Assembly: GCF_000379485.1 (NCBI RefSeq)
Contig: NZ_KB902315.1
Location: 63,489 to 127,488, forward strand
DNA from: Wenxinia marina DSM 24838
GTDB taxonomy: Bacteria > Pseudomonadota > Alphaproteobacteria > Rhodobacterales > Rhodobacteraceae
Length of the DNA stretch: 64,000 nucleotides
Direction: 5' to 3'
Positions within the stretch are counted from its first letter, which is position 1, and the number at the start of each line of letters is the position of its first letter. The position numbers and the translations under genes are program-made. The notes under the pieces were generated by a model. That model worked only from the letters and a program-made list of their open reading frames with translations, was not told the origin of the DNA and ran no database searches. Of this stretch, positions 1-64,000 are shown piece by piece.

Positions 1-30
1 AGGCCGGGGCGGGACTCCGGGAACGGACTG

Positions 31-65
31 GAGGGCGGCGTCTGGCCGAAGTCGGACGCTCCGAC
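31..65. repeat. Partial copy of the GCGTCTGGCC hairpin repeat
   Basis: This stretch shares the core GAGGGCGGCGTCTGGCC with the two full repeat units at 4325-4532 and 4590-4792. It is followed by a diverged right arm (GTCGGACGC), so the hairpin is imperfect. Only the first ~35 bases of the unit are present before the sequence diverges. Confidence 0.6.
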
Positions 66-81
66 GTCGCAGTGCACCGGG

Positions 82-136
82 ATGGTGGGTGTCACCCACT
101 TTACCCCGGCGCCGTAGGGTGGGTGAAACCCACCAT
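82..136 (-). terminator. Inverted repeat downstream of the copper ATPase gene
   Basis: Arms at 82-98 and 120-136 match at 16 of 17 positions (ATGGTGGGTNTCACCCA), with a 21-nt loop. Each arm is itself nearly palindromic. It begins 10 bases after the minus-strand stop codon at 146, so it is best read as the transcription end of copA. There is no clear U-tract. It could also be a REP-type element. Confidence 0.5.
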
Positions 137-145
137 GCCGCCCCC

Positions 146-2482
146 TCAGATCCGCACCCTCCGCAGGCGCAGCGCGTTGGCGATCACCGACACCGACGAC
201 AGGCTCATCGCCAGCGCCGCGATCATCGGCGACAGCAGGACGCCGATCACCGGGTACAGCACCCCCGCCGCCACCGGCACGCCGAGGCCGTTGTAGAGGA
301 ACGCGAACGCGAGGTTCGTCTTGATGTTGCGCACCGTCGCCCGGCTCAGCCGGCGCGCCGCCACCAGCCCCGACAGGTCGCCCCCCACCAGCGTCACGCC
401 CGCGCTTTCCAGCGCCACGTCCGCGCCCGTCCCCATCGCGACGCCGACGTCCGCCGCCGCCAGCGCGGGAGCGTCGTTCACGCCGTCGCCGGCCATCGCC
501 ACCGTCCGCCCCTCGGCCTGCAGCCTGCGGATCGCGTCCAGCTTGCCGTCGGGCAGGACGCCCGCCACCACCTCGTCGATGCCGAGATCGCGGGCCACCG
601 CCCGCGCGGTCGCCTCGGCGTCGCCGGTCAGCATGACGATCCGCAGCCCTTCGGCATGGAGCGCCCGGATCGCGCCGGGCGTCGTCTCCTTCACCCGGTC
701 CGCCACCGTCAGCAGCCCGGCCGCCCGGCCATCCACCGCGACGAACATCGCTGTCCGCCCCTGCGCCCGCGCGGCGTCCGCCGCCGCGGCGAAGGCGGCC
801 GGGTCGGCCCCCTCCTCCGCCATCAGCGCCGCGGTGCCGACCGCCACGCGGCGACCCTCCACCGTGCCGCGCACGCCCTTGCCGGTGACGCTGTCGAAGC
901 CGGACGCCTCCGGGACGGTCAGCCCGTGCTCACGGGCGCCGTCGACGATGGCCTTCGCCAGCGGATGCTCCGACGCCGCCTCCAGCGCCGCGGCAAGGCG
1001 CAGCGCGTCGTCGTCGCCTTCCACGCCCACCAGCGCTGGCTTGCCTTCCGTCAGCGTCCCCGTCTTGTCGACGACGAGCGTGTCCACCGCCGCCAGCCGC
1101 TCCAGCGCCTCGGCGTTGCGGATAAGGATCCCGCGCGAGGCGCCGCGGCCGACGCCGACCATCACCGACATCGGCGTGGCGAGGCCGAGGGCGCAGGGGC
1201 AGGCGATGATGAGGACCGAGACGGCGGCGATCAGGCCGAGGCCCATCGCCGGCGGCGGCCCCCAGATCGACCAGGCGGCGAAGGCGATGACGGCGACCGC
1301 CACGACCAGCGGCACGAACCAGCCCGCCACCTGGTCGGCGAGGCGCTGGATCGGGGCGCGGCTGCGCTGCGCGCCGGCGACCATCTCGGCGATGCGGGAC
1401 AGCATCGTGTCGGCGCCGACGCGGGTGGCGGTCATGACGAAGCTGCCGGTGGCGTTCAGCGAGCCGCCCGTGACCGGGTCGCCGCGGCCCTTCTCCACCG
1501 GCACCGGCTCCCCCGTGATCATGCTCTCGTCCACCGCCGAGGCGCCGTCCGTCACCTCGCCGTCCACCGGCACCGCCTCGCCCGGCCGCACGCGCAGCCG
1601 GTCGCCGGCGCGCACCATCTCCAGCGGGATGTCCCGCTCGCCGCGGGCGTCGATGAGGCGGGCGGTCTTGGGCGCGAGGTCGAGAAGAGCGCGGATCGCG
1701 CCGCCCGTCTGCTCGCGCGCGCGCAGCTCCATCAGCTGGCCAAGGAGGACGAGGACGACGATCACCGCCGCCGCCTCGAAGTAGACGCCGACCTCGCCGG
1801 CATGGCCGCGGAACTGCGCGGGGAAGAGGCCGGGCGCGAGCGTGGCGACGACCGAGTAGAGGTAGGCCACCCCGGTGCCCAGCGCGATCAGCGTGAACAT
1901 GTTGAGGTTGCGGGTCCGAACCGACGCCCAGCCGCGCTGGAAGAACGGCGCCCCGCACCAGAGGACGACCGGCGTCGCGAGCGCCAGCTCGGCCCAGTTC
2001 AGCGCCGCGACGTTCAAGTCGTGGAACAGGCCCGGCAGCAGATGCCGCCCCATCGCCAGCAGGAACAGCGGCACCGTCAGCGCGGCGCCGATGGCGAAGC
2101 GGCGGCGGAAGTCGACGTACTCCTCGGACGGGCCTTCGGTCAGCGCCACGCCCTTCGGCTCCAGCGCCATGCCGCAGATCGGACAGGTGCCGGGGCCGAC
2201 CTGCTCGATCTCGGGGTCCATCGGGCAGGTGTAGATCTGGTCCTTCGCCTTCGGCCGCGGCGGCGCCTTCAACGCGGGGTCGAGGTAGATCTCGGGCCGG
2301 GTCTCGAACTTCGTCTTGCACCTGGGGTTGCAGAAGTAGAACGTCTCGCCCTCGTGCTCGGCCGTGTACTTGGCCGTGGCCATCGTGACCTTCATCCCGC
2401 AGACCGGGTCGATCGCCTTGCCGTCCTTCGCCGCAGGGGCGTCGTGGGCATGGTGATGGTGGGCGTCATCGTGCGTCTGCAT
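146..2482 (-). CDS. copA: Cu(I)-translocating P1B-type ATPase with YHS domain
   Basis: Predicted inner-membrane pump that exports Cu(I) (possibly Ag(I)) from the cytoplasm, 778 aa. In order: a His-rich N-terminus (residues 4-13), a YHS domain (about 23-67, with CGM and CNPRC cysteines), a heavy-metal-binding segment (about 84-109, TCPMDP...CPICGM), transmembrane helices, the CPC permeation motif in ACPCALG (about 427), the phosphorylation motif DKTGTLT (about 472) and GDGVNDAP (about 665). The YN and MSLSS motifs in the last two helices are those of Cu(I) P1B-1 pumps. No classical HMA domain is present. The ATG at 2482 is chosen because upstream in-frame codons run through the operator region. 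It diverges from csoR, and both G-tract palindromes lie in the shared promoter, so copper-responsive derepression is likely. Confidence 0.95.
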
Positions 2483-2502
2483 GGCTGGTCCCTTCGTCCC
2501 GT

Positions 2503-2519
2503 ATGCCCCCGGGGGGCAT
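2503..2519. promoter_or_regulatory. CsoR-type operator 1
   Basis: ATGCCCCC-G-GGGGGCAT is a perfect 17-base palindrome just upstream of the copA start. A C-tract/G-tract palindrome flanked by AT matches known CsoR/FrmR-family operators. Repression by the adjacent CsoR is an inference from its position between the divergent genes. Confidence 0.75.
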
Positions 2520-2534
2520 CCATGCCGGTGGACA

Positions 2535-2553
2535 TATACCCAAGGGGGGTATA
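2535..2553. promoter_or_regulatory. CsoR-type operator 2
   Basis: TATACCCAAGGGGGGTATA has 6-bp arms TATACC/GGTATA around a G-rich centre, and it starts 32 bases after operator 1. It sits 28 bases before the csoR ATG, suggesting autoregulation together with control of copA. Confidence 0.75.
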
Positions 2554-2580
2554 GAGGCAAGGGCGGATCAGGAGACTGCG

Positions 2581-2862
2581 ATGGCCCACGACAAGCAGAA
2601 CCGCGAGGCCGTGCTGAAGCGGCTGAACCGCCTTGCCGGGCAGGTGCAGGGCGTCGCCCGGATGGTCGAGGACGGACGCTACTGCGTGGACGTGCTGAAC
2701 CAGACCGCGGCCATCCGCTCGGCCCTGCGCGCCGTGGAGCGGCTGCTGATCGAGGACCATGCCCGCACCTGCATGGAGGACGCCATCGTCGCGGGCGACC
2801 AGGACCGCCAGCGGCAGATGTTCCAGGAGGTGGTGGAGCTGCTGGAGAAGGTCCGCGACTGA
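2581..2862 (+). CDS. csoR: Copper-sensing repressor, CsoR/FrmR family
   Basis: A 93-aa all-helical metal-sensing repressor. The Cu(I) ligand triad of the family is intact, with Cys35, His60 and Cys64 at the same spacing as C36-H61-C65 of Mycobacterium CsoR. The N-terminus ([20 protein letters not shown]) is the typical DNA-binding helix. The ATG at 2581 follows AGGAGACTGCG, a good ribosome site; an upstream in-frame ATG at 2503 would put coding sequence across the operators and is rejected. It is divergent from copA with two operators between. Copper binding is expected to release DNA and allow the pump to be made. Confidence 0.93.
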
Positions 2863-2887
2863 GCGCTTGACCGACTCATATCCGTCA

Positions 2888-2909
2888 GGTTATGCGTCTT
2901 CGCATAGCC
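2888..2909. promoter_or_regulatory. Inverted repeat abutting the ArsR start codon
   Basis: GGTTATGCG (2888-2896) and CGCATAGCC (2901-2909) form a dyad with one mismatch and a 4-base centre, ending one base before the ATG at 2911. Its size and position suit an autoregulatory site for the winged-helix ArsR protein encoded next. GGTTATG recurs at 2914-2920 inside the gene start. Confidence 0.5.
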
Positions 2910-2910
2910 G

Positions 2911-3243
2911 ATGGGTTATGAGATGCAGTCGCCCGACCACCTGTTCCGCACCCTCGCCGACCCCACCCGCCGCGCGCTGTTCGAGCGGCTGTGCCGGGAC
3001 GGCGATCTCACGGTCGGGGCGCTGACGGAACGCGCCGGCGTCTCGCAGCCCGCCGTCTCCAAGCACCTGCGCCAGCTGAAGGAGGCCGGCCTCGTCTCCG
3101 ACCATCCCGAGGGGCGGCAGACGCGCTATTCCGCGCGGCCGAAGGCGCTGGCGCCGCTGCTCGACTGGACGGCGGAGATGGCGGCCTACTGGGAGGGCCG
3201 CCTGGACGCCCTCGAAGACCTGCTGAAGAGGATCGACCAATGA
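2911..3243 (+). CDS. ArsR-family winged-helix regulator (AHSA1-associated)
   Basis: A 110-aa ArsR/SmtB-type repressor. The recognition helix region reads AGVSQPAVSKHLRQLKEAGLV, followed by a wing (EGRQTRYSARPKAL). The cysteine metal box of arsenic or zinc sensors (ELCVCDL) is absent, so metal sensing is unlikely. The gene overlaps the next one, an SRPBCC/AHSA1 protein, by ATGA. This ArsR plus AHSA1 pairing is common in Alphaproteobacteria. ATG 2911 is used; ATG 2923 four codons later is a possible alternative. A dyad lies directly before the start, consistent with autorepression. Confidence 0.88.
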   Translation: MGYEMQSPDHLFRTLADPTRRALFERLCRDGDLTVGALTERAGVSQPAVSKHLRQLKEAGLVSDHPEGRQTRYSARPKALAPLLDWTAEMAAYWEGRLDALEDLLKRIDQ

Positions 3244-3656
3244 ACGACACGGCCCCCGACATCCGCACCGTTGTCATCGAGCGCGACCTCGCCCACCCGC
3301 CCGAGCGGGTCTGGCGCGCGCTGACGCAGCCCGCCCTGATGGCCGAGTGGCTGATGAAGTCGGATTTCGCGCCGGAGGTCGGACACGGCTTCACCTTCGA
3401 GGGCGACTGGGGCGCGGTGGATGGCCGCGTGCTGGAGGTCGAGACCGGGCGCAGACTGCGCTATACGTGGGAGGCGATGGGGCTGGAGAGCGTGGTGACG
3501 TGGACGCTGACCGAGACCGAGGGGGGCACCCGTCTGCGGATGGAGCAGACCGGCTTCCGGCCCGACCAGACCCAGGCGTTCCACGGCGCCCGCTATGGGT
3601 GGACGAACTTCCTGGATCAGTTGCAGACCCTGCTCGACACGGAGACCCCGGAATGA
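3240..3656 (+). CDS. SRPBCC / AHSA1-domain protein
   Basis: A 138-aa single-domain START-like protein of the AHSA1 (activator of Hsp90 ATPase homologue 1-like) group. The typical beginning is VIERDLAHPPERVWRALTQP, followed by MAEWL and the C-terminal helix GARYGWTNFLDQLQTLL. The family makes a hydrophobic cavity for small ligands, and the ligand here is unknown. Its ATG overlaps the ArsR stop (3241-3243), and its own stop overlaps the next ATG, so the three genes are translated as one unit. The stand-alone bacterial form lacks the N-terminal Aha1 domain, so a real Hsp90 link should not be assumed. Confidence 0.9.
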   Translation: MNDTAPDIRTVVIERDLAHPPERVWRALTQPALMAEWLMKSDFAPEVGHGFTFEGDWGAVDGRVLEVETGRRLRYTWEAMGLESVVTWTLTETEGGTRLRMEQTGFRPDQTQAFHGARYGWTNFLDQLQTLLDTETPE

Positions 3657-3868
3657 CCCTCGCCGCCTGGACCCGGCAGTTGCACCGCTGGATCGCGATC
3701 CTGTTCACCCTCGCCGTGGTGGCCAACTTCGCCGCCATCGCCATCGTGGGCGAGCCGGCGATGTGGGTCTACATGCTGCCGCTGCCGCCCTTGTTCCTGC
3801 TGCTGTTCACCGGCCTGTACCTCTTCGCCCTGCCCTACCTGCGGCGGGGCCGGACGCCGGCGGAGTAG
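3653..3868 (+). CDS. Small two-helix membrane protein
   Basis: A 71-aa hydrophobic protein. Two membrane segments are visible (about residues 13-33 and 40-62), with a positively charged end (LRRGRTPAE). It starts in an ATGA overlap with the SRPBCC gene, which strongly supports that it is real and part of the ArsR operon. No enzymatic motif is seen. Similar tiny membrane proteins often follow ArsR/AHSA1 pairs, and their function is unknown. Confidence 0.75.
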   Translation: MTLAAWTRQLHRWIAILFTLAVVANFAAIAIVGEPAMWVYMLPLPPLFLLLFTGLYLFALPYLRRGRTPAE

Positions 3869-3872
3869 GCGC

Positions 3873-4283
3873 ATGGCTGAGGGACCGCGCCTGCTGGCGG
3901 GCGGCAATCCGCAGATCCCCAAGGGCGACGGGCAGGCGCCCGTCGACGCCTACATCGCCGCGATGCCGGGCTGGAAGCAGGAGATCGGCCGCGGCGTCGA
4001 GGCGCTGGTGACCGAGCTGGTGCCGGAGGCGACCCGGGCCGTCCGCTGGAACTCGCCCTTCTGGGGGGTGGAGGGACAGGGATTCTTCCTGTCGATCCAC
4101 TGCCTGACGAAGGTGGTGCGCTGCACCTTCTTCGCCGGCCGGTCGCTGGACCCGGTGCCGGCGGGCGGGACGCCGAAGGCGGAGCCGGCGCGGTGGGCGG
4201 ATGTCGGCGAGGGCGAGTTCGACGAGGGCGCGTTCCGGGTTTGGATCGCGCAGGCCGCAAGGGTGCCGGGATGGACGCCGTAG
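3873..4283 (+). CDS. DUF1801 domain protein
   Basis: A 136-aa protein with a DUF1801 (YdhG/YdeI-like) fold. It shows the typical AYIAAMPGWKQEIGRGVEALV start, the core AVRWNSPFWGVEGQGFFLSI, and the segment KVVRCTFFAGRSLDP. Structures in this family resemble the iron-binding frataxin fold, but biochemical roles are not settled. It lies 4 bases after the small membrane protein gene on the same strand, so it probably belongs to the ArsR operon. It ends just before the repeat region. Confidence 0.85.
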   Translation: MAEGPRLLAGGNPQIPKGDGQAPVDAYIAAMPGWKQEIGRGVEALVTELVPEATRAVRWNSPFWGVEGQGFFLSIHCLTKVVRCTFFAGRSLDPVPAGGTPKAEPARWADVGEGEFDEGAFRVWIAQAARVPGWTP

Positions 4284-4324
4284 GGTGGATGCGCGGTTCT
4301 AGCGTTGATTGACGGGATAGACGG

Positions 4325-4532
4325 AGGGCGGCGTCTGGCCGCGGTCAGACGCTCCGACCTTTCGGTAAAGGCGGTTTATGCCGCTGTTCCCGCATGTCTT
4401 CGATCGTCTCGCAGGTGGTGCGGTAGCGTCTGGCCGGGGGGCGGCAAGGCGCTGCCCGGGCCGCCTGGCCTGCGCGGCTGAGGCCGGGCGGGGCGCGACT
4501 GGACCGGTGAAAGCTGCAGGAGTAGCCGCCAC
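4325..4532. repeat. Hairpin-bearing repeat, unit A
   Basis: First of two direct copies of a ~205-bp non-coding element. It begins AGGGCGGCGTCTGGCC and ends CTGCAGGAGTAGCCGCCAC. It carries a hairpin at 4331-4352 (GCGTCTGGCC/GGTCAGACGC) and a second, degenerated one from 4436 (GCGTCTGGCCG with a decayed right arm). The shared tail includes GGGCGGGGCGCGACTGGACC. No convincing gene lies within. It resembles a REP/BIME-type palindromic repeat cluster. Confidence 0.75.
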
Positions 4533-4589
4533 CGGCGGCCGGTTGCGGCGGACCCGCATTCCTCGAAATGAAGGTCTGGAAATGACAGT

Positions 4590-4792
4590 AGGGCGGCGTC
4601 TGGCCGCGGTCAGACGCCCCGACGCGGTGGTGAGAGAAATTTATGACGCTGCTCCCGCATGACTTTGATCGTCTCGCAGGTGGTGGGGTAGCGTCTGGCC
4701 GGGGGGCGGCCAGACGCTGCCCGGGCCGCTCGCGCGGCTGATTCCGGGCGGGGCGCGACTGGACCGGTGAAAGCTGCAGGAGTAGCCGCCAC
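4590..4792. repeat. Hairpin-bearing repeat, unit B
   Basis: Second direct copy, separated from unit A by 57 bases of unrelated sequence. Hairpins lie at 4596-4617 and 4691-4717. The latter is perfect (GCGTCTGGCCG/CGGCCAGACGC, 11-bp stem) where unit A is decayed. Differences from unit A are scattered substitutions and small indels, so the duplication is not very recent. The rest of 4284-4866 contains no gene that I can support. Confidence 0.75.
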
Positions 4793-4866
4793 AGGTAGTG
4801 CGCCCGTTCTCGTCGAGGCCCCGGCTCAGGGCCGGGGCGGGCTGGCCCTAGACGGGGCCATCGAGC

Positions 4867-7056
4867 CTACCGCCCCGCCGCCTCCAGCGCCGCGATGACC
4901 TTGTCCGGCGTCGCCGGCAGGTGCCGGATCCGCACCCCGGCCGCCGCGTGGATCGCGTTCAGCACCGCGCCGCCGGACCCGGAGATCCCGAGCTCGCCGA
5001 CGCCCTTGGACTGCATCGGGTTCGCCCAGTCGTCGCGGTCGTCGACGAAGTCCGCCTCGATCCGCCCCGCCGCGTCGGCGTGGGCCGCGACATGGTAGTT
5101 GGCGAGGTCGCGATTGGCGATGTGGCCGGTGCGCGGGTCGTGGTGCAGCTCCTCGGTCAGCGCGCCGCCGAGGCCCCAGATCATGCCGCCGACGGCCTGG
5201 CTGGTCGCCGTCTTGCGGTTCAGCACCCGGCCGATGTCGAACAGGCCGAGCATCCGCCGCACCCGGACCTCGCCGGTCCAGGCGTGGACGGCCACCTCGC
5301 AGAAATGCGCGCCCCAGCCGGCGGAGAGGTGACTCTTCGCCGCCTCGCCCGAGGCGATCTCGGCCTCGCCGACGAGCTCGTCCTGGACCAGATCGGCTAG
5401 CGACTTCTCCACGTTCGCGCCGCGGGCGATGCCGTCCTGCAGCGTCAGCTCGCCCGGCTCGCAGCCCAGCTGCGCGGCCAGCTGCTCGCGGATCCTGCGG
5501 GCCGCGAGGAACACGGCCGAGCCGGTGGAGCCGGCGCCGAACGAGCCGCCGGAGCCGGAGGCGCCGGGCAGGTCGGTGTCGGCGAGACGGACCTCGACCT
5601 TGCTTTCCGGCAGGCCCAGCAACTCGCCCGCGATCTGCGCGAGGATGGCGTAGCTGCCGGTGCCGATGTCGGTCATGTCGGTCTCGACCACCGCGCCTGC
5701 GCCGGTCAGGCGCACCCGCGCGGCGGCCTTCGTCAGCATGTTCTTGCGCGCCGCGGCGGCCATGCCGCAGCCGATCAGCCAGTCGCCGTCCCGCTCGGCC
5801 TTCGGCCGCTGCGCCCAGCCGAACCGCTCGGCGCCCTGCCGCAGGCAGTCTGCGAGACGGCGGCCGGAATAGTCCTGCCCGGTCAATGGCGCCGTGTCGG
5901 GGATGTTCTTCAGCCGGAGCTCGACCGGGTCCATCCCGAGCTCGCCTGCCAGTTCGTCCACCGCCGCTTCCAGCACCACCATGCCCACCGCCTCGCCCGG
6001 CGCGCGGACCGAGCCGGAGGGTGTGCGGTGGATGCGCGCGACGCTCTGCTGGAAGCGCAGGGCCGCGGCGCCATAGGTGAACTGCGAGGCGTTGGTGGTG
6101 GGCTCGGCGAAGCTCTCCTCCGGGAGGTTCGAGACGAGGTCGTCGTGACCCAGCGCGAGCAGCCTGCCGTCGGCATCCGCAGCAAGCCGGACGTGCTGCG
6201 ACGTCTGCGTCCGGCGGAGCACCGCGTCGAACACCGTCTGACGCGCCATGACCACGCGCACCGGCCGGCCGAGGTCGCGGGACGCCAGCGCGGCGGACAC
6301 CGCCTCGGCGCCGATGCCGAGCTTGGAGCCGAAGCCGCCGCCGACGTAGGGCGACAGGATGCGGACCTCCGACGGATCGACGCCCACCGCGTCGGCCAGT
6401 TCCTTGCGGTTGAACCGCAGCATCTGCTGGCTGCCGTGCAGCGTCAGCCTGCCGCTGTCCCAGTGGGCGAGCGCCGCGTGCGGCTCCATCGCCGCCGAGA
6501 CCTGACCGGGCGTCGTGTAGGTGACGTCGACCTTCGCCGCCGCCCGTCCCCAAGCCTCGTCCCAGTCGCCTGTCGCGTCGGGATCGTCCGTCTCGACCTC
6601 GGAGGCGCTGTCGGGATCGACCTCCGCCCCGCCGGCGTCGTCATATTCCACGACGAGGCGTTGCGCCGCGTCGCGGGCCGCCTCGAACGTCTCGGCGACG
6701 ACGAGGGCGATCGGTTGGCCATGGTAGTCGACGCGGGGCCCCGGCTGGACCGGCGACTCGCCGGCCATGCCTTGTGCGGGGTTGCGGACGAAGTTCGGTC
6801 CCGACAGGACCGCCACCACCCCCTCGATCCCGGCGAGCGCGCTCTCGTCCAGCCGCGTCACCTTGCCTTTCGTGATCGTCGCCCGCACCAGCACGCCGTG
6901 CGCCGTGCCGTCCGGCAGGCGGTCGGCGGCGTAGTCGGCGCGGCCCGACACCTTGAGCGGGCCGTCGGGGCGGTTCATCGGTGTGCCGATCAGGCCCTGA
7001 CGGGTCTCGTCGAGCAGCCGCGGCAGCGGTTCGTCCATCTTGAAGGTCTGGGTCAT
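4867..7056 (-). CDS. paoC: Molybdenum-binding subunit of a xanthine dehydrogenase-family aldehyde oxidoreductase
   Basis: Large catalytic subunit, 729 aa, of a three-subunit molybdenum hydroxylase. It oxidises aldehydes (or N-heterocycles) with water as oxygen donor at a Mo-pterin cofactor. It shows the N-terminal [22 protein letters not shown], the substrate/cofactor segment [12 protein letters not shown], the glycine/serine-rich [16 protein letters not shown], and the C-terminal [20 protein letters not shown], whose Glu is the catalytic base in the family. ATG 7056 overlaps the FAD-subunit stop by 4 nt. The order 2Fe-2S, FAD, Mo equals E. coli paoABC. The substrate is not predictable. The XdhC/PaoD-type maturation factor is not in the window. 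Confidence 0.9.
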
Positions 7057-8075
7057 GCGGCGGCGTCCGTCCTGTCGGTTCCGATGGAGGGCTCGGCGAG
7101 GCCCGTGGTCTCGCGCAGCACCGACACGAGGGTCCGGCGCAGCATCGGAAGCTTGAATTCGTTGTCCGGGTGCGGGGCGGCGTCCGCCGTCAGGCGATCG
7201 GCGGCGGCGCGGAACAGCGCATCGTCCGGCGCCTCGCCCTCCAGCATCGCGGTCACCGCGTCGTTCGCCCAAGGCCGCGGCGCGACGCCGCCGAAGGCGA
7301 GACGGGCGCGCGCGATGCGGCCGTCTTCCACCGTCACCACGGCCGCGACCGAGACCAGCGCGAAGGCATAGGAGGCGCGGTCCCGGACCTTGCGATAGGC
7401 CTGCACCGAGCCGGCCACGGGGGCCGGCAGGACCACGCCTGTCACGATCCCGTCCGGCCCCAGCACCGTCTCGATGTCCGGCCGGTCGGCGGGGAGCCGG
7501 TAGAACTCGTCCAGCGGCAGCGTCCGCTCCGACCCGTCTGCGGCGCGCACGGCGACCTTCGCGTCCAGCGCCCGCAGGGCGACCGCCATGTCCGAGGGAT
7601 GAGCGGCGAGGCAGTGCTCGGACGTGCCGAAGATCGCGAGCATCCGGCCGACCCCCTCCTTCGCGGCGCAGCCGGCGCCCGGCTCGCGCTTGTTGCAGGC
7701 CATCGCGGGGTCGTAGAAGTAGGGGCAGCGCGTGCGCTGCAGCAGGTTGCCGCCGGTGGTGGCCTTGTTGCGGATCTGCCCGGACGCGCCGGAGAGGAGC
7801 GCGCGGGACAGCACCGGCCAGCCGGCGCGGATGCGGCCGTCGGCGGCCAGGTCGGAGTTGCGGACCAGCGCACCGACGCGCAGGCCGTCGCCGTCCGCCT
7901 CGATCCCGTCCAGACCGGGCACCCGGCCGATATCGACCAGCCGCTCGGGCGTCATGATCTGCAGCTTCATCAGGTCGAGGATGTTGGTCCCGCCGGCGAT
8001 CACCGCCGCGGTCTTGCCCAGCTGCGCGCCCGCCTCGTCCAGCGTGCCGGCGCGGGTATAGTCGAAGGGCCTCAT
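7053..8075 (-). CDS. paoB: FAD-binding subunit of the molybdenum hydroxylase
   Basis: A 340-aa middle subunit that accepts electrons from the iron-sulfur subunit at FAD. It carries the FAD-binding [16 protein letters not shown] near the N-terminus and [19 protein letters not shown]. Cysteines at RTRCPYF, AMACNK, GAGCAA and SEHCL form the insert that binds a [4Fe-4S] cluster in E. coli PaoB and is missing from ordinary XdhB. This supports the PaoABC assignment. It overlaps both neighbours by 4 nt (ATGA), so the three subunits are translationally coupled. Confidence 0.92.
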
Positions 8076-8575
8076 TCCTTGCCCTCCACGCTGTGGATGG
8101 CCTGACGGATGAAGGGATAGGCCGAGCAGCGGCAGAGATTGCCGCTCATCCGTTCAGCGATCTCGGAATCGTCCAGCGCCACGTCGCCCGACAGCGAGGC
8201 CGAGACGTGGGACGGGTCGCCCGCCTTCGCCTCCTCCAGCATGCCGGTGGCGGACATGATCTGCCCCGGGGTGCAGTAGCCGCACTGGTAGCCGTCGCAG
8301 TCCACGAAGGCCTGCTGCAGCGGCGCCAGCGCGCCGGGCTCTCCCAGCCCCTCGACGGTCGTGATCTCGTCGCCGTCGTGCATTGCGGCGAGCGTCAGGC
8401 AGGAATTGATCCGGCGGCCGTTCACCAGCACCGTGCAGGCGCCGCACTGACCGTGGTCGCAGCCCTTCTTGGTGCCGTAGAGGCCGATATGGTCGCGCAG
8501 CGCGTCGAGAAGCGTCGTGCGCGGGTCGTGATCGAGCGCGTAGGCCCGTCCGTTCACGTCAAGTTGCGTGTGCAT
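8072..8575 (-). CDS. paoA: [2Fe-2S] subunit of the molybdenum hydroxylase
   Basis: A 167-aa iron-sulfur subunit that carries electrons from molybdenum to FAD. The plant-ferredoxin-type cluster ligands are C39, C44, C47 and C59 (CDHGQCGAC...C). The second cluster uses C98, C101, C148 and C150 (CGYC...CRC). ATG 8575 is preceded by GGGAGAGA, a good ribosome site. E. coli PaoA has a Tat signal; none is visible here, so the complex probably stays cytoplasmic. It is the first gene of the operon and is divergent from the glycerate kinase gene, with a perfect 15-base palindrome between. Confidence 0.92.
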
Positions 8576-8596
8576 GTCTCTCCCGCGGGTCTGAGG

Positions 8597-8611
8597 GTCC
8601 GTGGCACGGAC
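8597..8611. promoter_or_regulatory. Palindrome between divergent pao operon and glycerate kinase
   Basis: GTCCGTG-G-CACGGAC is a perfect 15-base palindrome 22 bases upstream of the paoA start. A second, looser dyad GGGTGGCG/CGCCACCC spans 8643-8690. A regulator binding here could act on both divergent genes. No regulator gene is adjacent, so this is an inference. Confidence 0.35.
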
Positions 8612-8735
8612 GGGCCGCGCGCTCCCTCCGCAAACAGGCGAAGGGTGGCGGGGGTTCCACGGCCCCGTGCCCTTGCGGCGTGGCGCCACCCGCGCGAGGC
8701 GGCTAAAGCTGCCCGGTCTGCCGGAGGATCCGCCC

Positions 8736-9995
8736 ATGCCCGCCCCCGTCGATCCCGCGGCCTTCCTGCGCCGCCTCTTCGCTGCCGCCGTTGCGGCGGC
8801 CGATCCGGCCGAGATGCTGGCGCGGCACCTGCCCGAGCGGCCGCGCGGGCGCTGCATCGTGGTGGGCGCCGGCAAGTCGGCCGCGGCGATGGCCCGCGCG
8901 GTCGAGGCGGCGTGGCCCGACGTGGATCTGTCGGGCGTCGTCGTCACCCGCTACGGCCATGCCGTCCCGACGGAAAGGATCACGGTCCGCGAGGCCTCCC
9001 ACCCGGTGCCCGATGTCGCCGGCGAAGCGGCGACACGCGAGATTCTGGCCGCGGCTGGCACGGCGGGGTCGGACGACCTGGTGCTGGCGCTGATCTCGGG
9101 CGGCGGCTCGGCGCTGCTGACCGCGCCGCGGCCGCCGCTCACCCTGGCGGACAAGGTCGCGGTGAACCGGCTGCTGCTCGCCTCCGGGCTGCCGATCGGG
9201 GCGATGAACAAGGTGCGGCGGCGGCTGTCGCTGGTGAAGGGCGGCGGTCTGGCGCGGGCGGCGGCGGGGGCCGGGCGGCTGGTGACGCTCGCGATCTCGG
9301 ACGTGCCGGGGGACGATCCCCTCGCCATCGCGTCGGGGCCGACGGTGCCGGACCCGGCGGCGGACGAGGACCTTTCGCCGCTCGCCCAGCGCCTCGGCGA
9401 CGGCCTGCCCCCTGCGGCGCGCGCCCTCCTCCTTGCGCCGGCGGAGCCGCAGGCGACGTTCGAGGCGGACTACCGCCTCATCGCCGCGCCGATGCTGTCG
9501 CTGGAGGCGGCGGCGCGGGTGGCGCAGGAGGCGGGCGTGACGCCGCTGATCCTCGGCGACGCGCTGGAGGGCGAGGCGCGGGAGGTCGGCACGGTGATGG
9601 CCGGGATCGCGCGGTCGGTCGCGGCGCACGGCGCGCCGGTGGCGGCGCCGGCGGTGCTTCTGTCGGGCGGCGAGACGACGGTGACGGTCGGGGCCGGCGC
9701 CGGGCGCGGCGGGCGGAACACGGAGTTCCTGCTGGCGCTGGCCGTGGCGCTGGACGGGCACGCGCGGATCCACGCGCTCGCCGGCGACACCGACGGCATC
9801 GACGGGACCGAGGACGCGGCGGGCGCGGTGATCGGGCCGGACACGCTGGCGCGGGCGCGGGCGGCGGGGCTGAACCCCGCCGCCGCGCTGGACGCCCACG
9901 ACAGCTACACCCTGTTCGAGCGCCTCGGCGATCTCGTCGTCACCGGACCGACGCTGACCAACGTCAACGACGTCCGCGCCGTCCTGATCGCCTGA
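8736..9995 (+). CDS. Glycerate 2-kinase (MOFRL/DUF4147 family)
   Basis: A 419-aa cytosolic enzyme expected to phosphorylate D-glycerate to 2-phosphoglycerate with ATP; older annotations call it hydroxypyruvate reductase (TtuD). Features are CIVVGAGKSAAAMARAVE, the SGGGSALL loop, NKVRRRLSLVKGGGLA, SDVPGDDPLAIASGPTVPDP, and a C-terminal MOFRL-type segment (GGETTVTV...GGRNTEFLLALA, AGDTDGIDGTEDAAGA). ATG 8736 follows GGAGGATCCGCCC. It fits sugar-acid or tartrate degradation together with the convergent 2-oxoglutarate semialdehyde dehydrogenase. Its last codons and stop form half of a hairpin shared with that gene. Confidence 0.9.
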   Translation: MPAPVDPAAFLRRLFAAAVAAADPAEMLARHLPERPRGRCIVVGAGKSAAAMARAVEAAWPDVDLSGVVVTRYGHAVPTERITVREASHPVPDVAGEAATREILAAAGTAGSDDLVLALISGGGSALLTAPRPPLTLADKVAVNRLLLASGLPIGAMNKVRRRLSLVKGGGLARAAAGAGRLVTLAISDVPGDDPLAIASGPTVPDPAADEDLSPLAQRLGDGLPPAARALLLAPAEPQATFEADYRLIAAPMLSLEAAARVAQEAGVTPLILGDALEGEAREVGTVMAGIARSVAAHGAPVAAPAVLLSGGETTVTVGAGAGRGGRNTEFLLALAVALDGHARIHALAGDTDGIDGTEDAAGAVIGPDTLARARAAGLNPAAALDAHDSYTLFERLGDLVVTGPTLTNVNDVRAVLIA

Positions 9996-10008
9996 GCCGT
10001 CAGGCGAT
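9987..10008. terminator. Shared stop-codon hairpin of convergent genes
   Basis: ATCGCCTGA-GCCG-TCAGGCGAT is a perfect 9-bp stem with a 4-base loop. The left arm encodes Ile-Ala-stop of the glycerate kinase. The right arm read on the minus strand encodes Ile-Ala-stop of the dehydrogenase. It is a compact bidirectional terminator built from coding sequence, with no U-tract. Confidence 0.6.
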
Positions 10009-11523
10009 ATCGTCGGGCAGCACCCCTTCGGGGATGTTCTGGTAGCAGACCGGCCGCAGGAAGCGGCGGATCGACAGCGTGCCGACGGACGTCGCGCCGA
10101 AGTTCGTCGACGCCGGATACGGCCCGCCGTGGACCATCGCGTCCGCCACCTCGACGCCGGTCGGAAAGCCGTTGGCGAGGATGCGGCCCGCCTTGCGCTC
10201 CAGGATCGGCAGCAGGCGCCGGGCGAGGTCGGCGTCGCCCGCGTCCATGTGCAGCGTCGTCGTGAGCTGCCCCTCGAAGCCCTTGGCCAGCGACACCATC
10301 TCGTCCGGGCCGGAGACGCGGACGACGAGGCCGAGGGGGCCGAACACCTCCTCGCCCAGCGCATGGTCCTGCAGGTAGGCGTCGGCGTCGGTCTCGTAGA
10401 GGTTGGGGCTGGCGTTCCGGCCCTCCTGCTCGGTGGCGTGGACCGGGTGCACGGCGTTGCGGCCGTCGAACCGCTCCTTGCCCTTGCGGTAGGCGTCGGC
10501 GATGCCGTCGGTCAGCATGACCTGCGGGCCGACGCCCTCCAGCGCGGCCTTCGCGGCGGAGACGACGGCGTCGCCCTCGGCGCCCTTCGGGATCACCGCG
10601 ATGCCGGGGTTGGTGCAGAACTGCCCCGCCCCCATCGTCAGCGAGCCGGCCCAGCCCTTGCCGATCTCGGCGCCGCGCGCCTTCGCCGCCGCGGGCAGGA
10701 CGAACATCGGGTTCACGCTGCCGAGCTCTCCGAAGAACGGGATCGGCTCGGGCCGCTGGGCGCACAGGTCGAACAGCGCCCGCCCGCCGGCGAGCGAGCC
10801 GGTGAAGCCGACCGCCTTGATCAGCGGGTGCTGCACCAGCGCCTGGCCGACGTCGCGCTTGCCGCCCTGCACGAGGGAGAAGACGCCCTTCGGCATCCCC
10901 GTCTTCTGGATCGCGACATGGATCGCCTCTGCGACGATCTCGCCGGTGCCGGGATGGGCGGAGTGGCCCTTGACGATCACCGGGCAGCCGGCGGCCAGCG
11001 CCGCGGCGGTGTCGCCCCCGGCGGTGGAGAAGGCGAGCGGGAAGTTCGACGCGCCGAACACGGCCACCGGGCCGATGGGACGCTGGATCATCCGCAGGTC
11101 CGGCCGCGGCAGCGGCTGGCGGTCGGGCAGCGCCTCGTCATGGCGGCGGTCGAGGTAGTCGCCCTTGCGGATGTGGCTGGCGAAGAGGCGCAGCTGGCCG
11201 GTCGTCCGCCCGCGCTCGCCCTCCAGCCGCGCGGCGGGCAGGCCGCTCTCGGAGGTGCCGATCCAGGTGATCTGCGGGCCGCGCGCCTCGATCTCGTCGG
11301 CAATGGCCTCGAGGAAGGCCGCCCGCTCCTCGCGGGTGGTGTAGCCGTAGGTCCAGAACGCGTCCTCCGCCGCCTTCGCGGCGCGGTCGATGACGTCCGG
11401 GGTGCCGACGGCGTAGTCGAACGCCTCGCCGCTGGCGGGCTCGGAGCGGAAGGTGGCGTCTCCGGCCACCCACTCGCCGGCGATCAGGTGCTTCCCATGC
11501 GGGGTGAAGGTCTCGTCGCTCAT
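10000..11523 (-). CDS. 2,5-dioxovalerate (2-oxoglutarate semialdehyde) dehydrogenase
   Basis: A 507-aa NAD(P)-dependent aldehyde dehydrogenase of the KGSADH branch. It oxidises 2-oxoglutarate semialdehyde to 2-oxoglutarate, the last step of non-phosphorylating pentose, uronate or hydroxyproline degradation. Visible are FGASNFPLAFSTAGGDTA, the cofactor lysine region IVKGHSAHPGTGE, AVGFTGSLAGGRAL, the general base in FFGELGSVNP, and the nucleophile Cys in GAGQFCTNPG. The length matches the family. The gene ends five bases from the convergent glycerate kinase. No other gene of a complete pentose or uronate route is nearby. Confidence 0.9.
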   Translation of the reverse strand: MSDETFTPHGKHLIAGEWVAGDATFRSEPASGEAFDYAVGTPDVIDRAAKAAEDAFWTYGYTTREERAAFLEAIADEIEARGPQITWIGTSESGLPAARLEGERGRTTGQLRLFASHIRKGDYLDRRHDEALPDRQPLPRPDLRMIQRPIGPVAVFGASNFPLAFSTAGGDTAAALAAGCPVIVKGHSAHPGTGEIVAEAIHVAIQKTGMPKGVFSLVQGGKRDVGQALVQHPLIKAVGFTGSLAGGRALFDLCAQRPEPIPFFGELGSVNPMFVLPAAAKARGAEIGKGWAGSLTMGAGQFCTNPGIAVIPKGAEGDAVVSAAKAALEGVGPQVMLTDGIADAYRKGKERFDGRNAVHPVHATEQEGRNASPNLYETDADAYLQDHALGEEVFGPLGLVVRVSGPDEMVSLAKGFEGQLTTTLHMDAGDADLARRLLPILERKAGRILANGFPTGVEVADAMVHGGPYPASTNFGATSVGTLSIRRFLRPVCYQNIPEGVLPDDIA

Positions 11524-11592
11524 GTCGGGCTCCCTTGGAGCGGATTGCCCCGAGTCATGGCCCCTCGCGCCGGCAATGGCCAGCCCCGAGGA

Positions 11593-12156
11593 TCAGGCGC
11601 CGCCCTGCCAGGCCTTCACCGCCTCCAGCGGCCACAGCAGCATCAGCACGTTCAGCGCCAGCCCGTCGCGGATCATCCAGGTGGTGAAGACCTCGAACGC
11701 GACGGCCAGCAGGACGCTCGCCCAGACCGGCAGCCACCGCGCCAGCGCGAAGCCGATCCACATCGCGATCAGGTCGCTGACCGAGTTGAGGACGCTGTCG
11801 CCATAGTAGTCGAGGGAAATGGTGACCGAGCGGTAGTGCTCGATCACTGCGTCGGTGTTCTCCAGCAGCTCCCACGCCGCCTCCACCGCGGTCGCGATGG
11901 CGAGGCGCCAGCCCAGCGGCAGGCGGCGGGCGACCAGCCACAGAAGGGCATAGAAGATCAGCCCGTGGATGATGTGGCTGGGCGTGTACCAGTCGCTGAC
12001 ATGTTGCGAGTTCTCGGCCGACATCGTCTCGCCGTGCCACAGAGCCACGTAGCCGCAGGCGCAGATTGCCTCGCGTCCCCACGTCAGCAGGACGACCGCC
12101 ATGAGCAAGGCGAGACCGAGGGAAAGCCAGTAGCCGGGATGGATGCGGCGGATCAT
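11593..12156 (-). CDS. UPF0314/DUF2585 membrane protein
   Basis: A 187-aa integral membrane protein. The family signature GYVALWHGETMSAENSQHVSDWYTPSHIIHGLIFY is followed by AVEAAWELLENTDAVIEHYR and SVSDLIAMWIGF. About four to five hydrophobic helices are present. The family is widespread in Alphaproteobacteria and has no proven function. The conserved His, Glu and Asp residues near the membrane suggest an enzymatic or metal-linked role, which is only an inference. ATG 12156 is chosen because the upstream in-frame part is arginine/proline-rich and unlike the family. Confidence 0.88.
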   Translation of the reverse strand: MIRRIHPGYWLSLGLALLMAVVLLTWGREAICACGYVALWHGETMSAENSQHVSDWYTPSHIIHGLIFYALLWLVARRLPLGWRLAIATAVEAAWELLENTDAVIEHYRSVTISLDYYGDSVLNSVSDLIAMWIGFALARWLPVWASVLLAVAFEVFTTWMIRDGLALNVLMLLWPLEAVKAWQGGA

Positions 12157-12355
12157 GGGCGGACAGGAGCACGGGACAGCCGGGCAGTCCAGATCGCGCG
12201 GGCCCTCCTCTCGCGCGGCCCTCCGGGGGCGTCGCGGCGGCCTCATCCCGGGGGGCGACGGCAGGCCTGTCCTTTTCGTCAGGTTGAGTGAATCAGTCCG
12301 CAATGCAACTACAAGAGGCAGAAACGGATAGAACATGCGACCGGGGACAAAGACG

Positions 12356-12655
12356 ATGCAAAGAACGACCACGCTCTACGACAGCCGCGGCGAGTACGTT
12401 GCGTTCCTTCACAACGAGACGCTGTTCGACACCAAGGGCGGAACCCTGGGAATGGTCGTCGGCCGGTTCGGCATCATCGTCGACATGCGTGGCGGATACC
12501 TCGGCGAGGTCGGGCCGGGCAACCGGCTGGTGCGCCGCTGCGGCCGCAACGCGGCTCGGGTGGGGCGCCTCGTGCGCGGCCCCGTGGAAGACGCGGCCTA
12601 CGAGGACGTGCCGGCCGAGGTCATCCGCGCAGCCGCCCTGCCAGTGGCCGCCTGA
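12356..12655 (+). CDS. Small conserved-type hypothetical protein (beta-rich)
   Basis: A 99-aa protein from ATG 12356, which has GGGAC about 8 bases upstream; ATG 12335 is an in-frame alternative. It is built from short similar strands with aromatic-glycine turns (YDSRGEYVAFL, LFDTKGGTLGMVVGRFG, VDMRGGYLGEV), like small bacterial proteins with repeated G-x-Y/W-I-G strands. It has no signal peptide or membrane segment. Coding statistics look normal, and it is followed by a strong hairpin terminator. The function is unknown. Confidence 0.65.
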   Translation: MQRTTTLYDSRGEYVAFLHNETLFDTKGGTLGMVVGRFGIIVDMRGGYLGEVGPGNRLVRRCGRNAARVGRLVRGPVEDAAYEDVPAEVIRAAALPVAA

Positions 12656-12680
12656 CCCGACCGGACGCGCCGCATGCAGA

Positions 12681-12704
12681 AAGGGCCCCTGAAGAGGGGC
12701 CCTT
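12681..12704. terminator. Bidirectional hairpin terminator
   Basis: AAGGGCCCCT-GAAG-AGGGGCCCTT forms a perfect 10-bp stem with a GAAG tetraloop. It lies between the convergent genes ending at 12655 (+) and 12730 (-). CCGCTTT follows on the plus strand. Confidence 0.85.
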
Positions 12705-12729
12705 CCGCTTTCGGGATTGCCGGTCCGGC

Positions 12730-13062
12730 TTACATGCCGCCCACGACTTCGAGGTCGAGCAGTTCGATCGCCTCGTTGCCCTCGCAGGCGGCCGCGATGG
12801 CCTGCACGTCGTCGTCGATCGTGTCGACATCGGCGGCCGCATCGGCCGAAAGCTCGACGTCGGCGGCGTTCATCACGCCGAACGCGTCCGCGTAATCCAT
12901 CTGCGCCGCGGCATCCGCCTCCATGAAGTCCATGCAGGTCACGCCGACGAGGTCCATGGACGCGACGTTGCCATCCTCGGCGACGCCTTCCTGCGCGGAC
13001 GCCATGCCGCCCATCGTGAGAGCCAGGCCGGTCGCGGCGAAGAACTTGGTCATGCGGGTCAT
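12730..13062 (-). CDS. Small secreted acidic protein, HdeA/HdeB-like
   Basis: A 110-aa protein with a clear signal peptide (about 1-23, ending GGMASAQ). The mature part is acidic and has two cysteines, in VTCMDFMEADAAAQMDY and AIAAACEGN. Their spacing suits the single disulfide of HdeA-like periplasmic chaperones, which bind unfolded proteins at low pH. The C-terminal half is rich in Asp and Ala. AAGGAG lies 8 bases before the ATG at 13062. The resemblance is by pattern only; it could be another small periplasmic disulfide protein. Confidence 0.7.
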   Translation of the reverse strand: MTRMTKFFAATGLALTMGGMASAQEGVAEDGNVASMDLVGVTCMDFMEADAAAQMDYADAFGVMNAADVELSADAAADVDTIDDDVQAIAAACEGNEAIELLDLEVVGGM

Positions 13063-13214
13063 CGGGGGTCTCCTTCTTCAGTCGTCAGTCGTAGAGGTTT
13101 GCAAGAGGGCAACCCCTCACCCGCGACGATGTTCCGAAGGAATCGCCTCCGGACGGCCCACGTGCGCTGCGATCCGCGCAAGGCAGCGTCGTCGACTGCG
13201 GGTCGAAGAAGGTT

Positions 13215-13290
<76 letters not shown>

Positions 13291-13349
13291 ATCCGGGTGG
13301 CCACGGCCCCCGGGGGCCGTCGCGTGCCGCCGCTGATATGCGGCCACTT

Positions 13350-13376
13350 GGGGGAGATCAAGAGGAAATCTCCCCC
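13350..13376 (-). terminator. Hairpin terminator of the FYDLN acid-tail gene
   Basis: GGGGGAGAT (13350-13358) and ATCTCCCCC (13368-13376) make a perfect 9-bp stem with a 9-base loop. It starts 8 bases past the stop codon of the minus-strand gene ending at 13385 and separates it from the tRNA gene. Confidence 0.75.
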
Positions 13377-13384
13377 TCGTTCGA

Positions 13385-13717
13385 TCAGTCCTCGTCGTTG
13401 GACGCCACGTCTCCGAGCTCCTCGAACGAGACGTCGTTATCGTCGTCGTCGTCCTCGAGAACCTCGTCGCCGAGATCGACGTCGCTCTCCTCTTCCTCGT
13501 CATCGTCGATCAGCAGCTCTTCGTCGTCGCTCTGCGACGCCTTGAGCTTCTTGGTCTGCGAATCCTCGGCGTCGGCGACCATCGTCCGGTTGCGGCCGGT
13601 GTCGACGGTGACGGTCTCGCCGGTGTAGGGGCTGACGATCGGGTCACGGTTCAGGTCGTAGAACCGCTTGCCCGTCGTCGGGCAGACGCGCTTGGTTCCC
13701 CACTCTTCCTTGGGCAT
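13385..13717 (-). CDS. TIGR02300 family protein (FYDLN acid domain)
   Basis: A 110-aa protein typical of Alphaproteobacteria. The conserved N-terminus MPKEEWGTKRVCPTTGKRFYDLN contains the FYDLN motif and a zinc-ribbon-like Cys, with DPIVSPYTGE next. The C-terminal half is almost entirely Asp/Glu (about residues 67-98). The family is named for this acidic tail, and the function is not known. ATG 13717 matches the family start; an upstream in-frame extension is rejected. It is divergent from the YgjP-like peptidase gene. Confidence 0.93.
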   Translation of the reverse strand: MPKEEWGTKRVCPTTGKRFYDLNRDPIVSPYTGETVTVDTGRNRTMVADAEDSQTKKLKASQSDDEELLIDDDEEEESDVDLGDEVLEDDDDDNDVSFEELGDVASNDED

Positions 13718-13838
13718 GCCGGGCAGGTCCCTCTGGCTGGTGAAATTCGGACCGCCTTGCGGCGGATCGCGGCTCCCTGCCATAAGCGGCGAACGGTGTC
13801 AAAACCTGTTCGGCACCGGCAGGAGGCACGTCGCGCAT

Positions 13839-14531
13839 ATGGGGCAGGCTCGGCTGGTCGGCAACCCCCCGATCGAGGTCACGGTGCGCCGCTCGGCCCG
13901 GGCGCGGCGGCTGTCGCTGCGGGTCTCGCGGCTGGACGGGCGGGTGACGCTGACCCTGCCGCGCCGGACCGGCGAGGCGGAGGGCCTCGCCTTCGTGGCC
14001 GAGCGCGAGGCATGGCTGCGGCGGCACCTGGCGGACATCGCCCTGCCGGCGGCGCCGGCGCTCGGCCTCACACTGCCGGTGGAGGGCGTGCCGCGGCTGC
14101 TGGTGCCGGGCCGGGGGCGTGCGCCGGTCCTGGGGGCGGACACGCTCGCCGTGCCGGGCGCGGAGGACCGGCTCGGCCCGCGGCTCGCAGGATTTCTGAA
14201 AACGCTCGCGCGGGAGAGGCTGTCGGCGGCGTCGGACCGGCACGCCGCGGCGCTCGGGCGCCGGTACGGGCGGCTGACGCTGCGCGACACGCGCTCGCGG
14301 TGGGGATCATGCTCGCACCAGGGCGACCTGATGTATTGCTGGCGGCTGGTGATGGCGCCGCCCGCGGTGCTGGACTACGTCGCGGCGCACGAGGTCGCCC
14401 ACCTGGAGCGGATGGACCACTCGCCCGCCTTCTGGGAGATCGTCGCGCGGCTCTGCCCCGACCATGCCCGGCACCGCCGCTGGCTGGCCGATCACGGGAC
14501 CGAGCTGGGGCGCTGGCGGTTCGCCGATTGA
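13839..14531 (+). CDS. YgjP-like (M48/DUF45) metallopeptidase
   Basis: A 230-aa predicted zinc metallopeptidase. The catalytic region reads DYVAAHEVAHLERMDHSPAFW, giving the HEVAH zinc motif and a downstream His in the usual YgjP spacing. The preceding SRWGSCSHQGDLMYCWRLVMAP is the other family hallmark. The N-terminal half (VTVRRSARARRLSLRVSRLDGRVTLTLP) is the typical beta-rich domain. Physiological substrates are not known. ATG 13839 has AGGAGG 12 bases upstream, slightly long spacing. It is divergent from the TIGR02300 gene. Confidence 0.92.
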   Translation: MGQARLVGNPPIEVTVRRSARARRLSLRVSRLDGRVTLTLPRRTGEAEGLAFVAEREAWLRRHLADIALPAAPALGLTLPVEGVPRLLVPGRGRAPVLGADTLAVPGAEDRLGPRLAGFLKTLARERLSAASDRHAAALGRRYGRLTLRDTRSRWGSCSHQGDLMYCWRLVMAPPAVLDYVAAHEVAHLERMDHSPAFWEIVARLCPDHARHRRWLADHGTELGRWRFAD

Positions 14532-14562
14532 CGCCCCGCAGGGTGCGATCACAGACTGCGCC

Positions 14563-15228
14563 ATGATCCCGCAGCCGCCCCCGCCCCGCCCGGCCGACGC
14601 GCCGTCCACCGGCGCCGCCCACGACCGCGTCTACCGGGCGCTGCGCACGCGGATCATGCACGGCGAGGCCGCTCCGGGCGCGGCGCTGACGCTGCGCGGC
14701 ATCGCGCGGGAGTTCGGCGTCTCGATGACTCCGGCCCGCGAGGCGGTGCGGCGGCTGGCGGCGGAAGGCGCCCTGCAGGTCAGCTCGTCGGGGCGGATCG
14801 CGACGCCCGAGCTGACGAACGAGCGGATCGAGGAGCTGGCCTCTCTGCGGGCCATGCTGGAGCCGGAGCTCGCCAGCCGCGCCCTGCCCCGCGCCCACTT
14901 CGCCCTGATCGACCGGCTGGAGCAGATCAACCACGGCGTCAGCCAGATGGTGATGCGCCACGACGCCCCCGGCTATATCCGGCTGAACCTGGAGTTCCAT
15001 CGCACGCTGTATCTGCGGGCGCAGGCGCCCGCGATCCTCGCACTGACCGAGACGGTCTGGCTGCAGCTCGGCCCCACGATGAGCGCGCTCTACGGCCGCC
15101 TTCGCCGCACCGAACCGCCGCCGCACCACCGCCTGATCCTCGCCGCCCTGCGCGCCGGCGACGAGCCGGGGCTGCGGCTTGCCGTGCGGACGGACGTGAG
15201 CCAGGGGCTGCGGATGCTGAAGGGTTGA
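14563..15228 (+). CDS. GntR-family (FadR/FCD) transcriptional regulator
   Basis: A 221-aa regulator. The N-terminal winged helix (RVYRALRTRIMHGEAAPGAAL, then LRGIAREFGVSMTPAREAVRRLAAEGAL) is classic GntR. The C-terminal FCD ligand domain has the expected FHRTLY helix and a metal/ligand-binding His (EFHR). It starts about 30 bases after the peptidase gene. The effector and targets cannot be told, since no metabolic gene cluster is directly attached. Confidence 0.92.
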   Translation: MIPQPPPPRPADAPSTGAAHDRVYRALRTRIMHGEAAPGAALTLRGIAREFGVSMTPAREAVRRLAAEGALQVSSSGRIATPELTNERIEELASLRAMLEPELASRALPRAHFALIDRLEQINHGVSQMVMRHDAPGYIRLNLEFHRTLYLRAQAPAILALTETVWLQLGPTMSALYGRLRRTEPPPHHRLILAALRAGDEPGLRLAVRTDVSQGLRMLKG

Positions 15229-15494
15229 GGCACGCGCCCGCGCCGGGCCGGGGCGGGTGGGACGGTGGAGGCCGGCCGGGAGCGCATGGACGGTGAATAC
15301 CCGTCCCGGGCCTGACCCGGGACCACCCCGGGTCCGCCTGCGCTCACGATCGGCGGGGCCCCGGCGCGAGGCGGGGCGGGTTTGCGGGATCAGAGGCCGG
15401 CGACTCCTGAAGGCAAAGGGAGGCTCGGTCGCCCGGCTTGCCAAACAATAGTAAATCTGTCAGGAATTACCCGAACGCCTCCGGAGACCGACCC

Positions 15495-15878
15495 ATGCAC
15501 GCCAAAGGCAGCGCCCCCGTCGGCAGCTACGACGACCTCGATCCCCTCGGCCGCGCCGCCGTGTCGTGCCTGCGCGCCCTGCGGCGGGACGCCGCCCTGC
15601 CGGCCGCGGGACCGCTCGCGGACCTCTGCGGGCTCTGCGCTCGCTTCGGCCGGCGGCCGCTCTCGGCCCATGCCGAGGAATGTCCCTGCCTCGGCGGCGA
15701 CGAGGCCTGCTTCGCCCGGCTCGTGGAACTGGCGGCGGCGGGAGAGCGGGAGGAGGCGCTGATGCTGGCGATGCTGCTCGTCCGCGCGGACGTGGCGCCG
15801 CTCGCCGTGGCGATGGCCGAGCAGGCGGGACTGGGCGTGATGCGGATGGCGACGGGCGCAGGCGCCCGAGTGCACTAG
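15495..15878 (+). CDS. Cys-rich hypothetical protein
   Basis: A 127-aa soluble protein that I do not recognise. The central segment holds a dense cysteine set, LCGLCARFGRRPLSAHAEECPCLGGDEACF: CxxC, then His, CxC and a further Cys, an arrangement that could bind zinc or an iron-sulfur cluster. The C-terminal part is helical (EREEALMLAMLLVRADVAPLAVAMAEQAGL). ATG 15495 follows CCGGAGACCGACCC. It is alone, with a GC-rich gap of 266 bases upstream that holds no gene I can support, and converges on malK. A regulatory role is possible but unproven. Confidence 0.7.
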   Translation: MHAKGSAPVGSYDDLDPLGRAAVSCLRALRRDAALPAAGPLADLCGLCARFGRRPLSAHAEECPCLGGDEACFARLVELAAAGEREEALMLAMLLVRADVAPLAVAMAEQAGLGVMRMATGAGARVH

Positions 15879-15886
15879 AGACGGCC

Positions 15887-16984
15887 CTAGGCCCGCGTGT
15901 CGATCCGGACGCCCGTCCCGCGATCAAAGAACGACAGCGCAGCACGATCCACCGCCAGCCCCACCTGCCCCACCGAATCCTCGCGGATGCGACCCGGCAG
16001 ACGGGCGGTGATCGCCTTGCCGCCCAGCCGGAAGGACAGATACGCCTCGGCGCCCGTGTTCTCGATCATCGTCGGCGTCACCGTCAGGTCGGCCGGCCCG
16101 CGGGCCAGCGACAGGTGCTCCGGCCGAATGCCGAGGATCAGCTCCTCCGGCAGGCCCGGCGCCGGCCAGCCCGGCCCCATGGCCAGCGTGACGTCGCCGA
16201 GGTCGAGCCCGCCCTCCGTCACCCGCGCCGGCACCAGGTTCATCGGCGGCGAGCCCATGAAGTCGGCGACGAAGGTGTTGGCGGGGCGGTCGTAGATCTC
16301 CTCCGGCGTCGCCACCTGCTGCACCACGCCGCCCTTGAGGACCACGATCCGGCTGGCCAGCGTCATCGCCTCGATCTGGTCGTGGGTCACGTAGACGATG
16401 GAGGCGCCGGTCGTCTGGTGCAGGCGCTTGATCTCGGCCCGCATCTCGACCCGCAGCTTGGCGTCGAGGTTCGACAGGGGCTCGTCGAACAGGAACAGCT
16501 TCGGCTCGCGCACCAGCGCGCGCCCCATCGCCACCCGCTGCCGCTGCCCGCCCGACAGCTGCGCGGGCTGGCGGTCCAGCAGGTGGTCGATCTGCAGCAG
16601 CGTCGCGACCTCGCGGACCTTCGCCTCGCGCGCGTCCTTCGGGACCCGGCGGATCTTCATGCCGAAGCCGATGTTCTCGCCGACCGACATCGTGGGGTAG
16701 AGCGCGTAGGACTGGAACACCATCGCGATGTCGCGGTCCTTCGGCGGCTCCTGCGTGACATCGCGGCCGGCGATCCTCAGCTCCCCGGCGGTGATCTCCT
16801 CCAGGCCTGCGATGCAGTTGAGCAGGGTCGACTTGCCGCAGCCGGACGGGCCGACGAGGACGAGGAACTCGCCCCTGGCCATCTCGATCGAGATGTCCTT
16901 CAGGACCTCGACCGCACCGTAGCTCTTGACGAGGTGGCGGGTCTCCAGCGCTGGCGCACCCGCGCCGCCGGCATCGAGCGCCAT
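15887..16984 (-). CDS. malK: ABC transporter ATPase, MalK/UgpC type
   Basis: A 365-aa ATP-binding subunit expected to power maltose or alpha-glucoside import through MalF-MalG. Walker A is GPSGCGKST, the Q-loop VFQSYALYP, the signature LSGGQRQR and Walker B LFLFDEPLSNLD, followed by THDQIEAMTLA. The C-terminal OB-type regulatory domain (about 235-365) includes NTFVADFMGSPPMN and LGIRPEHL. ATG 16984 has a purine-rich GGGGAGGGG site upstream. Unusually, it is divergent from, and not within, the glucosidase-malEFG operon. Confidence 0.92.
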   Translation of the reverse strand: MALDAGGAGAPALETRHLVKSYGAVEVLKDISIEMARGEFLVLVGPSGCGKSTLLNCIAGLEEITAGELRIAGRDVTQEPPKDRDIAMVFQSYALYPTMSVGENIGFGMKIRRVPKDAREAKVREVATLLQIDHLLDRQPAQLSGGQRQRVAMGRALVREPKLFLFDEPLSNLDAKLRVEMRAEIKRLHQTTGASIVYVTHDQIEAMTLASRIVVLKGGVVQQVATPEEIYDRPANTFVADFMGSPPMNLVPARVTEGGLDLGDVTLAMGPGWPAPGLPEELILGIRPEHLSLARGPADLTVTPTMIENTGAEAYLSFRLGGKAITARLPGRIREDSVGQVGLAVDRAALSFFDRGTGVRIDTRA

Positions 16985-17121
16985 GGCCGCCCCTCCCCTG
17001 CTTGCAAATGAAGCATGAAGCGCACCTCGCGCACTTGTAAAGCGCCCGCACGCTGGCATGGGCGGGGGACCCGTGTTAGCGCGAACGGAATTTTCCGGGC
17101 CATGGACGAAAGGCGAAGACG

Positions 17122-18759
17122 ATGCGGGAATGGTGGCGCGACGCGGTGATCTACCAGATCTACCCCCGGTCCTATCAGGACAGCAACGGCGACGGCCTCG
17201 GCGACCTCAAGGGCATCACCCAGCGGCTGGAACACGTCGCGTCCCTCGGCGTGGACGCGATCTGGCTGTCGCCCTTCTTCACCTCGCCCGACAAGGACAT
17301 GGGCTACGACGTCTCGGACTACACCGACGTCTCGCCGATCTACGGCACGCTCGGCGACTTCGACGCGCTGATGGCCGAGGCGCACCGGCTGGAGCTGAAG
17401 GTCATCATCGACCAGGTCCTGTCGCACACCTCGGACCAGCACCCCTGGTTCGCCGAGAGCCGGTCGTCCCGCGACAACCCCAAGGCCGACTGGTACGTCT
17501 GGGCCGACCCGAAACAGGACGGCACCCCGCCGAACAACTGGCTGTCGATCTTCGGCGGCTCGGCGTGGATGTTCGACACCCGCCGGCACCAGTACTACCT
17601 GCACAACTTCGTCAAGGAGCAGCCGGACCTCAACTTCCACAACCCCGAAGTCGTGGACGCCGTCCTCGACGTGATGAAGTTCTGGCTGGACCGCGGCGTC
17701 GACGGCTTCCGCCTCGACACGGTGAACTTCTACGTCCACGACGCCAGCCTGAAGGACAACCCGCCGGCCGGCTGGAACGAGTTCCCCAACAACCCCTACG
17801 ACGCGCAGCAGCAGATCCACTCCAAGACCCAGCCCGAGAACATCGAGGTGCTGAAGCGGATGCGTGCCCTCACCGACCGCTACCGCGACCGGATGATGGT
17901 GGGCGAGGTCGGCGAGGCCGGGACGCGCCAGATCGAGGTGATGGGCGAGTACACGTCCGGCGGCGACAAGCTGCACATGGCCTATTCCTTCGCCATGCTG
18001 AGCCACGACCACAGCGCCGCCCACTTCCGCCGCTGCATCGAGGGATTCCAGAAGGACGCGCCGAACGGCTGGCCCTGCTGGTCCTTCTCGAACCACGACG
18101 TGATGCGCCACGTCAGCCGCTGGATGGAGCACGAGGACCAGGCCGATCCGATCGCCAAGCAGTCGATCGCGATGCTCTGCTCGTTCCCCGGCACGCTCGG
18201 CATCTACCAAGGCGAGGAGCTGGGCCAGCTCGAGACCGACATCCTGTACGACGAGGTGAAGGACACCGCCAACATCGCCTTCTGGCCGGAATACAAGGGC
18301 CGCGACGGCTGCCGCACGCCGATGGTGTGGGAGCACGACAAGGCGCATTGCGGCTTCTCCGAGGTGCAGCCCTGGCTGCCGGTGAAGGCGCCGCAGGCCG
18401 CCCGCGCGGTGGACCTGCAGGAGCATCGGGCCTCGTCGGTGCTGGAGGCCTACCGCGAGACGATCGGCTTCCGCCGCCAGCGCGAGGAGCTGCGCCTCGG
18501 CACCACCCGCTTCCTCGACCTGCCCGAGCCGATCCTCGCCATCGTGCGCGAGCACGAAGGCTCCGTCCTCACCTGCGTCTTCAACCTCTCCGCCGACGAG
18601 CACCGCCTCGAGATGCCCGGCGACGCGCACCCCGTCGGCCCCCGCGACGCGCAGCTGAAGCAGCACGTCCTCGACCTCCCGCCCCACGGCTTCGCCTTCC
18701 TCGAGTCGCACGACGCGGTGGAGCTGAAATGGGTGGAGGGAAGCACCCCTGCCGAGTGA
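17122..18759 (+). CDS. GH13 alpha-glucosidase (AglA-like)
   Basis: A 545-aa cytoplasmic glycoside hydrolase of family GH13, expected to cut maltose, sucrose, trehalose or similar alpha-glucosides after import. It begins RDAVIYQIYPRSYQDSNGDGLGDL. The catalytic set is intact: nucleophile Asp199 in GFRLD, acid/base Glu262 in MVGEVGE, and Asp326 in SNHD. It has no signal peptide. It is first in an operon with malE, malF and malG, similar in content to rhizobial agl loci. Precise substrate preference cannot be read from the sequence. Confidence 0.93.
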   Translation: MREWWRDAVIYQIYPRSYQDSNGDGLGDLKGITQRLEHVASLGVDAIWLSPFFTSPDKDMGYDVSDYTDVSPIYGTLGDFDALMAEAHRLELKVIIDQVLSHTSDQHPWFAESRSSRDNPKADWYVWADPKQDGTPPNNWLSIFGGSAWMFDTRRHQYYLHNFVKEQPDLNFHNPEVVDAVLDVMKFWLDRGVDGFRLDTVNFYVHDASLKDNPPAGWNEFPNNPYDAQQQIHSKTQPENIEVLKRMRALTDRYRDRMMVGEVGEAGTRQIEVMGEYTSGGDKLHMAYSFAMLSHDHSAAHFRRCIEGFQKDAPNGWPCWSFSNHDVMRHVSRWMEHEDQADPIAKQSIAMLCSFPGTLGIYQGEELGQLETDILYDEVKDTANIAFWPEYKGRDGCRTPMVWEHDKAHCGFSEVQPWLPVKAPQAARAVDLQEHRASSVLEAYRETIGFRRQREELRLGTTRFLDLPEPILAIVREHEGSVLTCVFNLSADEHRLEMPGDAHPVGPRDAQLKQHVLDLPPHGFAFLESHDAVELKWVEGSTPAE

Positions 18760-18883
18760 CCCCCGGGGCGACGCCGCGGCCTCACGGGCACGGCCCCTCA
18801 AGGCTCTGGCGCGGCGCGCAACCTGTGCTAGCGTTCTTCTCAGAGGGGTCGCCCGAAGGGCGGCCCCACCCAGGGAGGACACC

Positions 18884-20053
<1,170 letters not shown>

Positions 20054-20061
20054 CCGAACAG

Positions 20062-20081
20062 GGGGGCGGCCCGCCGCCCCC
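20062..20081 (+). promoter_or_regulatory. Stem-loop between malE and malF
   Basis: GGGGGCGG (20062-20069), a 4-base loop, and CCGCCCCC (20074-20081) form a perfect 8-bp stem right after the malE stop. It probably protects the malE message or attenuates transcription so that malE is made in excess of malFG. Confidence 0.6.
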
Positions 20082-20111
20082 TCCCCTCCGGCGCCTGCAG
20101 AGGACGCGCCC

Positions 20112-21656
20112 ATCTCCACCCTCGCCGACATCCCGGACGAGAGCCCGCGCGGCACCGCGCTGCGCCTCGCGCTGACCGGCGCCATCGTCCTGCTGCTCCT
20201 CTACGCCGCGTTCCTGCTCTACCAGATCACCCTGCCGATCTTCGGCGTGATCGTGCTGCTGCTCGCCCTCGGCATCGCGCTGGTCTTCGGGGCGAAGCGC
20301 TTCTACGGCGCGCGGTTCATCTTCCCCGGCATCGCGGCGGTGCTGATCTTCATCGCCTTCCCGGTCGTCTACACGATCTGGCTGGGCTTCACGAACTACT
20401 CCTCCTTCAACCTCCTCAGCTACGAGCGCGCGGTCGAGGTCCTGCTCTCGCGCGGCACCGTCGATCCCGACACCGAGACGCCCTTCGCGGTGGCCGAAGG
20501 CGACGGCGGCTACCGCATCTGGCTGCCGGACGCCGGGCTCCTCTCGGACCCGGTGGAGCTGATCGAGGGCGAGGAGGAGGCCGCGCCCCTCGCCCCGGCG
20601 GACGAGCCTGCCGCTCTCCTCGCCCCCCGCGACGCGATCCCGCTCCGCGGCGGCCTGCAGACGCTGACCCTGACGACGCCGGAGGGCGTCGAGCTGCGCA
20701 ACTCCGGCCTGCGCTCCTTCGCCCGCGTGACGCCGGAATACCGCCGCACCGGCGAGGAGACGCTGGAGCGGACCGAGGACGGCGCGACCCTCACCGCCGA
20801 CCATTCCGTCGGCTTCTTCACCACGCCCGAGGGCGAGCGCGTCCCGCCCGGCTGGCGTGTCGGCATCGGCCTGGACAATTTCGAACGGATCTTCACCAGC
20901 CGCGGCGTCCGCGGTCCGATGCTGACGATCTTCGTCTGGACGGTGGTGTTCGCGGCCCTGTCGGTCGTCTTCACCTTCGCCGTCGGCCTGACGCTGGCGG
21001 TGATCCTGCAATGGCCGCACCTGCGGGGGAAGGCGTTCTACCGGATCGCGCTGATCCTGCCCTACGCGGTGCCGGCCTTCATCTCGATCCTCGTCTTCAA
21101 GGGGCTGTTCAACCAGAGCTTCGGCGAGATCAATCTGATCCTCGAGGCGCTCTTCGGCGTCCGCCCCGACTGGTTCACGAACGGCACGACCGCGCGGGTG
21201 ATGCTGCTGATCGTGAACACCTGGCTCGGCTATCCCTACATGATGCTGCTGGCGATGGGCTTCCTGCAGGCGGTGCCCGAGGACCACAAGAAGGCCGCCG
21301 CGCTGGAGGGGGCCTCGGCGCTGCGGGTGTTCTTCACCATCACCCTGCCGCAGATCATCCCGCCGTTCCTGCCGCTGATGATCGCCAGCTTCGCCTTCAA
21401 CTTCAACAACCTGGTGCTCGTCCTGCTGCTCACGAACGGCGGCCCCGACATCCCGGGCACGGTGATCCCCGCCGGCCGCACCGACATCCTCGCCAGCTTC
21501 ACCTACCGCATGGCGTTCGACGACAGCGGCACCCAGTTCGGCCTCGCGGGCGCGATCACGCTGATCATCTTCCTGATCGTCGCCACGATGAGCTACCTCA
21601 ACTTCGTCGCGCTCCGCCGCGCCGCCGCCCGCCGCTCGGGGAGGCCCGCGGCATGA
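20112..21656 (+). CDS. malF: Maltose ABC transporter permease MalF (apparent ATC start)
   Basis: Inner-membrane permease with several helices, a large periplasmic loop (about residues 95-250) as in E. coli MalF, and the EAA loop KKAAALEGASALRVFFTITLPQIIPP that contacts MalK. Upstream of the first GTG (20247) the frame stays open and encodes a sensible first helix (TGAIVLLLLYAAFLLYQITLPIFGVIVLL). GCAGAGGA sits 8 bases before ATC at 20112, with no ATG, GTG or TTG between. Starting there gives 514 aa, the same length as E. coli MalF. The conservative alternative is GTG 20247 (469 aa), which loses the first helix. The gene is certain; the start is inferred. Confidence 0.88.
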   Translation: MSTLADIPDESPRGTALRLALTGAIVLLLLYAAFLLYQITLPIFGVIVLLLALGIALVFGAKRFYGARFIFPGIAAVLIFIAFPVVYTIWLGFTNYSSFNLLSYERAVEVLLSRGTVDPDTETPFAVAEGDGGYRIWLPDAGLLSDPVELIEGEEEAAPLAPADEPAALLAPRDAIPLRGGLQTLTLTTPEGVELRNSGLRSFARVTPEYRRTGEETLERTEDGATLTADHSVGFFTTPEGERVPPGWRVGIGLDNFERIFTSRGVRGPMLTIFVWTVVFAALSVVFTFAVGLTLAVILQWPHLRGKAFYRIALILPYAVPAFISILVFKGLFNQSFGEINLILEALFGVRPDWFTNGTTARVMLLIVNTWLGYPYMMLLAMGFLQAVPEDHKKAAALEGASALRVFFTITLPQIIPPFLPLMIASFAFNFNNLVLVLLLTNGGPDIPGTVIPAGRTDILASFTYRMAFDDSGTQFGLAGAITLIIFLIVATMSYLNFVALRRAAARRSGRPAA

Positions 21657-21690
21657 GAGCCTCGGCGTCCAGGGAGCGCCGACCCGCTGC

Positions 21691-21722
21691 TCCTATCTTG
21701 CTGCAAATACCTCTCGGGGGGG
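21691..21722 (-). repeat. Interspersed repeat copy 1 (GAGGTATTTG...CAAGATAGGA)
   Basis: Read on the minus strand: a C-tract, GAGAGGTATTTGCAGCAAGATAGGA. It is nearly identical to the plus-strand sequence at 23771-23801 and is likewise next to GC-rich dyads. It lies between malF and malG. It looks like a short dispersed intergenic repeat of the genome. Confidence 0.65.
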
Positions 21723-21780
21723 CGGCGTCAGCCGCGGGGGGCAGACAGCCCCCCTCCCCGGCCGCCACGGGAGACGCCCC

Positions 21781-22671
21781 ATGATCGTCGAGCGCCCCCG
21801 CGACCTCAGGATCAAGAAGATCCTCGCCCACGGCTTCCTCCTGGTCTTCCTGGCGCTGATCCTGTTCCCGTTCCTGATGGTGATCTCGATCTCGTTCCGG
21901 GAAGGCAACTTCACCACCGGCGACCTGCTGCCGCGCAACCCGACGCTGGAGCACTGGGTCCTCGCCTTCGGCCAGCCCTACACCCGCGCCAGCGGCGAGG
22001 TGATCCAGCCGCCCTATCCGGTCCTGCTGTGGATGTGGAACTCGATCAAGATCGGGCTGATCGCCTCGGTCGGCGTCCTCGCCGTCGCCACCGTCTCGGC
22101 CTATGCGTTCAGCCGCATCCGGATCCGCGGCAAGGGGGTCATGCTGGACGGGCTGTTCCTGATCCAGATGTTCCCGACCACGCTGGCCCTCGTCGCGATC
22201 TACGCGATCTTCGATGCGCTGAGCGAGGTGACGCCGGCCCTCGGCCTCGACAGCCACCTGTCGCTGATCCTGATCTACCTCAGCGGCGTGACCCTGCACA
22301 TCTGGACGATCAAGGGCTACTTCGACAGCGTGGACGTCGCGCTCGACAAGGCCGCCGCGATCGACGGCGCGTCGCCCTGGCAGACGTTCCGCTACGTATT
22401 CCTGCCGCTGGCGGTGCCGATCATGGCGGTGGTGTTCGTGCTGACCTTCATCGGCGTCGTGAACGACTACCCGATCGCAAGCGTGCTGATCCGGTCGGAG
22501 GACAAGATGACGCTGGCGGTGGGGTCGCGCCTCTACCTCAACGAGTTCCGCTACCTCTGGGGCGACTTCGCGGCGGCGGCGATCCTGTCGGGACTGCCGA
22601 TCACGGTCGTGTTCCTGATTGCCCAGCGGTATCTGGTCAGCGGATTGTCGGAAGGCGCGGTGAAGGGGTAG
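21781..22671 (+). CDS. malG: Maltose ABC transporter permease MalG
   Basis: A 296-aa inner-membrane permease, exactly the length of E. coli MalG. Six helices are visible. The EAA motif reads DKAAAIDGASPWQTFRYVFLPLAVP and docks on MalK. The N-terminal FPFLMVISISFREGNFTTGDL is typical. It follows malF after 124 bases that carry an interspersed repeat. The gene ends just before three tandem hairpins shared with the convergent argF. Confidence 0.93.
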   Translation: MIVERPRDLRIKKILAHGFLLVFLALILFPFLMVISISFREGNFTTGDLLPRNPTLEHWVLAFGQPYTRASGEVIQPPYPVLLWMWNSIKIGLIASVGVLAVATVSAYAFSRIRIRGKGVMLDGLFLIQMFPTTLALVAIYAIFDALSEVTPALGLDSHLSLILIYLSGVTLHIWTIKGYFDSVDVALDKAAAIDGASPWQTFRYVFLPLAVPIMAVVFVLTFIGVVNDYPIASVLIRSEDKMTLAVGSRLYLNEFRYLWGDFAAAAILSGLPITVVFLIAQRYLVSGLSEGAVKG

Positions 22672-22674
22672 CGC

Positions 22675-22698
22675 GAAGAAATTTCGGGAAATTTCTTC
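22675..22698. terminator. Hairpin 1 of 3 between malG and argF
   Basis: GAAGAAATTT-CGGG-AAATTTCTTC is a perfect 10-bp stem with a 4-base loop, starting 4 bases after the malG stop. Its AT content is far above the surroundings. Confidence 0.75.
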
Positions 22699-22707
22699 TG
22701 GCGGCAG

Positions 22708-22730
22708 AACGAAATTCGTCGAATTTCGTT
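22708..22730. terminator. Hairpin 2 of 3 between malG and argF
   Basis: AACGAAATTC-GTC-GAATTTCGTT is a perfect 10-bp stem with a 3-base loop. The arm GAAATTC resembles that of hairpin 1, suggesting duplication. Confidence 0.7.
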
Positions 22731-22748
22731 CGCGCCGGGGCGGGCGCC

Positions 22749-22772
22749 GCAAGCCGCGTTGACGCGGCTTGC
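22749..22772. terminator. Hairpin 3 of 3 between malG and argF
   Basis: GCAAGCCGCG-TTGA-CGCGGCTTGC is a perfect 10-bp stem with a 4-base loop. It lies closest to argF and can terminate the minus-strand arg transcript. Confidence 0.7.
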
Positions 22773-22806
22773 CACGAGCCTTCCGTCGACCGGCGGCGAC
22801 CGGCGC

Positions 22807-23712
22807 TCACGCCCCCAGACACCAGCGCATGATCGCCTTCTGCGCGTGCAGCCGGTTCTCCGCCTCGTCCCAGATCACCGAGGCCGGGCCGTCCATCACC
22901 TCGGACGTCACCTCGTCGTCGCGGTGCGCGGGCAGGCAATGCATGAACAGCGCGCCCGTCCCCGCCTGCGCCATCAGCTGCCGGTTCACCTGGTAGGGCC
23001 GCAGCTGGTTGTGCCGCCGCTCGCGCGCCGATTGCGGGTCGTGCATCGACACCCAGGTGTCGGTGACGACGAGGTCGGCGCCCGTGACCGCCTTCGCCGG
23101 GTCCCGCTCGGTCCGGTAGAGGCCGTCCAGGCGGCGGTCGGGGTCCAGCGTCTCGGGGCCGGTGAAGGTGAGGTCGAAGCCGAACTGCTTCGCCGCATGG
23201 GCGAAGCTGGCGAAGACGTTGTTGCCGTCGCCGGACCAGACGACCTTGCGGCCGGCGATCGGCCCGCGATGCTCCTCGAAGGTCATGACGTCGGCCATGA
23301 TCTGGCATGGGTGGCTGGCGTTGGTCAGGCCGTTGATCACGGGCACCGTCGCGTGCTCGGCCATCTCCAGCAGCGTCTGTTCCTCGAAGGTGCGGATCAT
23401 GATGAGATCGACATAGCGAGACAGGACGCGGGCGGTGTCGGCGATGGTCTCGCCATGGCCGAGCTGCATCTCGCTGCCGGACAGCACCATCGTCTGTCCG
23501 CCCATCTGCCGCACGCCCACGTCGAAGCTGACGCGGGTCCGGGTCGATGGCTTCTCGAAGATCAGCGCGACCATGTGGCCGGCGAGCGGCTGGTCGTCGT
23601 CGGGCGTGCCCTTGGGCTTGCCGGCGCGGGCGTCCTTCATGGCGCGGGCGCTGTCGAGGATGGCCCGGAGCTGGGCCGGGTCGGTCTTGTCGATGTCGAG
23701 GAAGCTTTGCAT
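22807..23712 (-). CDS. argF: Ornithine carbamoyltransferase
   Basis: A 301-aa cytosolic enzyme joining carbamoyl phosphate and ornithine to make citrulline in arginine synthesis. Motifs are [12 protein letters not shown] (carbamoyl phosphate binding), the HPCQ motif in [11 protein letters not shown], and [17 protein letters not shown] (ornithine and catalytic Cys). The length is typical for the anabolic enzyme. It is downstream of argD on the same strand, separated by 91 bases containing an interspersed repeat and a GGGGGCGCTGCCCCC dyad. Confidence 0.97.
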
Positions 23713-23770
23713 CTGTCGGTCTTTCTTCGGCCGGGGTCAGGGGGGCGCTGCCCCCGGCCCGTTCCGGGCC

Positions 23771-23801
23771 TCCCCCCGGAGGTATTTGGAGCAAGATAGG
23801 A
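23771..23801 (+). repeat. Interspersed repeat copy 2 (GGAGGTATTTGGAGCAAGATAGGA)
   Basis: Lies in the argD-argF gap, in opposite orientation to the copy at 21691-21722. It is preceded by a GC-rich dyad (GGGGGCGCTGCCCCC at 23741-23755). The motif resembles a short intergenic repeat that I recall from other Rhodobacterales genomes; that memory was not checked. Confidence 0.65.
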
Positions 23802-23803
23802 GG

Positions 23804-24979
23804 CTATTGGGTCTTCAGGCGAGAGGCCGCGCGCTCCAGCCGGGCCAGCGCCTCGGCGATGTCGGCGTCGGGGATGTTGAGCGCGGGCAGGAGGCGCAGC
23901 GTCTGGTCGGCGGCGGCGACGGTCAGCAGCTGCTCGTCCCGGGCCGCGGCGACGAGGTCGGCGGGGGGGCGGCGCATCTTCAGGCCGAGGATCAGGCCCT
24001 GGCCGCGAACGTCCTCGAAGAGGTCCGGGTGGGCGGCGACCAGCGCCTCGAGGCCCTGCCGGAACAGGCCGGCCTTGCGGTTCACCTCGGCGAGGAAGTC
24101 CGGTTGCGAGACGATCTCGACCACCTTGGCGCCGATGGCGCAGCCGAGCGGGTTGCCGCCGTAGGTGGAGCCGTGGGTGCCGACGCCCATGCCGGCCGCC
24201 GCCGCCTCGGTCGCGAGGACGGCGCCGAGGGGGAAGCCGCCGCCGATGCCCTTGGCGACCATCATGATGTCGGGCGTGATGCCGGCCCATTCGTGGGCGA
24301 AGAGGCGCCCGGTGCGGCCCATGCCGCACTGCACCTCGTCGAAGATGAGCAGCGCGCCGGTGGCGTCGCAGGCCTCGCGCAGGCCCTTGAGGCAGACGTC
24401 CGGCAACGGACGGATGCCGCCCTCGCCCTGGATCGGCTCGACCAGCACGGCGCCGACGTCCGGCTCGGCCATCGCGGCCTTCAGCGCCTCGTGGTCGCCG
24501 AACGGCAGGACGGTGAAGCCGGGCAGCACGGGGCCGAAGCCCCCGATCATCTTCTCGGACCCGGCCGCGGCGATGGCGGCGGAGGAGCGGCCGTGGAAGG
24601 CGCCTTCGAAGGTGAGGATGCGGAAGCGCTCGTCGCCTTTGGCGGACCAGTATTTCCGCGCCATCTTCACCGCCAGCTCGCACGCCTCGGTGCCGGAATT
24701 GGTGAAGAAGCAGGTGTCGGCGAAGGTGTGTTCGGTGAGAAGCTCGGCCAGACGCTCCTGCTCGGGGATGCGGTAGAGGTTGGAGACGTGCCAGAGCCGC
24801 TGCGACTGCTCCTGCATCACCGCCACCAGCTCGGGCGCGGCATGGCCGAGGGCGTTCACCGCGATGCCCGAGCCGAGGTCGAGATATCGAGTCCCGTCCT
24901 CGGCGGTCAGCCAGGAGCCTTCGCCCCTGGTGAAGGCGAGCGGGGCACGGGAATAGGTCGGCAGGACGGCAGGGATCAT
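23804..24979 (-). CDS. argD: Acetylornithine aminotransferase
   Basis: A 391-aa PLP enzyme converting N-acetylglutamate semialdehyde to N-acetylornithine (possibly also succinyldiaminopimelate). It begins [25 protein letters not shown] contacts are [32 protein letters not shown] and [13 protein letters not shown], and the Schiff-base Lys is in [18 protein letters not shown] 24979 fits the family start. A TTGACA hexamer on the minus strand at 25039-25044 could be its -35 element, but the matching -10 is weak. It forms an operon with argF. Confidence 0.96.
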
Positions 24980-25164
24980 TGTGGGGGGTCCGGGTACTGG
25001 GGCCTGTCGGCGCCATTGAGCGGCGGGGGCCAAGGAAATGTCAACGCGGGGCGCGGGCCGGTCGGGCCGCGGAGGCGGTCAGCGGCGTCGGAGGCCGGAG
25101 AGGGCGGGCGCGAAGATCATGCCACGGCCATAGCCGAAGCCGGACGCGGGGGAAAGCCCCGGCG

Positions 25165-25968
25165 TCACGCCTTCAGCCGGTAGCCCTTCGCCAGCCAGCG
25201 CCAGGCGATCCCGCCAATGATCGCGGTGGCGAGCGCGACGACCGCGAGGCCGAGGAGCGGCGAGCTGTCCGAGACGCCGATCGTGCCGCGCCGCACGCCG
25301 TCGATGACGTAGAAGACGGGGTTGGCGTGGCTGATCGTCTGCAGGACCGGCGGCATCGCCTCGAGCGAGTAGAAGGTGCCGCTGAGGAACGCGAGCGGGG
25401 TCACGACGAAGTTGGTGATCGCGGCCAGCTGATCGAACTTGTTGGCGTAGATCCCGGCGATCAGTCCGAGCGCGCCCATCATCGCCGAGCCGAGGACGAC
25501 GAAGACGAGGACGAGCAGAGGGTTCTGCACCGCGACACCGAGAAAGGCCCACGCCCCGAGCGCGATCACCACGCCCACGAACAGCCCGCGGGCGACGGCG
25601 CCGGCAAGGTAGCCGGCCAGGATCTCGCCCGCCGACAGCGGCGGCATCAGCGTGTCCACGATGTTGCCCTGCACCTTGGCCGACGCCATCGAGGAGGACG
25701 TGTTGGCGAAGGCGTTCTGGATCACCGTCATCGTCAGCAGGCCGGGGACCAGGAACGTCATGTAGGGCACGCCCATCACGTCCGGGCGGCCGGGGCCGAT
25801 GGCGATCGAGAAGATCAGCAGGAACAGGCCCGCGTTGATCAGCGGCGCCATCACGGTCTGCGACCAGACGTTCATGAAGCGGCGCACCTCGCGCACCGCC
25901 AGCGTCCAGGTCCCCAGCCAGTTCACCCGGCCGAACCGCCGCACTCCCGCGTCCAGTGCCATGCTCAT
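25165..25968 (-). CDS. ABC-2 type transporter permease
   Basis: A 267-aa membrane protein with six helices, of the ABC-2 exporter group (NodJ/DrrB/YadH-like). It shows VWSQTVMAPLINAGLFLLIF, SSMASAKVQGNIVDTLMPPLS, a cytoplasmic loop typical of the family, and FLSGTFYSLEAMPPVLQTISHANPVFYVIDGVRRG. ATG 25968 follows GGAAGGGGAC. No ATPase gene is adjacent, so its partner must be encoded elsewhere. The transported substrate is unknown. The 185 bases between it and argD hold no further gene that I can support. Confidence 0.9.
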   Translation of the reverse strand: MSMALDAGVRRFGRVNWLGTWTLAVREVRRFMNVWSQTVMAPLINAGLFLLIFSIAIGPGRPDVMGVPYMTFLVPGLLTMTVIQNAFANTSSSMASAKVQGNIVDTLMPPLSAGEILAGYLAGAVARGLFVGVVIALGAWAFLGVAVQNPLLVLVFVVLGSAMMGALGLIAGIYANKFDQLAAITNFVVTPLAFLSGTFYSLEAMPPVLQTISHANPVFYVIDGVRRGTIGVSDSSPLLGLAVVALATAIIGGIAWRWLAKGYRLKA

Positions 25969-26120
25969 GTCCCCTTCCGGCTCCGCCGGCCGTCTTACCA
26001 GCCCGGGCCCCGGCGGCAACCGCCCGCCGGTCGCCTTGAAAGCGCGGGGGCGCGGTTGTATCTCAGCGCCTCGCCCGTCTAGTATCGTCCCGCCTGCCCG
26101 ACAATCTCCCGGAGGAACCC

Positions 26121-26702
26121 ATGTCCTGGACCGACGAACGCGTCGAGACGCTCAAGCGGATGTGGACCGAGGGACAGTCGGCCAGCCAGATCGCCAAGGA
26201 GCTGGGCGGCGTGACCCGCAACGCCGTGATCGGCAAGGTGCACCGTCTCGGCCTGTCGAACCGCGTGGGCGGAGCGCCCGAGCCCGCGGCGGCCGCCGCG
26301 CCCAGGCCGGCCGCGCCCGCCCCCGAGAAACCCGCGCCGCGGCCCGCCGCCGCCGAGGACGCACCGGCCCCCGAGCTAGCCGAGAAGAAGGACCCCGAGC
26401 CCATTCCCATGAGCCCCGCACGCAAGGCGATCATCCCCGCCGGCCAGCCGCTGCCGCCGCAGCCGTCGGCCAACGAGATCTCTCCCGAGGCCCTCGCCAA
26501 GGTGACCGAGATCGAGAAGCAGGCGAAGAAGCTGACCCTGATGGAACTGACCGAACGGACCTGCAAGTGGCCTGTCGGCGATCCGGCGACCGAGAACTTC
26601 TGGTTCTGCGGCCTGCCGGTCCAGCAGGGCAAGCCGTACTGCGAGGCCCATGTCGGCGTCGCGTTCCAGCCGATGAGCTCGCGCCGCGACCGGCGGCGCT
26701 GA
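26121..26702 (+). CDS. gcrA: Cell-cycle regulator GcrA
   Basis: A 193-aa sigma-70 cofactor that in Caulobacter activates promoters carrying CcrM-methylated GANTC sites. The N-terminal SWTDERVETLKRMWTEGQSASQIAKELGGVTRNAVIGKVHRLGLSNR is the DNA-binding domain. A long Ala/Pro linker follows (about 50-95). The C-terminal sigma-contacting domain has CKWPVGDPATENFWFCGLPVQQGKPYCEAH. CCGGAGGAACCC precedes the ATG. The 227 bases downstream, up to the convergent gene at 26930, contain only GC-rich dyads (for example CCTGC...GCAGG at 26770-26788). Confidence 0.96.
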   Translation: MSWTDERVETLKRMWTEGQSASQIAKELGGVTRNAVIGKVHRLGLSNRVGGAPEPAAAAAPRPAAPAPEKPAPRPAAAEDAPAPELAEKKDPEPIPMSPARKAIIPAGQPLPPQPSANEISPEALAKVTEIEKQAKKLTLMELTERTCKWPVGDPATENFWFCGLPVQQGKPYCEAHVGVAFQPMSSRRDRRR

Positions 26703-26929
26703 CGGCCCGACGCCTTTCCATCTTTCGTCTAAGAGACGGCTGAGCGGAGCGGCTGCAGCCGCATGAGCGCCTGCGCCCCGGGGGCAGGCCGCACGGGCCG
26801 GCCGCGGCGCGAGCCGGCTCGCTGTCCGTCCGGTCCGATCGACGCCCGGCGAGCGTCATCCTTGCCTGCCTTTCTCGACAGGGAGGTGCGCACCCCCCCT
26901 GCTCCCCGAGGTCGGACGAAGGGGCGGGG

Positions 26930-28024
26930 TTAATTCTCGTCCTCCCAGTGGGCGCCGATCGGCTCGCGCTTGTCACGGCGCTCCTCCTCGGCCATTTCCT
27001 CGATCTCCTCGCGATCCTCCTCGGTCGCCTTCTCCGGCGACTCGTCGGAACCATTCCTCTCGGCGAGCGCGAGGCGGAACAGCATCGGAAAATGGTCCGA
27101 GCCGATGTCGGGCAGGCGTTGCATCTCGATCAGCCGGAACCGCGGGTGGTGGAACAGGTGGTCCAGGGGCCAGCGCCAGACCGGCACATGGGCATGGAAT
27201 GTGTTGAAGAAGCCGCGTCCGACCCGGGGATCGAGATAGCCCGACAGCCGCTGGAAGCGCCGCGTCGTACGGCTCCACGCCACGTCGTTGAGGTCGCCCG
27301 CGACCACGGCCGGCGTCGGGTCCTTGGCCACCTCCATCCCGACGAGGCCGATCTCGGCGTCGCGGCCGTCGGTGGAGTGATACGGCACCGGCGGCTCGGG
27401 GTGCAGGATGTACAGGTGCATCAGCTCCCCGCCCAGCCGGACGGTCGCGCGCAGTGACGGCACGCCCTCGCGCAGCAGCTCTCGCCAGTGCACGTTTTCC
27501 AGTGGCAGCCGGGAATACAGGCCCATCCCGTAGCCGTTGTCGAGCGCGCGGATGGCGCGGTGCGGGTAGTCTTCATGCAGAACCGACAGCGCCTCGGCCC
27601 ACTGGTCGTCGATCTCGACGGCGACCATGATGTCGGGCTGGATCTCGCTCGTGAGGTCGATGAGCTTCTGGAAGTCGCGGTTCGATAGCTTGACGTTTGA
27701 GGTCAGGACCGAGATGCACCGCGCCTCGTTCGCCGCCAGCGCGGGATCGGCGTCCAGCGACTGGACCCGCGACATCGGGAAGAAGCGGCTGATGTAGGCC
27801 AGCTGGTAGAGGGTCGTCGCGATCAGCAGGAGCAGGGCCACGGTGCGCTGCCAATCGGTGAGCGTCCAGGCGGCGAACGGCAGCAGGACGACACCCATGA
27901 TGATCGCCTGCTGCCGTGCGAAGCTGAAGCTGCGGACCGCGCCGTGCGAGATCCGGCTCAGGGGAATGAGCGTCACCAGCACGACGAACGCGACGAGGAC
28001 CCAGATCACCGCTGTCAGTATCAT
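26930..28024 (-). CDS. Endonuclease/exonuclease/phosphatase-fold membrane protein
   Basis: A 364-aa protein with two to three N-terminal membrane helices (about 1-80) and an EEP domain. Family motifs are SVLTSNVKLSNRD, the metal-ligand Glu in DIMVAVEIDDQW, the AVVAGDLNDVAWS core and the GSDHFPMLF C-terminal catalytic His. The C-terminal tail is very acidic and charged (about 325-360). The catalytic domain probably faces the periplasm or cytoplasm next to the membrane; the substrate (DNA, phospholipid or sugar phosphate) is unknown. It lies 28 bases after the MscS gene and is likely co-transcribed. Confidence 0.88.
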   Translation of the reverse strand: MILTAVIWVLVAFVVLVTLIPLSRISHGAVRSFSFARQQAIIMGVVLLPFAAWTLTDWQRTVALLLLIATTLYQLAYISRFFPMSRVQSLDADPALAANEARCISVLTSNVKLSNRDFQKLIDLTSEIQPDIMVAVEIDDQWAEALSVLHEDYPHRAIRALDNGYGMGLYSRLPLENVHWRELLREGVPSLRATVRLGGELMHLYILHPEPPVPYHSTDGRDAEIGLVGMEVAKDPTPAVVAGDLNDVAWSRTTRRFQRLSGYLDPRVGRGFFNTFHAHVPVWRWPLDHLFHHPRFRLIEMQRLPDIGSDHFPMLFRLALAERNGSDESPEKATEEDREEIEEMAEEERRDKREPIGAHWEDEN

Positions 28025-28052
28025 TCAGGCCCTTCCCGTCGCCTTGCCCCTT

Positions 28053-29258
28053 TCATCGCGCAGGCCCCGGCCGCGGTTCCATGACGGGTCCCGCCGCGTC
28101 CGTCCGGTCCTGCGCCGGGCGGGCCTCGTCCGGCACGCCCGGCCCGTCCTCCTCCGGGCCGGGCCCGCGCGCGGGTCTGTCCGGGGCCGACCCGGTTCGC
28201 GACAGCTCTCCCCGTACCTTCGGCAGGGCGCTCGGATGCGCCTCCTGCAGCCAGGCGACCATCTTCTCGCGCACCTGGCACCGCAGGTCCCAAGCCGCGG
28301 GCGAGTTCGCGGCGGACAGCAGTGCGCGGACGGTGATGACGTCCTTGTCCGTTTCGGTGACTTGCAGGTTCACGACCTTGCCGTCCCAAAGCGGGCTGTC
28401 TGACGCGAATTCCTTGACCTTTTCCCGCATCTCGCCAATCGGCGCGGTGTAATCGAGGTACCAGAAGACGGTGCCGATGATGTCGGCGTTCTCGCGCGTC
28501 CAGTTCTGGAACGGCTGCTCGATGAACTGCGACAGGGGCACGATCAGCCGGCGGAGATCCCAGATGCGCACCACCACGTAGGTCGAGGCGATCTCCTCGA
28601 TCCAGCCCCACTCCCCCTCGACGATGACCACGTCGTCGATCCGGATCGGCTGGGTCAGCGCGATCTGGATGCCGGCGATCAGGTTCGCCAGCACCGGCCG
28701 CGCCGCGAAGCCGAGGACGAGGCCGGCGGCGCCGGCGCTGGCGAACAGGCTGACGCCCCAGGCGCGCACCGTCTCGAACGTGGCCAGCACGCTGCCGAGG
28801 GTGACGAGGAAGATCACGACCTTGGCCGACCGCTGCAGGACCCGCATCTGCGTGGCCTGCTTGCGGGCCGTCAGGTTGTCCGTGGCGTCCAGCTGCAGCC
28901 GCGCGGTGGAGCGCAGGGCGAACACGTCGACCGCGATCATCGCCATCCAGCCGACGATCACGACGAACAGCGCGAGCGCAGCCTTCGACAGCCCGGCCTG
29001 CCACAGGTGCGGCAGGGCCGCGGCGTTCACCAACGCGATGGCAACCAGCATGAGAAGGGCGAGCCGGCTCGGCCGGCGCAGCCGCGGCAGGATCTGCGCC
29101 CACATCCCGTGCTTCGGCGTCAGGCGCATGACGATCCGCCAGAAGACGGCGTGGACCACCCACGCAACGAGAAGCCCGGCGCAGACGACGAGCCACGGCC
29201 ACAGGCCGTCCAGCTGCATGTCGCGCATCGCGGCCTCGATCTCGACGAGGATGTTCAT
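28053..29258 (-). CDS. Mechanosensitive channel, MscS family
   Basis: A 401-aa inner-membrane channel. There are four or five N-terminal helices, then the pore-lining helix and beta domain: [69 protein letters not shown] is the conserved core of MscS proteins, quoted here only as the region about residues 175-245. The last ~45 residues are Pro/Asp/Gly-rich and disordered. It would open under osmotic downshock. It is the first gene of a pair with the EEP protein and is divergent from rimO. Confidence 0.92.
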
Positions 29259-29365
29259 CGGCGCCTCCGGAAAGGGTCGGTCGCCCCGGCAGACTAGCGC
29301 CGCAACGCAGCGACGCCACCCCCTGCCCCTTTTCCGCGGGGTCCGGCGCGCGTATGTGGCGCGGC

Positions 29366-30739
29366 ATGACCATGAACCCGCCCGACCTGCGCCCCGACCT
29401 CGCGCCCCGCGCCCGTCTGACCGACGCGCCGCGGCCCGGCCAGCCGACCATCGGCATGGTCAGCCTCGGCTGTCCCAAGGCGCTGGTCGATAGCGAGCGC
29501 ATCCTGACGCGCCTGCGGGCCGAGGGCTACGCGATCTCGCCCGATTACCAGGGCGCCGACGCGGTGATCGTGAATACCTGCGGCTTCCTCGACAGCGCCA
29601 AGGCCGAAAGCCTCGACGCGATCGGGGAGGCGCTGACGGCGAACGGCCGCGTCATCGTCACCGGCTGTCTCGGCGCCGAGCCCGACTACATCACCGGCGC
29701 ACACCCCAAAGTCCTGGCGGTCACGGGCCCGCACCAGTACGAGCAGGTCCTCGACGCCGTCCACGGCGCGGTGCCTCCGGCGCCCGATCCGTTCGTGGAC
29801 CTGCTGCCCGCGTCGGGGGTGCGGCTGACGCCCCGGCACTACGCCTATCTCAAGATTTCCGAGGGCTGCAATCACCGCTGCAAGTTCTGCATCATCCCCG
29901 ACATGCGCGGCCGCCTCGCCTCGCGCCCCGCCTACGCCGTGGTCCGCGAGGCGGAGAAGCTGGTCGAAAGCGGCGTGAAGGAGCTGCTGGTCATCAGCCA
30001 GGACACCTCCGCCTACGGCGCCGACCGCCGGCACGACACCGAGCGGGGGGTGCGCAACCACATCGACGACCTCGCGCTCGAGCTGGGCAAGCTCGGCGCC
30101 TGGGTGCGGCTGCACTACGTCTATCCCTATCCCCGCGTGCGCAACCTGATCCCGATGATGGCCGAGGGGGCGATCCTGCCCTACCTCGACATCCCGTTCC
30201 AGCACGCCCACCCCGACACGCTGCGCCGCATGGCCCGCCCCTCGGCCCAGACCGAGACGCTGACCGAGATCGCGGCCTGGCGCGAGGTCTGTCCCGACAT
30301 CACCCTGCGCTCCACCTTCATCGTCGGCTACCCGGGCGAGACCGAGGCGGAGTTCCAGTACCTCCTCGACTGGCTGGACGAGGCACAGCTCGATCGCGTG
30401 GGCTGCTTCCAGTACGAGAACGTCGCCGGGGCGCGGTCGAACGACCTGCCGGGCCACGTGCCGGACGAGGTGAAGCAGGACCGCTGGGATCGCTTCATGG
30501 CAAGGGCGCAGGCGATCTCGGCCGCGAAACTGGCCGCCAAGGTCGGAAAAGTGCAGGACGTCATCGTCGATGAGATCGACGCCGACGGCATCGCGACCTG
30601 CCGGACGAAGGGCGACGCGCCCGAGATCGACGGCAACCTCTTCATCGACCAGGGCACCGAGGGCCTGGCCCCCGGCGAGATCGTGCGGGTGGAGGTGGAC
30701 GAGGCCGGCGACTACGACCTGTGGGGCCGCCGCCTGTAA
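29366..30739 (+). CDS. rimO: Ribosomal protein S12 methylthiotransferase
   Basis: Radical-SAM enzyme that adds a methylthio group to the conserved Asp of ribosomal protein S12. The N-terminal UPF0004 domain has [22 protein letters not shown] and TGCLGAEPD (ligands of the second cluster). The radical-SAM motif is [14 protein letters not shown], followed by [11 protein letters not shown]. The C-terminal TRAM domain ends [18 protein letters not shown] 29366 is preferred; 29354 and 29372 are in-frame alternatives. It ends 4 bases from the convergent TPR-protein gene. Confidence 0.96.
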
Positions 30740-30743
30740 TTGC

Positions 30744-31274
30744 TCAGTAGGTGGTGGGCACGCCGGCGCGGATCGCCTGCTCCAGCGCCTGCTCGGGCCA
30801 TGACCCCGCGCCACCGCGGACGCGGATCTCCTGCAGCTCCGTCCAGGCGCCGGCATAGTCGCCGAGCTCGAGGTAGGCCATGCCGCGGTAGGACCGCGTC
30901 AGCAGCAGGTCCGGGTCGATGTCCAGCGCCGCCTGGTAGAGCGCCAGACCGCCGTCCATGTCGCCACCCTTCCGCAGGGCATAGCCGCGAAGCGTCAGCG
31001 CCATGGGATCATCGGCCGGCAGGGTCGCGAGGATCGAAAGCGCGGCATCATAGCGGCCCTCGTAGTTGAGGCGCCGCGCGTCGTTCAGCATCGCGCTGTC
31101 CTCGTTCGTGCTCTCCTCCGGCGGCAGGCACGTCTCGGTCGCGATGTCCCAGACGAGGCCGTCGTCGCATGTCTCGGCCGTCGGCGAAGGCTCTGGCGCC
31201 GGCGGGGTCTCGGTGCCTACGGCGAAGGCGCTCACGGGGACGAGGGCGAGAGCGGAGGCAAGGACGAGGCGCAT
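30744..31274 (-). CDS. Secreted tetratricopeptide-repeat protein
   Basis: A 176-aa protein with signal peptide (about 1-18, VPVSAFA). A Pro-rich segment and a small Cys pair (ETCDDGLVWDIATETCLPPEES) precede at least two TPR units (NYEGRYDAALSILATLPADDP and GDMDGGLALYQAALDIDPDLL). The final part continues TPR-like (GDYAGAWTELQEIR). It probably acts as a periplasmic protein-protein adaptor. No enzymatic residues are seen. Confidence 0.85.
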   Translation of the reverse strand: MRLVLASALALVPVSAFAVGTETPPAPEPSPTAETCDDGLVWDIATETCLPPEESTNEDSAMLNDARRLNYEGRYDAALSILATLPADDPMALTLRGYALRKGGDMDGGLALYQAALDIDPDLLLTRSYRGMAYLELGDYAGAWTELQEIRVRGGAGSWPEQALEQAIRAGVPTTY

Positions 31275-31369
31275 GAGCGGTACTCCGGCAGAATGACCTG
31301 ACGCGAGGGTAACCCGGGCCGTCCGGACGGCCGCACACGTTCCCGTGACGGCCGGCCCGAGGCGCGGGA

Positions 31370-31858
31370 TCAGGCCGCCGCTGGCCGGAAGGTCAGCGCG
31401 ACACCGTTCAGGCAGTGCCGCTTGCCCGTCGGCTCGGGCCCGTCGTCGAAGATGTGGCCGAGATGCCCGCCGCAGCGGTCGCAGTGGACCTCGGTCCGCG
31501 GGTAGACCAGCTTGAAGTCCGTCTTGGTCGCCACCGCGTCATCGAGCGGCGCCCAGAAGCTGGGCCAGCCCGTCCCGCTCTCGAACTTCGTTCCCGACGA
31601 GTAAAGCGCCTGATCGCAGCCTGCGCAGTGGTAGAGGCCCTCGCGGTGCTCGTCGTTCAGCGGGCTGGAGAAGGCGCGCTCTGTCGCCTCCTCGCGCAGG
31701 ACGGCGAACTGCTCGGGAGTCAGGCGCTCGCGCCACTCCGCCTCGCTGAGGCTCACCTCGAAGCTCTCGTCAGCCATCGCGTCGGTCCGCCAGACGGCGA
31801 AGCCGCCCGCGGCCAGGACTACGGCGCCGCCGCCGGCCAGGAATGCACGGCGTTTCAT
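31370..31858 (-). CDS. msrB: Tat-exported methionine-R-sulfoxide reductase
   Basis: A 162-aa enzyme that reduces methionine-R-sulfoxide in proteins. The N-terminus MKRRAFLAGGGAVVLAAGG is a twin-arginine-type signal, implying periplasmic work. MsrB hallmarks are the zinc cysteines CAGC and CDRC, SGTGWPSFW, HLGHIFDDGP and the catalytic Cys in RHCLNGVAL. ATG 31858 is chosen because it starts exactly at the signal. An exported MsrB needs an electron donor from the periplasm or membrane, and none is encoded nearby. Confidence 0.94.
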   Translation of the reverse strand: MKRRAFLAGGGAVVLAAGGFAVWRTDAMADESFEVSLSEAEWRERLTPEQFAVLREEATERAFSSPLNDEHREGLYHCAGCDQALYSSGTKFESGTGWPSFWAPLDDAVATKTDFKLVYPRTEVHCDRCGGHLGHIFDDGPEPTGKRHCLNGVALTFRPAAA

Positions 31859-32042
31859 ATCGATCTCCCCTATCTGACGTTCCTCATATACGCACCCGTC
31901 CGGCAGTATGTTGCCCCTCTCACCGGGGCGTGAGCGCAGGTGAGGCGGCGGGTGCGCGTTTCCATCGATTTGACGGAACGTTTCCGCGGCGAGGGCGATG
32001 AGATGGCAGGCATTCCCCGCGACCTGTCCTATGTTGACCCTC

Positions 32043-32711
32043 ATGACCGATCCCCTGCCAGACGCCCCCTACGATTACCCGGCCTATGCCCGGTCCGAGA
32101 GGATCGCGGATTTCGTCGTGCATACGCTGGGGATGGCGCTGGGGCTGATCGGAACGACGCTGCTGATCGTGTTCGCCGCGATGCATCTGGGCGCCGGGCA
32201 TGTGGCGGTGATCGCGATCTACGGCGCGGCGCTGACCTTCAGCTTCGTCGCATCCACGCTCTACCACTTCACCCCGTGGGAGGGGGCGCGTCCGCTGTTC
32301 CGCCGGCTCGACCATGCCGGGATCTTCCTGAAGATCGCGGGCACCTACACGCCATTCGCGCTGATCGTGGGCACTGTCTTCGGCTACGCCGTCCTCGCGG
32401 TCGTGTGGGTGCTCGCCCTCGTCGGAGTGATCCGCAAGCTGTTCTTCTGGACGCCGGGTCGGGCGGTGGGCGTGGCCCTGTACCTGGCCCTCGGCTGGCT
32501 GTCGGTGGCGCTGATCTGGCCGCTGGCGCAGGTGGCGCCGCTCGCGACGGTCATACTGATCGCCGTCGGCGGCATTCTCTACACGTCCGGCGTCGTCTTC
32601 TTCCTGTGGGAGAAGCTGAAGTACTGTCAGGCGATCTGGCACGGATTCGTGCTGACCGCCTCCTCCTGCTTCTTCACCGCGATCGCGCTCGGGCTGTTCC
32701 TGACGGCCTGA
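32043..32711 (+). CDS. Hemolysin III family (TrhA/YqfA, PAQR) membrane protein
   Basis: A 222-aa seven-helix membrane protein. Motifs of the progestin/adipoQ-receptor-like family are VASTLYHFTPWEGARPLFRRLDHAGIFLKIAGTYTPFAL, given here as residues about 75-113, and the C-terminal KLKYCQAIWHGFVL with its conserved His. In animals and bacteria these His and Asp residues bind zinc. The E. coli homologue TrhA is linked to membrane energetics. True hemolytic activity is doubtful. ATG 32043 is preferred; 32031 is also possible. Confidence 0.9.
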   Translation: MTDPLPDAPYDYPAYARSERIADFVVHTLGMALGLIGTTLLIVFAAMHLGAGHVAVIAIYGAALTFSFVASTLYHFTPWEGARPLFRRLDHAGIFLKIAGTYTPFALIVGTVFGYAVLAVVWVLALVGVIRKLFFWTPGRAVGVALYLALGWLSVALIWPLAQVAPLATVILIAVGGILYTSGVVFFLWEKLKYCQAIWHGFVLTASSCFFTAIALGLFLTA

Positions 32712-32751
32712 CCTGCTCGCTCGCGCGCGGGACGCCTCCGCGCCTGCGGGC

Positions 32752-34005
32752 CTAGTCCGCGCCGAAGACCATCCGCCGGACGAAGGCGTTGCGGAACCGG
32801 CCCTCGGGGTCGGTGTCCTCCGCCAGCGCCCGGAACTCGCCGATCCGCCGGTAACGCTCCCGCACCGTGTGCGGCGCCATGGTGAAGACCTTGCCCCAGT
32901 GCGGCATGACGCCGAGCGGGGCGAGATCGGCCTCGATCGCCGGGAGCGCGGCGAGGACGGCCTCGGCGTCGCGCCGGAACGTGAAATGCGCGCCGACGTA
33001 GGGTCCGCGATGGCCGGGGCTGAGCCACAGGTCGTCGCCCGCGACGGTGCGGATTTCCGACGTCATTAGGATCGGCGCGAGCCGCTCGCCGTGGGTGCGC
33101 ATCACCTCGATCAGGCGCGGCCCCTCTTCGCGGGGGACGAAGTACTCCGTCTGGATCTCGGCGCCGTGGCTGGGGGTGAAGCCCATGCGGAAATGCGGCA
33201 GCCGCTCGTGCCAGGGACCGGCCTCGCCCATCTGCACCGTGCAGACGGCGCCGTCCTGACCGGGCACCGGATGGGTTGGCCCGGCGGCGGCCGTTGCGCC
33301 GTGGAACTCCGCCCCCGGATCGGCCGCGTCCGCGTCCGCCTTGAGCCAGACCGAGCCCGCGGCGTCGCCCCGCCAGTCGGTGAAGACGCTGACGCTGCGG
33401 GCGGCGTCCATCACGGCGTCGAACCCGTCGATCAGCGCCGCGAACGGCAGGCCGGTGAAGACCCGCTGTGCGATGGCGAAATCCGGCACGATGTCGAGCG
33501 TCAGGCGCACCACCGGCCCGAGCGCGCCGAGGGCCACGACCGCGCCGGCGAAGTCGGCGTCGCGCCCCCTCTCGAACGTGCGGATGTCGCCCCACGGCGT
33601 CACCACGTCCAGCGCCCGCACCGCGGTCGCGAGGTTGCCGACGGCGGAGCCCGAGCCGTGGGTCGCCGTCGCCACCGCCCCCGCGACCGAGATGTGCGGC
33701 AGCGAGGCGAGGTTCGGCAGCGCCCAGCCCTTGCCGTGCAGATGGGCCGCGAGGGCGCCGTAGCGGATGCCGCCCTCGACCGTGACGGTGCGCGCGCCCT
33801 CGTCCAGCGACAGGACGGCGTCCATCCGCTCCAGCGACAGCAGCACCCCGTCGCTGTCGGCGATGTCGTTGAAGCTGTGGCGCGAGCCGAGGACGCGGAC
33901 CTGCCGCGCGGTCGCCACCGCCTCCTGCACCTCGGCCACGCTGCCCGCCTCGCGGAAGGCGGGCGCGCGGTAGGTGTAGTTGCCGGCCCAGTTGGTCCGC
34001 GTCAC
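32752..34005 (-). CDS. FAD-linked alditol/sugar-lactone oxidase (AldO-like)
   Basis: A 417-aa VAO-family flavoprotein, close in length and pattern to Streptomyces alditol oxidase (418 aa). It has an N-terminal FAD domain with VRVLGSRHSFNDIADS; its His is the covalent FAD attachment residue in AldO. NLASLPHISVAGAVATATHGSGSA is the FAD pocket. The C-terminal half ends MPHWGKVFTMAP, DPEGRFRNAFVRRM. It would oxidise a sugar alcohol (xylitol, sorbitol) or an aldonolactone with O2. It lies directly downstream of the ChvE-GguAB importer on the same strand (22 bases), so oxidation of an imported sugar or alditol is plausible. Confidence 0.88.
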   Translation of the reverse strand: MTRTNWAGNYTYRAPAFREAGSVAEVQEAVATARQVRVLGSRHSFNDIADSDGVLLSLERMDAVLSLDEGARTVTVEGGIRYGALAAHLHGKGWALPNLASLPHISVAGAVATATHGSGSAVGNLATAVRALDVVTPWGDIRTFERGRDADFAGAVVALGALGPVVRLTLDIVPDFAIAQRVFTGLPFAALIDGFDAVMDAARSVSVFTDWRGDAAGSVWLKADADAADPGAEFHGATAAAGPTHPVPGQDGAVCTVQMGEAGPWHERLPHFRMGFTPSHGAEIQTEYFVPREEGPRLIEVMRTHGERLAPILMTSEIRTVAGDDLWLSPGHRGPYVGAHFTFRRDAEAVLAALPAIEADLAPLGVMPHWGKVFTMAPHTVRERYRRIGEFRALAEDTDPEGRFRNAFVRRMVFGAD

Positions 34006-34027
34006 GGCCGTGCCTCCGACGAAGGGT

Positions 34028-35260
34028 CTACTTGTTCTTGTTGTAGACGTCGAAGATGACGGCGGCGAGCAGGACGAGGCCCTTGATGACCTGCTGGTAG
34101 TCGATGCCGATGCCGAGGATCGACATGCCGTTGTTCATCACGCCCATGATAAACGCGCCGACGACCGCACCGACGATCCGCCCGACGCCGCCCGACATCG
34201 ACGCGCCGCCGATGAAGACCGCGGCGATCACGTCCAGCTCGAACGACGCGCCGGCCTTGGGGGTCGCGGTGTTGAGGCGCGCGGCGAAGATGAGGCCCGC
34301 GAGCGCCGCCAGCATCCCCATGTTCACGAAGGTCAGGAAGGTCAGCCGCTCGGCCTTGATGCCCGACAGTTTGGCCGCCTTGAGGTTGCCGCCGACGGCG
34401 TAGATGCGGCGGCCCAGCGTCGTGTTCTCGGTCAGGAAGGCGTAGATGACGATGAGGACGCCCATCGTGATCAGCACGTTCGGCAGCCCGCGGAAGGTGG
34501 CCAGCTTCCACGCGACGAAGACGATGGCCCCGGCGACCAGCGCGTTGCGCATCACGAAGAAGCCGAACGGCTCGGTGTCCATGCCGTAGGCCGCGGCCTG
34601 CCGGCGCGAGCGCAGGCCGTTCCAGACGATGGCGAGGGCGATCAGCAGACCGACGACGAGGGCGAGGCCGTTCAGCCGCTCCATCCCGAAGACGCTCTTC
34701 ACGAACGGCAAGAGGTCGGGGACGAAGCCCGTGGACAGCGCCTGGAACGAGCGCTCGAACGGGCCGACCGACTGCCCCTCGAGCAGCCACAGCGAGGCGC
34801 CGCGGAACACCAGCATCCCGGCCAGCGTCACGATGAAGGAGGGGATCCGCCAGTAGGCGACCCAGTAGCCCTGCGCCGCGCCGATGGCGATCCCGACGAG
34901 CAGGCAGGCGGGGATGGTCAGCCAGACCGGCCAGCCCCAGTTCACCATCATCACCGCCGCCAGCGCGCCGACGAAGCCGACGACCGAACCGACCGACAGG
35001 TCGATGTGCCCGGCCACGATGACCAGCAGCATCCCCAGCGCCATGATGATGATGTAGCTGTTCTGCAGGAACAGGTTGGTGATGTTCACCGGGCGCAGCA
35101 GCGTGCCGTCGGTGACGAACTGGAAGAACGCCATGATCGCGATCAGCGCGAACAGCATCCCGTATTCGCGCAGATGGCTGCCGAGATAGGCGCCGATCCC
35201 CGTCGTCTCTGTCTGCGGCCGCTCGTTCGCGACGCCGGTATTCGGGTCCGTGGTGGTCAT
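34028..35260 (-). CDS. gguB: Multiple-monosaccharide ABC transporter permease
   Basis: A 410-aa inner-membrane permease of the ribose/xylose type, with about ten or more helices. Features are [39 protein letters not shown], and [19 protein letters not shown], the region contacting the ATPase. It ends [17 protein letters not shown], as in GguB/XylH proteins. The ATG overlaps the gguA stop by 4 nt. It would bring aldoses bound by ChvE into the cell. Confidence 0.93.
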
Positions 35261-36792
35261 CTCGCTGCCGCCCCCCTCTCGTTGGCCAGGATAAGCTCCA
35301 TGATCCGCTCCTGGCTGGCCTCGCCGCGGGCCAGTTCGCCCACGATGCTGCCCTTGCTCATGACGTAGATGCGGTCGCACATGCCCAGCAGCTCGGGCAT
35401 CTCGGACGAGATCATGACGACCCCCCGCCCCTCCGCCGCGAGCTGGTTCATGATGCTGTAGATCTCGAACTTGGCGCCGACGTCGATGCCGCGCGTCGGC
35501 TCGTCGAGGATCAGGACCTGCGGATCGGCGTACAGCCACTTGGACAGCACGACCTTCTGCTGGTTCCCGCCCGACAGGTTCACGACCTTCTGGAAGACGG
35601 TCGGCGTGCGGATGTTCATCGCCTCGCGGTAGCGCTCGGCGACCTGCCGCTCCTCGCCGCGGCTGAGGACGCCGCCGCGGGCGACGCCCGGCAGGTTGGC
35701 CAGCGTGATGTTCTTCGAGATCGGCTCCTCGAGGACGAGGCCCAGCTCCTTGCGGTCCTCGGTCACGTAGGCGAGGCCGGCGTCGATGGCGCGCGGCACG
35801 GTCGAGGTGTCGACGGGGCGACCGCCCACCCGCACCTCGCCCGAGACGGCGCGGCCGTAGGACCGGCCGAACAGGCTCATGGCGAGCTCGGTCCGCCCCG
35901 CGCCCATCAGACCGGCGATGCCGACGATCTCGCCCTTGCGGACGTTGAACGAGGCGCCGCGGATCACCTGCCGCTCGGCCTGTTCGGGGTGCCAGACGTC
36001 CCAGTTCGCCACCTCCATCAGCACCTCGCCGATCTTCGGCGTGCGGGCGGGGTAGCGGTGGGCCATGTCGCGGCCGACCATGTCGCGGATGATCCGGTCC
36101 TCGGTCACCTCGCTGCCGTCCATGGTCGAGACGGTGGCGCCGTCGCGCAGCACCGTCACCCGGTCGGCAACGCGGCGCACCTCGTTCAGCTTGTGGCTGA
36201 TGATGATCGAGGTGACGCCCTGCTGCTTCAGCTCGAGGATCAGCTCCAGCAGCTTCTGGCTGTCGTTCTCCTGCAGCGCCGCGGTCGGCTCGTCGAGGAT
36301 GAGGAGGCGGACCTTCTTGGCCAGCGCCTTGGCGATCTCCACCAGCTGCTGCTTGCCGACACCGATCTTGCCGACGAGGCGGGTCGGCGGGTCGGACAGG
36401 CCGACCTTGGCCAGCAGCTCCTCTGTCCGGCGGTAGGTGGCGGGCCAGTTGATGACGCCGCCCTGCGACTGCTCGTTGCCGAGGAACAGGTTCTCGGCGA
36501 TCGACAGCAGCGGGACCAGCGCGAGTTCCTGGTGGATGATGACGATGCCGGCGGCCTCGCTGCCCGCGATGTCGCGGAAGCGCGCCTCCTGCCCGTCATA
36601 GAGGATCTGACCCTCGTAGCTGCCGTGCGGATAGACGCCCGACAGCACCTTCATCAGCGTGGACTTGCCGGCGCCGTTCTCGCCGACGAGGGCGTGGATC
36701 TCGCCCTCCTCGACCGTGAACGTCACCTGATCGAGCGCCTTGACCCCCGGAAAGGTCTTGGTGATCGAGCGCATCTCGAGAAGTGCGGCCAT
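35257..36792 (-). CDS. gguA: Multiple-monosaccharide ABC transporter ATPase (two NBDs)
   Basis: A 511-aa sugar-import ATPase with tandem nucleotide-binding domains. NBD1 has [20 protein letters not shown] and [11 protein letters not shown]2 has a degenerate Walker A (GLMGAGRTE), as is normal in this subfamily, [15 protein letters not shown] and [11 protein letters not shown]. The first lines ([40 protein letters not shown]) match the GguA/XylG/MmsA group. It is downstream of chvE with a strong stem-loop between, and overlaps gguB. Confidence 0.94.
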
Positions 36793-36812
36793 CCCCTCCC
36801 CCGGGACTGAAA

Positions 36813-36844
36813 GCCCCCGGCGCGGAGCGGTCCGCGCCGGGGGC
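36813..36844 (-). promoter_or_regulatory. Strong stem-loop between chvE and gguA
   Basis: A perfect 14-bp stem (GCCCCCGGCGCGGA/TCCGCGCCGGGGGC) with a GCGG loop, beginning 14 bases after the chvE stop. It probably stabilises the chvE mRNA end or attenuates read-through so that binding protein exceeds transporter, paralleling the malE-malF stem-loop. Confidence 0.7.
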
Positions 36845-36858
36845 CATGTCAGGTCAGC

Positions 36859-37926
36859 TTACTGCAGCTGGTCGGCGGTGTAGTAGCCCGAACCGACGAG
36901 GACGTCCTCGTAGTTCGACAGGTCCACCGACACCGGCTCCAGCAGGTAGGACGGCACGACGAGGACGCCGTTGTCGTAGGTCTCGGTGTCGTTGATCTCG
37001 GGCTCGCCGCCCTGCAGCAGCGCGTCGACCATGCCGACGGTCACGCGGGCCAGCTCGCGGGTGTCCTTGAACACGGTCGAATACTGCTCGCCCGCGATCA
37101 TCGACTTCACCGACGGCACCTCGGCGTCCTGGCCGGTGACGATCGGCATCGCCATGTCGCCCGAGCCGTAGCCGATGCCCTTGAGCGAGGACAGGATGCC
37201 GATGGACAGCCCGTCATAGGGCGACAGCACGCCGTGGATCTCCTGATCGCCGTAGTTGGCGGACAGCAGGTTGTCCATGCGCGACTGGGCCACCGCGCCG
37301 TCCCAGCGCAGCGTGCCGACGACGTCCATGCCCATCTGGCCGGAGGCGACGTTGATCCGGCCCTCGTCGATCAGCGGCTGCAGGACCGACATCGCGCCGT
37401 CGTAGAAGAAGTAGGCGTTGTTGTCGTCCGGGGAGCCGCCGAACAGCTCCACGTTCCAGGGCGACACGTCGGGGAACCGCTCTTCGAGACCCGCGACCAG
37501 GCTCTCGGCCTGCTGCACGCCCACCTGGAAGTTGTCGAAGGTGGCGTAGTAGTTGACGTTCGCGCTGTCGCGGATCAGGCGGTCGTAGGCGATGACCGGG
37601 ATGTCCGACGCGGCGGCGTTCTCCAGCGCGTTCGACAGGGTGGTGCCGTCGATGGCGGCGATCACCAGGGCGTCGACGCCTTGCGTGATCATGTTCTCGA
37701 CCTGCGCGAGCTGGGTCGGGATGTCGTCCTCGGCGTATTGCAGGATCGTCTCGTAGCCGGCGGCCTCGAACTGCTCGACCATCGAGTTGCCGTCCGAGAT
37801 CCAGCGGGCCGAGCTTTGCGTCGGCATCGCGATCCCGATCAGGCCCTTGTCCTGGGCGAAGGCGGGGGCGCTCGTCACGGACAGCGCGACGGCGCCTCCG
37901 AGAAGCAGGCGACGGGTCAAAATCAT
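36859..37926 (-). CDS. chvE: Multiple-sugar-binding periplasmic protein
   Basis: A 355-aa periplasmic receptor with signal peptide [24 protein letters not shown]. The mature start [28 protein letters not shown] is the ChvE signature. Further matches are [42 protein letters not shown] and [32 protein letters not shown]. ChvE of Agrobacterium binds several aldoses (glucose, galactose, arabinose, xylose) and supports chemotaxis. It is the first gene of the operon and is divergent from a FadR-type regulator. AGGAGACCCAG precedes the start. Confidence 0.95.
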
Positions 37927-38043
37927 CTCTGGGTCTCCTCCGACCGTTTGCGGCGCGGGGCGCCATACCTCCCGGGCCGCCGCTGGGCGGCGCGCCCGTT
38001 CGCGACCGCCGTTGCCGCGATTCGCGATGGCCATAAGTCCTAC

Positions 38044-38052
38044 AGTATTACT
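38044..38052. promoter_or_regulatory. AT-rich palindrome in the chvE/gntR divergent promoter
   Basis: AGTA-T-TACT is a perfect 9-base palindrome inside the AT-rich stretch CCTACAGTATTACTATATCG. GntR/FadR-family sites are often short palindromes of this sort. It lies between the divergent chvE (118 bases away) and regulator (61 bases away) genes. Confidence 0.4.
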
Positions 38053-38112
38053 ATATCGAGGCAACCGATCCGTGCCGGGCCCCGCCCCGCCGGACAGGCC
38101 GACGAGGATGGG

Positions 38113-38850
38113 ATGACGATGACCCCCCTGCTGGCGCCGTCCGCCGGCGCCCGCACCAGCCACGAGGCGGTGGTCGAGGCGCTGGGGCAGGCGATCGTGG
38201 ATGGCCGGCTGCCGCCGGGCGCCCTGCTGCCGCGGGACGAGCAGCTGATCGAGAGCTACGGCGTCTCGCGCACCGTCCTGCGCGAGGCGATGAAGACGCT
38301 CGCCGCCAAGGGCATGATCGAACCCCGCGCCCGCGTCGGCACCCGCGTCCGGCCGCGCACCGACTGGACGATGTTCGATGCCCAGCTCCTGCGCTGGCAC
38401 CTCGAGGCGTCGCCGACGCCCGCCTTCCTCGGCGCCCTCTTCGAGATGCGCGGCGCGTTCGAGCCGTTCGCCGCCGGGCTCGCCGCGCGCCATGCTGACG
38501 CGGCGGCGGTGGGCGAGATGCGGGCCGAGGTGGCGCGGATGCGCGCGGCGGAGGACCAGACGGCGTTCGCCCGCGCCGACCTGCAGCTGCACCGCACCAT
38601 CCTCTCGGCCACCGAAAATCCGTTCTTCCACTCGCTCGGCAGCCTGATCGAGGCGGCCCTGCTGACGGTGCTGCGCCTCAGCTCGCCCGTCGGACACCCG
38701 GACCGGCAGGCCGAGGTCTGCGCCCAGCACGACCGGATCGTCGACGCCATCGCCCGCGGCGACGCGGTCGGGGCCGAGGCGGCGATGGCCGGTGTCATCG
38801 GATCGGGGCGCGACCGGATCGCGGACGAATGGGAAGAGGCGGACGCCTGA
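38113..38850 (+). CDS. FadR-subfamily GntR regulator, probable chvE operon regulator
   Basis: A 245-aa repressor. The winged helix ([54 protein letters not shown], about residues 16-70) ends with the typical wing [13 protein letters not shown]. The C-terminal FCD domain (about 85-235) carries the ligand/metal residues in LQLHRTIL and [26 protein letters not shown] is common in sugar-acid regulators. It is divergent from chvE-gguAB, so it likely senses a sugar or its oxidation product. Starts at 38113 and 38119 are both possible. Its stop codon pairs with that of the convergent kinase in a hairpin. Confidence 0.92.
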
Positions 38851-38859
38851 CCCTCAGGC
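38845..38859. terminator. Shared stop-codon hairpin, GntR gene and histidine kinase
   Basis: GCCTGA-CCC-TCAGGC is a perfect 6-bp stem with a 3-base loop. TGA at 38848-38850 ends the plus-strand gene, and TCA at 38854-38856 is the minus-strand stop. It has the same GCCTGA core as the hairpin at 9987-10008. Confidence 0.5.
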
Positions 38860-39867
38860 CGCCGCGCCGGGAGACGCGGTGGCGAAGAGACGCGCGTCGG
38901 TCCCGGTGACAGTGACGGTCAGCCCGTCGGCGCCGTATTGGCGGGAGGCGGCGGCGTCGAAGATCGACCCCAGCGTCTCGCTCACGAACAGCGTGCCGAA
39001 GCCCTTGTGCGTCGGCTCGGTCGTGCCGGGGACGCCGGTCTCGCGCCAGGCGAAGGTGGCCGTGCCGCCCTCGGCTCGCAGCTCGACATCGACCCGCCCG
39101 TCGGGGGTGGACAGCGCGCCGTACTTCGCCGCGTTGGTCGCCAGCTCGTTGATGCACAGGCCGAGCAGCTTGGCCTGGTCGCGCTGCAGCGTCCGGTGCG
39201 GCCCGCGGATGGAGAACCGCGACCGTCGGTCGGCGAGGTAGGGGGCCAGCACGCTCTCGGCCAGCTCGACGAAGAACTCGTCCGCCTCGCGCGTCCGGTT
39301 CAGCGCGTCGTGCAGCGCGGTCAGCGCATCGACCCGCCCGATGAAGTCGTCGAACGCGGACTCGGACCGGGCGGTGCGGCGGGTCATGCGCGCCAGCGCG
39401 CGGACTGTCGACAGGATGTTCTTGATGCGGTGGCTCATGTCCGCCATCAGCGCCTGCGTCTGGCGCTGGCCGGCGACGCGGGCCGAGATGTCCGTGGCCG
39501 AGGCGACGATCTCGATCACCGCGCCCGATGTGTCCCGCACCGGCGCGATCTGCACGTCGATGTCGAGCCGGCCGTCGCCGATGGTCCGCACCACTTCGTC
39601 GTAGCGCGAGGTCTCGCCGCGGGCCGCGCGTTCCACCGCATCCTTCATCCGCGCGGCAGCCACGGAGTCGTGTGTGTACCACGTGCACTCCCAGAACAGC
39701 CGGTTCTCGACGTCGGCGAACTGCACGCCCCCCGCCTCGAGCGCGTTGCGGCTCACGTCCTTCAGCCGCCCCTCGGGCGTCAGCAGGGCGACGAACGCTA
39801 CGAGGCTGTCGAGGATGTAATGCAGGCGGTCGGGCTCGGCCGGACCGAGATGGTGAAGGTCGGTCAT
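38854..39867 (-). CDS. PAS-domain HWE-family sensor histidine kinase
   Basis: A 337-aa soluble kinase. The PAS domain spans about residues 15-130. It is followed by the phosphoacceptor His146 in MADMSHRIKNILSTVRALARMT. The ATPase part has the N-box LCINELATNAAKYGAL and the WRE variant of the HWE signature in FAWRETGVPG, plus the G-box KGFGTLFV. There are no membrane helices, so it reads a cytoplasmic cue, perhaps light or redox via the PAS cofactor. PAS Cys60 is in FWECTWYTHD; the NCRF flavin motif of LOV domains is absent. No response regulator is adjacent. The 306 bases upstream (39868-40173) show no gene. Confidence 0.9.
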   Translation of the reverse strand: MTDLHHLGPAEPDRLHYILDSLVAFVALLTPEGRLKDVSRNALEAGGVQFADVENRLFWECTWYTHDSVAAARMKDAVERAARGETSRYDEVVRTIGDGRLDIDVQIAPVRDTSGAVIEIVASATDISARVAGQRQTQALMADMSHRIKNILSTVRALARMTRRTARSESAFDDFIGRVDALTALHDALNRTREADEFFVELAESVLAPYLADRRSRFSIRGPHRTLQRDQAKLLGLCINELATNAAKYGALSTPDGRVDVELRAEGGTATFAWRETGVPGTTEPTHKGFGTLFVSETLGSIFDAAASRQYGADGLTVTVTGTDARLFATASPGAAA

Positions 39868-40173
39868 CGTCCTGGTCGAAGAAATCTGAAAAGAAAGTGG
39901 CGCGAGGGGCCGGTCGAGCCGATCCTAATGGGCGCTGGCGACGGCTGCAACTTGCAACCTCCCGTGCCCGCCGCGCCGCCCCCCGGCCGCGCCCCGAGGC
40001 GGCACGCAAGTGCCCCCCTGATGGCGGGGCCGGTTGCGCGCCCTGTCGCCTCCGCCCCGGAGCAGGCGGACCGCGCGCCTTGCCGTCCGGTGCCCCGCGG
40101 ACTAGACCCTGTCAGGACGCCTCCCGGGCGACCAACTTCAGGACGACGTCGCGCCCGGCGCGGCGATGGCCCC

Positions 40174-42072
40174 ATGACCCAGACCGATCAGACCACCGCC
40201 CGCGGCCGCGCCGCGCCGCGCGAGCGTGTTTTCCGCCGGACCGCCGGCGTCGACAGCGCCGACGGCATCGCCGCGCTCGGGCGCCTCAACCGCATGATCC
40301 TGCGCTATCCCGGCCGGGTCGCCGTGTCGCTGCTCTGCACGCTCGGCGTGGTCGCCAGCCAGCTGTCGATCCCCGTCCTCCTCGGCCGCGCCGTGGACCA
40401 GACCGAGGCGCTGGCCGCCGGCACGATCACCGACCGCGGCACGCTGATCGCGATCGCGCTGACGCTGCTCGCCGTCAGCGCGGCCCGCGGCGCGTTCACG
40501 CTGCTGCAGAACTACTCGGCCGAGAGCGTGGGCCATGCCCTCGCCCACGACCTGCGGCTAGCCGTCTACGACAAGGTCCAGCGCCTCCCCTTCTCGTTCC
40601 ACGACCGGACCCATTCGGGCGACCTCATCACGGTCGGAATGCTCGATCTCGAAGGCGTGCGGATGTACTTCTCCACTGCTCTGGTGCGGACCGTCCTCCT
40701 CGCCCTGCTGATCGGCATCGGGGCGTGGCTTCTGCTGTCCACCGACATCCTTCTGGGCTTGCTGGCGCTGTCCTTCGTGCCGTTCGCCGCCTGGCGCTCG
40801 TCGGTCATGCAGCTGACGCTGCGCAAGACCTGGCTGATCCTGCAGGAGAAGCTGGGCGTCCTCAGCCAGGTGATGGAGGAGAACCTCGCCGGCATCCGCG
40901 TCGTGCGCGCCTTCGCCTCGGCGCCGCACGAGATGGGCAAGTTCGACGCCGCCTCGGCCGACGCGCTGGCGCTCAGCCACGAGCGGGTGAACGTGCGCGT
41001 CCGCAACACCAGCCCGATGACGCTGGCCTTCTTCGCCGCGATGGGCCTCGTCCTCCTCGTCGGCGGGCGGCAGGTGGCGGCGGGAGAGATCACCGTCGGC
41101 ACGCTGGCGACATTCCTGACCTTCATGACGCTGCTGCAGATGCCGGTCCGGCAGCTGGGCCTGATGGTCAACGCCTACGCCCGCGGCTCCACCTGCGGGG
41201 CGCGGCTGTTCCGCCTGCTCGACATGCCGGTCGACATCGACGACGTGGCCGGGGCGACCGATCTGCAGATCACCGACGGCACGCTGCGGTTCGAGAACGT
41301 GAGCTTCGCCTATCCCGGCGCCGGCGACTCGCGGGCCATCGAGAACGTCAGCTTCACCGCCCGCCGGGGTGAGACGGTCGGCATCGTCGGCGCGCCGGGC
41401 GCCGGGAAGTCCACGATGATGCACCTGATCCCGCGCTTCTACGACGTGGACGCGGGCCGCATCACCATCGACGGGCAGGACATCCGCGAGGTGTCGCTGT
41501 CGTCGCTGCGCCGCGCCGTGGCGGTGGTGCAGCAGGACAGCTTCCTCTTCACCACGACGATCGAGAACAACATCGCCTACGCCGACCCCTTCGCCGGCGA
41601 GGGCCAGATCGAGGAGGTGAGCCAGAGCGCGCAGCTCCACGACTACGTCGCCGGCCTGCCCCACGGCTACCGCACCGTCGTGGGCGAGCGGGGCGTATCG
41701 CTGTCCGGCGGCCAGCGGCAGCGCCTGTCCATCGCGCGGACGCTGATGACCCACCCGGCGGTCCTGATCTTCGACGACAGCACCGCGGCCATCGACGCCG
41801 GAACCGAGAGCCGGATCCGCCGTGCGCTGCGCGACTACGCCGCCGACCGGGTGACGCTGATCGTGGCGCACCGCCTCGGGTCGCTCAAACACGCCGACCG
41901 CATCCTGTTCCTCGAGGGCGGGCGCGTGGTCGAGGAAGGCTCGCACGACGAGCTTCTGGCGAAGGGCGGGCGCTACAAGGCGCTGCACGACCTGCAGCTG
42001 CGCCCCGACGCCGACATGCTGGACGACGCCGCCGCGCCCGGTCCGGCCCACATGCAGGGAGCCGCCGAATGA
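40174..42072 (+). CDS. ABC exporter half, NBD with degenerate catalytic site
   Basis: A 632-aa transporter half: a six-helix membrane domain (about 45-345) fused to an ATPase. Walker A is VGAPGAGKST (about 404), the signature LSGGQRQR (510-517) is canonical, but Walker B reads LIFDDSTAAID with Asp535 where the catalytic Glu belongs. LEGGRVVEEGSHDELL ends the NBD. The stop overlaps the next ABC gene by ATGA. Together they form a heterodimeric type-IV exporter (TM287/288, TmrAB or BmrCD type) for lipids or drugs. The substrate is not known. Confidence 0.93.
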   Translation: MTQTDQTTARGRAAPRERVFRRTAGVDSADGIAALGRLNRMILRYPGRVAVSLLCTLGVVASQLSIPVLLGRAVDQTEALAAGTITDRGTLIAIALTLLAVSAARGAFTLLQNYSAESVGHALAHDLRLAVYDKVQRLPFSFHDRTHSGDLITVGMLDLEGVRMYFSTALVRTVLLALLIGIGAWLLLSTDILLGLLALSFVPFAAWRSSVMQLTLRKTWLILQEKLGVLSQVMEENLAGIRVVRAFASAPHEMGKFDAASADALALSHERVNVRVRNTSPMTLAFFAAMGLVLLVGGRQVAAGEITVGTLATFLTFMTLLQMPVRQLGLMVNAYARGSTCGARLFRLLDMPVDIDDVAGATDLQITDGTLRFENVSFAYPGAGDSRAIENVSFTARRGETVGIVGAPGAGKSTMMHLIPRFYDVDAGRITIDGQDIREVSLSSLRRAVAVVQQDSFLFTTTIENNIAYADPFAGEGQIEEVSQSAQLHDYVAGLPHGYRTVVGERGVSLSGGQRQRLSIARTLMTHPAVLIFDDSTAAIDAGTESRIRRALRDYAADRVTLIVAHRLGSLKHADRILFLEGGRVVEEGSHDELLAKGGRYKALHDLQLRPDADMLDDAAAPGPAHMQGAAE

Positions 42073-43952
42073 GCCCCGCCCGCGCCGGAGAACCGAGAGA
42101 CCCCCATGCCGACGGCCGGCCGCGGATGCTCGCCGTCGTCGGCAGCCACCGGATCGAGGAGGAGATCTTCGGCCGCGCCTTCGACGGCAAGGTCGTCAGC
42201 CGGATCTGGGAGTTCGTGCGCCCCTACCGCCCGCAGGTGGGGATCGCCGTGGCCGCGGTCGTCCTCTTCACCCTCACTCAGCTCGCCATCCCGCTGCTGA
42301 TCCGCGTCGCCATCGACTACGGCATGGCGCCGGGCGGCGGCGGCATCCTGATCTGGACGATGGTCGGCTTCGCCGCCGTCATCCTGCTGAACTTCGCCGC
42401 GTCCTGGGTGCAGGAGGCGGTGACCGGCCGCGTCGCCGAGCATGTCCTGTTCGACATCCGCCGCCAGATGTTCGCCCACCTGCAGCGCGTTTCGCTGTCC
42501 TTCATGGACAAGACCGAGGTCGGCCGCCTGATGAGCCGCCTGCAGGGCGACGTGAACTCGATGCAGGAATTCCTCGAGACCTCGGTCCTGTCGGTGGGGG
42601 ACATCCTGCTGCTGTTCGGGATCGTCGGCGTGATGCTGTATCTCGACTGGCAGCTCGGCCTGCTCGTCGTCGCGGTCCTGCCGGTGCTGCTGATCGTCCG
42701 CGTCCTGTGGCTGACCAGGGCGCGGGCCGCCTTCATGGCCGCGCACGAGGCGAACTCGATCACCAACGGCGCGCTGGCCGAGGCGATCCACGGCGTCCGC
42801 GCGGTGCAGGCGATGGATCGCGGCCCGCTGAACCACCAGCTGTACGGCAAGCTGGTCGAGAACAACTACCAGGCGCACCTGTGGGCCTCGCGGCTGGCGC
42901 AGGTGATGATCCCGGTCGTCGATACGCTGACCGGCGTCGCGATGGCGGTGGTCGTGGTCGTCGGCGGCACCATCGTCACCTCGGGCCGGATCGACGTCGG
43001 TGTGATGGTTGCATTCCTGTTCTACATCCAGCGCTTCTTCGACCCGATCCGCTCGCTGACGATGCAGTATTCGGTGATGCAGCGCGCCATGGCCTCGGGC
43101 CACCGCCTGACCGAGGTGCTGGACGTCCCCGTCGCGGTCGAGGACAAGCCGGACGCGGTGGAGCTGCGCCCCGAGGACGACGGCGCGGTCGAGTTCCGGA
43201 ACGTGACCTTCGGCTACAATCCCAAGCATCCGGTCCTGCGGAACGTCTCGTTCAAGGTGAAGTCCGGCGAGACGGTCGCCCTCGTCGGCCCCACCGGGTC
43301 CGGCAAGTCGAGCGCGATGTCCCTCGTCCACCGCTTCTACGACGTGCAGGACGGCGCGGTCCTCGTCGCGGGCCGCGACGTGCGGGACGTGACGCAGGCG
43401 TCGCTCGGCCGGCACATCGCGATGGTCCTTCAGGAGCCGTTCCTGTTCACCGGCTCGGTGATGGACAACATCCGCTATTCCAGCCACTGGGCGTCGGACG
43501 AGGACGTGCGCGAGGCCGCCCGGGCGGTCGGCGCGCACGATTTCATCGAAGCCCTGCCCGACGGCTACGACACGATCCTCGACGAGCGTGGCGGCAACCT
43601 CAGCCTCGGCCAGCGGCAGCTGCTGTCCTTCGCGCGGGCGCTGGTGGCGGACGCGCGGATCCTCGTGCTCGACGAGGCGACGGCGAACATCGACAGCTAC
43701 ACCGAGATGCAGATCCAGAAGGCGCTGCGCACCCTCTTGGAAGGGCGGACCGGCCTCGTCATCGCGCACCGCCTCGCCACCATCCGCAACGCCGACCGGA
43801 TCGTCGTGCTGCGCAACGGCGAGGTGATCGAGGAAGGCAACCACGACGCGCTGATGGCGGAAGGCGGGATGTACTCGCGCCTCTACGACCTCAACTACGC
43901 CTCGTTCGACGACCTGCCGGAGGATGCCGCGGACCGCGCGACCGGGACCTGA
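42069..43952 (+). CDS. ABC exporter half, NBD with catalytic Glu
   Basis: A 627-aa partner of the preceding exporter half. It has six helices (about 55-345) and an ATPase domain with Walker A GPTGSGKSS (407-415), an altered signature LSLGQRQL (511-518), and a standard Walker B LVLDEATANID with Glu536. In the dimer its ATP site pairs with the canonical LSGGQ of the other half and should be active, whereas the opposite site is degenerate. It starts in an ATGA overlap, so equal production of both halves is likely. It converges on a MarR gene. Confidence 0.93.
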   Translation: MSPARAGEPRDPHADGRPRMLAVVGSHRIEEEIFGRAFDGKVVSRIWEFVRPYRPQVGIAVAAVVLFTLTQLAIPLLIRVAIDYGMAPGGGGILIWTMVGFAAVILLNFAASWVQEAVTGRVAEHVLFDIRRQMFAHLQRVSLSFMDKTEVGRLMSRLQGDVNSMQEFLETSVLSVGDILLLFGIVGVMLYLDWQLGLLVVAVLPVLLIVRVLWLTRARAAFMAAHEANSITNGALAEAIHGVRAVQAMDRGPLNHQLYGKLVENNYQAHLWASRLAQVMIPVVDTLTGVAMAVVVVVGGTIVTSGRIDVGVMVAFLFYIQRFFDPIRSLTMQYSVMQRAMASGHRLTEVLDVPVAVEDKPDAVELRPEDDGAVEFRNVTFGYNPKHPVLRNVSFKVKSGETVALVGPTGSGKSSAMSLVHRFYDVQDGAVLVAGRDVRDVTQASLGRHIAMVLQEPFLFTGSVMDNIRYSSHWASDEDVREAARAVGAHDFIEALPDGYDTILDERGGNLSLGQRQLLSFARALVADARILVLDEATANIDSYTEMQIQKALRTLLEGRTGLVIAHRLATIRNADRIVVLRNGEVIEEGNHDALMAEGGMYSRLYDLNYASFDDLPEDAADRATGT

Positions 43953-43969
43953 GCCGGAGCGCCGGTCAG
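43949..43969. terminator. Stop-codon hairpin between ABC exporter and MarR gene
   Basis: CTGA-g-CCGG-AGCG-CCGG-TCAG: an 8-bp stem with a one-base bulge. The left arm contains the plus-strand TGA (43950-43952) and the right arm the minus-strand stop (43966-43968). Confidence 0.45.
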
Positions 43970-44469
43970 TCCGCCACGTCCCCCGCCGCGGCCTCGACGT
44001 CGACGGCGGCGCGGGGCCGCGCCTCGGGGTCGGCGTCGAGGACGCGGTGCATCGCCTCCATCACCCGCAGGAAGGCCGCCATGTCCTGCGGCCCGACCGC
44101 CTCGCGCAGGCGCCGATCCACGGCGAGGGCGCTCGGCACCACCTCGGCCAGCGCGGCCCGCCCGGCATCCGTCAGAGAGATCGCGACGAGGCGGCCGTCC
44201 CCCTGCCCCGCGACCTTGCCGACCAGCCCCGCCGCCTCCAGCCGGGCGACCGCGCGGCTGACCCGCGGCTTGTCGAGGTTGGTGCTGTCCCGGATCTCGC
44301 GGACCGAGACGGGGCCGCTGCGCTGCAGGTGGACGAGGACCCGCCACTCGGCCATCGTCAGGCCGTGGCTGCGCTCGTAGTCGACCGTCAGCCGCCGGCT
44401 CACCCTCTCGGACAGGACCGCGAGGCGGTAGGGCAGGAAGGTCGACAGGCGGAACGTGTCGGGCGTCAT
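43966..44469 (-). CDS. MarR-family regulator of the homogentisate cluster
   Basis: A 167-aa winged-helix repressor. The DNA-binding core is LTMAEWRVLVHLQRSGPVSVREIRDSTNLDKPRVSRAVARLEAAGLV (about 38-85), with wing GDGRLVAISLTDAGRAAL. ATG 44469 is used, since the upstream extension would cross the operators. It is divergent from the MBL-hydroxylase-hmgA operon, and two dyads with GTTGC/GCAAY half sites lie between, so it probably represses this operon and itself until an aromatic ligand binds. Confidence 0.93.
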   Translation of the reverse strand: MTPDTFRLSTFLPYRLAVLSERVSRRLTVDYERSHGLTMAEWRVLVHLQRSGPVSVREIRDSTNLDKPRVSRAVARLEAAGLVGKVAGQGDGRLVAISLTDAGRAALAEVVPSALAVDRRLREAVGPQDMAAFLRVMEAMHRVLDADPEARPRAAVDVEAAAGDVAD

Positions 44470-44484
44470 GCGGCCTCGCCGGGG

Positions 44485-44502
44485 TCGTTGCGCCTGCAAT
44501 GA
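44485..44502. promoter_or_regulatory. MarR operator, site 1
   Basis: TCGTTGC-GCCT-GCAATGA: half sites with one mismatch, 27 bases centre to centre from site 2. It lies just upstream of the marR start. Confidence 0.6.
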
Positions 44503-44510
44503 TATTGACG

Positions 44511-44530
44511 ATCGTTGCGTTTGCAACGAT
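44511..44530. promoter_or_regulatory. MarR operator, site 2
   Basis: ATCGTTGC-GTTT-GCAACGAT is a perfect 8-bp-arm palindrome, 30 bases before the MBL-protein ATG. Its length and spacing are typical for a MarR dimer site. Confidence 0.75.
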
Positions 44531-44560
44531 AAAGGCGGCAACAGACCGGGAGGAACGGAC

Positions 44561-45511
44561 ATGGCCAGGGCCTTCGCGTCGCAGGGCGACACCGCCGAGA
44601 AGAATGTCAGCTTCTCCCAGATCGGCGAGGGCCTCTACGCCTTCACCGCCGAGGGCGATCCGAATTCGGGCGTGATCGTCGGCGACGACAGCGTGATGAT
44701 CGTCGAGGCGCAGGCGACCCCGCGCCTCGCCCGCAAGGTGATCGAGTGCGTCCGCTCGGTCACCGACAAGCCGATCAGCCACCTCGTGATGACCCACTAC
44801 CATGCGGTCCGCGTCCTCGGCGCGAGCGCCTACGGCGCGCCGCAGGTGATCATGTCCGAGACCGCCCGCGCGATGGTCGCCGAGCGCGGGCAGGAGGACT
44901 GGGACAGCGAGTTCGCCCGCTTCCCCCGCTTGTTCCAGGGCCACGAGGAGATTCCGGGCCTGACCTGGCCGACGACGACCTTCCACGGGAGGATGAGCGT
45001 CTATCTCGGCAAGCGCCGGATCGACCTCATGCAGCCGGGACGGGCGCATACCGCCGGCGATGCCGTCGTCTACGTGCCCGACCAGAACGTGATGTTCACG
45101 GGCGACATCGTCGAATACAAATCCGCCTGCTATTGCGGCGACGGCCACTTTCACGACTGGCCCGCCACGATCGAGGCGATCCGCGCCTGGGATCTCGACG
45201 CCATCGCCCCTGGCCGCGGCGACGCCCTGGTCGGCCGCGACATGGTGAACGCGGCGCTCGACTCCACCACCGACTTCGTCCGCTCCACCTACCGCCCCGC
45301 CGCGAAGGTGGCGCTGGGCGGCGGCTCGCTCAAGGACGCCTACGACGCCGTGCGGGCCGAGTGCGATCCCAAGTTCGGCGACTACGCCATCTACGAGCAC
45401 TGCCTGCCCTTCAACGTCGCCCGCGCCTACGACGAGGCCCGCGACATCGACACGCCGCGCATCTGGACCGCCGAGCGGGACGCCGCGATGTGGGAGCAGC
45501 TGCAGGCCTGA
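44561..45511 (+). CDS. MBL-fold protein with incomplete metal site
   Basis: A 316-aa metallo-beta-lactamase-fold protein. The first metal motif, normally HxHxDH, reads HYHAVR (residues 79-84): two His remain, but Asp and the third His are replaced. Later ligands GRAHTAGD and FTGDIVE are kept, while the final PGHG is PGRG. So at most one metal is likely bound. It heads the operon with the flavin hydroxylase and homogentisate genes, after GGGAGGAACGG. A role as lactone or thioester hydrolase of the pathway, or as a non-hydrolytic partner, is possible; neither is shown. Confidence 0.85.
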   Translation: MARAFASQGDTAEKNVSFSQIGEGLYAFTAEGDPNSGVIVGDDSVMIVEAQATPRLARKVIECVRSVTDKPISHLVMTHYHAVRVLGASAYGAPQVIMSETARAMVAERGQEDWDSEFARFPRLFQGHEEIPGLTWPTTTFHGRMSVYLGKRRIDLMQPGRAHTAGDAVVYVPDQNVMFTGDIVEYKSACYCGDGHFHDWPATIEAIRAWDLDAIAPGRGDALVGRDMVNAALDSTTDFVRSTYRPAAKVALGGGSLKDAYDAVRAECDPKFGDYAIYEHCLPFNVARAYDEARDIDTPRIWTAERDAAMWEQLQA

Positions 45512-45535
45512 AGGCGCCGGCGGGAGGACCGGAGG

Positions 45536-47164
45536 ATGTTCGACGACCGCTATCAGGTGGTGCACCGCCTGTATCCCTACCAGAGGTCCGCCGATCAGGA
45601 CCGGCCGGACGCCGTGCGCCATCCGGTCGTCGTGGTGGGCGGGGGTCCCGTCGGCCTCGCCACCGCCCTCGACCTCGGCCTGCAGGGCGTGCCGGTGCTG
45701 CTGCTGGACGACCACGAGGGCGTCGGCGCCGGGAGCCGCGCCATCTGCTTCGCCAAGCGCACGCTGGAGATCGCGGACCGCTACGGCTGCGGGCAGCGGA
45801 TGCTGGACAAGGGCGTCGTCTGGAACCTCGGCAAGGTGTTCCACCGCGACGCCAAGGTGTTCGAGTTCAACCTCCTGCCCGAGGGCGGCCACCGCTTCCC
45901 CGCCTTCGTCAACCTGCAGCAGCCCTACGTCGAGCAGTACCTGGTGGAGCGCATCCGAGAGATGCAGGCGCAAGGCGTGCCGATCGAGATCCGTGGGCGC
46001 AACCGGGTCGAGGGGATGGAGGTCGCGGACGACCACGTCGCGCTGGACGTCCTGACGCCCGACGGGCCGTACCGGGTCGAGGCGGACTGGCTGATCGCCT
46101 GCGACGGGGCGCATTCGCCGACACGCGGGCGTCTCGGCCTCGATTTCACCGGCAAGGTGTTCCAGGACAGCTTCCTCATCGCCGACATCCGCCTCACCGG
46201 CGAGACGACCTTCCCGACCGAGCGCTGGTTCTGGTTCGAGCCGACCCACGGCGCCGGCGCCTCCACCTTGCTGCACAAGCAGCCGGACGACGTCTGGCGC
46301 ACCGACTTCCAGATCGGCTGGGACGTCGATCGCAAGGAGGAGCTGAAGGAGGAGAACGTCCGCCGCCGGATCGACGCCTTCCTCGGGCCGGTGGACTACG
46401 AGATCGTCTGGTCCTCGATCTACACCTTCCAGTGCAAGCGGATGGAGCGGTTCCGCCACGGCCGCGTCCTGTTCGCCGGGGATGCCGCGCACCAGGTCTC
46501 GCCCTTCGGGGCGCGGGGGGCGAATTCCGGCATCCAGGACGCCGACAACCTCGGCTGGAAGCTGGCGCTGGTGCTGAAGGGGCTGGCGCCCGAGGCGCTT
46601 CTCGACAGCTACTCCGAGGAGCGGGTGCACGGGGCGGACGAGAACATCCTGAACTCCACCCGCTCCACCGACTTCATTACGCCGAAGACCGAGCTCAGCC
46701 GGCTGTTCCGCGATGCGGTGCTGGCGCTGGCGGGACGGGCGGCGTTCGCGCGGCCCTTGGTCAATTCGGGCCGGCTGTCGGTGCCCTGCTGCTACGACGG
46801 GCTGTCGCTGAACGGGCCGGACGCCCTGCCCGGCGGGCCGGCGCGCACCCGCGTCGGCGCGCCGATGCCGGACGCGCCGGTCGAAGGCGGTTGGCTGCTG
46901 GCGCGGCTGGGCGGAGGGTTCCGACTGCTGAGCATCGACGCGGACGCGCCGGAGCGGCTGGACGCAGGCGGGATCGCGGTGACGCGCGTGGCCCTGACCG
47001 CCGCCGGACATCCCGAACTGGCGGAGCGTCTGCTGGGCGAGGCGCGGTCGGCGGTCTACCTTGTGAGGCCGGACCAGCACGTCGCCGCCCGCTGGGAGAC
47101 CTTCGACGACAGCGCGGTGCGGCAGGCGGTCGCCGTCGCCACCGCGCGGGGAGACAGGCCATGA
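45536..47164 (+). CDS. FAD-dependent aromatic hydroxylase (MhaA/MhpA-like)
   Basis: A 542-aa class A flavin monooxygenase. FAD motifs are VVVVGGGPVGLATALDLGLQG, the DG motif IACDGAHSPTR and the GD motif VLFAGDAAHQVSPFGARGANSGIQDADNLGWKLA (about 320-350). It would use NAD(P)H and O2 to hydroxylate a phenolic ring. Its position before a small DUF2783 gene and hmgA matches the MhaAB 3-hydroxyphenylacetate 6-hydroxylase of Pseudomonas putida, which makes homogentisate with a ~6-kDa coupling protein. The exact substrate (3- or 4-hydroxyphenylacetate or another) is an inference. Confidence 0.85.
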   Translation: MFDDRYQVVHRLYPYQRSADQDRPDAVRHPVVVVGGGPVGLATALDLGLQGVPVLLLDDHEGVGAGSRAICFAKRTLEIADRYGCGQRMLDKGVVWNLGKVFHRDAKVFEFNLLPEGGHRFPAFVNLQQPYVEQYLVERIREMQAQGVPIEIRGRNRVEGMEVADDHVALDVLTPDGPYRVEADWLIACDGAHSPTRGRLGLDFTGKVFQDSFLIADIRLTGETTFPTERWFWFEPTHGAGASTLLHKQPDDVWRTDFQIGWDVDRKEELKEENVRRRIDAFLGPVDYEIVWSSIYTFQCKRMERFRHGRVLFAGDAAHQVSPFGARGANSGIQDADNLGWKLALVLKGLAPEALLDSYSEERVHGADENILNSTRSTDFITPKTELSRLFRDAVLALAGRAAFARPLVNSGRLSVPCCYDGLSLNGPDALPGGPARTRVGAPMPDAPVEGGWLLARLGGGFRLLSIDADAPERLDAGGIAVTRVALTAAGHPELAERLLGEARSAVYLVRPDQHVAARWETFDDSAVRQAVAVATARGDRP

Positions 47165-47349
47165 CGCTCGTCACCGACCCCAATATCGCCCGGCCGGACG
47201 ACTTCTACGCCCGCCTTCTCGCCGTCCATGAGGGGCTGACCAAAGCAGAGAGCGACGCGCTGAACGCGCGCCTCATCCTCATCCTCGCCAATCATATCGG
47301 CGATCCGCAGGTGCTGGACGAAGCGCTGGCGCTTGCCGCCGAGACATGA
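47161..47349 (+). CDS. DUF2783 small protein, probable hydroxylase coupling partner
   Basis: A 62-aa acidic helical protein ([37 protein letters not shown]). Its ATG overlaps the hydroxylase stop (ATGA), so it is made together with the flavoprotein. The size (~6.7 kDa) fits the MhaB-type coupling protein reported next to MhaA. There are no cysteines or cofactor motifs. Confidence 0.8.
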
Positions 47350-47386
47350 CCCGGCCCGGCAGGGCCGACCCGACAGGAGGACAGAC

Positions 47387-48745
47387 ATGAACGTCCAGGA
47401 CAAACGCGCCATCCAGCAGCAGCTGGCCAGCAACGCCATCACGCCCGGCTACATGCCCGGCTTCGGCAACGACCACGAGACCGAGGCGCTGCCGGGCGCC
47501 CTGCCCCAGGGCCGCAACTCGCCCCAGCGGTGTCCCTACGGCCTCTATGCCGAGCAGCTGTCGGGCACCGCCTTCACCGTCCACCCGCCGGAGCGGACCT
47601 GGTGCTACCGCATCCGCCCGTCGGTCAAGCACTCCACCCGCTACCGGCGCATCGACGTGCCCTACTGGAAGAGCGCGCCGCTGATCGACCCCGAGGTGGC
47701 GAGCCTCGGCCAGTACCGCTGGAACCCGGTGGAGGCGGAGGCGGGCGCCGCGCTGACCTGGATCACCGGCATGCGCACGATGACGACGGCGGGCGACGTG
47801 CACACGCAGGTCGGCATGGCCTCCCACGTCTACCTCGTGACCGAGTCGATGGTGGACGACTACTTCTTCTCCGCCGACAGCGAGATGCTGGTGGTGCCGC
47901 AGCAGGGGCGCCTGCGCTTCCATACCGAGCTCGGCATCCTCGACGTGGAGCCGACCGAGATCGCGATCCTGCCCCGCGGCCTCGTCTACCGGGTGGAGCT
48001 GATCGAGGGCCCCGCTCGCGGTTTCGTCTGCGAGAATTACGGCCAGAAGTTCGAGCTGCCGGGTCGCGGGCCGATCGGCGCCAACTGCCTCGCCAACCCG
48101 CGCGACTTCAAGGCGCCGGTCGCGGCGTTCGAGCAGCGCGACACGCCGTCGACCGTCACGGTGAAATGGTGCGGCCAGTTCCACGTGACCGAGATCGGCC
48201 AGTCGCCCCTCGACGTCGTGGCGTGGCACGGCAACTACGCGCCCTACAAGTACGACCTCACCGCCTACTGCCCGGTCGGGGCGCTGCTGTTCGACCATCC
48301 CGACCCGTCGATCTTCACCGTCCTCACGGCCCCGTCGGGCAGCCCGGGCACCGCGAACATCGACTTCGTGCTGTTCCGCGAGCGCTGGATGGTGGCCGAG
48401 AACACGTTCCGCCCGCCCTGGTACCACAAGAACATCATGTCCGAGCTGATGGGCAACATCTACGGCATCTACGACGCCAAGCCCGAGGGGTTCGTGCCCG
48501 GTGGCATGAGCCTGCACAACATGATGCTGCCCCACGGGCCGGACAAGCAGGCCTTCGAGGGGGCGAGCCGGGCGGACCTGAAGCCCGGCAAGCTCGACAA
48601 CACCATGTCCTTCATGTTCGAGACGCGGTTCCCGCAGCAGCTCACGCCGTTCGCGGCCAAGGAAGCGCCGCTGCAGGAAAACTACATCGACGTCTGGTCC
48701 GACCTCGACGTGCATTTCGACGGCACGCCCGAGGGGAAATGGTGA
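47387..48745 (+). CDS. hmgA: Homogentisate 1,2-dioxygenase
   Basis: A 452-aa non-haem iron enzyme that opens the ring of homogentisate to maleylacetoacetate. It begins [26 protein letters not shown], the standard start. Iron ligands fall in [14 protein letters not shown] (His, Glu) and [14 protein letters not shown] (His). AGGAGG lies upstream of ATG 47387. Next in the operon are maiA (overlapping) and fahA, giving a full homogentisate route. Confidence 0.97.
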
Positions 48746-49371
48746 AGCTCTACACCTACTGGCGGTCGACCACCGCCTACCGGGTGCGGATCGCGCTGAA
48801 CCTCAAGGGGATCGCGTACGAACCGGTGCCGGTGAACCTCGTCGCCGGGGAGCAGCGGGCGGCGGACTACGCCCGGATGAACCCCGGCCTCGGGGTGCCG
48901 ACGCTGGTGCTGGAGGACGGGACGGTCCTGACGCAGTCGATGGCGATCCTCGACTGGCTGGAGGAGACGGCGCCTGAGCCGCCGCTTCTGCCCCGCGACC
49001 CCGTCGCCCGCGCACGGGTGCGGGCCGCCGCGCTGACCATTGCGGCGGACGTCCACCCGGTGAACAATCTGCGCGTGACGCAGAAGCTGAAGGAGATGGG
49101 CCATTCCGCCGACGAGGCGACGGCCTGGATGAACGACTGGATGACGCGCGGCTTCACGGCGCTGGCCGCGCTGATCCCGGACGAGGGTCCCTTCGCCTTC
49201 GGCGACGCGCCGGGGCTCGCCGATATCTGCCTCGTGCCGCAGATCTACAATGCGCGGCGCTGGGGCTGCGACCTGACGCCGTTCCCCCGCCTGACGCGGA
49301 TCGAGGCGGCCTGCCTCGCCCTGCCCGCCTTCGCCGCTGCCCGCCCCGAGGCGCAGCCCGACGCGACCTGA
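48739..49371 (+). CDS. maiA: Maleylacetoacetate isomerase (zeta-class GST)
   Basis: A 210-aa glutathione-dependent isomerase turning maleylacetoacetate to fumarylacetoacetate. The N-terminal thioredoxin fold starts [22 protein letters not shown]; the usual SSC catalytic motif is STT here, which keeps the key Ser but lacks the Cys. It retains [25 protein letters not shown], and the C-terminal helix domain ends [21 protein letters not shown] 48739 overlaps the last codons of hmgA by 7 bases. Confidence 0.95.
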
Positions 49372-49386
49372 CCAGAAGGAGCCGAC

Positions 49387-50619
49387 ATGACCGGCCTGAT
49401 GCGATCCTGGATCGAGAGCGCGAACGCGCCCGACACCGACTTTCCGCTGAACAACCTGCCTTACGGCGTGATCGACGTGAACGGCTCGGCCCACTGCGCC
49501 ACGGCCATCGGCGATCAGGTGCTGGACCTGCACGCGCTGGAATCGGGCGGCTGGCTCGACTTCGGCGGGGCGCTGCAGACCGGCGCGATGAACACCTTCA
49601 TGGCCCTCGGCCCCGACGCGTGGGAGAAGCTGCGCGTCACGCTGTTCGGCCTGCTGGCCGAGGGCGCACAGGCGCGCTCCGGGCTGGAGAAGCACCTGTC
49701 GCCGCTCAAGGACGCGAAGATGCGGATGCCCTTCGCGGTCACGGAGTACACCGACTTCTACGCCTCGAAGCAGCACGCGACCAATGTCGGGACGATGTTC
49801 CGCGGCGCCGAGAACGCGCTGCCGCCGAACTGGCTGCACATCCCCATCGGCTACAACGGCCGCGCCTCGTCGGTCGTCGTGTCCGGCACGCCGGTCGTGC
49901 GGCCCTCGGGGCAGCTGAAGGGCCCGGACGACGACGCCCCCCGCTTCGGCCCCTCCCGCCGGTTCGACATCGAGCTGGAGATGGGCGCGATCGTGGGCCG
50001 GCCGTCGAACGGTCCGATCGGCGTCGGCGAGGCCTTCGAGAACATCTTCGGCTACGTCCTGCTCAACGACTGGTCCGCCCGCGACATCCAGGCGTGGGAG
50101 TACCAGCCCCTCGGCCCGTTCCAGGCCAAGGCCACCGCGACCACGATCAGCCCCTGGATCGTCACCGCCGCGGCGCTGGAGCCGTTCCGCACCTCCACCC
50201 CGCCCCGCGAGGTGCCGCTGCTGCCCTACCTGCACGAGCCGGGGCCGATGCTGTACGACATCGACCTCGAGGTCGGGCTGACCCCCGATGGCGGGAGCGA
50301 GACGATCCTCTCCCGCACGAACTACCGCGAGATGTATTACTCGGCGGCCCAGCAGCTGGCCCATCACACCAGCAGCGGCTGCCCGATGCGGGTGGGCGAC
50401 CTTCTAGGGTCCGGCACCATCTCGGGCGAGGCGAAGGACAGCCGCGGGTCGCTGCTGGAGCTGTCGTGGGGCGGCAAGGAGCCGGTGGAGGTGGACGGCG
50501 GCACCCGCAGCTTCGTCGAGGACGGCGACACGCTGACGCTGCGCGGCCACGCGGCCGGCGACGGCTACCGGATCGGCTTCGGCGAATGCCGGGCCCAGGT
50601 GCTGCCGGCGCGGACCTGA
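49387..50619 (+). CDS. fahA: Fumarylacetoacetase
   Basis: A 410-aa hydrolase that splits fumarylacetoacetate into fumarate and acetoacetate. It has the N-terminal SH3-like domain (NNLPYGVIDVNG) and a C-terminal FAH domain with FYASKQHATNVGTMFRG, the metal-binding DIELEMGAIVG, and LLNDWSARDIQAWEYQPLGPFQAKATATTISPW (about 225-257). AAGGAGCCGAC precedes ATG 49387. It is the last gene of the pathway operon; the following 218 bases (50620-50837) show no gene. Confidence 0.97.
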   Translation: MTGLMRSWIESANAPDTDFPLNNLPYGVIDVNGSAHCATAIGDQVLDLHALESGGWLDFGGALQTGAMNTFMALGPDAWEKLRVTLFGLLAEGAQARSGLEKHLSPLKDAKMRMPFAVTEYTDFYASKQHATNVGTMFRGAENALPPNWLHIPIGYNGRASSVVVSGTPVVRPSGQLKGPDDDAPRFGPSRRFDIELEMGAIVGRPSNGPIGVGEAFENIFGYVLLNDWSARDIQAWEYQPLGPFQAKATATTISPWIVTAAALEPFRTSTPPREVPLLPYLHEPGPMLYDIDLEVGLTPDGGSETILSRTNYREMYYSAAQQLAHHTSSGCPMRVGDLLGSGTISGEAKDSRGSLLELSWGGKEPVEVDGGTRSFVEDGDTLTLRGHAAGDGYRIGFGECRAQVLPART

Positions 50620-50837
50620 CGGCGACACGGGCGGGCGACGCGCGGGGCGGCCGCGCCTCGCGCCGTCCGCCCCCCGAACTGCCCCCCGATCGCCGCGCAG
50701 CGCCGGCCTGCCGGACGCCGCGTGGTTCTGCCGCTACACCGTGCCGGAGCGCACCGGCGGCGGTGCGACCGGCCCTGTCCGGAACCGGCCTACGCGCCTA
50801 GGGTCCGCCAGGAATCCTCTCGCCACCGGATGCCGCC

Positions 50838-51683
50838 ATGTTCCGCACCACGCTCGCAGCTTTCTCCTCCGTCGCTCTCCTGTCCGCCTGCGCGGGCGGC
50901 GGCGGCGCTCCCCTCGGTCCCGAGGAGCCGCCGGTCGAGGTGCCGGACGACGCGGCGTTCGAGACCTACACGACCTCGCACAACGGCTACGACCGGGCCC
51001 GCCGCGACCTGTCCACGCCCGCGGACGCGGCGATCATCCGCCAATTCGAGGACTCGAACCCGGCCTCGCCGGCCGGCTACCGCAACCTGATCGAGCTGAA
51101 CCGGGCGCTGTATGCTGACCGGATGACGATCGAGGTGCTGGCGCAGGTGGACGGCACGGGCAGCGGCGAGACGGTCCAGCGCCTGCTGCGGCTGACCGCC
51201 GACCAGCAGCCGCTGGAATATTCCCGCACCGGATCGCAGGGGACCTATTTCCTGCGCGGCGCGAACTACGCGTGGGTCACGATCGACGACGGTCCGGTGC
51301 TCAGCGGCAGCGACTCGCGCGGGCTCGTCGACCTCGTGCTCGATTTCGACAACGGGCAGGCCGACATCAACCTGCGCACGACGGTCGCCGGCGCCTCGGT
51401 GGTGCGCAGCGAACTGGTGGCGGAAGACCTGCCGTTCAACATCGTGACCGGCGAGTTCGGGGGGCCCGTGACCGTCGCGATCCACGATCCGGACAGCCCG
51501 CTGATCTTCGAGATTGGCGGCAGCCTGCGCGGCAACGTGGGCGGCACCCCGACCTATGCGAACGGCCGGCACGACCTGTCGGCGTCCGGCCTCTATACCG
51601 CGACGGGCACCGACCAGGGCAGCGACGTCACGATCGAGGGGGCGTTCGCCGGCATCGACCCCAATGCCCTCCCCCCGGGCTGA
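50838..51683 (+). CDS. Lipoprotein with beta-sandwich/barrel-like C-terminus (possible Slam cargo)
   Basis: A 281-aa lipoprotein. The signal MFRTTLAAFSSVALLSAC ends in the lipobox LSAC, making Cys18 the lipidated residue, followed by a Gly/Pro-rich tether. The rest is rich in short strands and Gly/Asp turns (GLVDLVLDFDNGQADINL, GSLRGNVGGTPTYANGRHDLSASGLYTATG, VTIEGAFAGIDPNA). This looks like the C-terminal eight-stranded barrels of TbpB-like surface lipoproteins, an inference from pattern. Its stop overlaps the next gene by 20 bases. The next gene resembles a Slam barrel, which supports surface export. Confidence 0.72.
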   Translation: MFRTTLAAFSSVALLSACAGGGGAPLGPEEPPVEVPDDAAFETYTTSHNGYDRARRDLSTPADAAIIRQFEDSNPASPAGYRNLIELNRALYADRMTIEVLAQVDGTGSGETVQRLLRLTADQQPLEYSRTGSQGTYFLRGANYAWVTIDDGPVLSGSDSRGLVDLVLDFDNGQADINLRTTVAGASVVRSELVAEDLPFNIVTGEFGGPVTVAIHDPDSPLIFEIGGSLRGNVGGTPTYANGRHDLSASGLYTATGTDQGSDVTIEGAFAGIDPNALPPG

Positions 51684-52713
51684 GCCGGCGGCGGCGGTCC
51701 GCGCGCTCGCATTCGCCGCCGCGGTCGCGTGGTCCTGCGGCCCAGCCGCGGCGGAAGGGGACCTGTCCCGGCTGGCCCCCCTCGCCGCGTCAGAGCGGTT
51801 GCGGGTCTTCGCCGCAGGCGACCGCCTCGCATCGGGGGCGGCCACGGGGGCGGAGCTGGAGGCCTTGCGCGCGGCCATGGTGCGCCAAGGCTTCTACGGA
51901 ACGGGCGTCGTCGGGGCGGCTGCGTCGGTGTCGCCGTACCTGTCCTACGACAGCAACATCAACGGCGGCGTCACGCAGGACCGCTTCACGGTCAGCGGCC
52001 TCGTCTTCGAGGCCGCGCCGGAGTCGCGGGCCGTGGCCGGGGTGGTCGTCGGCGCGACCGGCGGGGCCGAGCTGCGCTACGCCTGGGCCGAAGGCCGCGT
52101 CATCCAGGCCGGCGTGCGGGGGCTCGGCGCCGTCGCCCCGACCGAGCAGCTCGGCTACGCGGCGGTCGAGGGGCGCCTGTGTTCGCTCAACCACCTGTCG
52201 GGCTGGACCTTCGCGGACTTCTGTCTCGAGGGGGTGGCGCAGGACAGAGAGCTCGGCCGGTCCGAGGCCTGGGCCGGCACGCTGGGGCTGTCGACCCTCT
52301 TCGAGACCCCGGTCGGGGCGCACGACCTGACGGTCGAGGTCGCATCGTTCGACGGCCAGCCGCAGGGGACGCTGTCGCTGGAGACCGTCTTCCCGGCCCT
52401 CGTGGCCGATGTCGGCCTGACCGCGGGCGTGTCCGTCCCGAACGAGACGGCGCTGACGGCGCGCGTGTCCGGGGGCGTCCGGTGGCTGTGGGGCGATGCG
52501 CCCGCCACTGCCCGGTTGTGGTACGAAGAGCGGGACGGCGGGCTGTTCCTCGGCCGGCCGCGCCGGGATCGAACCGCGGGCGTGTCGCTCGGGCGAAGCA
52601 TCGGCCAGGGGATCAACGTCGAGATTCGCTGGTCCCGGACCGATTCGACGGCCGACCTGTACGACGACGATTCGGTGTCGGCGAGCGTGACGTTCGGCGG
52701 CTTCAGTCGCTAG
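51664..52713 (+). CDS. Outer-membrane barrel protein, Slam/DUF560-like
   Basis: A 349-aa protein from ATG 51664 with a signal peptide (about 8-30, ending GPAAA). A short helical part (residues 31-70) precedes a beta-rich region starting VSPYLSYDSNINGGVTQDRFTVSGLVFEAAPESRAVAGVVVGA, about residues 83-125. It then runs as alternating strands to the C-terminus, which ends with an aromatic strand (SVSASVTFGGFSR). The Y-D-S-N-I-N-G-G start of the barrel and the overlap with a lipoprotein gene recall Slam (surface lipoprotein assembly modulator, DUF560) exporters. The long TPR domain of neisserial Slams is missing or very short. The family is not certain. Confidence 0.65.
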   Translation: MPSPRAEPAAAVRALAFAAAVAWSCGPAAAEGDLSRLAPLAASERLRVFAAGDRLASGAATGAELEALRAAMVRQGFYGTGVVGAAASVSPYLSYDSNINGGVTQDRFTVSGLVFEAAPESRAVAGVVVGATGGAELRYAWAEGRVIQAGVRGLGAVAPTEQLGYAAVEGRLCSLNHLSGWTFADFCLEGVAQDRELGRSEAWAGTLGLSTLFETPVGAHDLTVEVASFDGQPQGTLSLETVFPALVADVGLTAGVSVPNETALTARVSGGVRWLWGDAPATARLWYEERDGGLFLGRPRRDRTAGVSLGRSIGQGINVEIRWSRTDSTADLYDDDSVSASVTFGGFSR

Positions 52714-53126
52714 CTCCCCGGGGGGCCGTGCGATTCATTTCGGCTCTTGGCCCATCATATTGCGTTGAAATGTGACCGGAAGGCAGGCGCTTACAAGAAC
52801 GTGAACTTCCTCGGTATTACGTAGGGTCGGGAGTGGCTGGACAGCAGCTGATGACGGCGCGAGAGGCCGGGTCGGGCGGTCCACGCCCTCAAGTCGGGCC
52901 CATTGTTGCTGGGTCGGCTCCATCATGAGGCCACAATTCCTTACGAGACGTAAAGTTGCGGACCTGCTCAAGGCGGGACGCAGGTGACCAAGTTACAGGC
53001 CAAGACCAGTGCTCGCGGTACGATTGGAACGATGGAAGACACGCGCGGACAGGACCGACTGACGGTCGCGGAGGGCATTGCCCACCCGCCGGTCTGGCCT
53101 GCGCTATCCGAGGCAGGGCCCGAAGA
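52714..53126. other. 413-base intergenic region upstream of the cellulose operon
   Basis: No supported gene. The region is visibly less GC-rich than its surroundings and contains TTACG-AGA-CGTAA (52939-52951) as a perfect small palindrome. This is the likely promoter and control region for the diguanylate cyclase-bcs operon. No clear sigma-70 pair can be assigned by eye. Confidence 0.4.
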
Positions 53127-54812
53127 ATGAACGGATTTCTCAACCACCTAGGCGCATGCACGGCGCTTCAGCCGGCTGGATCGACCGCCTACTTCGTCGC
53201 GGGACTGCTCCCGGCCTTCGTCCTGTTCCGGGCGATCCTCGCACGGCAGCCCACCTTCTTCGGCAAGCGCTATTTCATGATCGCCAACTGGGCGGTCATC
53301 TGGTGGATCTTCGCGGTCCTGATGGAGCTGATCTCCATCGACCCGGGCTGCAAGGTCGCCTGGGGCACGGCCGCGTTCCTCGGGATCGGCGCCGTTCCGG
53401 TCGCATGGTTCCTGTTCGTCTACCGCTTCACCCGGGGTGAATCCGGGCCGGTGGCGCGCTGGCAGGCCGCCCTCCTGATCGGCGTGCCCCTCGCCGTGTT
53501 CGCGCTCGCCGCGACCAACCCCTGGCATCATGCCTTCTACAACCCGGTCAGCGTGCCGGTGAGCGACGAACCGGGCGCTCCCCTGATCTACGAGCACCGG
53601 GTCCTGTACTATGTCGCGGCAGGCGGCCTGTACTGCTTCCTGCTGGGCGCCTATGGCCTGCTTGCGGCGGCGATCGTGCGGGGCGAGGGTCTTGCCCGGC
53701 TTCTCTACTCGCTCCTGTTCCTTCTGGCCGCGATCCCCACGGCCGCGAACGTCGCCTACATCCTCACGGGATGGAGCATCGGCGGCTTCGATCCGACGCC
53801 GATCCTGTTCTCGACGGTCCTGCTGATCTACTCGGCGCTGATCTCGCTCAACCAGTTCTTCCAGCTGACCACGGTCGCGAAGGACGTGGTGCTCGAGAAC
53901 CTTCCCGACCCGGTCCTCGTCATCGGACGTGACGGCAAGATCATGGTGGCGAACGCCCGGGCGGCCGAGGTGTTCGGCATCGACATGTCGCAGGAGCCGA
54001 CGGTCGAGACCTTCCCCCAGGTCGCGCGGCTTCTGGCCCTCATCCTGGATGCCGAGGGCGGCACGCGGTCGTTGCCCGAGATCAGCGTGAACGGCGCCGA
54101 CTACGAGGTGCGCTACACCTCGGTCGACGGCCAGTCGCGCCGCAAGGATCACGCCATCGGCTTTGCCCTGCTGTTCTCCGAGATCACCAACCGCAAGTCG
54201 ATGCAGATGCAGCTCGCCACGGTCCTGCTCTCCCGCGAGGAGGAGCTGGCCCAGATGACGCGGCAGAACCGCCGGATCAACGATGAGGTCCGGACCGATC
54301 CGCTGACCGGCCTGCTGAACCGCCGTGCCCTGTCGGAAGAGATCGCACGGCTGAACGAGGACGACTCCTTCTCGCGCGAGCCGATGGTCGCGACGATCAT
54401 CGACATCGACCACTTCAAGTCGATCAACGACCGCTTCGGCCACTATACCGGCGACGCGGCGCTGACGACGCTGGCGACCTGTCTGCGCGAGGGGTTCCGC
54501 AAGGAGGACAGGATCTTCCGCCTGGGCGGCGAGGAATTCCTCGTCCTGTCCCCGTCGATCGACCTGTCGACGCTCTACGACCGCATCGACCGGCTCAAGA
54601 CCACGGTGGCACAGGCCGCCCGCGTCATCCCCGGCGACTTCGAGCTGCGCTTCTCCGCAGGTGTTGCCGTCAGTCCCTACGATGCGGATACCCTGACCGA
54701 TCTCGTTGCCGCCGCCGACCGCCGCCTTTACGAAGCGAAGAGCGCGGGGCGGGACCGCACGCAGGGACCCGCCCCCTGCGCCGGGGCGGAGGGCGAGGTC
54801 AGATATGCGTAG
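53127..54812 (+). CDS. Membrane diguanylate cyclase (7TM + PAS-like + GGEEF)
   Basis: A 561-aa inner-membrane enzyme that makes c-di-GMP from two GTP. It has an N-terminal seven-helix sensor of the histidine-kinase-7TM type (about 20-240), then a PAS-like domain (DVVLENLPDPVLVIGRDGKIMVANARAAEVFG, about 252-283), a short coiled coil, and a GGDEF domain starting RTDPLTGLLNRRAL. The active site is RLGGEEF. An I-site RxxD (RKED) lies five residues before it, so product inhibition is expected. The next gene starts 8 bases inside this one. Position at the head of the bcs operon implies local supply of c-di-GMP to BcsA. Confidence 0.93.
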   Translation: MNGFLNHLGACTALQPAGSTAYFVAGLLPAFVLFRAILARQPTFFGKRYFMIANWAVIWWIFAVLMELISIDPGCKVAWGTAAFLGIGAVPVAWFLFVYRFTRGESGPVARWQAALLIGVPLAVFALAATNPWHHAFYNPVSVPVSDEPGAPLIYEHRVLYYVAAGGLYCFLLGAYGLLAAAIVRGEGLARLLYSLLFLLAAIPTAANVAYILTGWSIGGFDPTPILFSTVLLIYSALISLNQFFQLTTVAKDVVLENLPDPVLVIGRDGKIMVANARAAEVFGIDMSQEPTVETFPQVARLLALILDAEGGTRSLPEISVNGADYEVRYTSVDGQSRRKDHAIGFALLFSEITNRKSMQMQLATVLLSREEELAQMTRQNRRINDEVRTDPLTGLLNRRALSEEIARLNEDDSFSREPMVATIIDIDHFKSINDRFGHYTGDAALTTLATCLREGFRKEDRIFRLGGEEFLVLSPSIDLSTLYDRIDRLKTTVAQAARVIPGDFELRFSAGVAVSPYDADTLTDLVAAADRRLYEAKSAGRDRTQGPAPCAGAEGEVRYA

Positions 54813-55464
54813 TCGAGCGGTACGGGGTGTTGTTGCGGCACTCCTCCTGTCGGGTCTGTCGGCGTGCGTCGCCCCTGGACTGGGCAATCTCAGCCTCGAG
54901 ACGCTTCAGACGTCCCGCCAGTTCGTCATGACGCGCCTGTCGCTGGCTTGGGCCGCCCCGCGCGGTGCTCTGATCGCCATACAGCGCAGCCTCGGCACGG
55001 AGCAGGAGCAGCTGATCGGCCTGGTCAACGACACCACGCTCGAAGGCGACAACATCCTGTGGCTGCGGGCGCGTGTGCCCGACGGGCGCAGTCCCGGGGC
55101 CTTCCGCCTCGACGACTTCCTGTCCCGGACCGAGGGCGTCCCGTCCCCGTTCGCCAACGTCTCCGACGACGATCTGCGCCGCGCGACCGATACGCTGGGC
55201 ACCTATTTCTACCTCGTCTACCAGACCGGCGGGCAGACGAACTGCGTGCTGGCCTTCCGGCGGATCGACGGCGCGGAACGACTGCTGCCGCGCGGCACGA
55301 ACATCATGGAAGTGATGCTGCGCAACTGCGTTCTCGGCCCGGTGGAGCAGGCGCTGCTGCCGATCACCGACCGGCAGATCGGCGTCTCCGCGGTCGCGGC
55401 GGTCCAGACGGGCGAGGGCGGCAACCGCATGCTGTCTCCGCTGGCGGCGCCGGAGGTTCAATGA
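54805..55464 (+). CDS. BcsN-like lipoprotein of the cellulose operon
   Basis: A 219-aa predicted lipoprotein: the signal ends LSGLSAC, with lipidated Cys near residue 21. The body contains NILWLRARVPDGRSPGAFRLDDFL, a Cys pair (TNCVLAFRRIDGAERLLPRG and MLRNCVLGP) and an alternating C-terminus. Alphaproteobacterial cellulose operons often carry BcsN upstream of bcsA, and the Cys-containing NC-x-x-A-F segment resembles it. The match is by position and weak pattern. It overlaps the diguanylate cyclase gene by 8 bases and lies 25 bases before bcsA. Confidence 0.72.
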   Translation: MRSRAVRGVVAALLLSGLSACVAPGLGNLSLETLQTSRQFVMTRLSLAWAAPRGALIAIQRSLGTEQEQLIGLVNDTTLEGDNILWLRARVPDGRSPGAFRLDDFLSRTEGVPSPFANVSDDDLRRATDTLGTYFYLVYQTGGQTNCVLAFRRIDGAERLLPRGTNIMEVMLRNCVLGPVEQALLPITDRQIGVSAVAAVQTGEGGNRMLSPLAAPEVQ

Positions 55465-55489
55465 CCCCAGTCTGCGAGAGGCAGAGCGG

Positions 55490-57862
55490 GTGACCGCCGT
55501 CGTTCGTCGCCGCCGTCGCCGCGGCGTCCCGGAACTGCTCCTCTGGGTCCTCCTGGCGGTCGTCATCGCGGGCCTCGTCAGCGTTCCGCTGTCGACGAAC
55601 GGCCAGGGCTTCCTCAGCATCGTCGCCGTGGCCGTGGTGGCCTGTCTCAAGCCGTTCGCCCGGCTCCTCGTGGCGCGCTTCTTCCTGCTCGCCACGGCGA
55701 GCGTGCTGGTCCTGCGCTACTATCTGTGGCGGATCCTCGAGACGCTGCCCGACCCGGGCCTCACCGTGTCGTTCGTGGTCGCGATCATGCTGCTGGTGGT
55801 CGAGACCTACTCGATCATGGTGTTCTTCCTGAACGCCTTCATCGGCGCCGACCCGACCCGTCCGCCGTTCCCGCCCAAGGTCGACCCCGAGGATCTGCCG
55901 ACGGTCGACATCCTCGTTCCGTCCTACAACGAACCGGCCGAGATGCTGTCGGTCACCCTCGCGGCGGCCAAGAACATGATCTACCCGTCCGCCAAGCGGA
56001 CGGTCGTCCTGTGCGACGACGGCGGCACCGACCAGCGCTGCAACTCCTCCGATCCCGAACTCGCCGCCAGGGCGCGGGCCCGCCGCGCGGAGCTGCAGGC
56101 GCTGTGTGCCGAGCTCGGCGTGAAATACTCCACGCGCGCCAGGAACGAGCACGCCAAGGCCGGCAACATGAGCGCGGCGCTCGCCGACCTGAATGGCGAC
56201 CTCGTCGTCGTGTTCGACGCCGACCACGTGCCCAGCCGCGACTTCCTCGCCCGGACGGTGAACTACTTCGTGGCGGAGCCCGAGCTGTTCCTCGTCCAGA
56301 CGCCGCACTTCTTCATCAACAAGGACCCGATCCAGCGGAACCTCGAGCTCAGCGAGGCCTGCCCGCCCGAGAACGAGATGTTCTACAGCCTGATCCACCG
56401 CGGGCTGGACCGGTGGGGCGGCGCGTTCTTCTGCGGCTCCGCCGCGGTGCTGCGGCGCCGCGCCCTCGACAGCGTGGGCGGCTTCGCGGGCGAGACGATC
56501 ACCGAGGACGCGGAGACCGCGCTGGAGATCCACGCCTCGGGCTGGAAGAGCCTCTATCTCGACCGCGCTATGATCGCCGGCCTGCAGCCCGAGACCTTCG
56601 CCTCCTTCATCCAGCAGCGTGGCCGCTGGGCGGCGGGCATGATGCAGATGCTGCTGCTCAAGCGGCCGCTGACGCGGCGCGGCCTCAGCGTTCCGCAGCG
56701 GATCTGCTACATCAACTCGATGAGCTTCTGGCTCTTCCCGCTGATGCGGCTGTTCTACCTCTACGTTCCGCTGGTCTACCTGTTCTTCGGGATCGAGATC
56801 TTCGTCGCGACCTTCGACGAGGTCATCGCCTACATGCTGGGCTACCTGGCCGTCTCCTTCCTGGTGCAGAACGCGCTCTACGCCCGCTTCAGGTGGCCGC
56901 TGATCTCCGAGATCTACGAGGTGGCGCAGGCGCCCTATCTGGCCCTGGCGGTGCTGCGCACGGTCCTGCGGCCGCGCGGCGCCAAGTTCAACGTCACCGC
57001 CAAGGACGAGACGCTGAACCAGAACTACATCTCGCCGATGCACTGGCCGCTGACGATCCTGTTCCTGACGATGCTGGCCGGCCTCGTCGCGTTCGGCATC
57101 CGCTGGTACACCTTCCCCGGCGACCGGGCCGTCCTGTCCGTCGTCGGCGGCTGGGGCATATTCAACTTCATCCTCGTGGGCGTGGCCTGGCGCGCGGTCG
57201 CCGAGCGGCAGCAGCGCCGCGCCTCGCCCCGCGTCGCGATGGACGAGGAGGCGACCCTCTCGATCCCGGGCAGCGAGCACGCGGCGATCCCCGTGCGGAT
57301 CACCGACACCTCGACCAGCGGCGCCGGGGTGCTGGTGGAGGGCAACGCGCTGCCGGGCGGCGCGACGGTGGCCGCGCTCCGGGGCAAGACGGTGATCCTG
57401 ACACCGACCCTCGCCTCGAACCCGACGCTGTCCTCGCCGATCGCCGCGACCGTCGTGTCGATCAAGCCGGCGCAGGAGGGCCAGTCCCTCGGCGTGCTCT
57501 TCGACGCGCACCAGCCGATGAAGGTGCGCGAGACCGTCGCCTTCCTGATCTTCGGCGACAGCGAGAACTGGCGCAGCATCCGCCACTCGACCCGCCGGCC
57601 CAAGGGTCTGCTCGCCGGCCTCGCCTACGTGCTGGGGCTGTTCTTCCGGGGCATGCCGCTGGTCCTGCGCGAGTTCTGGCGCGAGCCCGCGCGCCGCCGC
57701 GACGTCCAGGTGAACCAGGTCGCGACGGAGAAGCCGGCGCACCTCCTCGCCTTCGGCGTGGATGTGGAGGAGAGAGAGCGCCTCGCGGCCGAAGAGGCCG
57801 AGGCCGAGGCCGCCGCGGAGGCCGCCGCCAAGGAGCGGCGCGACCTCGCCGAGGCGTCATGA
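55490..57862 (+). CDS. bcsA: Cellulose synthase catalytic subunit (UDP-forming)
   Basis: A 790-aa inner-membrane glucosyltransferase that polymerises UDP-glucose and extrudes the glucan. Catalytic motifs are CDDGG (Asp176-177), DAD (243-245), FFCGS (313-317), TED (Asp340) and QQRGRW (375-380). These lie within three residues of the numbering in R. sphaeroides BcsA (788 aa). The C-terminal PilZ domain has RASPR (RxxxR) and DTSTSGAG, so c-di-GMP activation is expected. About eight helices are present, and the C-terminal tail is charged. The start is GTG 55490. It overlaps bcsB by ATGA. Confidence 0.97.
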   Translation: MTAVVRRRRRRGVPELLLWVLLAVVIAGLVSVPLSTNGQGFLSIVAVAVVACLKPFARLLVARFFLLATASVLVLRYYLWRILETLPDPGLTVSFVVAIMLLVVETYSIMVFFLNAFIGADPTRPPFPPKVDPEDLPTVDILVPSYNEPAEMLSVTLAAAKNMIYPSAKRTVVLCDDGGTDQRCNSSDPELAARARARRAELQALCAELGVKYSTRARNEHAKAGNMSAALADLNGDLVVVFDADHVPSRDFLARTVNYFVAEPELFLVQTPHFFINKDPIQRNLELSEACPPENEMFYSLIHRGLDRWGGAFFCGSAAVLRRRALDSVGGFAGETITEDAETALEIHASGWKSLYLDRAMIAGLQPETFASFIQQRGRWAAGMMQMLLLKRPLTRRGLSVPQRICYINSMSFWLFPLMRLFYLYVPLVYLFFGIEIFVATFDEVIAYMLGYLAVSFLVQNALYARFRWPLISEIYEVAQAPYLALAVLRTVLRPRGAKFNVTAKDETLNQNYISPMHWPLTILFLTMLAGLVAFGIRWYTFPGDRAVLSVVGGWGIFNFILVGVAWRAVAERQQRRASPRVAMDEEATLSIPGSEHAAIPVRITDTSTSGAGVLVEGNALPGGATVAALRGKTVILTPTLASNPTLSSPIAATVVSIKPAQEGQSLGVLFDAHQPMKVRETVAFLIFGDSENWRSIRHSTRRPKGLLAGLAYVLGLFFRGMPLVLREFWREPARRRDVQVNQVATEKPAHLLAFGVDVEERERLAAEEAEAEAAAEAAAKERRDLAEAS

Positions 57863-60087
57863 TCCGCCGCTGGCTTCCACCGCTGCTCGTCGGGGCCGTC
57901 GTCATGTCCCCGGTCGCCCGTGCGCAGGAGACGGCGGACGAGCCGGTGATCGACCTCTCGCCGCTGCTCGGTCTCGAGGGCGTCCAGCCGACGGACGAGG
58001 CGGAGGATCCCGCCGCTCCGGCCGACGAGATCGACGCGGTCCTGCCGGACTACTCGCGCCGCGCTCCGGGCGACGCCGCCGCCGACGCAGCCGCCGGGGA
58101 GGAACCCGACGCGGCCGAAGCGCCGGAGCCCGAGCCTCAGGTCCTGTTCCCCGCCGTCGCCAACGGCGGCTTCGGCATCCAGCGGATGAGCGGCGAGCAC
58201 GCCCGGATGGAGCTGCGCGTGATCGTCCCGCCCGGTGCGGACGTCGAGGCGCTGACGGTCTCGTACCGCAACAGCATCAACGTCCTGACCGCGGAATCGC
58301 AGATCACCGCGATCCTGAACGGGGTCGAGATCGGCAGCTGGGCGCCCAACGCGTTCGCGGGGTTCGAGACCGTTTCGCTGCCGACCGACGAGCTGCGATC
58401 CGGCAGCAACGAACTGATCCTTCTCGGCGATCACCGCCACCGCATCTTCTGCGGCCCCGACGCCACGTTCGAGGTGTGGACAGAGGTGGACACCGCCGGC
58501 ACCGGCGTCACCCTCGATCTCGGCCAGCTGTCGGCCCAGAGCCAGAGCCTGGCCGACACGCTTCTCGCGCAGCTCTCGTCAGGCGGCGGCGTCCCGCTCG
58601 TCGCCGCCGGGACTCCCGACCCGGCGCTCGTCGCGGAACTGCGGCGCCGGATCGGCGGGCTGATGCCGGGCCTCCTGCCCGACCTGCCGGTGGAGAGCGC
58701 CTACACCCCCGCCGGCGAGACGCCGTCCCTCGCCCGCGTCGCCATCGTGCCCGATACCGAAGGGCCGCCGGTCGAGGTGCGCCGGACGCCGGAGGGGGGC
58801 CTCGTCCTCGTCGTCGAGGAAGGCGCCGAGCCGTCGGCCCTCGACACGTTCCTCCCGCTTCCCGAGGCTCGCACGGGTCCGACATTGGTCGATCCGGGCC
58901 AGCCCGCGAGCCTCGACGACCTCGGCTCCGGCGCCATCGAGATGCGCGAGCGCTACGAGCGGGTGGACGTGGATTTCCGCCTGCCCCGCGACTGGCTGCT
59001 GATGTCATCGCAGAAGGCGCAGATCGACCTGACCTACGGCTATGCGGCCGACCTTCCCGAAGGGTCGCTCCTGCTCGTCAAGGTCAACGACACGACCGTG
59101 CGCCTGCTGCCGCTCTTCGGCCAGGGGGGCGAGGTGCTGCCGACGCTGCCGATCGGCTTTCCGGCGCGGCTGCTGTCGCCGGGCATGAACCGCCTCAGCT
59201 TCGAGGCGGTGGTCCCGGGCGACCCGCCGGACCTGCCGTGCCCGCCGGTCGACGGCCCCATCTTGGCGATTTCCGGCGACAGCAGCCTCAGCGTGCCGCC
59301 CTCGCCCCGGATGCGGCGGATCGACATGGGGCCGACCCTGTACGAGCTGGGCTCGGGCACCATCGAGGCGGTGCCCGGCGTGGCGGAGAACAGCCGCGCC
59401 GCCGCCGTCGATGCCCGTCTCGCGACGTTGGCCACGCCGTATCGCCTGGATGCCGACGCCGGCGACGGCCCGGCGCCGAGCCTGGTGATCGCGGATCTCA
59501 CGAGGCTGGACGACGTGCCGCTGGGCGCGGTCGGCCTTGACCGGATGCGGCTGGAGACCGCCCTCGGGGTCGCGCGCCCCGATCTCGAGGAGGACATTGC
59601 CGAAGGCTCGACCGTGTGGTCGCTCTCGCGCCTGTCCGACGCGGCCCGGACTCTATGGCAGCGGATCGCGGGCATCGCCCGTCCCGGAGATCCGCCGCTC
59701 GACCGGTGGCTGTCGGACCGGCAGGGCACTGCCCTTCTCGTCATGCCGCGCCCGGACGTGCCGGAAGAGCTGGTCCTGATCCTCGGCCAGCGCGCCGATC
59801 CCGCCACCGTGGCCGCCGCGGTCGAGAAGGGGCGGACCGATCCCGACGGTCCTGGCGGCCAGGCCGCGCTCCTCAATGCGGACGGCACGTGGGAGACATG
59901 GCAGCCCGCCGGCGTCGCCCCGGTGCTGGAAGAGCCGCTGACCATCCGCAACGCGCGGATCGTCGCGGGCAACTACGCGTCGTGGTCGCCCTTCATCTAC
60001 GTCGCCCTTCTGACCGTTCTCGTTTCCATCTCGGTCCTTCTGGGCCTCATCTTCGTCGTCCGCACACGGGAGAGCCGCAACCGATGA
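57859..60087 (+). CDS. bcsB: Cellulose synthase periplasmic subunit BcsB
   Basis: A 742-aa periplasmic partner of BcsA, anchored by one C-terminal helix (FIYVALLTVLVSISVLLGLIFVV). The signal peptide ends PVARA. An acidic Pro/Ala-rich linker (about 25-90) precedes the alternating carbohydrate-binding and flavodoxin-like domains (GFGIQRMSGEHARMELRVIVPPGADVEALTVSYRNS; later LDLGQLSAQ). The final amphipathic interface helix and TM segment are needed for BcsA activity in R. sphaeroides. It overlaps bcsA and bcsZ by 4 nt each. Confidence 0.95.
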   Translation: MIRRWLPPLLVGAVVMSPVARAQETADEPVIDLSPLLGLEGVQPTDEAEDPAAPADEIDAVLPDYSRRAPGDAAADAAAGEEPDAAEAPEPEPQVLFPAVANGGFGIQRMSGEHARMELRVIVPPGADVEALTVSYRNSINVLTAESQITAILNGVEIGSWAPNAFAGFETVSLPTDELRSGSNELILLGDHRHRIFCGPDATFEVWTEVDTAGTGVTLDLGQLSAQSQSLADTLLAQLSSGGGVPLVAAGTPDPALVAELRRRIGGLMPGLLPDLPVESAYTPAGETPSLARVAIVPDTEGPPVEVRRTPEGGLVLVVEEGAEPSALDTFLPLPEARTGPTLVDPGQPASLDDLGSGAIEMRERYERVDVDFRLPRDWLLMSSQKAQIDLTYGYAADLPEGSLLLVKVNDTTVRLLPLFGQGGEVLPTLPIGFPARLLSPGMNRLSFEAVVPGDPPDLPCPPVDGPILAISGDSSLSVPPSPRMRRIDMGPTLYELGSGTIEAVPGVAENSRAAAVDARLATLATPYRLDADAGDGPAPSLVIADLTRLDDVPLGAVGLDRMRLETALGVARPDLEEDIAEGSTVWSLSRLSDAARTLWQRIAGIARPGDPPLDRWLSDRQGTALLVMPRPDVPEELVLILGQRADPATVAAAVEKGRTDPDGPGGQAALLNADGTWETWQPAGVAPVLEEPLTIRNARIVAGNYASWSPFIYVALLTVLVSISVLLGLIFVVRTRESRNR

Positions 60088-61157
60088 ACAGACGCAGGCT
60101 ACTTCAGTCGAGCTTCGGTGCAGTCGCGTCGCTGATGGCGGGCGGAGCGTTGGCGCAGGCCGGCCGCGGAACGCACCCCCTGACGGCAGCGTGGGAGGTC
60201 TGGAAGGCGGCCTACCTCGAGCCCGACGGCCGGGTGGTCGACAGACTGCAGCAGGGCGCCAGCCACTCCGAAAGCCAGGGCTACGGCCTGTTGCTCGCGG
60301 CCACGGTGGGGGACGAGGCGGCGTTCGACAGCATCAACGCCTGGACGATGTCGAACCTGAGGATGCGGCCCGACCACCTGTTCGCCTGGCGCTGGCTGCC
60401 GGACAGCGCGACCAACGTGCCCGACCGCAACAACGCCAGCGACGGCGATCTGTTCTACGCCTGGGGCCTGATCCGCGGCGCCGTCACCCTGCAGCGCCCC
60501 GAGCTGATCGACCGGGCGACCGACATCGCGACCGACCTCGCCGCGGCCTGTATCCAGCCGCATCCCGACGGCAGCGGCCGGCTCGTCTTCACCCCCGCGG
60601 CGGGCGGATTCCAGCGGGACGAGGGGCTGATCGTGAACCCTTCGTACATGATGCCGCTCGCGATGCGCGAGGTCGCGGCGTCGACCGGCGTCTCGGCCTT
60701 CGCCCGCTGCGCCGACGACAGCGTCCGCATCATCACCGACCTCGCCCAGGGCGGACTCGTGCCCGACTGGATCGAACTGCGGCCCGGCGGCGCCGTGCCG
60801 GCCGAGGGCATGTCGAACGAAAACGGGTACGAGGCGATGCGCGTGCCGCTGTTCCTCGTCTGGTCGGGCCAGCAGCAGCATCTCGCCGTCCGGCGCCAGT
60901 CGGCCGCCTACGCCGACGCCGACACCGCGCGTGGCGCCACGCCCACGGTCCTGGACCGAGGCACGGGAGTGGTATTGGAAACCAGCTCCGATCCGGGGTA
61001 TTCCGCACTCGCGGGGCTGTCGCTCTGCGTCACGTCAACGCGGGCCGGTGCCTTGATGCCGCGCTTCTCGACGCGGCAACCTTACTACCCGGCCACGCTG
61101 CACCTGATGACGCTGCTGGCCCAGTTCGAGGCGGTTTCGAGATGCGTTCCCATCTAG
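60084..61157 (+). CDS. bcsZ: Periplasmic endo-beta-1,4-glucanase, GH8
   Basis: A 357-aa family-8 glycoside hydrolase that trims or edits cellulose in the periplasm. It has an N-terminal signal with an RRR motif (MNRRRLLQSSFGAVASLMAGGALA), possibly Tat. Catalytic Glu is in GASHSESQGYGLLLA and Asp in NNASDGDLFYAWGLIRGA. It also has NPSYMMPLAMRE. The ATG overlaps the bcsB stop. The gene is a standard part of bcs operons. Confidence 0.94.
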   Translation: MNRRRLLQSSFGAVASLMAGGALAQAGRGTHPLTAAWEVWKAAYLEPDGRVVDRLQQGASHSESQGYGLLLAATVGDEAAFDSINAWTMSNLRMRPDHLFAWRWLPDSATNVPDRNNASDGDLFYAWGLIRGAVTLQRPELIDRATDIATDLAAACIQPHPDGSGRLVFTPAAGGFQRDEGLIVNPSYMMPLAMREVAASTGVSAFARCADDSVRIITDLAQGGLVPDWIELRPGGAVPAEGMSNENGYEAMRVPLFLVWSGQQQHLAVRRQSAAYADADTARGATPTVLDRGTGVVLETSSDPGYSALAGLSLCVTSTRAGALMPRFSTRQPYYPATLHLMTLLAQFEAVSRCVPI

Positions 61158-62686
61158 GCTTTGCCCGGCTGCCGGCCTTCTGCCTCGCGGCGTTCGTCGG
61201 CTTCGCCGCCCTTCCCGCCGCCGCGCAGGACGCCCCCACGGCCGAGGATCTTCGCGCGCTCGTCTTCTACATCGAGAACAACGAGACGGCCGCCATACAG
61301 GCAGAGCTGCGGCGCCTGAGGATCGAGTTTCCGGGCTGGACCCCGCCGGAAGATCTGTCCGAGCTGGGCGTGACGGCGCTGGCCCCCAACGTCGAGGTCG
61401 ATGACATCTACGCGGCGATCGCCCGCGGCGACGTGGCCGGCGCTCGCCGGCTGATCGACGAGACGCGGGCGCAGTTCCCGGGATGGACTCCGCCGCAGGA
61501 CATGCAGACGCTCCTCGCCACCGCCGACGCGTCGTCCCGGTTCGACGAGGCGATCGGAGCGCGCGATCCGGTCGCCGCCCTGCGGATCGCGGTCGACAAT
61601 CCCGAGCTGCTGCGCTGCAACCGGATCAACAACCCCTGGCGCCTGGCCGAGCTGCAGGAAGCGACGGGCAATCCCGCCGCCGCCCTCGCCACCTATCGCC
61701 AGATCATCGCCTCATGCTCGGCCGCCGACGACCTGATCGCGACGATCGAGAAGGCGAACTCCGTCGCCTCGACCGACCAGATCAACGCCCTGATCGCCAG
61801 CGCCACCGCGCGCAACCCGGCCGCGTCCGAGCGGCTGGAGCAGCTGCGCCGCCGCCTCCTCGCCGGTCGCGGCATCGCGATCCAGACCGAGCCGGATGCG
61901 CCGCGCGCCTCGACCGAGCCCGCCCCCGCGGCCACGCCCCGGCCGGTCCCGACCGCGCCGGCGGCGGCTCCGGCCCCCGCGCCCCGTGCGCCCGCGCCCG
62001 CCCCCGCGGCGGCCCCGGCCCCTGCGCCCCGCGCCCCCGCGCCCGCCCCGACCGCCGCGGCGCCGGTGGTCGCGGGCGTCGCGCCCGGCACGCCGGCGGT
62101 CAGCCCGCTGGCGTCCCTGAGCCTGCGCGGCGACGGCCGCCTCGCCCAGGTCCGCGCCGCGGCGGCGGCCGCCGACTTCCGCACCTGCGCCGCCCGGTCC
62201 ACCTCGCCCCAGTCGATCGAGGTGGCCTACGAGCGGGCCTGGTGCGTCTACAACCTCGAGCGCCCGCTGGAGGCGCTTGCCCTCTTCACCCTCGCCGCCA
62301 ACAGCAGCCTCGGCGGCACCGTCCGGCGCGACGCGCGCTACGGGATGGCCCTGTCCTACCTCAAGCGGAACATGACCGACGCCGCCTCCGAGATCGCGGC
62401 CTCGACCGACCTGACGCTCGACCAGCGCCGCACCGTGGAGGCCATCATCCTCGACCAGCGCGGCGTGCGGGCCTACCAGGAAGAGGACTACGACCGCGCG
62501 ATCGTCTACTTCGACGGTCTGGAAGAGCTCGAAGGCACGCTGCGCCGCGACCTCGCGATCCTGCGCGCCTATGCGTACCTCAATTCCGGCGATGTCCGCC
62601 GCGCGCGCGAGGAGTTCCAGCGCCTCGACAGCGAGCTGCGCACCGAAGACACCCGCGCCGGCCTGGCCGCCGCCCGGACCCAGTAG
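61142..62686 (+). CDS. Periplasmic TPR-like protein of the cellulose operon
   Basis: A 514-aa protein with signal peptide (ends PAAAQ). The N-terminal domain has a duplicated motif: FPGWTPPEDL (about 64-73) and FPGWTPPQDM (about 114-123), each after a helical LRRLRIE/RRLIDETRAQ. A tandem Ala/Pro linker (about 270-305) separates it from C-terminal TPR units (AYERAWCVYNLERPLEALALF; EEDYDRAIVYFDGLEELEG). It occupies the BcsC slot but lacks the C-terminal outer-membrane barrel. It probably scaffolds the periplasmic export path. It overlaps bcsZ by 16 bases. Confidence 0.82.
   Translation: MRSHLGFARLPAFCLAAFVGFAALPAAAQDAPTAEDLRALVFYIENNETAAIQAELRRLRIEFPGWTPPEDLSELGVTALAPNVEVDDIYAAIARGDVAGARRLIDETRAQFPGWTPPQDMQTLLATADASSRFDEAIGARDPVAALRIAVDNPELLRCNRINNPWRLAELQEATGNPAAALATYRQIIASCSAADDLIATIEKANSVASTDQINALIASATARNPAASERLEQLRRRLLAGRGIAIQTEPDAPRASTEPAPAATPRPVPTAPAAAPAPAPRAPAPAPAAAPAPAPRAPAPAPTAAAPVVAGVAPGTPAVSPLASLSLRGDGRLAQVRAAAAAADFRTCAARSTSPQSIEVAYERAWCVYNLERPLEALALFTLAANSSLGGTVRRDARYGMALSYLKRNMTDAASEIAASTDLTLDQRRTVEAIILDQRGVRAYQEEDYDRAIVYFDGLEELEGTLRRDLAILRAYAYLNSGDVRRAREEFQRLDSELRTEDTRAGLAAARTQ
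61960..62055 (+). repeat. Ala/Pro tandem repeat coding region
   Basis: Two near-identical ~42-base units encode AAPAPAPRAPAPAP twice in the linker of the TPR protein. It is a length-variable hinge typical of periplasm-spanning proteins. Confidence 0.7.
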
Positions 62687-62835
62687 CGGCCGCCTGCCCG
62701 GGTGGGAGACCGTACGGCGCGGGGGCGCAGCAAGGCCCTCGCCCGCGCTCGCGAAAATATCGTATCGTCGGCCCAAGGCTCCGGCCCCGGCCGGCGTCTC
62801 ATTTGACACCGATCCATTTTCCGGAGCTTTCGCCG

Positions 62836-64000
62836 ATGCGTCGCCTCGCCGTTCCCCTTCTCGCCTCCGCCGTCTCCGCCCTCGCCCTCGCCGCCGCCGC
62901 GCAGGACGCGCCCGTGCGGGCCGTCACCCTGTACGAGGCCGGTCTCGCCGACCTCGTCCGCGAGACCGGCGATGCCGACGCCCTGTCGCTGCGGATCCCG
63001 CTGCGGGACGTCGACGACGTCCTGAAATCCCTGCTGGTGCGGGGCCGCGGCATCGACGGGGCGATGATCGCCCTCGACGGGCCCGAGCCGGTGGCGGACG
63101 CCTTCGCCGCCCTGCCCTTCGGGCCCGACGCGGCCCGCGACTTCGAGACGCTCCTGCGGTCCCTGCCCGGCCTGCGCGTCAGCGTCTCCACCGCCGGCGG
63201 GATCGAACCGCGGGCGGGCCAGGTGCTGGAGGTCAGCGAGAGCTGTGCACAGGAAACCGGCTGCACCACCCATGTTACCGTCTTTCACGACGACGGCGCG
63301 ATCCGCCGCTGGCCGCTCGACGGCACGGCCGCCATCGCCATCGACGACCCCGAGATCGCCGACGCGCTGCGCGAGGCGCTGACGATCCTGCGGGACAGCG
63401 CGGCGGGCGACAGCCGCGAGGTGACGATCAGCTTCACGGGCGACGACATCGCCGACGGCGCCGTCAGCTACGTCATCGCCGCGCCGGCCTGGAAGACCGC
63501 CTACCGCGCCCTGACGGACGGCGACGGCGCGGTCGACCTGCAGGCCTGGGCGGTGATCGAGAACGCGACCGGCGAGGACTGGGAGGACGTGACCCTGACC
63601 CTGTCCTCCGGCACGCCGCGGACCCTGCGGGCCGACCTCTTCGGCCGCGACTGGCGCTACCGCGAGGAGGCGGGCTTTGGCGACGGCATCGTCGAGGCGC
63701 CGGTGGTGATGGTGGAGCCGCAGATGCGCGCCTACGACGAGGCCGAGAGCTTCGGCGGCGCGATGGCGGGGATCGCGCCGCCGGCCCCCGCGCCGGTTGC
63801 GGCGGCCGCCACGGGCGCGGAAGGCGCGCTCGACAGCCGCTTCACCTTCGACGAGACGGTCGATCTGGACGCGGGCCAGATGCTGTCGATGCCGTTCCTG
63901 TCCGGCGCTCTGGAGGCGGAGAACCTCAAGCTCTGGCGCGGCCGGCTGGGCAACCGGACCGGCGCGCCGGAGATGCGGCTCGAGATCGTCAACGACCTGA
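62836..64000 (+). CDS. DUF4139 domain protein (runs off window end)
   Basis: At least 388 codons, open to the last base, so the C-terminus is missing. The signal peptide MRRLAVPLLASAVSALALAAAAQ is followed by VRAVTLYEAGLADLVRETG and LRDVDDVLKSLLVRG, both typical of the N-terminal DUF4140-like part. The core is VSYVIAAPAWKTAYRALTDGDGAVDLQAWAVIENATGEDWEDVTLTLSSGTPRTLRADL, about 215-275, the DUF4139 signature. The family is secreted and its function is unknown. CCGGAG lies 10 bases before the ATG. It is 149 bases after the cellulose operon and may or may not belong to it. Confidence 0.88.
   Translation, partial: MRRLAVPLLASAVSALALAAAAQDAPVRAVTLYEAGLADLVRETGDADALSLRIPLRDVDDVLKSLLVRGRGIDGAMIALDGPEPVADAFAALPFGPDAARDFETLLRSLPGLRVSVSTAGGIEPRAGQVLEVSESCAQETGCTTHVTVFHDDGAIRRWPLDGTAAIAIDDPEIADALREALTILRDSAAGDSREVTISFTGDDIADGAVSYVIAAPAWKTAYRALTDGDGAVDLQAWAVIENATGEDWEDVTLTLSSGTPRTLRADLFGRDWRYREEAGFGDGIVEAPVVMVEPQMRAYDEAESFGGAMAGIAPPAPAPVAAAATGAEGALDSRFTFDETVDLDAGQMLSMPFLSGALEAENLKLWRGRLGNRTGAPEMRLEIVNDL

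Follow-up and report, generated by a model that had tools for sequence, protein, structure and literature searches.

A TPR-less Slam-like lipoprotein and barrel gene pair beside a type III cellulose synthase locus in Wenxinia marina

Two overlapping genes in the window (the whole 64,000-nucleotide stretch of Wenxinia marina DSM 24838 DNA that was analysed) code for a predicted lipoprotein and a predicted outer-membrane barrel, and they abut a type III cellulose synthase (Bcs) locus with the gene order BcsN-BcsA-BcsB-GH8-BcsK. The reading that we favour, with reasonable but far from complete confidence, makes the pair a minimal export module of type 11 (Slam-like) serving cellulose production, with both the export and the cellulose role being inferred. 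What has been computed is the gene pair and its coupling, the predictions of 14 strands for the barrel and eight for the lipoprotein, the homology of the barrel with Slam barrels, and a strict co-occurrence and frequent linkage with bcs genes. The features of the pair are as follows.

50838..51683, + strand: cargo-type lipoprotein gene (ATG 50838, TGA 51683, 281 aa)
51243..51656, + strand: eight-strand region at the C-terminus of the lipoprotein (residues 136-273; AlphaFold2 model)
51664..52713, + strand: TPR-less Slam-like outer-membrane barrel gene (ATG start, 349 aa)
51763..51885, + strand: three short helices (residues 34-40, 44-57 and 62-74) replacing the TPR domain (AlphaFold2 model)
51904..52695, + strand: 14-strand barrel, residues 81-344 (AlphaFold2 model)
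51943..51969, + strand: SYDSNINGG, residues 94-102, the strand 1/loop 1 signature in common with Slam barrels (sNiN.G)

The gene pair and its predicted products

The lipoprotein is laid out as a signal peptide II, a Gly-rich linker, an N-terminal domain and the C-terminal eight-strand region. The lipobox is LSAC, with the Cys18 codon at 50889-50891 and AGGGG directly following, and a Gly-rich linker after the lipid Cys is present in 18 of 21 cargo proteins versus 6 of 21 other local lipoproteins. Both features that mark a cargo-type protein, a type II signal peptide (lipobox) and eight C-terminal strands, are present, the latter in an AlphaFold2 model with a pLDDT of 87.2; a closed barrel is not shown. 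By analogy with Slam cargo, the C-terminal region is presumed to be the export signal (PMC5449769). Relatives of the pair in public plasmid records are labelled 'viral aspartic protease', 'lipocalin' or hypothetical protein; at four loci (L062 on NZ_CP030275.1, L063, L065 and L066) the first label is on the lipoprotein and the second on the barrel relative, and both look like misannotations.

The barrel protein has an N-terminal signal peptide (approximately residues 1-30). Its AlphaFold2 model, built from 22 sequences, has a mean pLDDT of 90.9 and 14 barrel strands, from 81-96 to 335-344, with a small hairpin (107-116) in the first long loop left out of the count. Between the signal peptide and strand 1 the model has only the three short helices listed above, and no match to a TPR or TPR_Slam model was found in the protein. 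Neither member of the pair has a Pfam or NCBIfam match, even at an E value of 10, with BCSC_C (PF05420) likewise not matching the barrel in the Pfam search, and sequence searches of the PDB with the lipoprotein and barrel profiles gave no match for either. A scan for promoters and terminators found none.

These features had in part been anticipated in an earlier note on this DNA. The 20-base overlap of the genes is exact (51664-51683); the signal peptide of the barrel protein, the barrel-like C-terminal region of the lipoprotein and the near absence of a TPR part are all borne out, and the 14-strand barrel that the note had proposed as a check is what AlphaFold2 predicts. Its description of SYDSNINGG as the first strand is only roughly right, in that the motif covers the last residues of strand 1 and continues into the first long loop.

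Conservation of the pair and relationship to Slam barrels

When 84,980 species were scanned with only the alignment of the lipoprotein as query, 21 loci were identified, all in Rhodobacterales or alphaproteobacterial records, and a barrel gene adjoins the lipoprotein gene in all 21 of these species, with an overlap of 4-20 bp in most. Among 27 loci recovered by barrel searches, the lipoprotein gene is directly upstream on the same strand in 22 (at one of these, L041/L080, it was missed by the lipobox scan and found by tblastn) and downstream in one. As the partner is present at 21/21 cargo loci and 22/27 barrel loci, the pairing is not a matter of chance. Mean column identity is 51% for the cargo (12 rows) and 35% for the barrel with the sister branch included (25 rows), or 46% and 45% respectively over the same 22 loci. 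A first contig scan with a single barrel sequence as query gave no relatives, and a class-wide search of 385 genomes (E up to 1e-10), in which each order is thinly sampled, gave only the window's own match. The pair is plasmid-borne in several strains, and it is carried by Cereibacter sphaeroides 2.4.1 (lipoprotein DQL45_RS21515 and barrel DQL45_RS21510, on plasmid pC), the species from which the model BcsA-BcsB structures come.

The PF04575 HMM does not match the window barrel or the other nine members scanned. Comparison of the barrel profile by hhalign with PF04575-positive Slam/T11SS barrels of the same bacterial family gives 99.3% (E 8e-21, 266 columns), with control values of 10% for a reversed profile, no more than 0.2% for five column shuffles, and 14% for a same-family porin profile. 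The match spans the NiN.G loop and the C-terminal R.D...STvDLY region, and both likenesses are visible by eye between the window barrel and a canonical relative (L059). The fold assignment rests on these profiles together with the strand counts. In a tree of 55 barrels, arbitrarily rooted and with the canonical rows trimmed to their last 300 residues, a 100/100 branch separates the TPR-less from the canonical proteins, and a 100/96 branch sets off the subfamily of the window barrel (A, 28 rows). A canonical relative matches TPR_19 and, weakly, TPR_Slam.

A sister branch (B) consists of barrels of the same TPR-less group, and its cargo at four loci (L004, L036, L050 and L052) matches PF01298 (TbpB_B_D) above the curated cut-off. 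The window-type cargo has no PF01298 match, and its hhalign comparisons with the TbpB_B_D cargo profiles give 3-28% over the C-terminal part; a sequence relation between the two is not shown.

The earlier note's proposal of a Slam-type pair is thus supported by the 14 predicted strands, the barrel profile match, a lipoprotein partner that is translationally coupled and kept in different genera, and the PF01298 cargo of the sister branch. The link to DUF560 that it asked to see is provided by the PF04575-positive barrels, and the unrelated porin that would have refuted it is not what the profiles indicate. Of its two suggestions, a minimal version or a new exporter class, the first is upheld by the position of the TPR-less proteins on one side of the 100/100 branch, and the second was overstated: judged by sequence, the window barrel belongs, as a branch, to the DUF560/T11SS superfamily, which is already known. 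Without the TPR domain it falls outside the strict published definition of Slam, and export itself is inferred, although the TPR-less branch probably works like Slam.

Every Slam in the published survey has an N-terminal periplasmic TPR domain, with no barrel-only sequence reported (PMC5449769), and the T11SS network was built out of recognised DUF560 proteins (PMC8406197), such that a TPR-less branch would have been missed. An exporter of this type is plausible because, in NilB, the defects caused by small deletions in the N-terminal domain are relieved when the whole domain is removed (PMC8406197).

Two side observations concern other barrels of this superfamily. Outside the window, the same genome encodes a PF04575-positive protein at the family cut-off (G000:C1:3436-3780, E 2.2e-4), and it probably holds a second T11SS barrel. 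At L054, L057, L058 and L060 a lipoprotein gene whose product ends RTYGENIARGQ...SGH..N adjoins canonical TPR-bearing T11SS genes; this end resembles a CAP/SCP domain, and the lipoprotein is possibly a new cargo or a chance neighbour.

Association with cellulose synthase genes

The link to cellulose synthase was absent from the earlier note. The genes downstream of the pair are as follows.

53127..54812, + strand: diguanylate cyclase (7TM sensor, PAS, GGDEF), a c-di-GMP source
54805..55464, + strand: BcsN-like lipoprotein without a Pfam match, named from its conserved position upstream of bcsA
55490..57862, + strand: BcsA, cellulose synthase catalytic subunit; closest solved structure 4HG6
57859..60087, + strand: BcsB
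60084..61157, + strand: GH8 endoglucanase (BcsZ)
61142..62686, + strand: BcsK-like periplasmic TPR scaffold without a C-terminal barrel

The gene after BcsK (62836-64000) is for a secreted protein and runs past the end of the window. Directly upstream of the pair (47387-50619) are homogentisate dioxygenase, maleylacetoacetate isomerase-like and fumarylacetoacetase-like genes (tyrosine degradation, named by eye), which are apparently unrelated to it.

Co-occurrence was scored with BcsA, because at E 1e-10 the Pfam model for BcsB failed to pick up evident BcsB genes. BcsA is present in all 13 genomes with a window-type pair, as against 34 of 391 Rhodobacterales genomes overall (Fisher p=1.4e-15, with no correction for relatedness, the counted species being related and not independent), and in none of the nine sister-branch genomes among the same 391. 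In the 21 cargo-scan species BcsA is on the fetched DNA in 13 and elsewhere in the genome in the other eight (8/8). The two sets have six species in common, and after their removal the merged set contains 28 pair-bearing species, all with BcsA. Because cellulose synthase is present in every one of these species, the pair is probably an accessory of cellulose production in bacteria that has so far gone unrecognised. The bcs genes are on the same DNA stretch as the pair in 21 of the 28, in four arrangements (convergent, downstream, divergent and upstream), with short contigs hiding part of the linkage; in some genomes, including Cereibacter sphaeroides, the two are unlinked. At L078/L137 a second BcsA-like glycosyltransferase (~31-35% identity) is located between the bcs locus and the pair.

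The pair is absent from 21 of the 34 bcs-bearing genomes, and it is therefore not essential to cellulose secretion in general; a universal cellulose channel or exit is ruled out on the same count. No gene family substitutes for the pair at these 21 loci, and apart from the pair no recurring gene set distinguishes the pair-linked bcs loci from them. A search for BcsS (PF17036) gave no match, but the control was also silent and absence is not shown.

It is possible, though we consider it unlikely, that the barrel is nonetheless the outer-membrane cellulose channel, forming with its neighbours a split BcsC in which BcsK is the scaffold, the barrel the pore and the lipoprotein an accessory (compare AlgK with AlgE in alginate export). 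In type III Bcs systems BcsK is a scaffold only (PMC11470070, PMC6559018, PMC9012009) and often stands in for BcsC (PMC11470070), a BCSC_C barrel (PF05420) is over the cut-off in 0/34 bcs-bearing genomes, barrel and BcsA co-occur strictly, and PgaA-type exporters entered the PF04575 network before filtering (PMC8406197). These points are countered by the match of the barrel to lipoprotein-linked Slam barrels, and by a sister branch whose partners are TbpB_B_D lipoproteins and in which bcs is absent. Since most bcs loci manage without the barrel and show no recurring substitute gene, a pore role is less likely, although it is not excluded for the pair-bearing subset. For that subset of type III systems, we give equally little credence to a TPR-less lipoprotein exporter having been recruited, with the BcsK scaffold and with the lipoprotein as gate or anchor, as the missing exit that passes or holds the polymer.

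We also regard as improbable a Slam-type exporter with a cargo unrelated to cellulose, its linkage to bcs reflecting only shared inheritance or plasmid co-transfer. Such an origin would fit the plasmid location in several strains and the genomes in which pair and bcs are unlinked, but not the presence of BcsA in all 28 pair species even where linkage is lacking, the four different gene arrangements, or the absence of BcsA from the sister branch (0/9). That the barrel is an ordinary porin or adhesin, with the lipoprotein as a periplasmic assembly helper or plug and no export at all, is very unlikely: no export assay exists and outer-membrane lipoproteins mostly face the periplasm, but the porin profile falls far short of the Slam barrels, Slam signatures are present at both ends of the 14-strand barrel, and the lipoprotein has a predicted cargo architecture.

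Proposed role and comparison with known systems

In the favoured reading, that of a minimal export module serving cellulose production, the lipoprotein would be synthesised with a type II signal peptide, lipidated, and then carried to the outer membrane by Lol. The 14-strand barrel, in which the Slam TPR domain would be reduced to a short helical segment, is proposed to recognise the C-terminal eight-strand domain and pass the lipoprotein to the cell surface. There it may act together with cellulose from the neighbouring type III Bcs machine, its most likely task being to hold or organise the polymer as it emerges. The lipidation, the export, the location on the cell surface and the part played with cellulose are each inferred. 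Such a TPR-less pair would link a protein-export module to exopolysaccharide production, and it suggests that Slam-like export may not need the TPR domain. In the open-licence papers searched we found no description of an adjacent lipoprotein-barrel pair at a type III Bcs locus or of how cellulose passes the outer membrane in type III systems, and none joining T11SS with cellulose synthase or the full Slam name with cellulose.

The pair shares with Slam1 and Slam2 of Neisseria and with T11SS/DUF560 (PF04575, SlipAM) the 14-strand barrel, the NiN.G loop, the C-terminal R.D/STvDLY region, and a coupled lipoprotein with an eight-strand C-terminal region. Slam has two TPRs, whereas the window barrel has no TPR domain and is undetected by PF04575, its cargo is unlike TbpB in sequence, and it is tied to cellulose synthase rather than to iron uptake. 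Cluster 3 of the T11SS is found in the same bacterial families (Roseobacteraceae/Rhodobacteraceae), and its cargo lipoprotein, encoded at a conserved locus, is of similar length (282-375 aa) (PMC12282271). The neighbours at cluster 3 loci are DUF1194, thyX and gloA (PMC12282271), in contrast to the bcs genes of the window branch. Our canonical rows include relatives of the cluster 3 type, such as L010, which has a glyoxalase-like gene next to it; most of the canonical T11SS proteins retrieved are ~420-460 aa long, their barrel being preceded by a longer N-terminal domain, as compared to ~350 aa in the window branch. Like the window barrel, BcsC, the cellulose exporter of E. coli, is an outer-membrane barrel encoded beside bcs genes, but it combines TPRs and barrel in one chain, and the window barrel has no BCSC_C match. 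The type III locus itself (BcsN-BcsA-BcsB-BcsZ-BcsK) is present in the window as in Cereibacter sphaeroides, with a BcsA closest to 4HG6.
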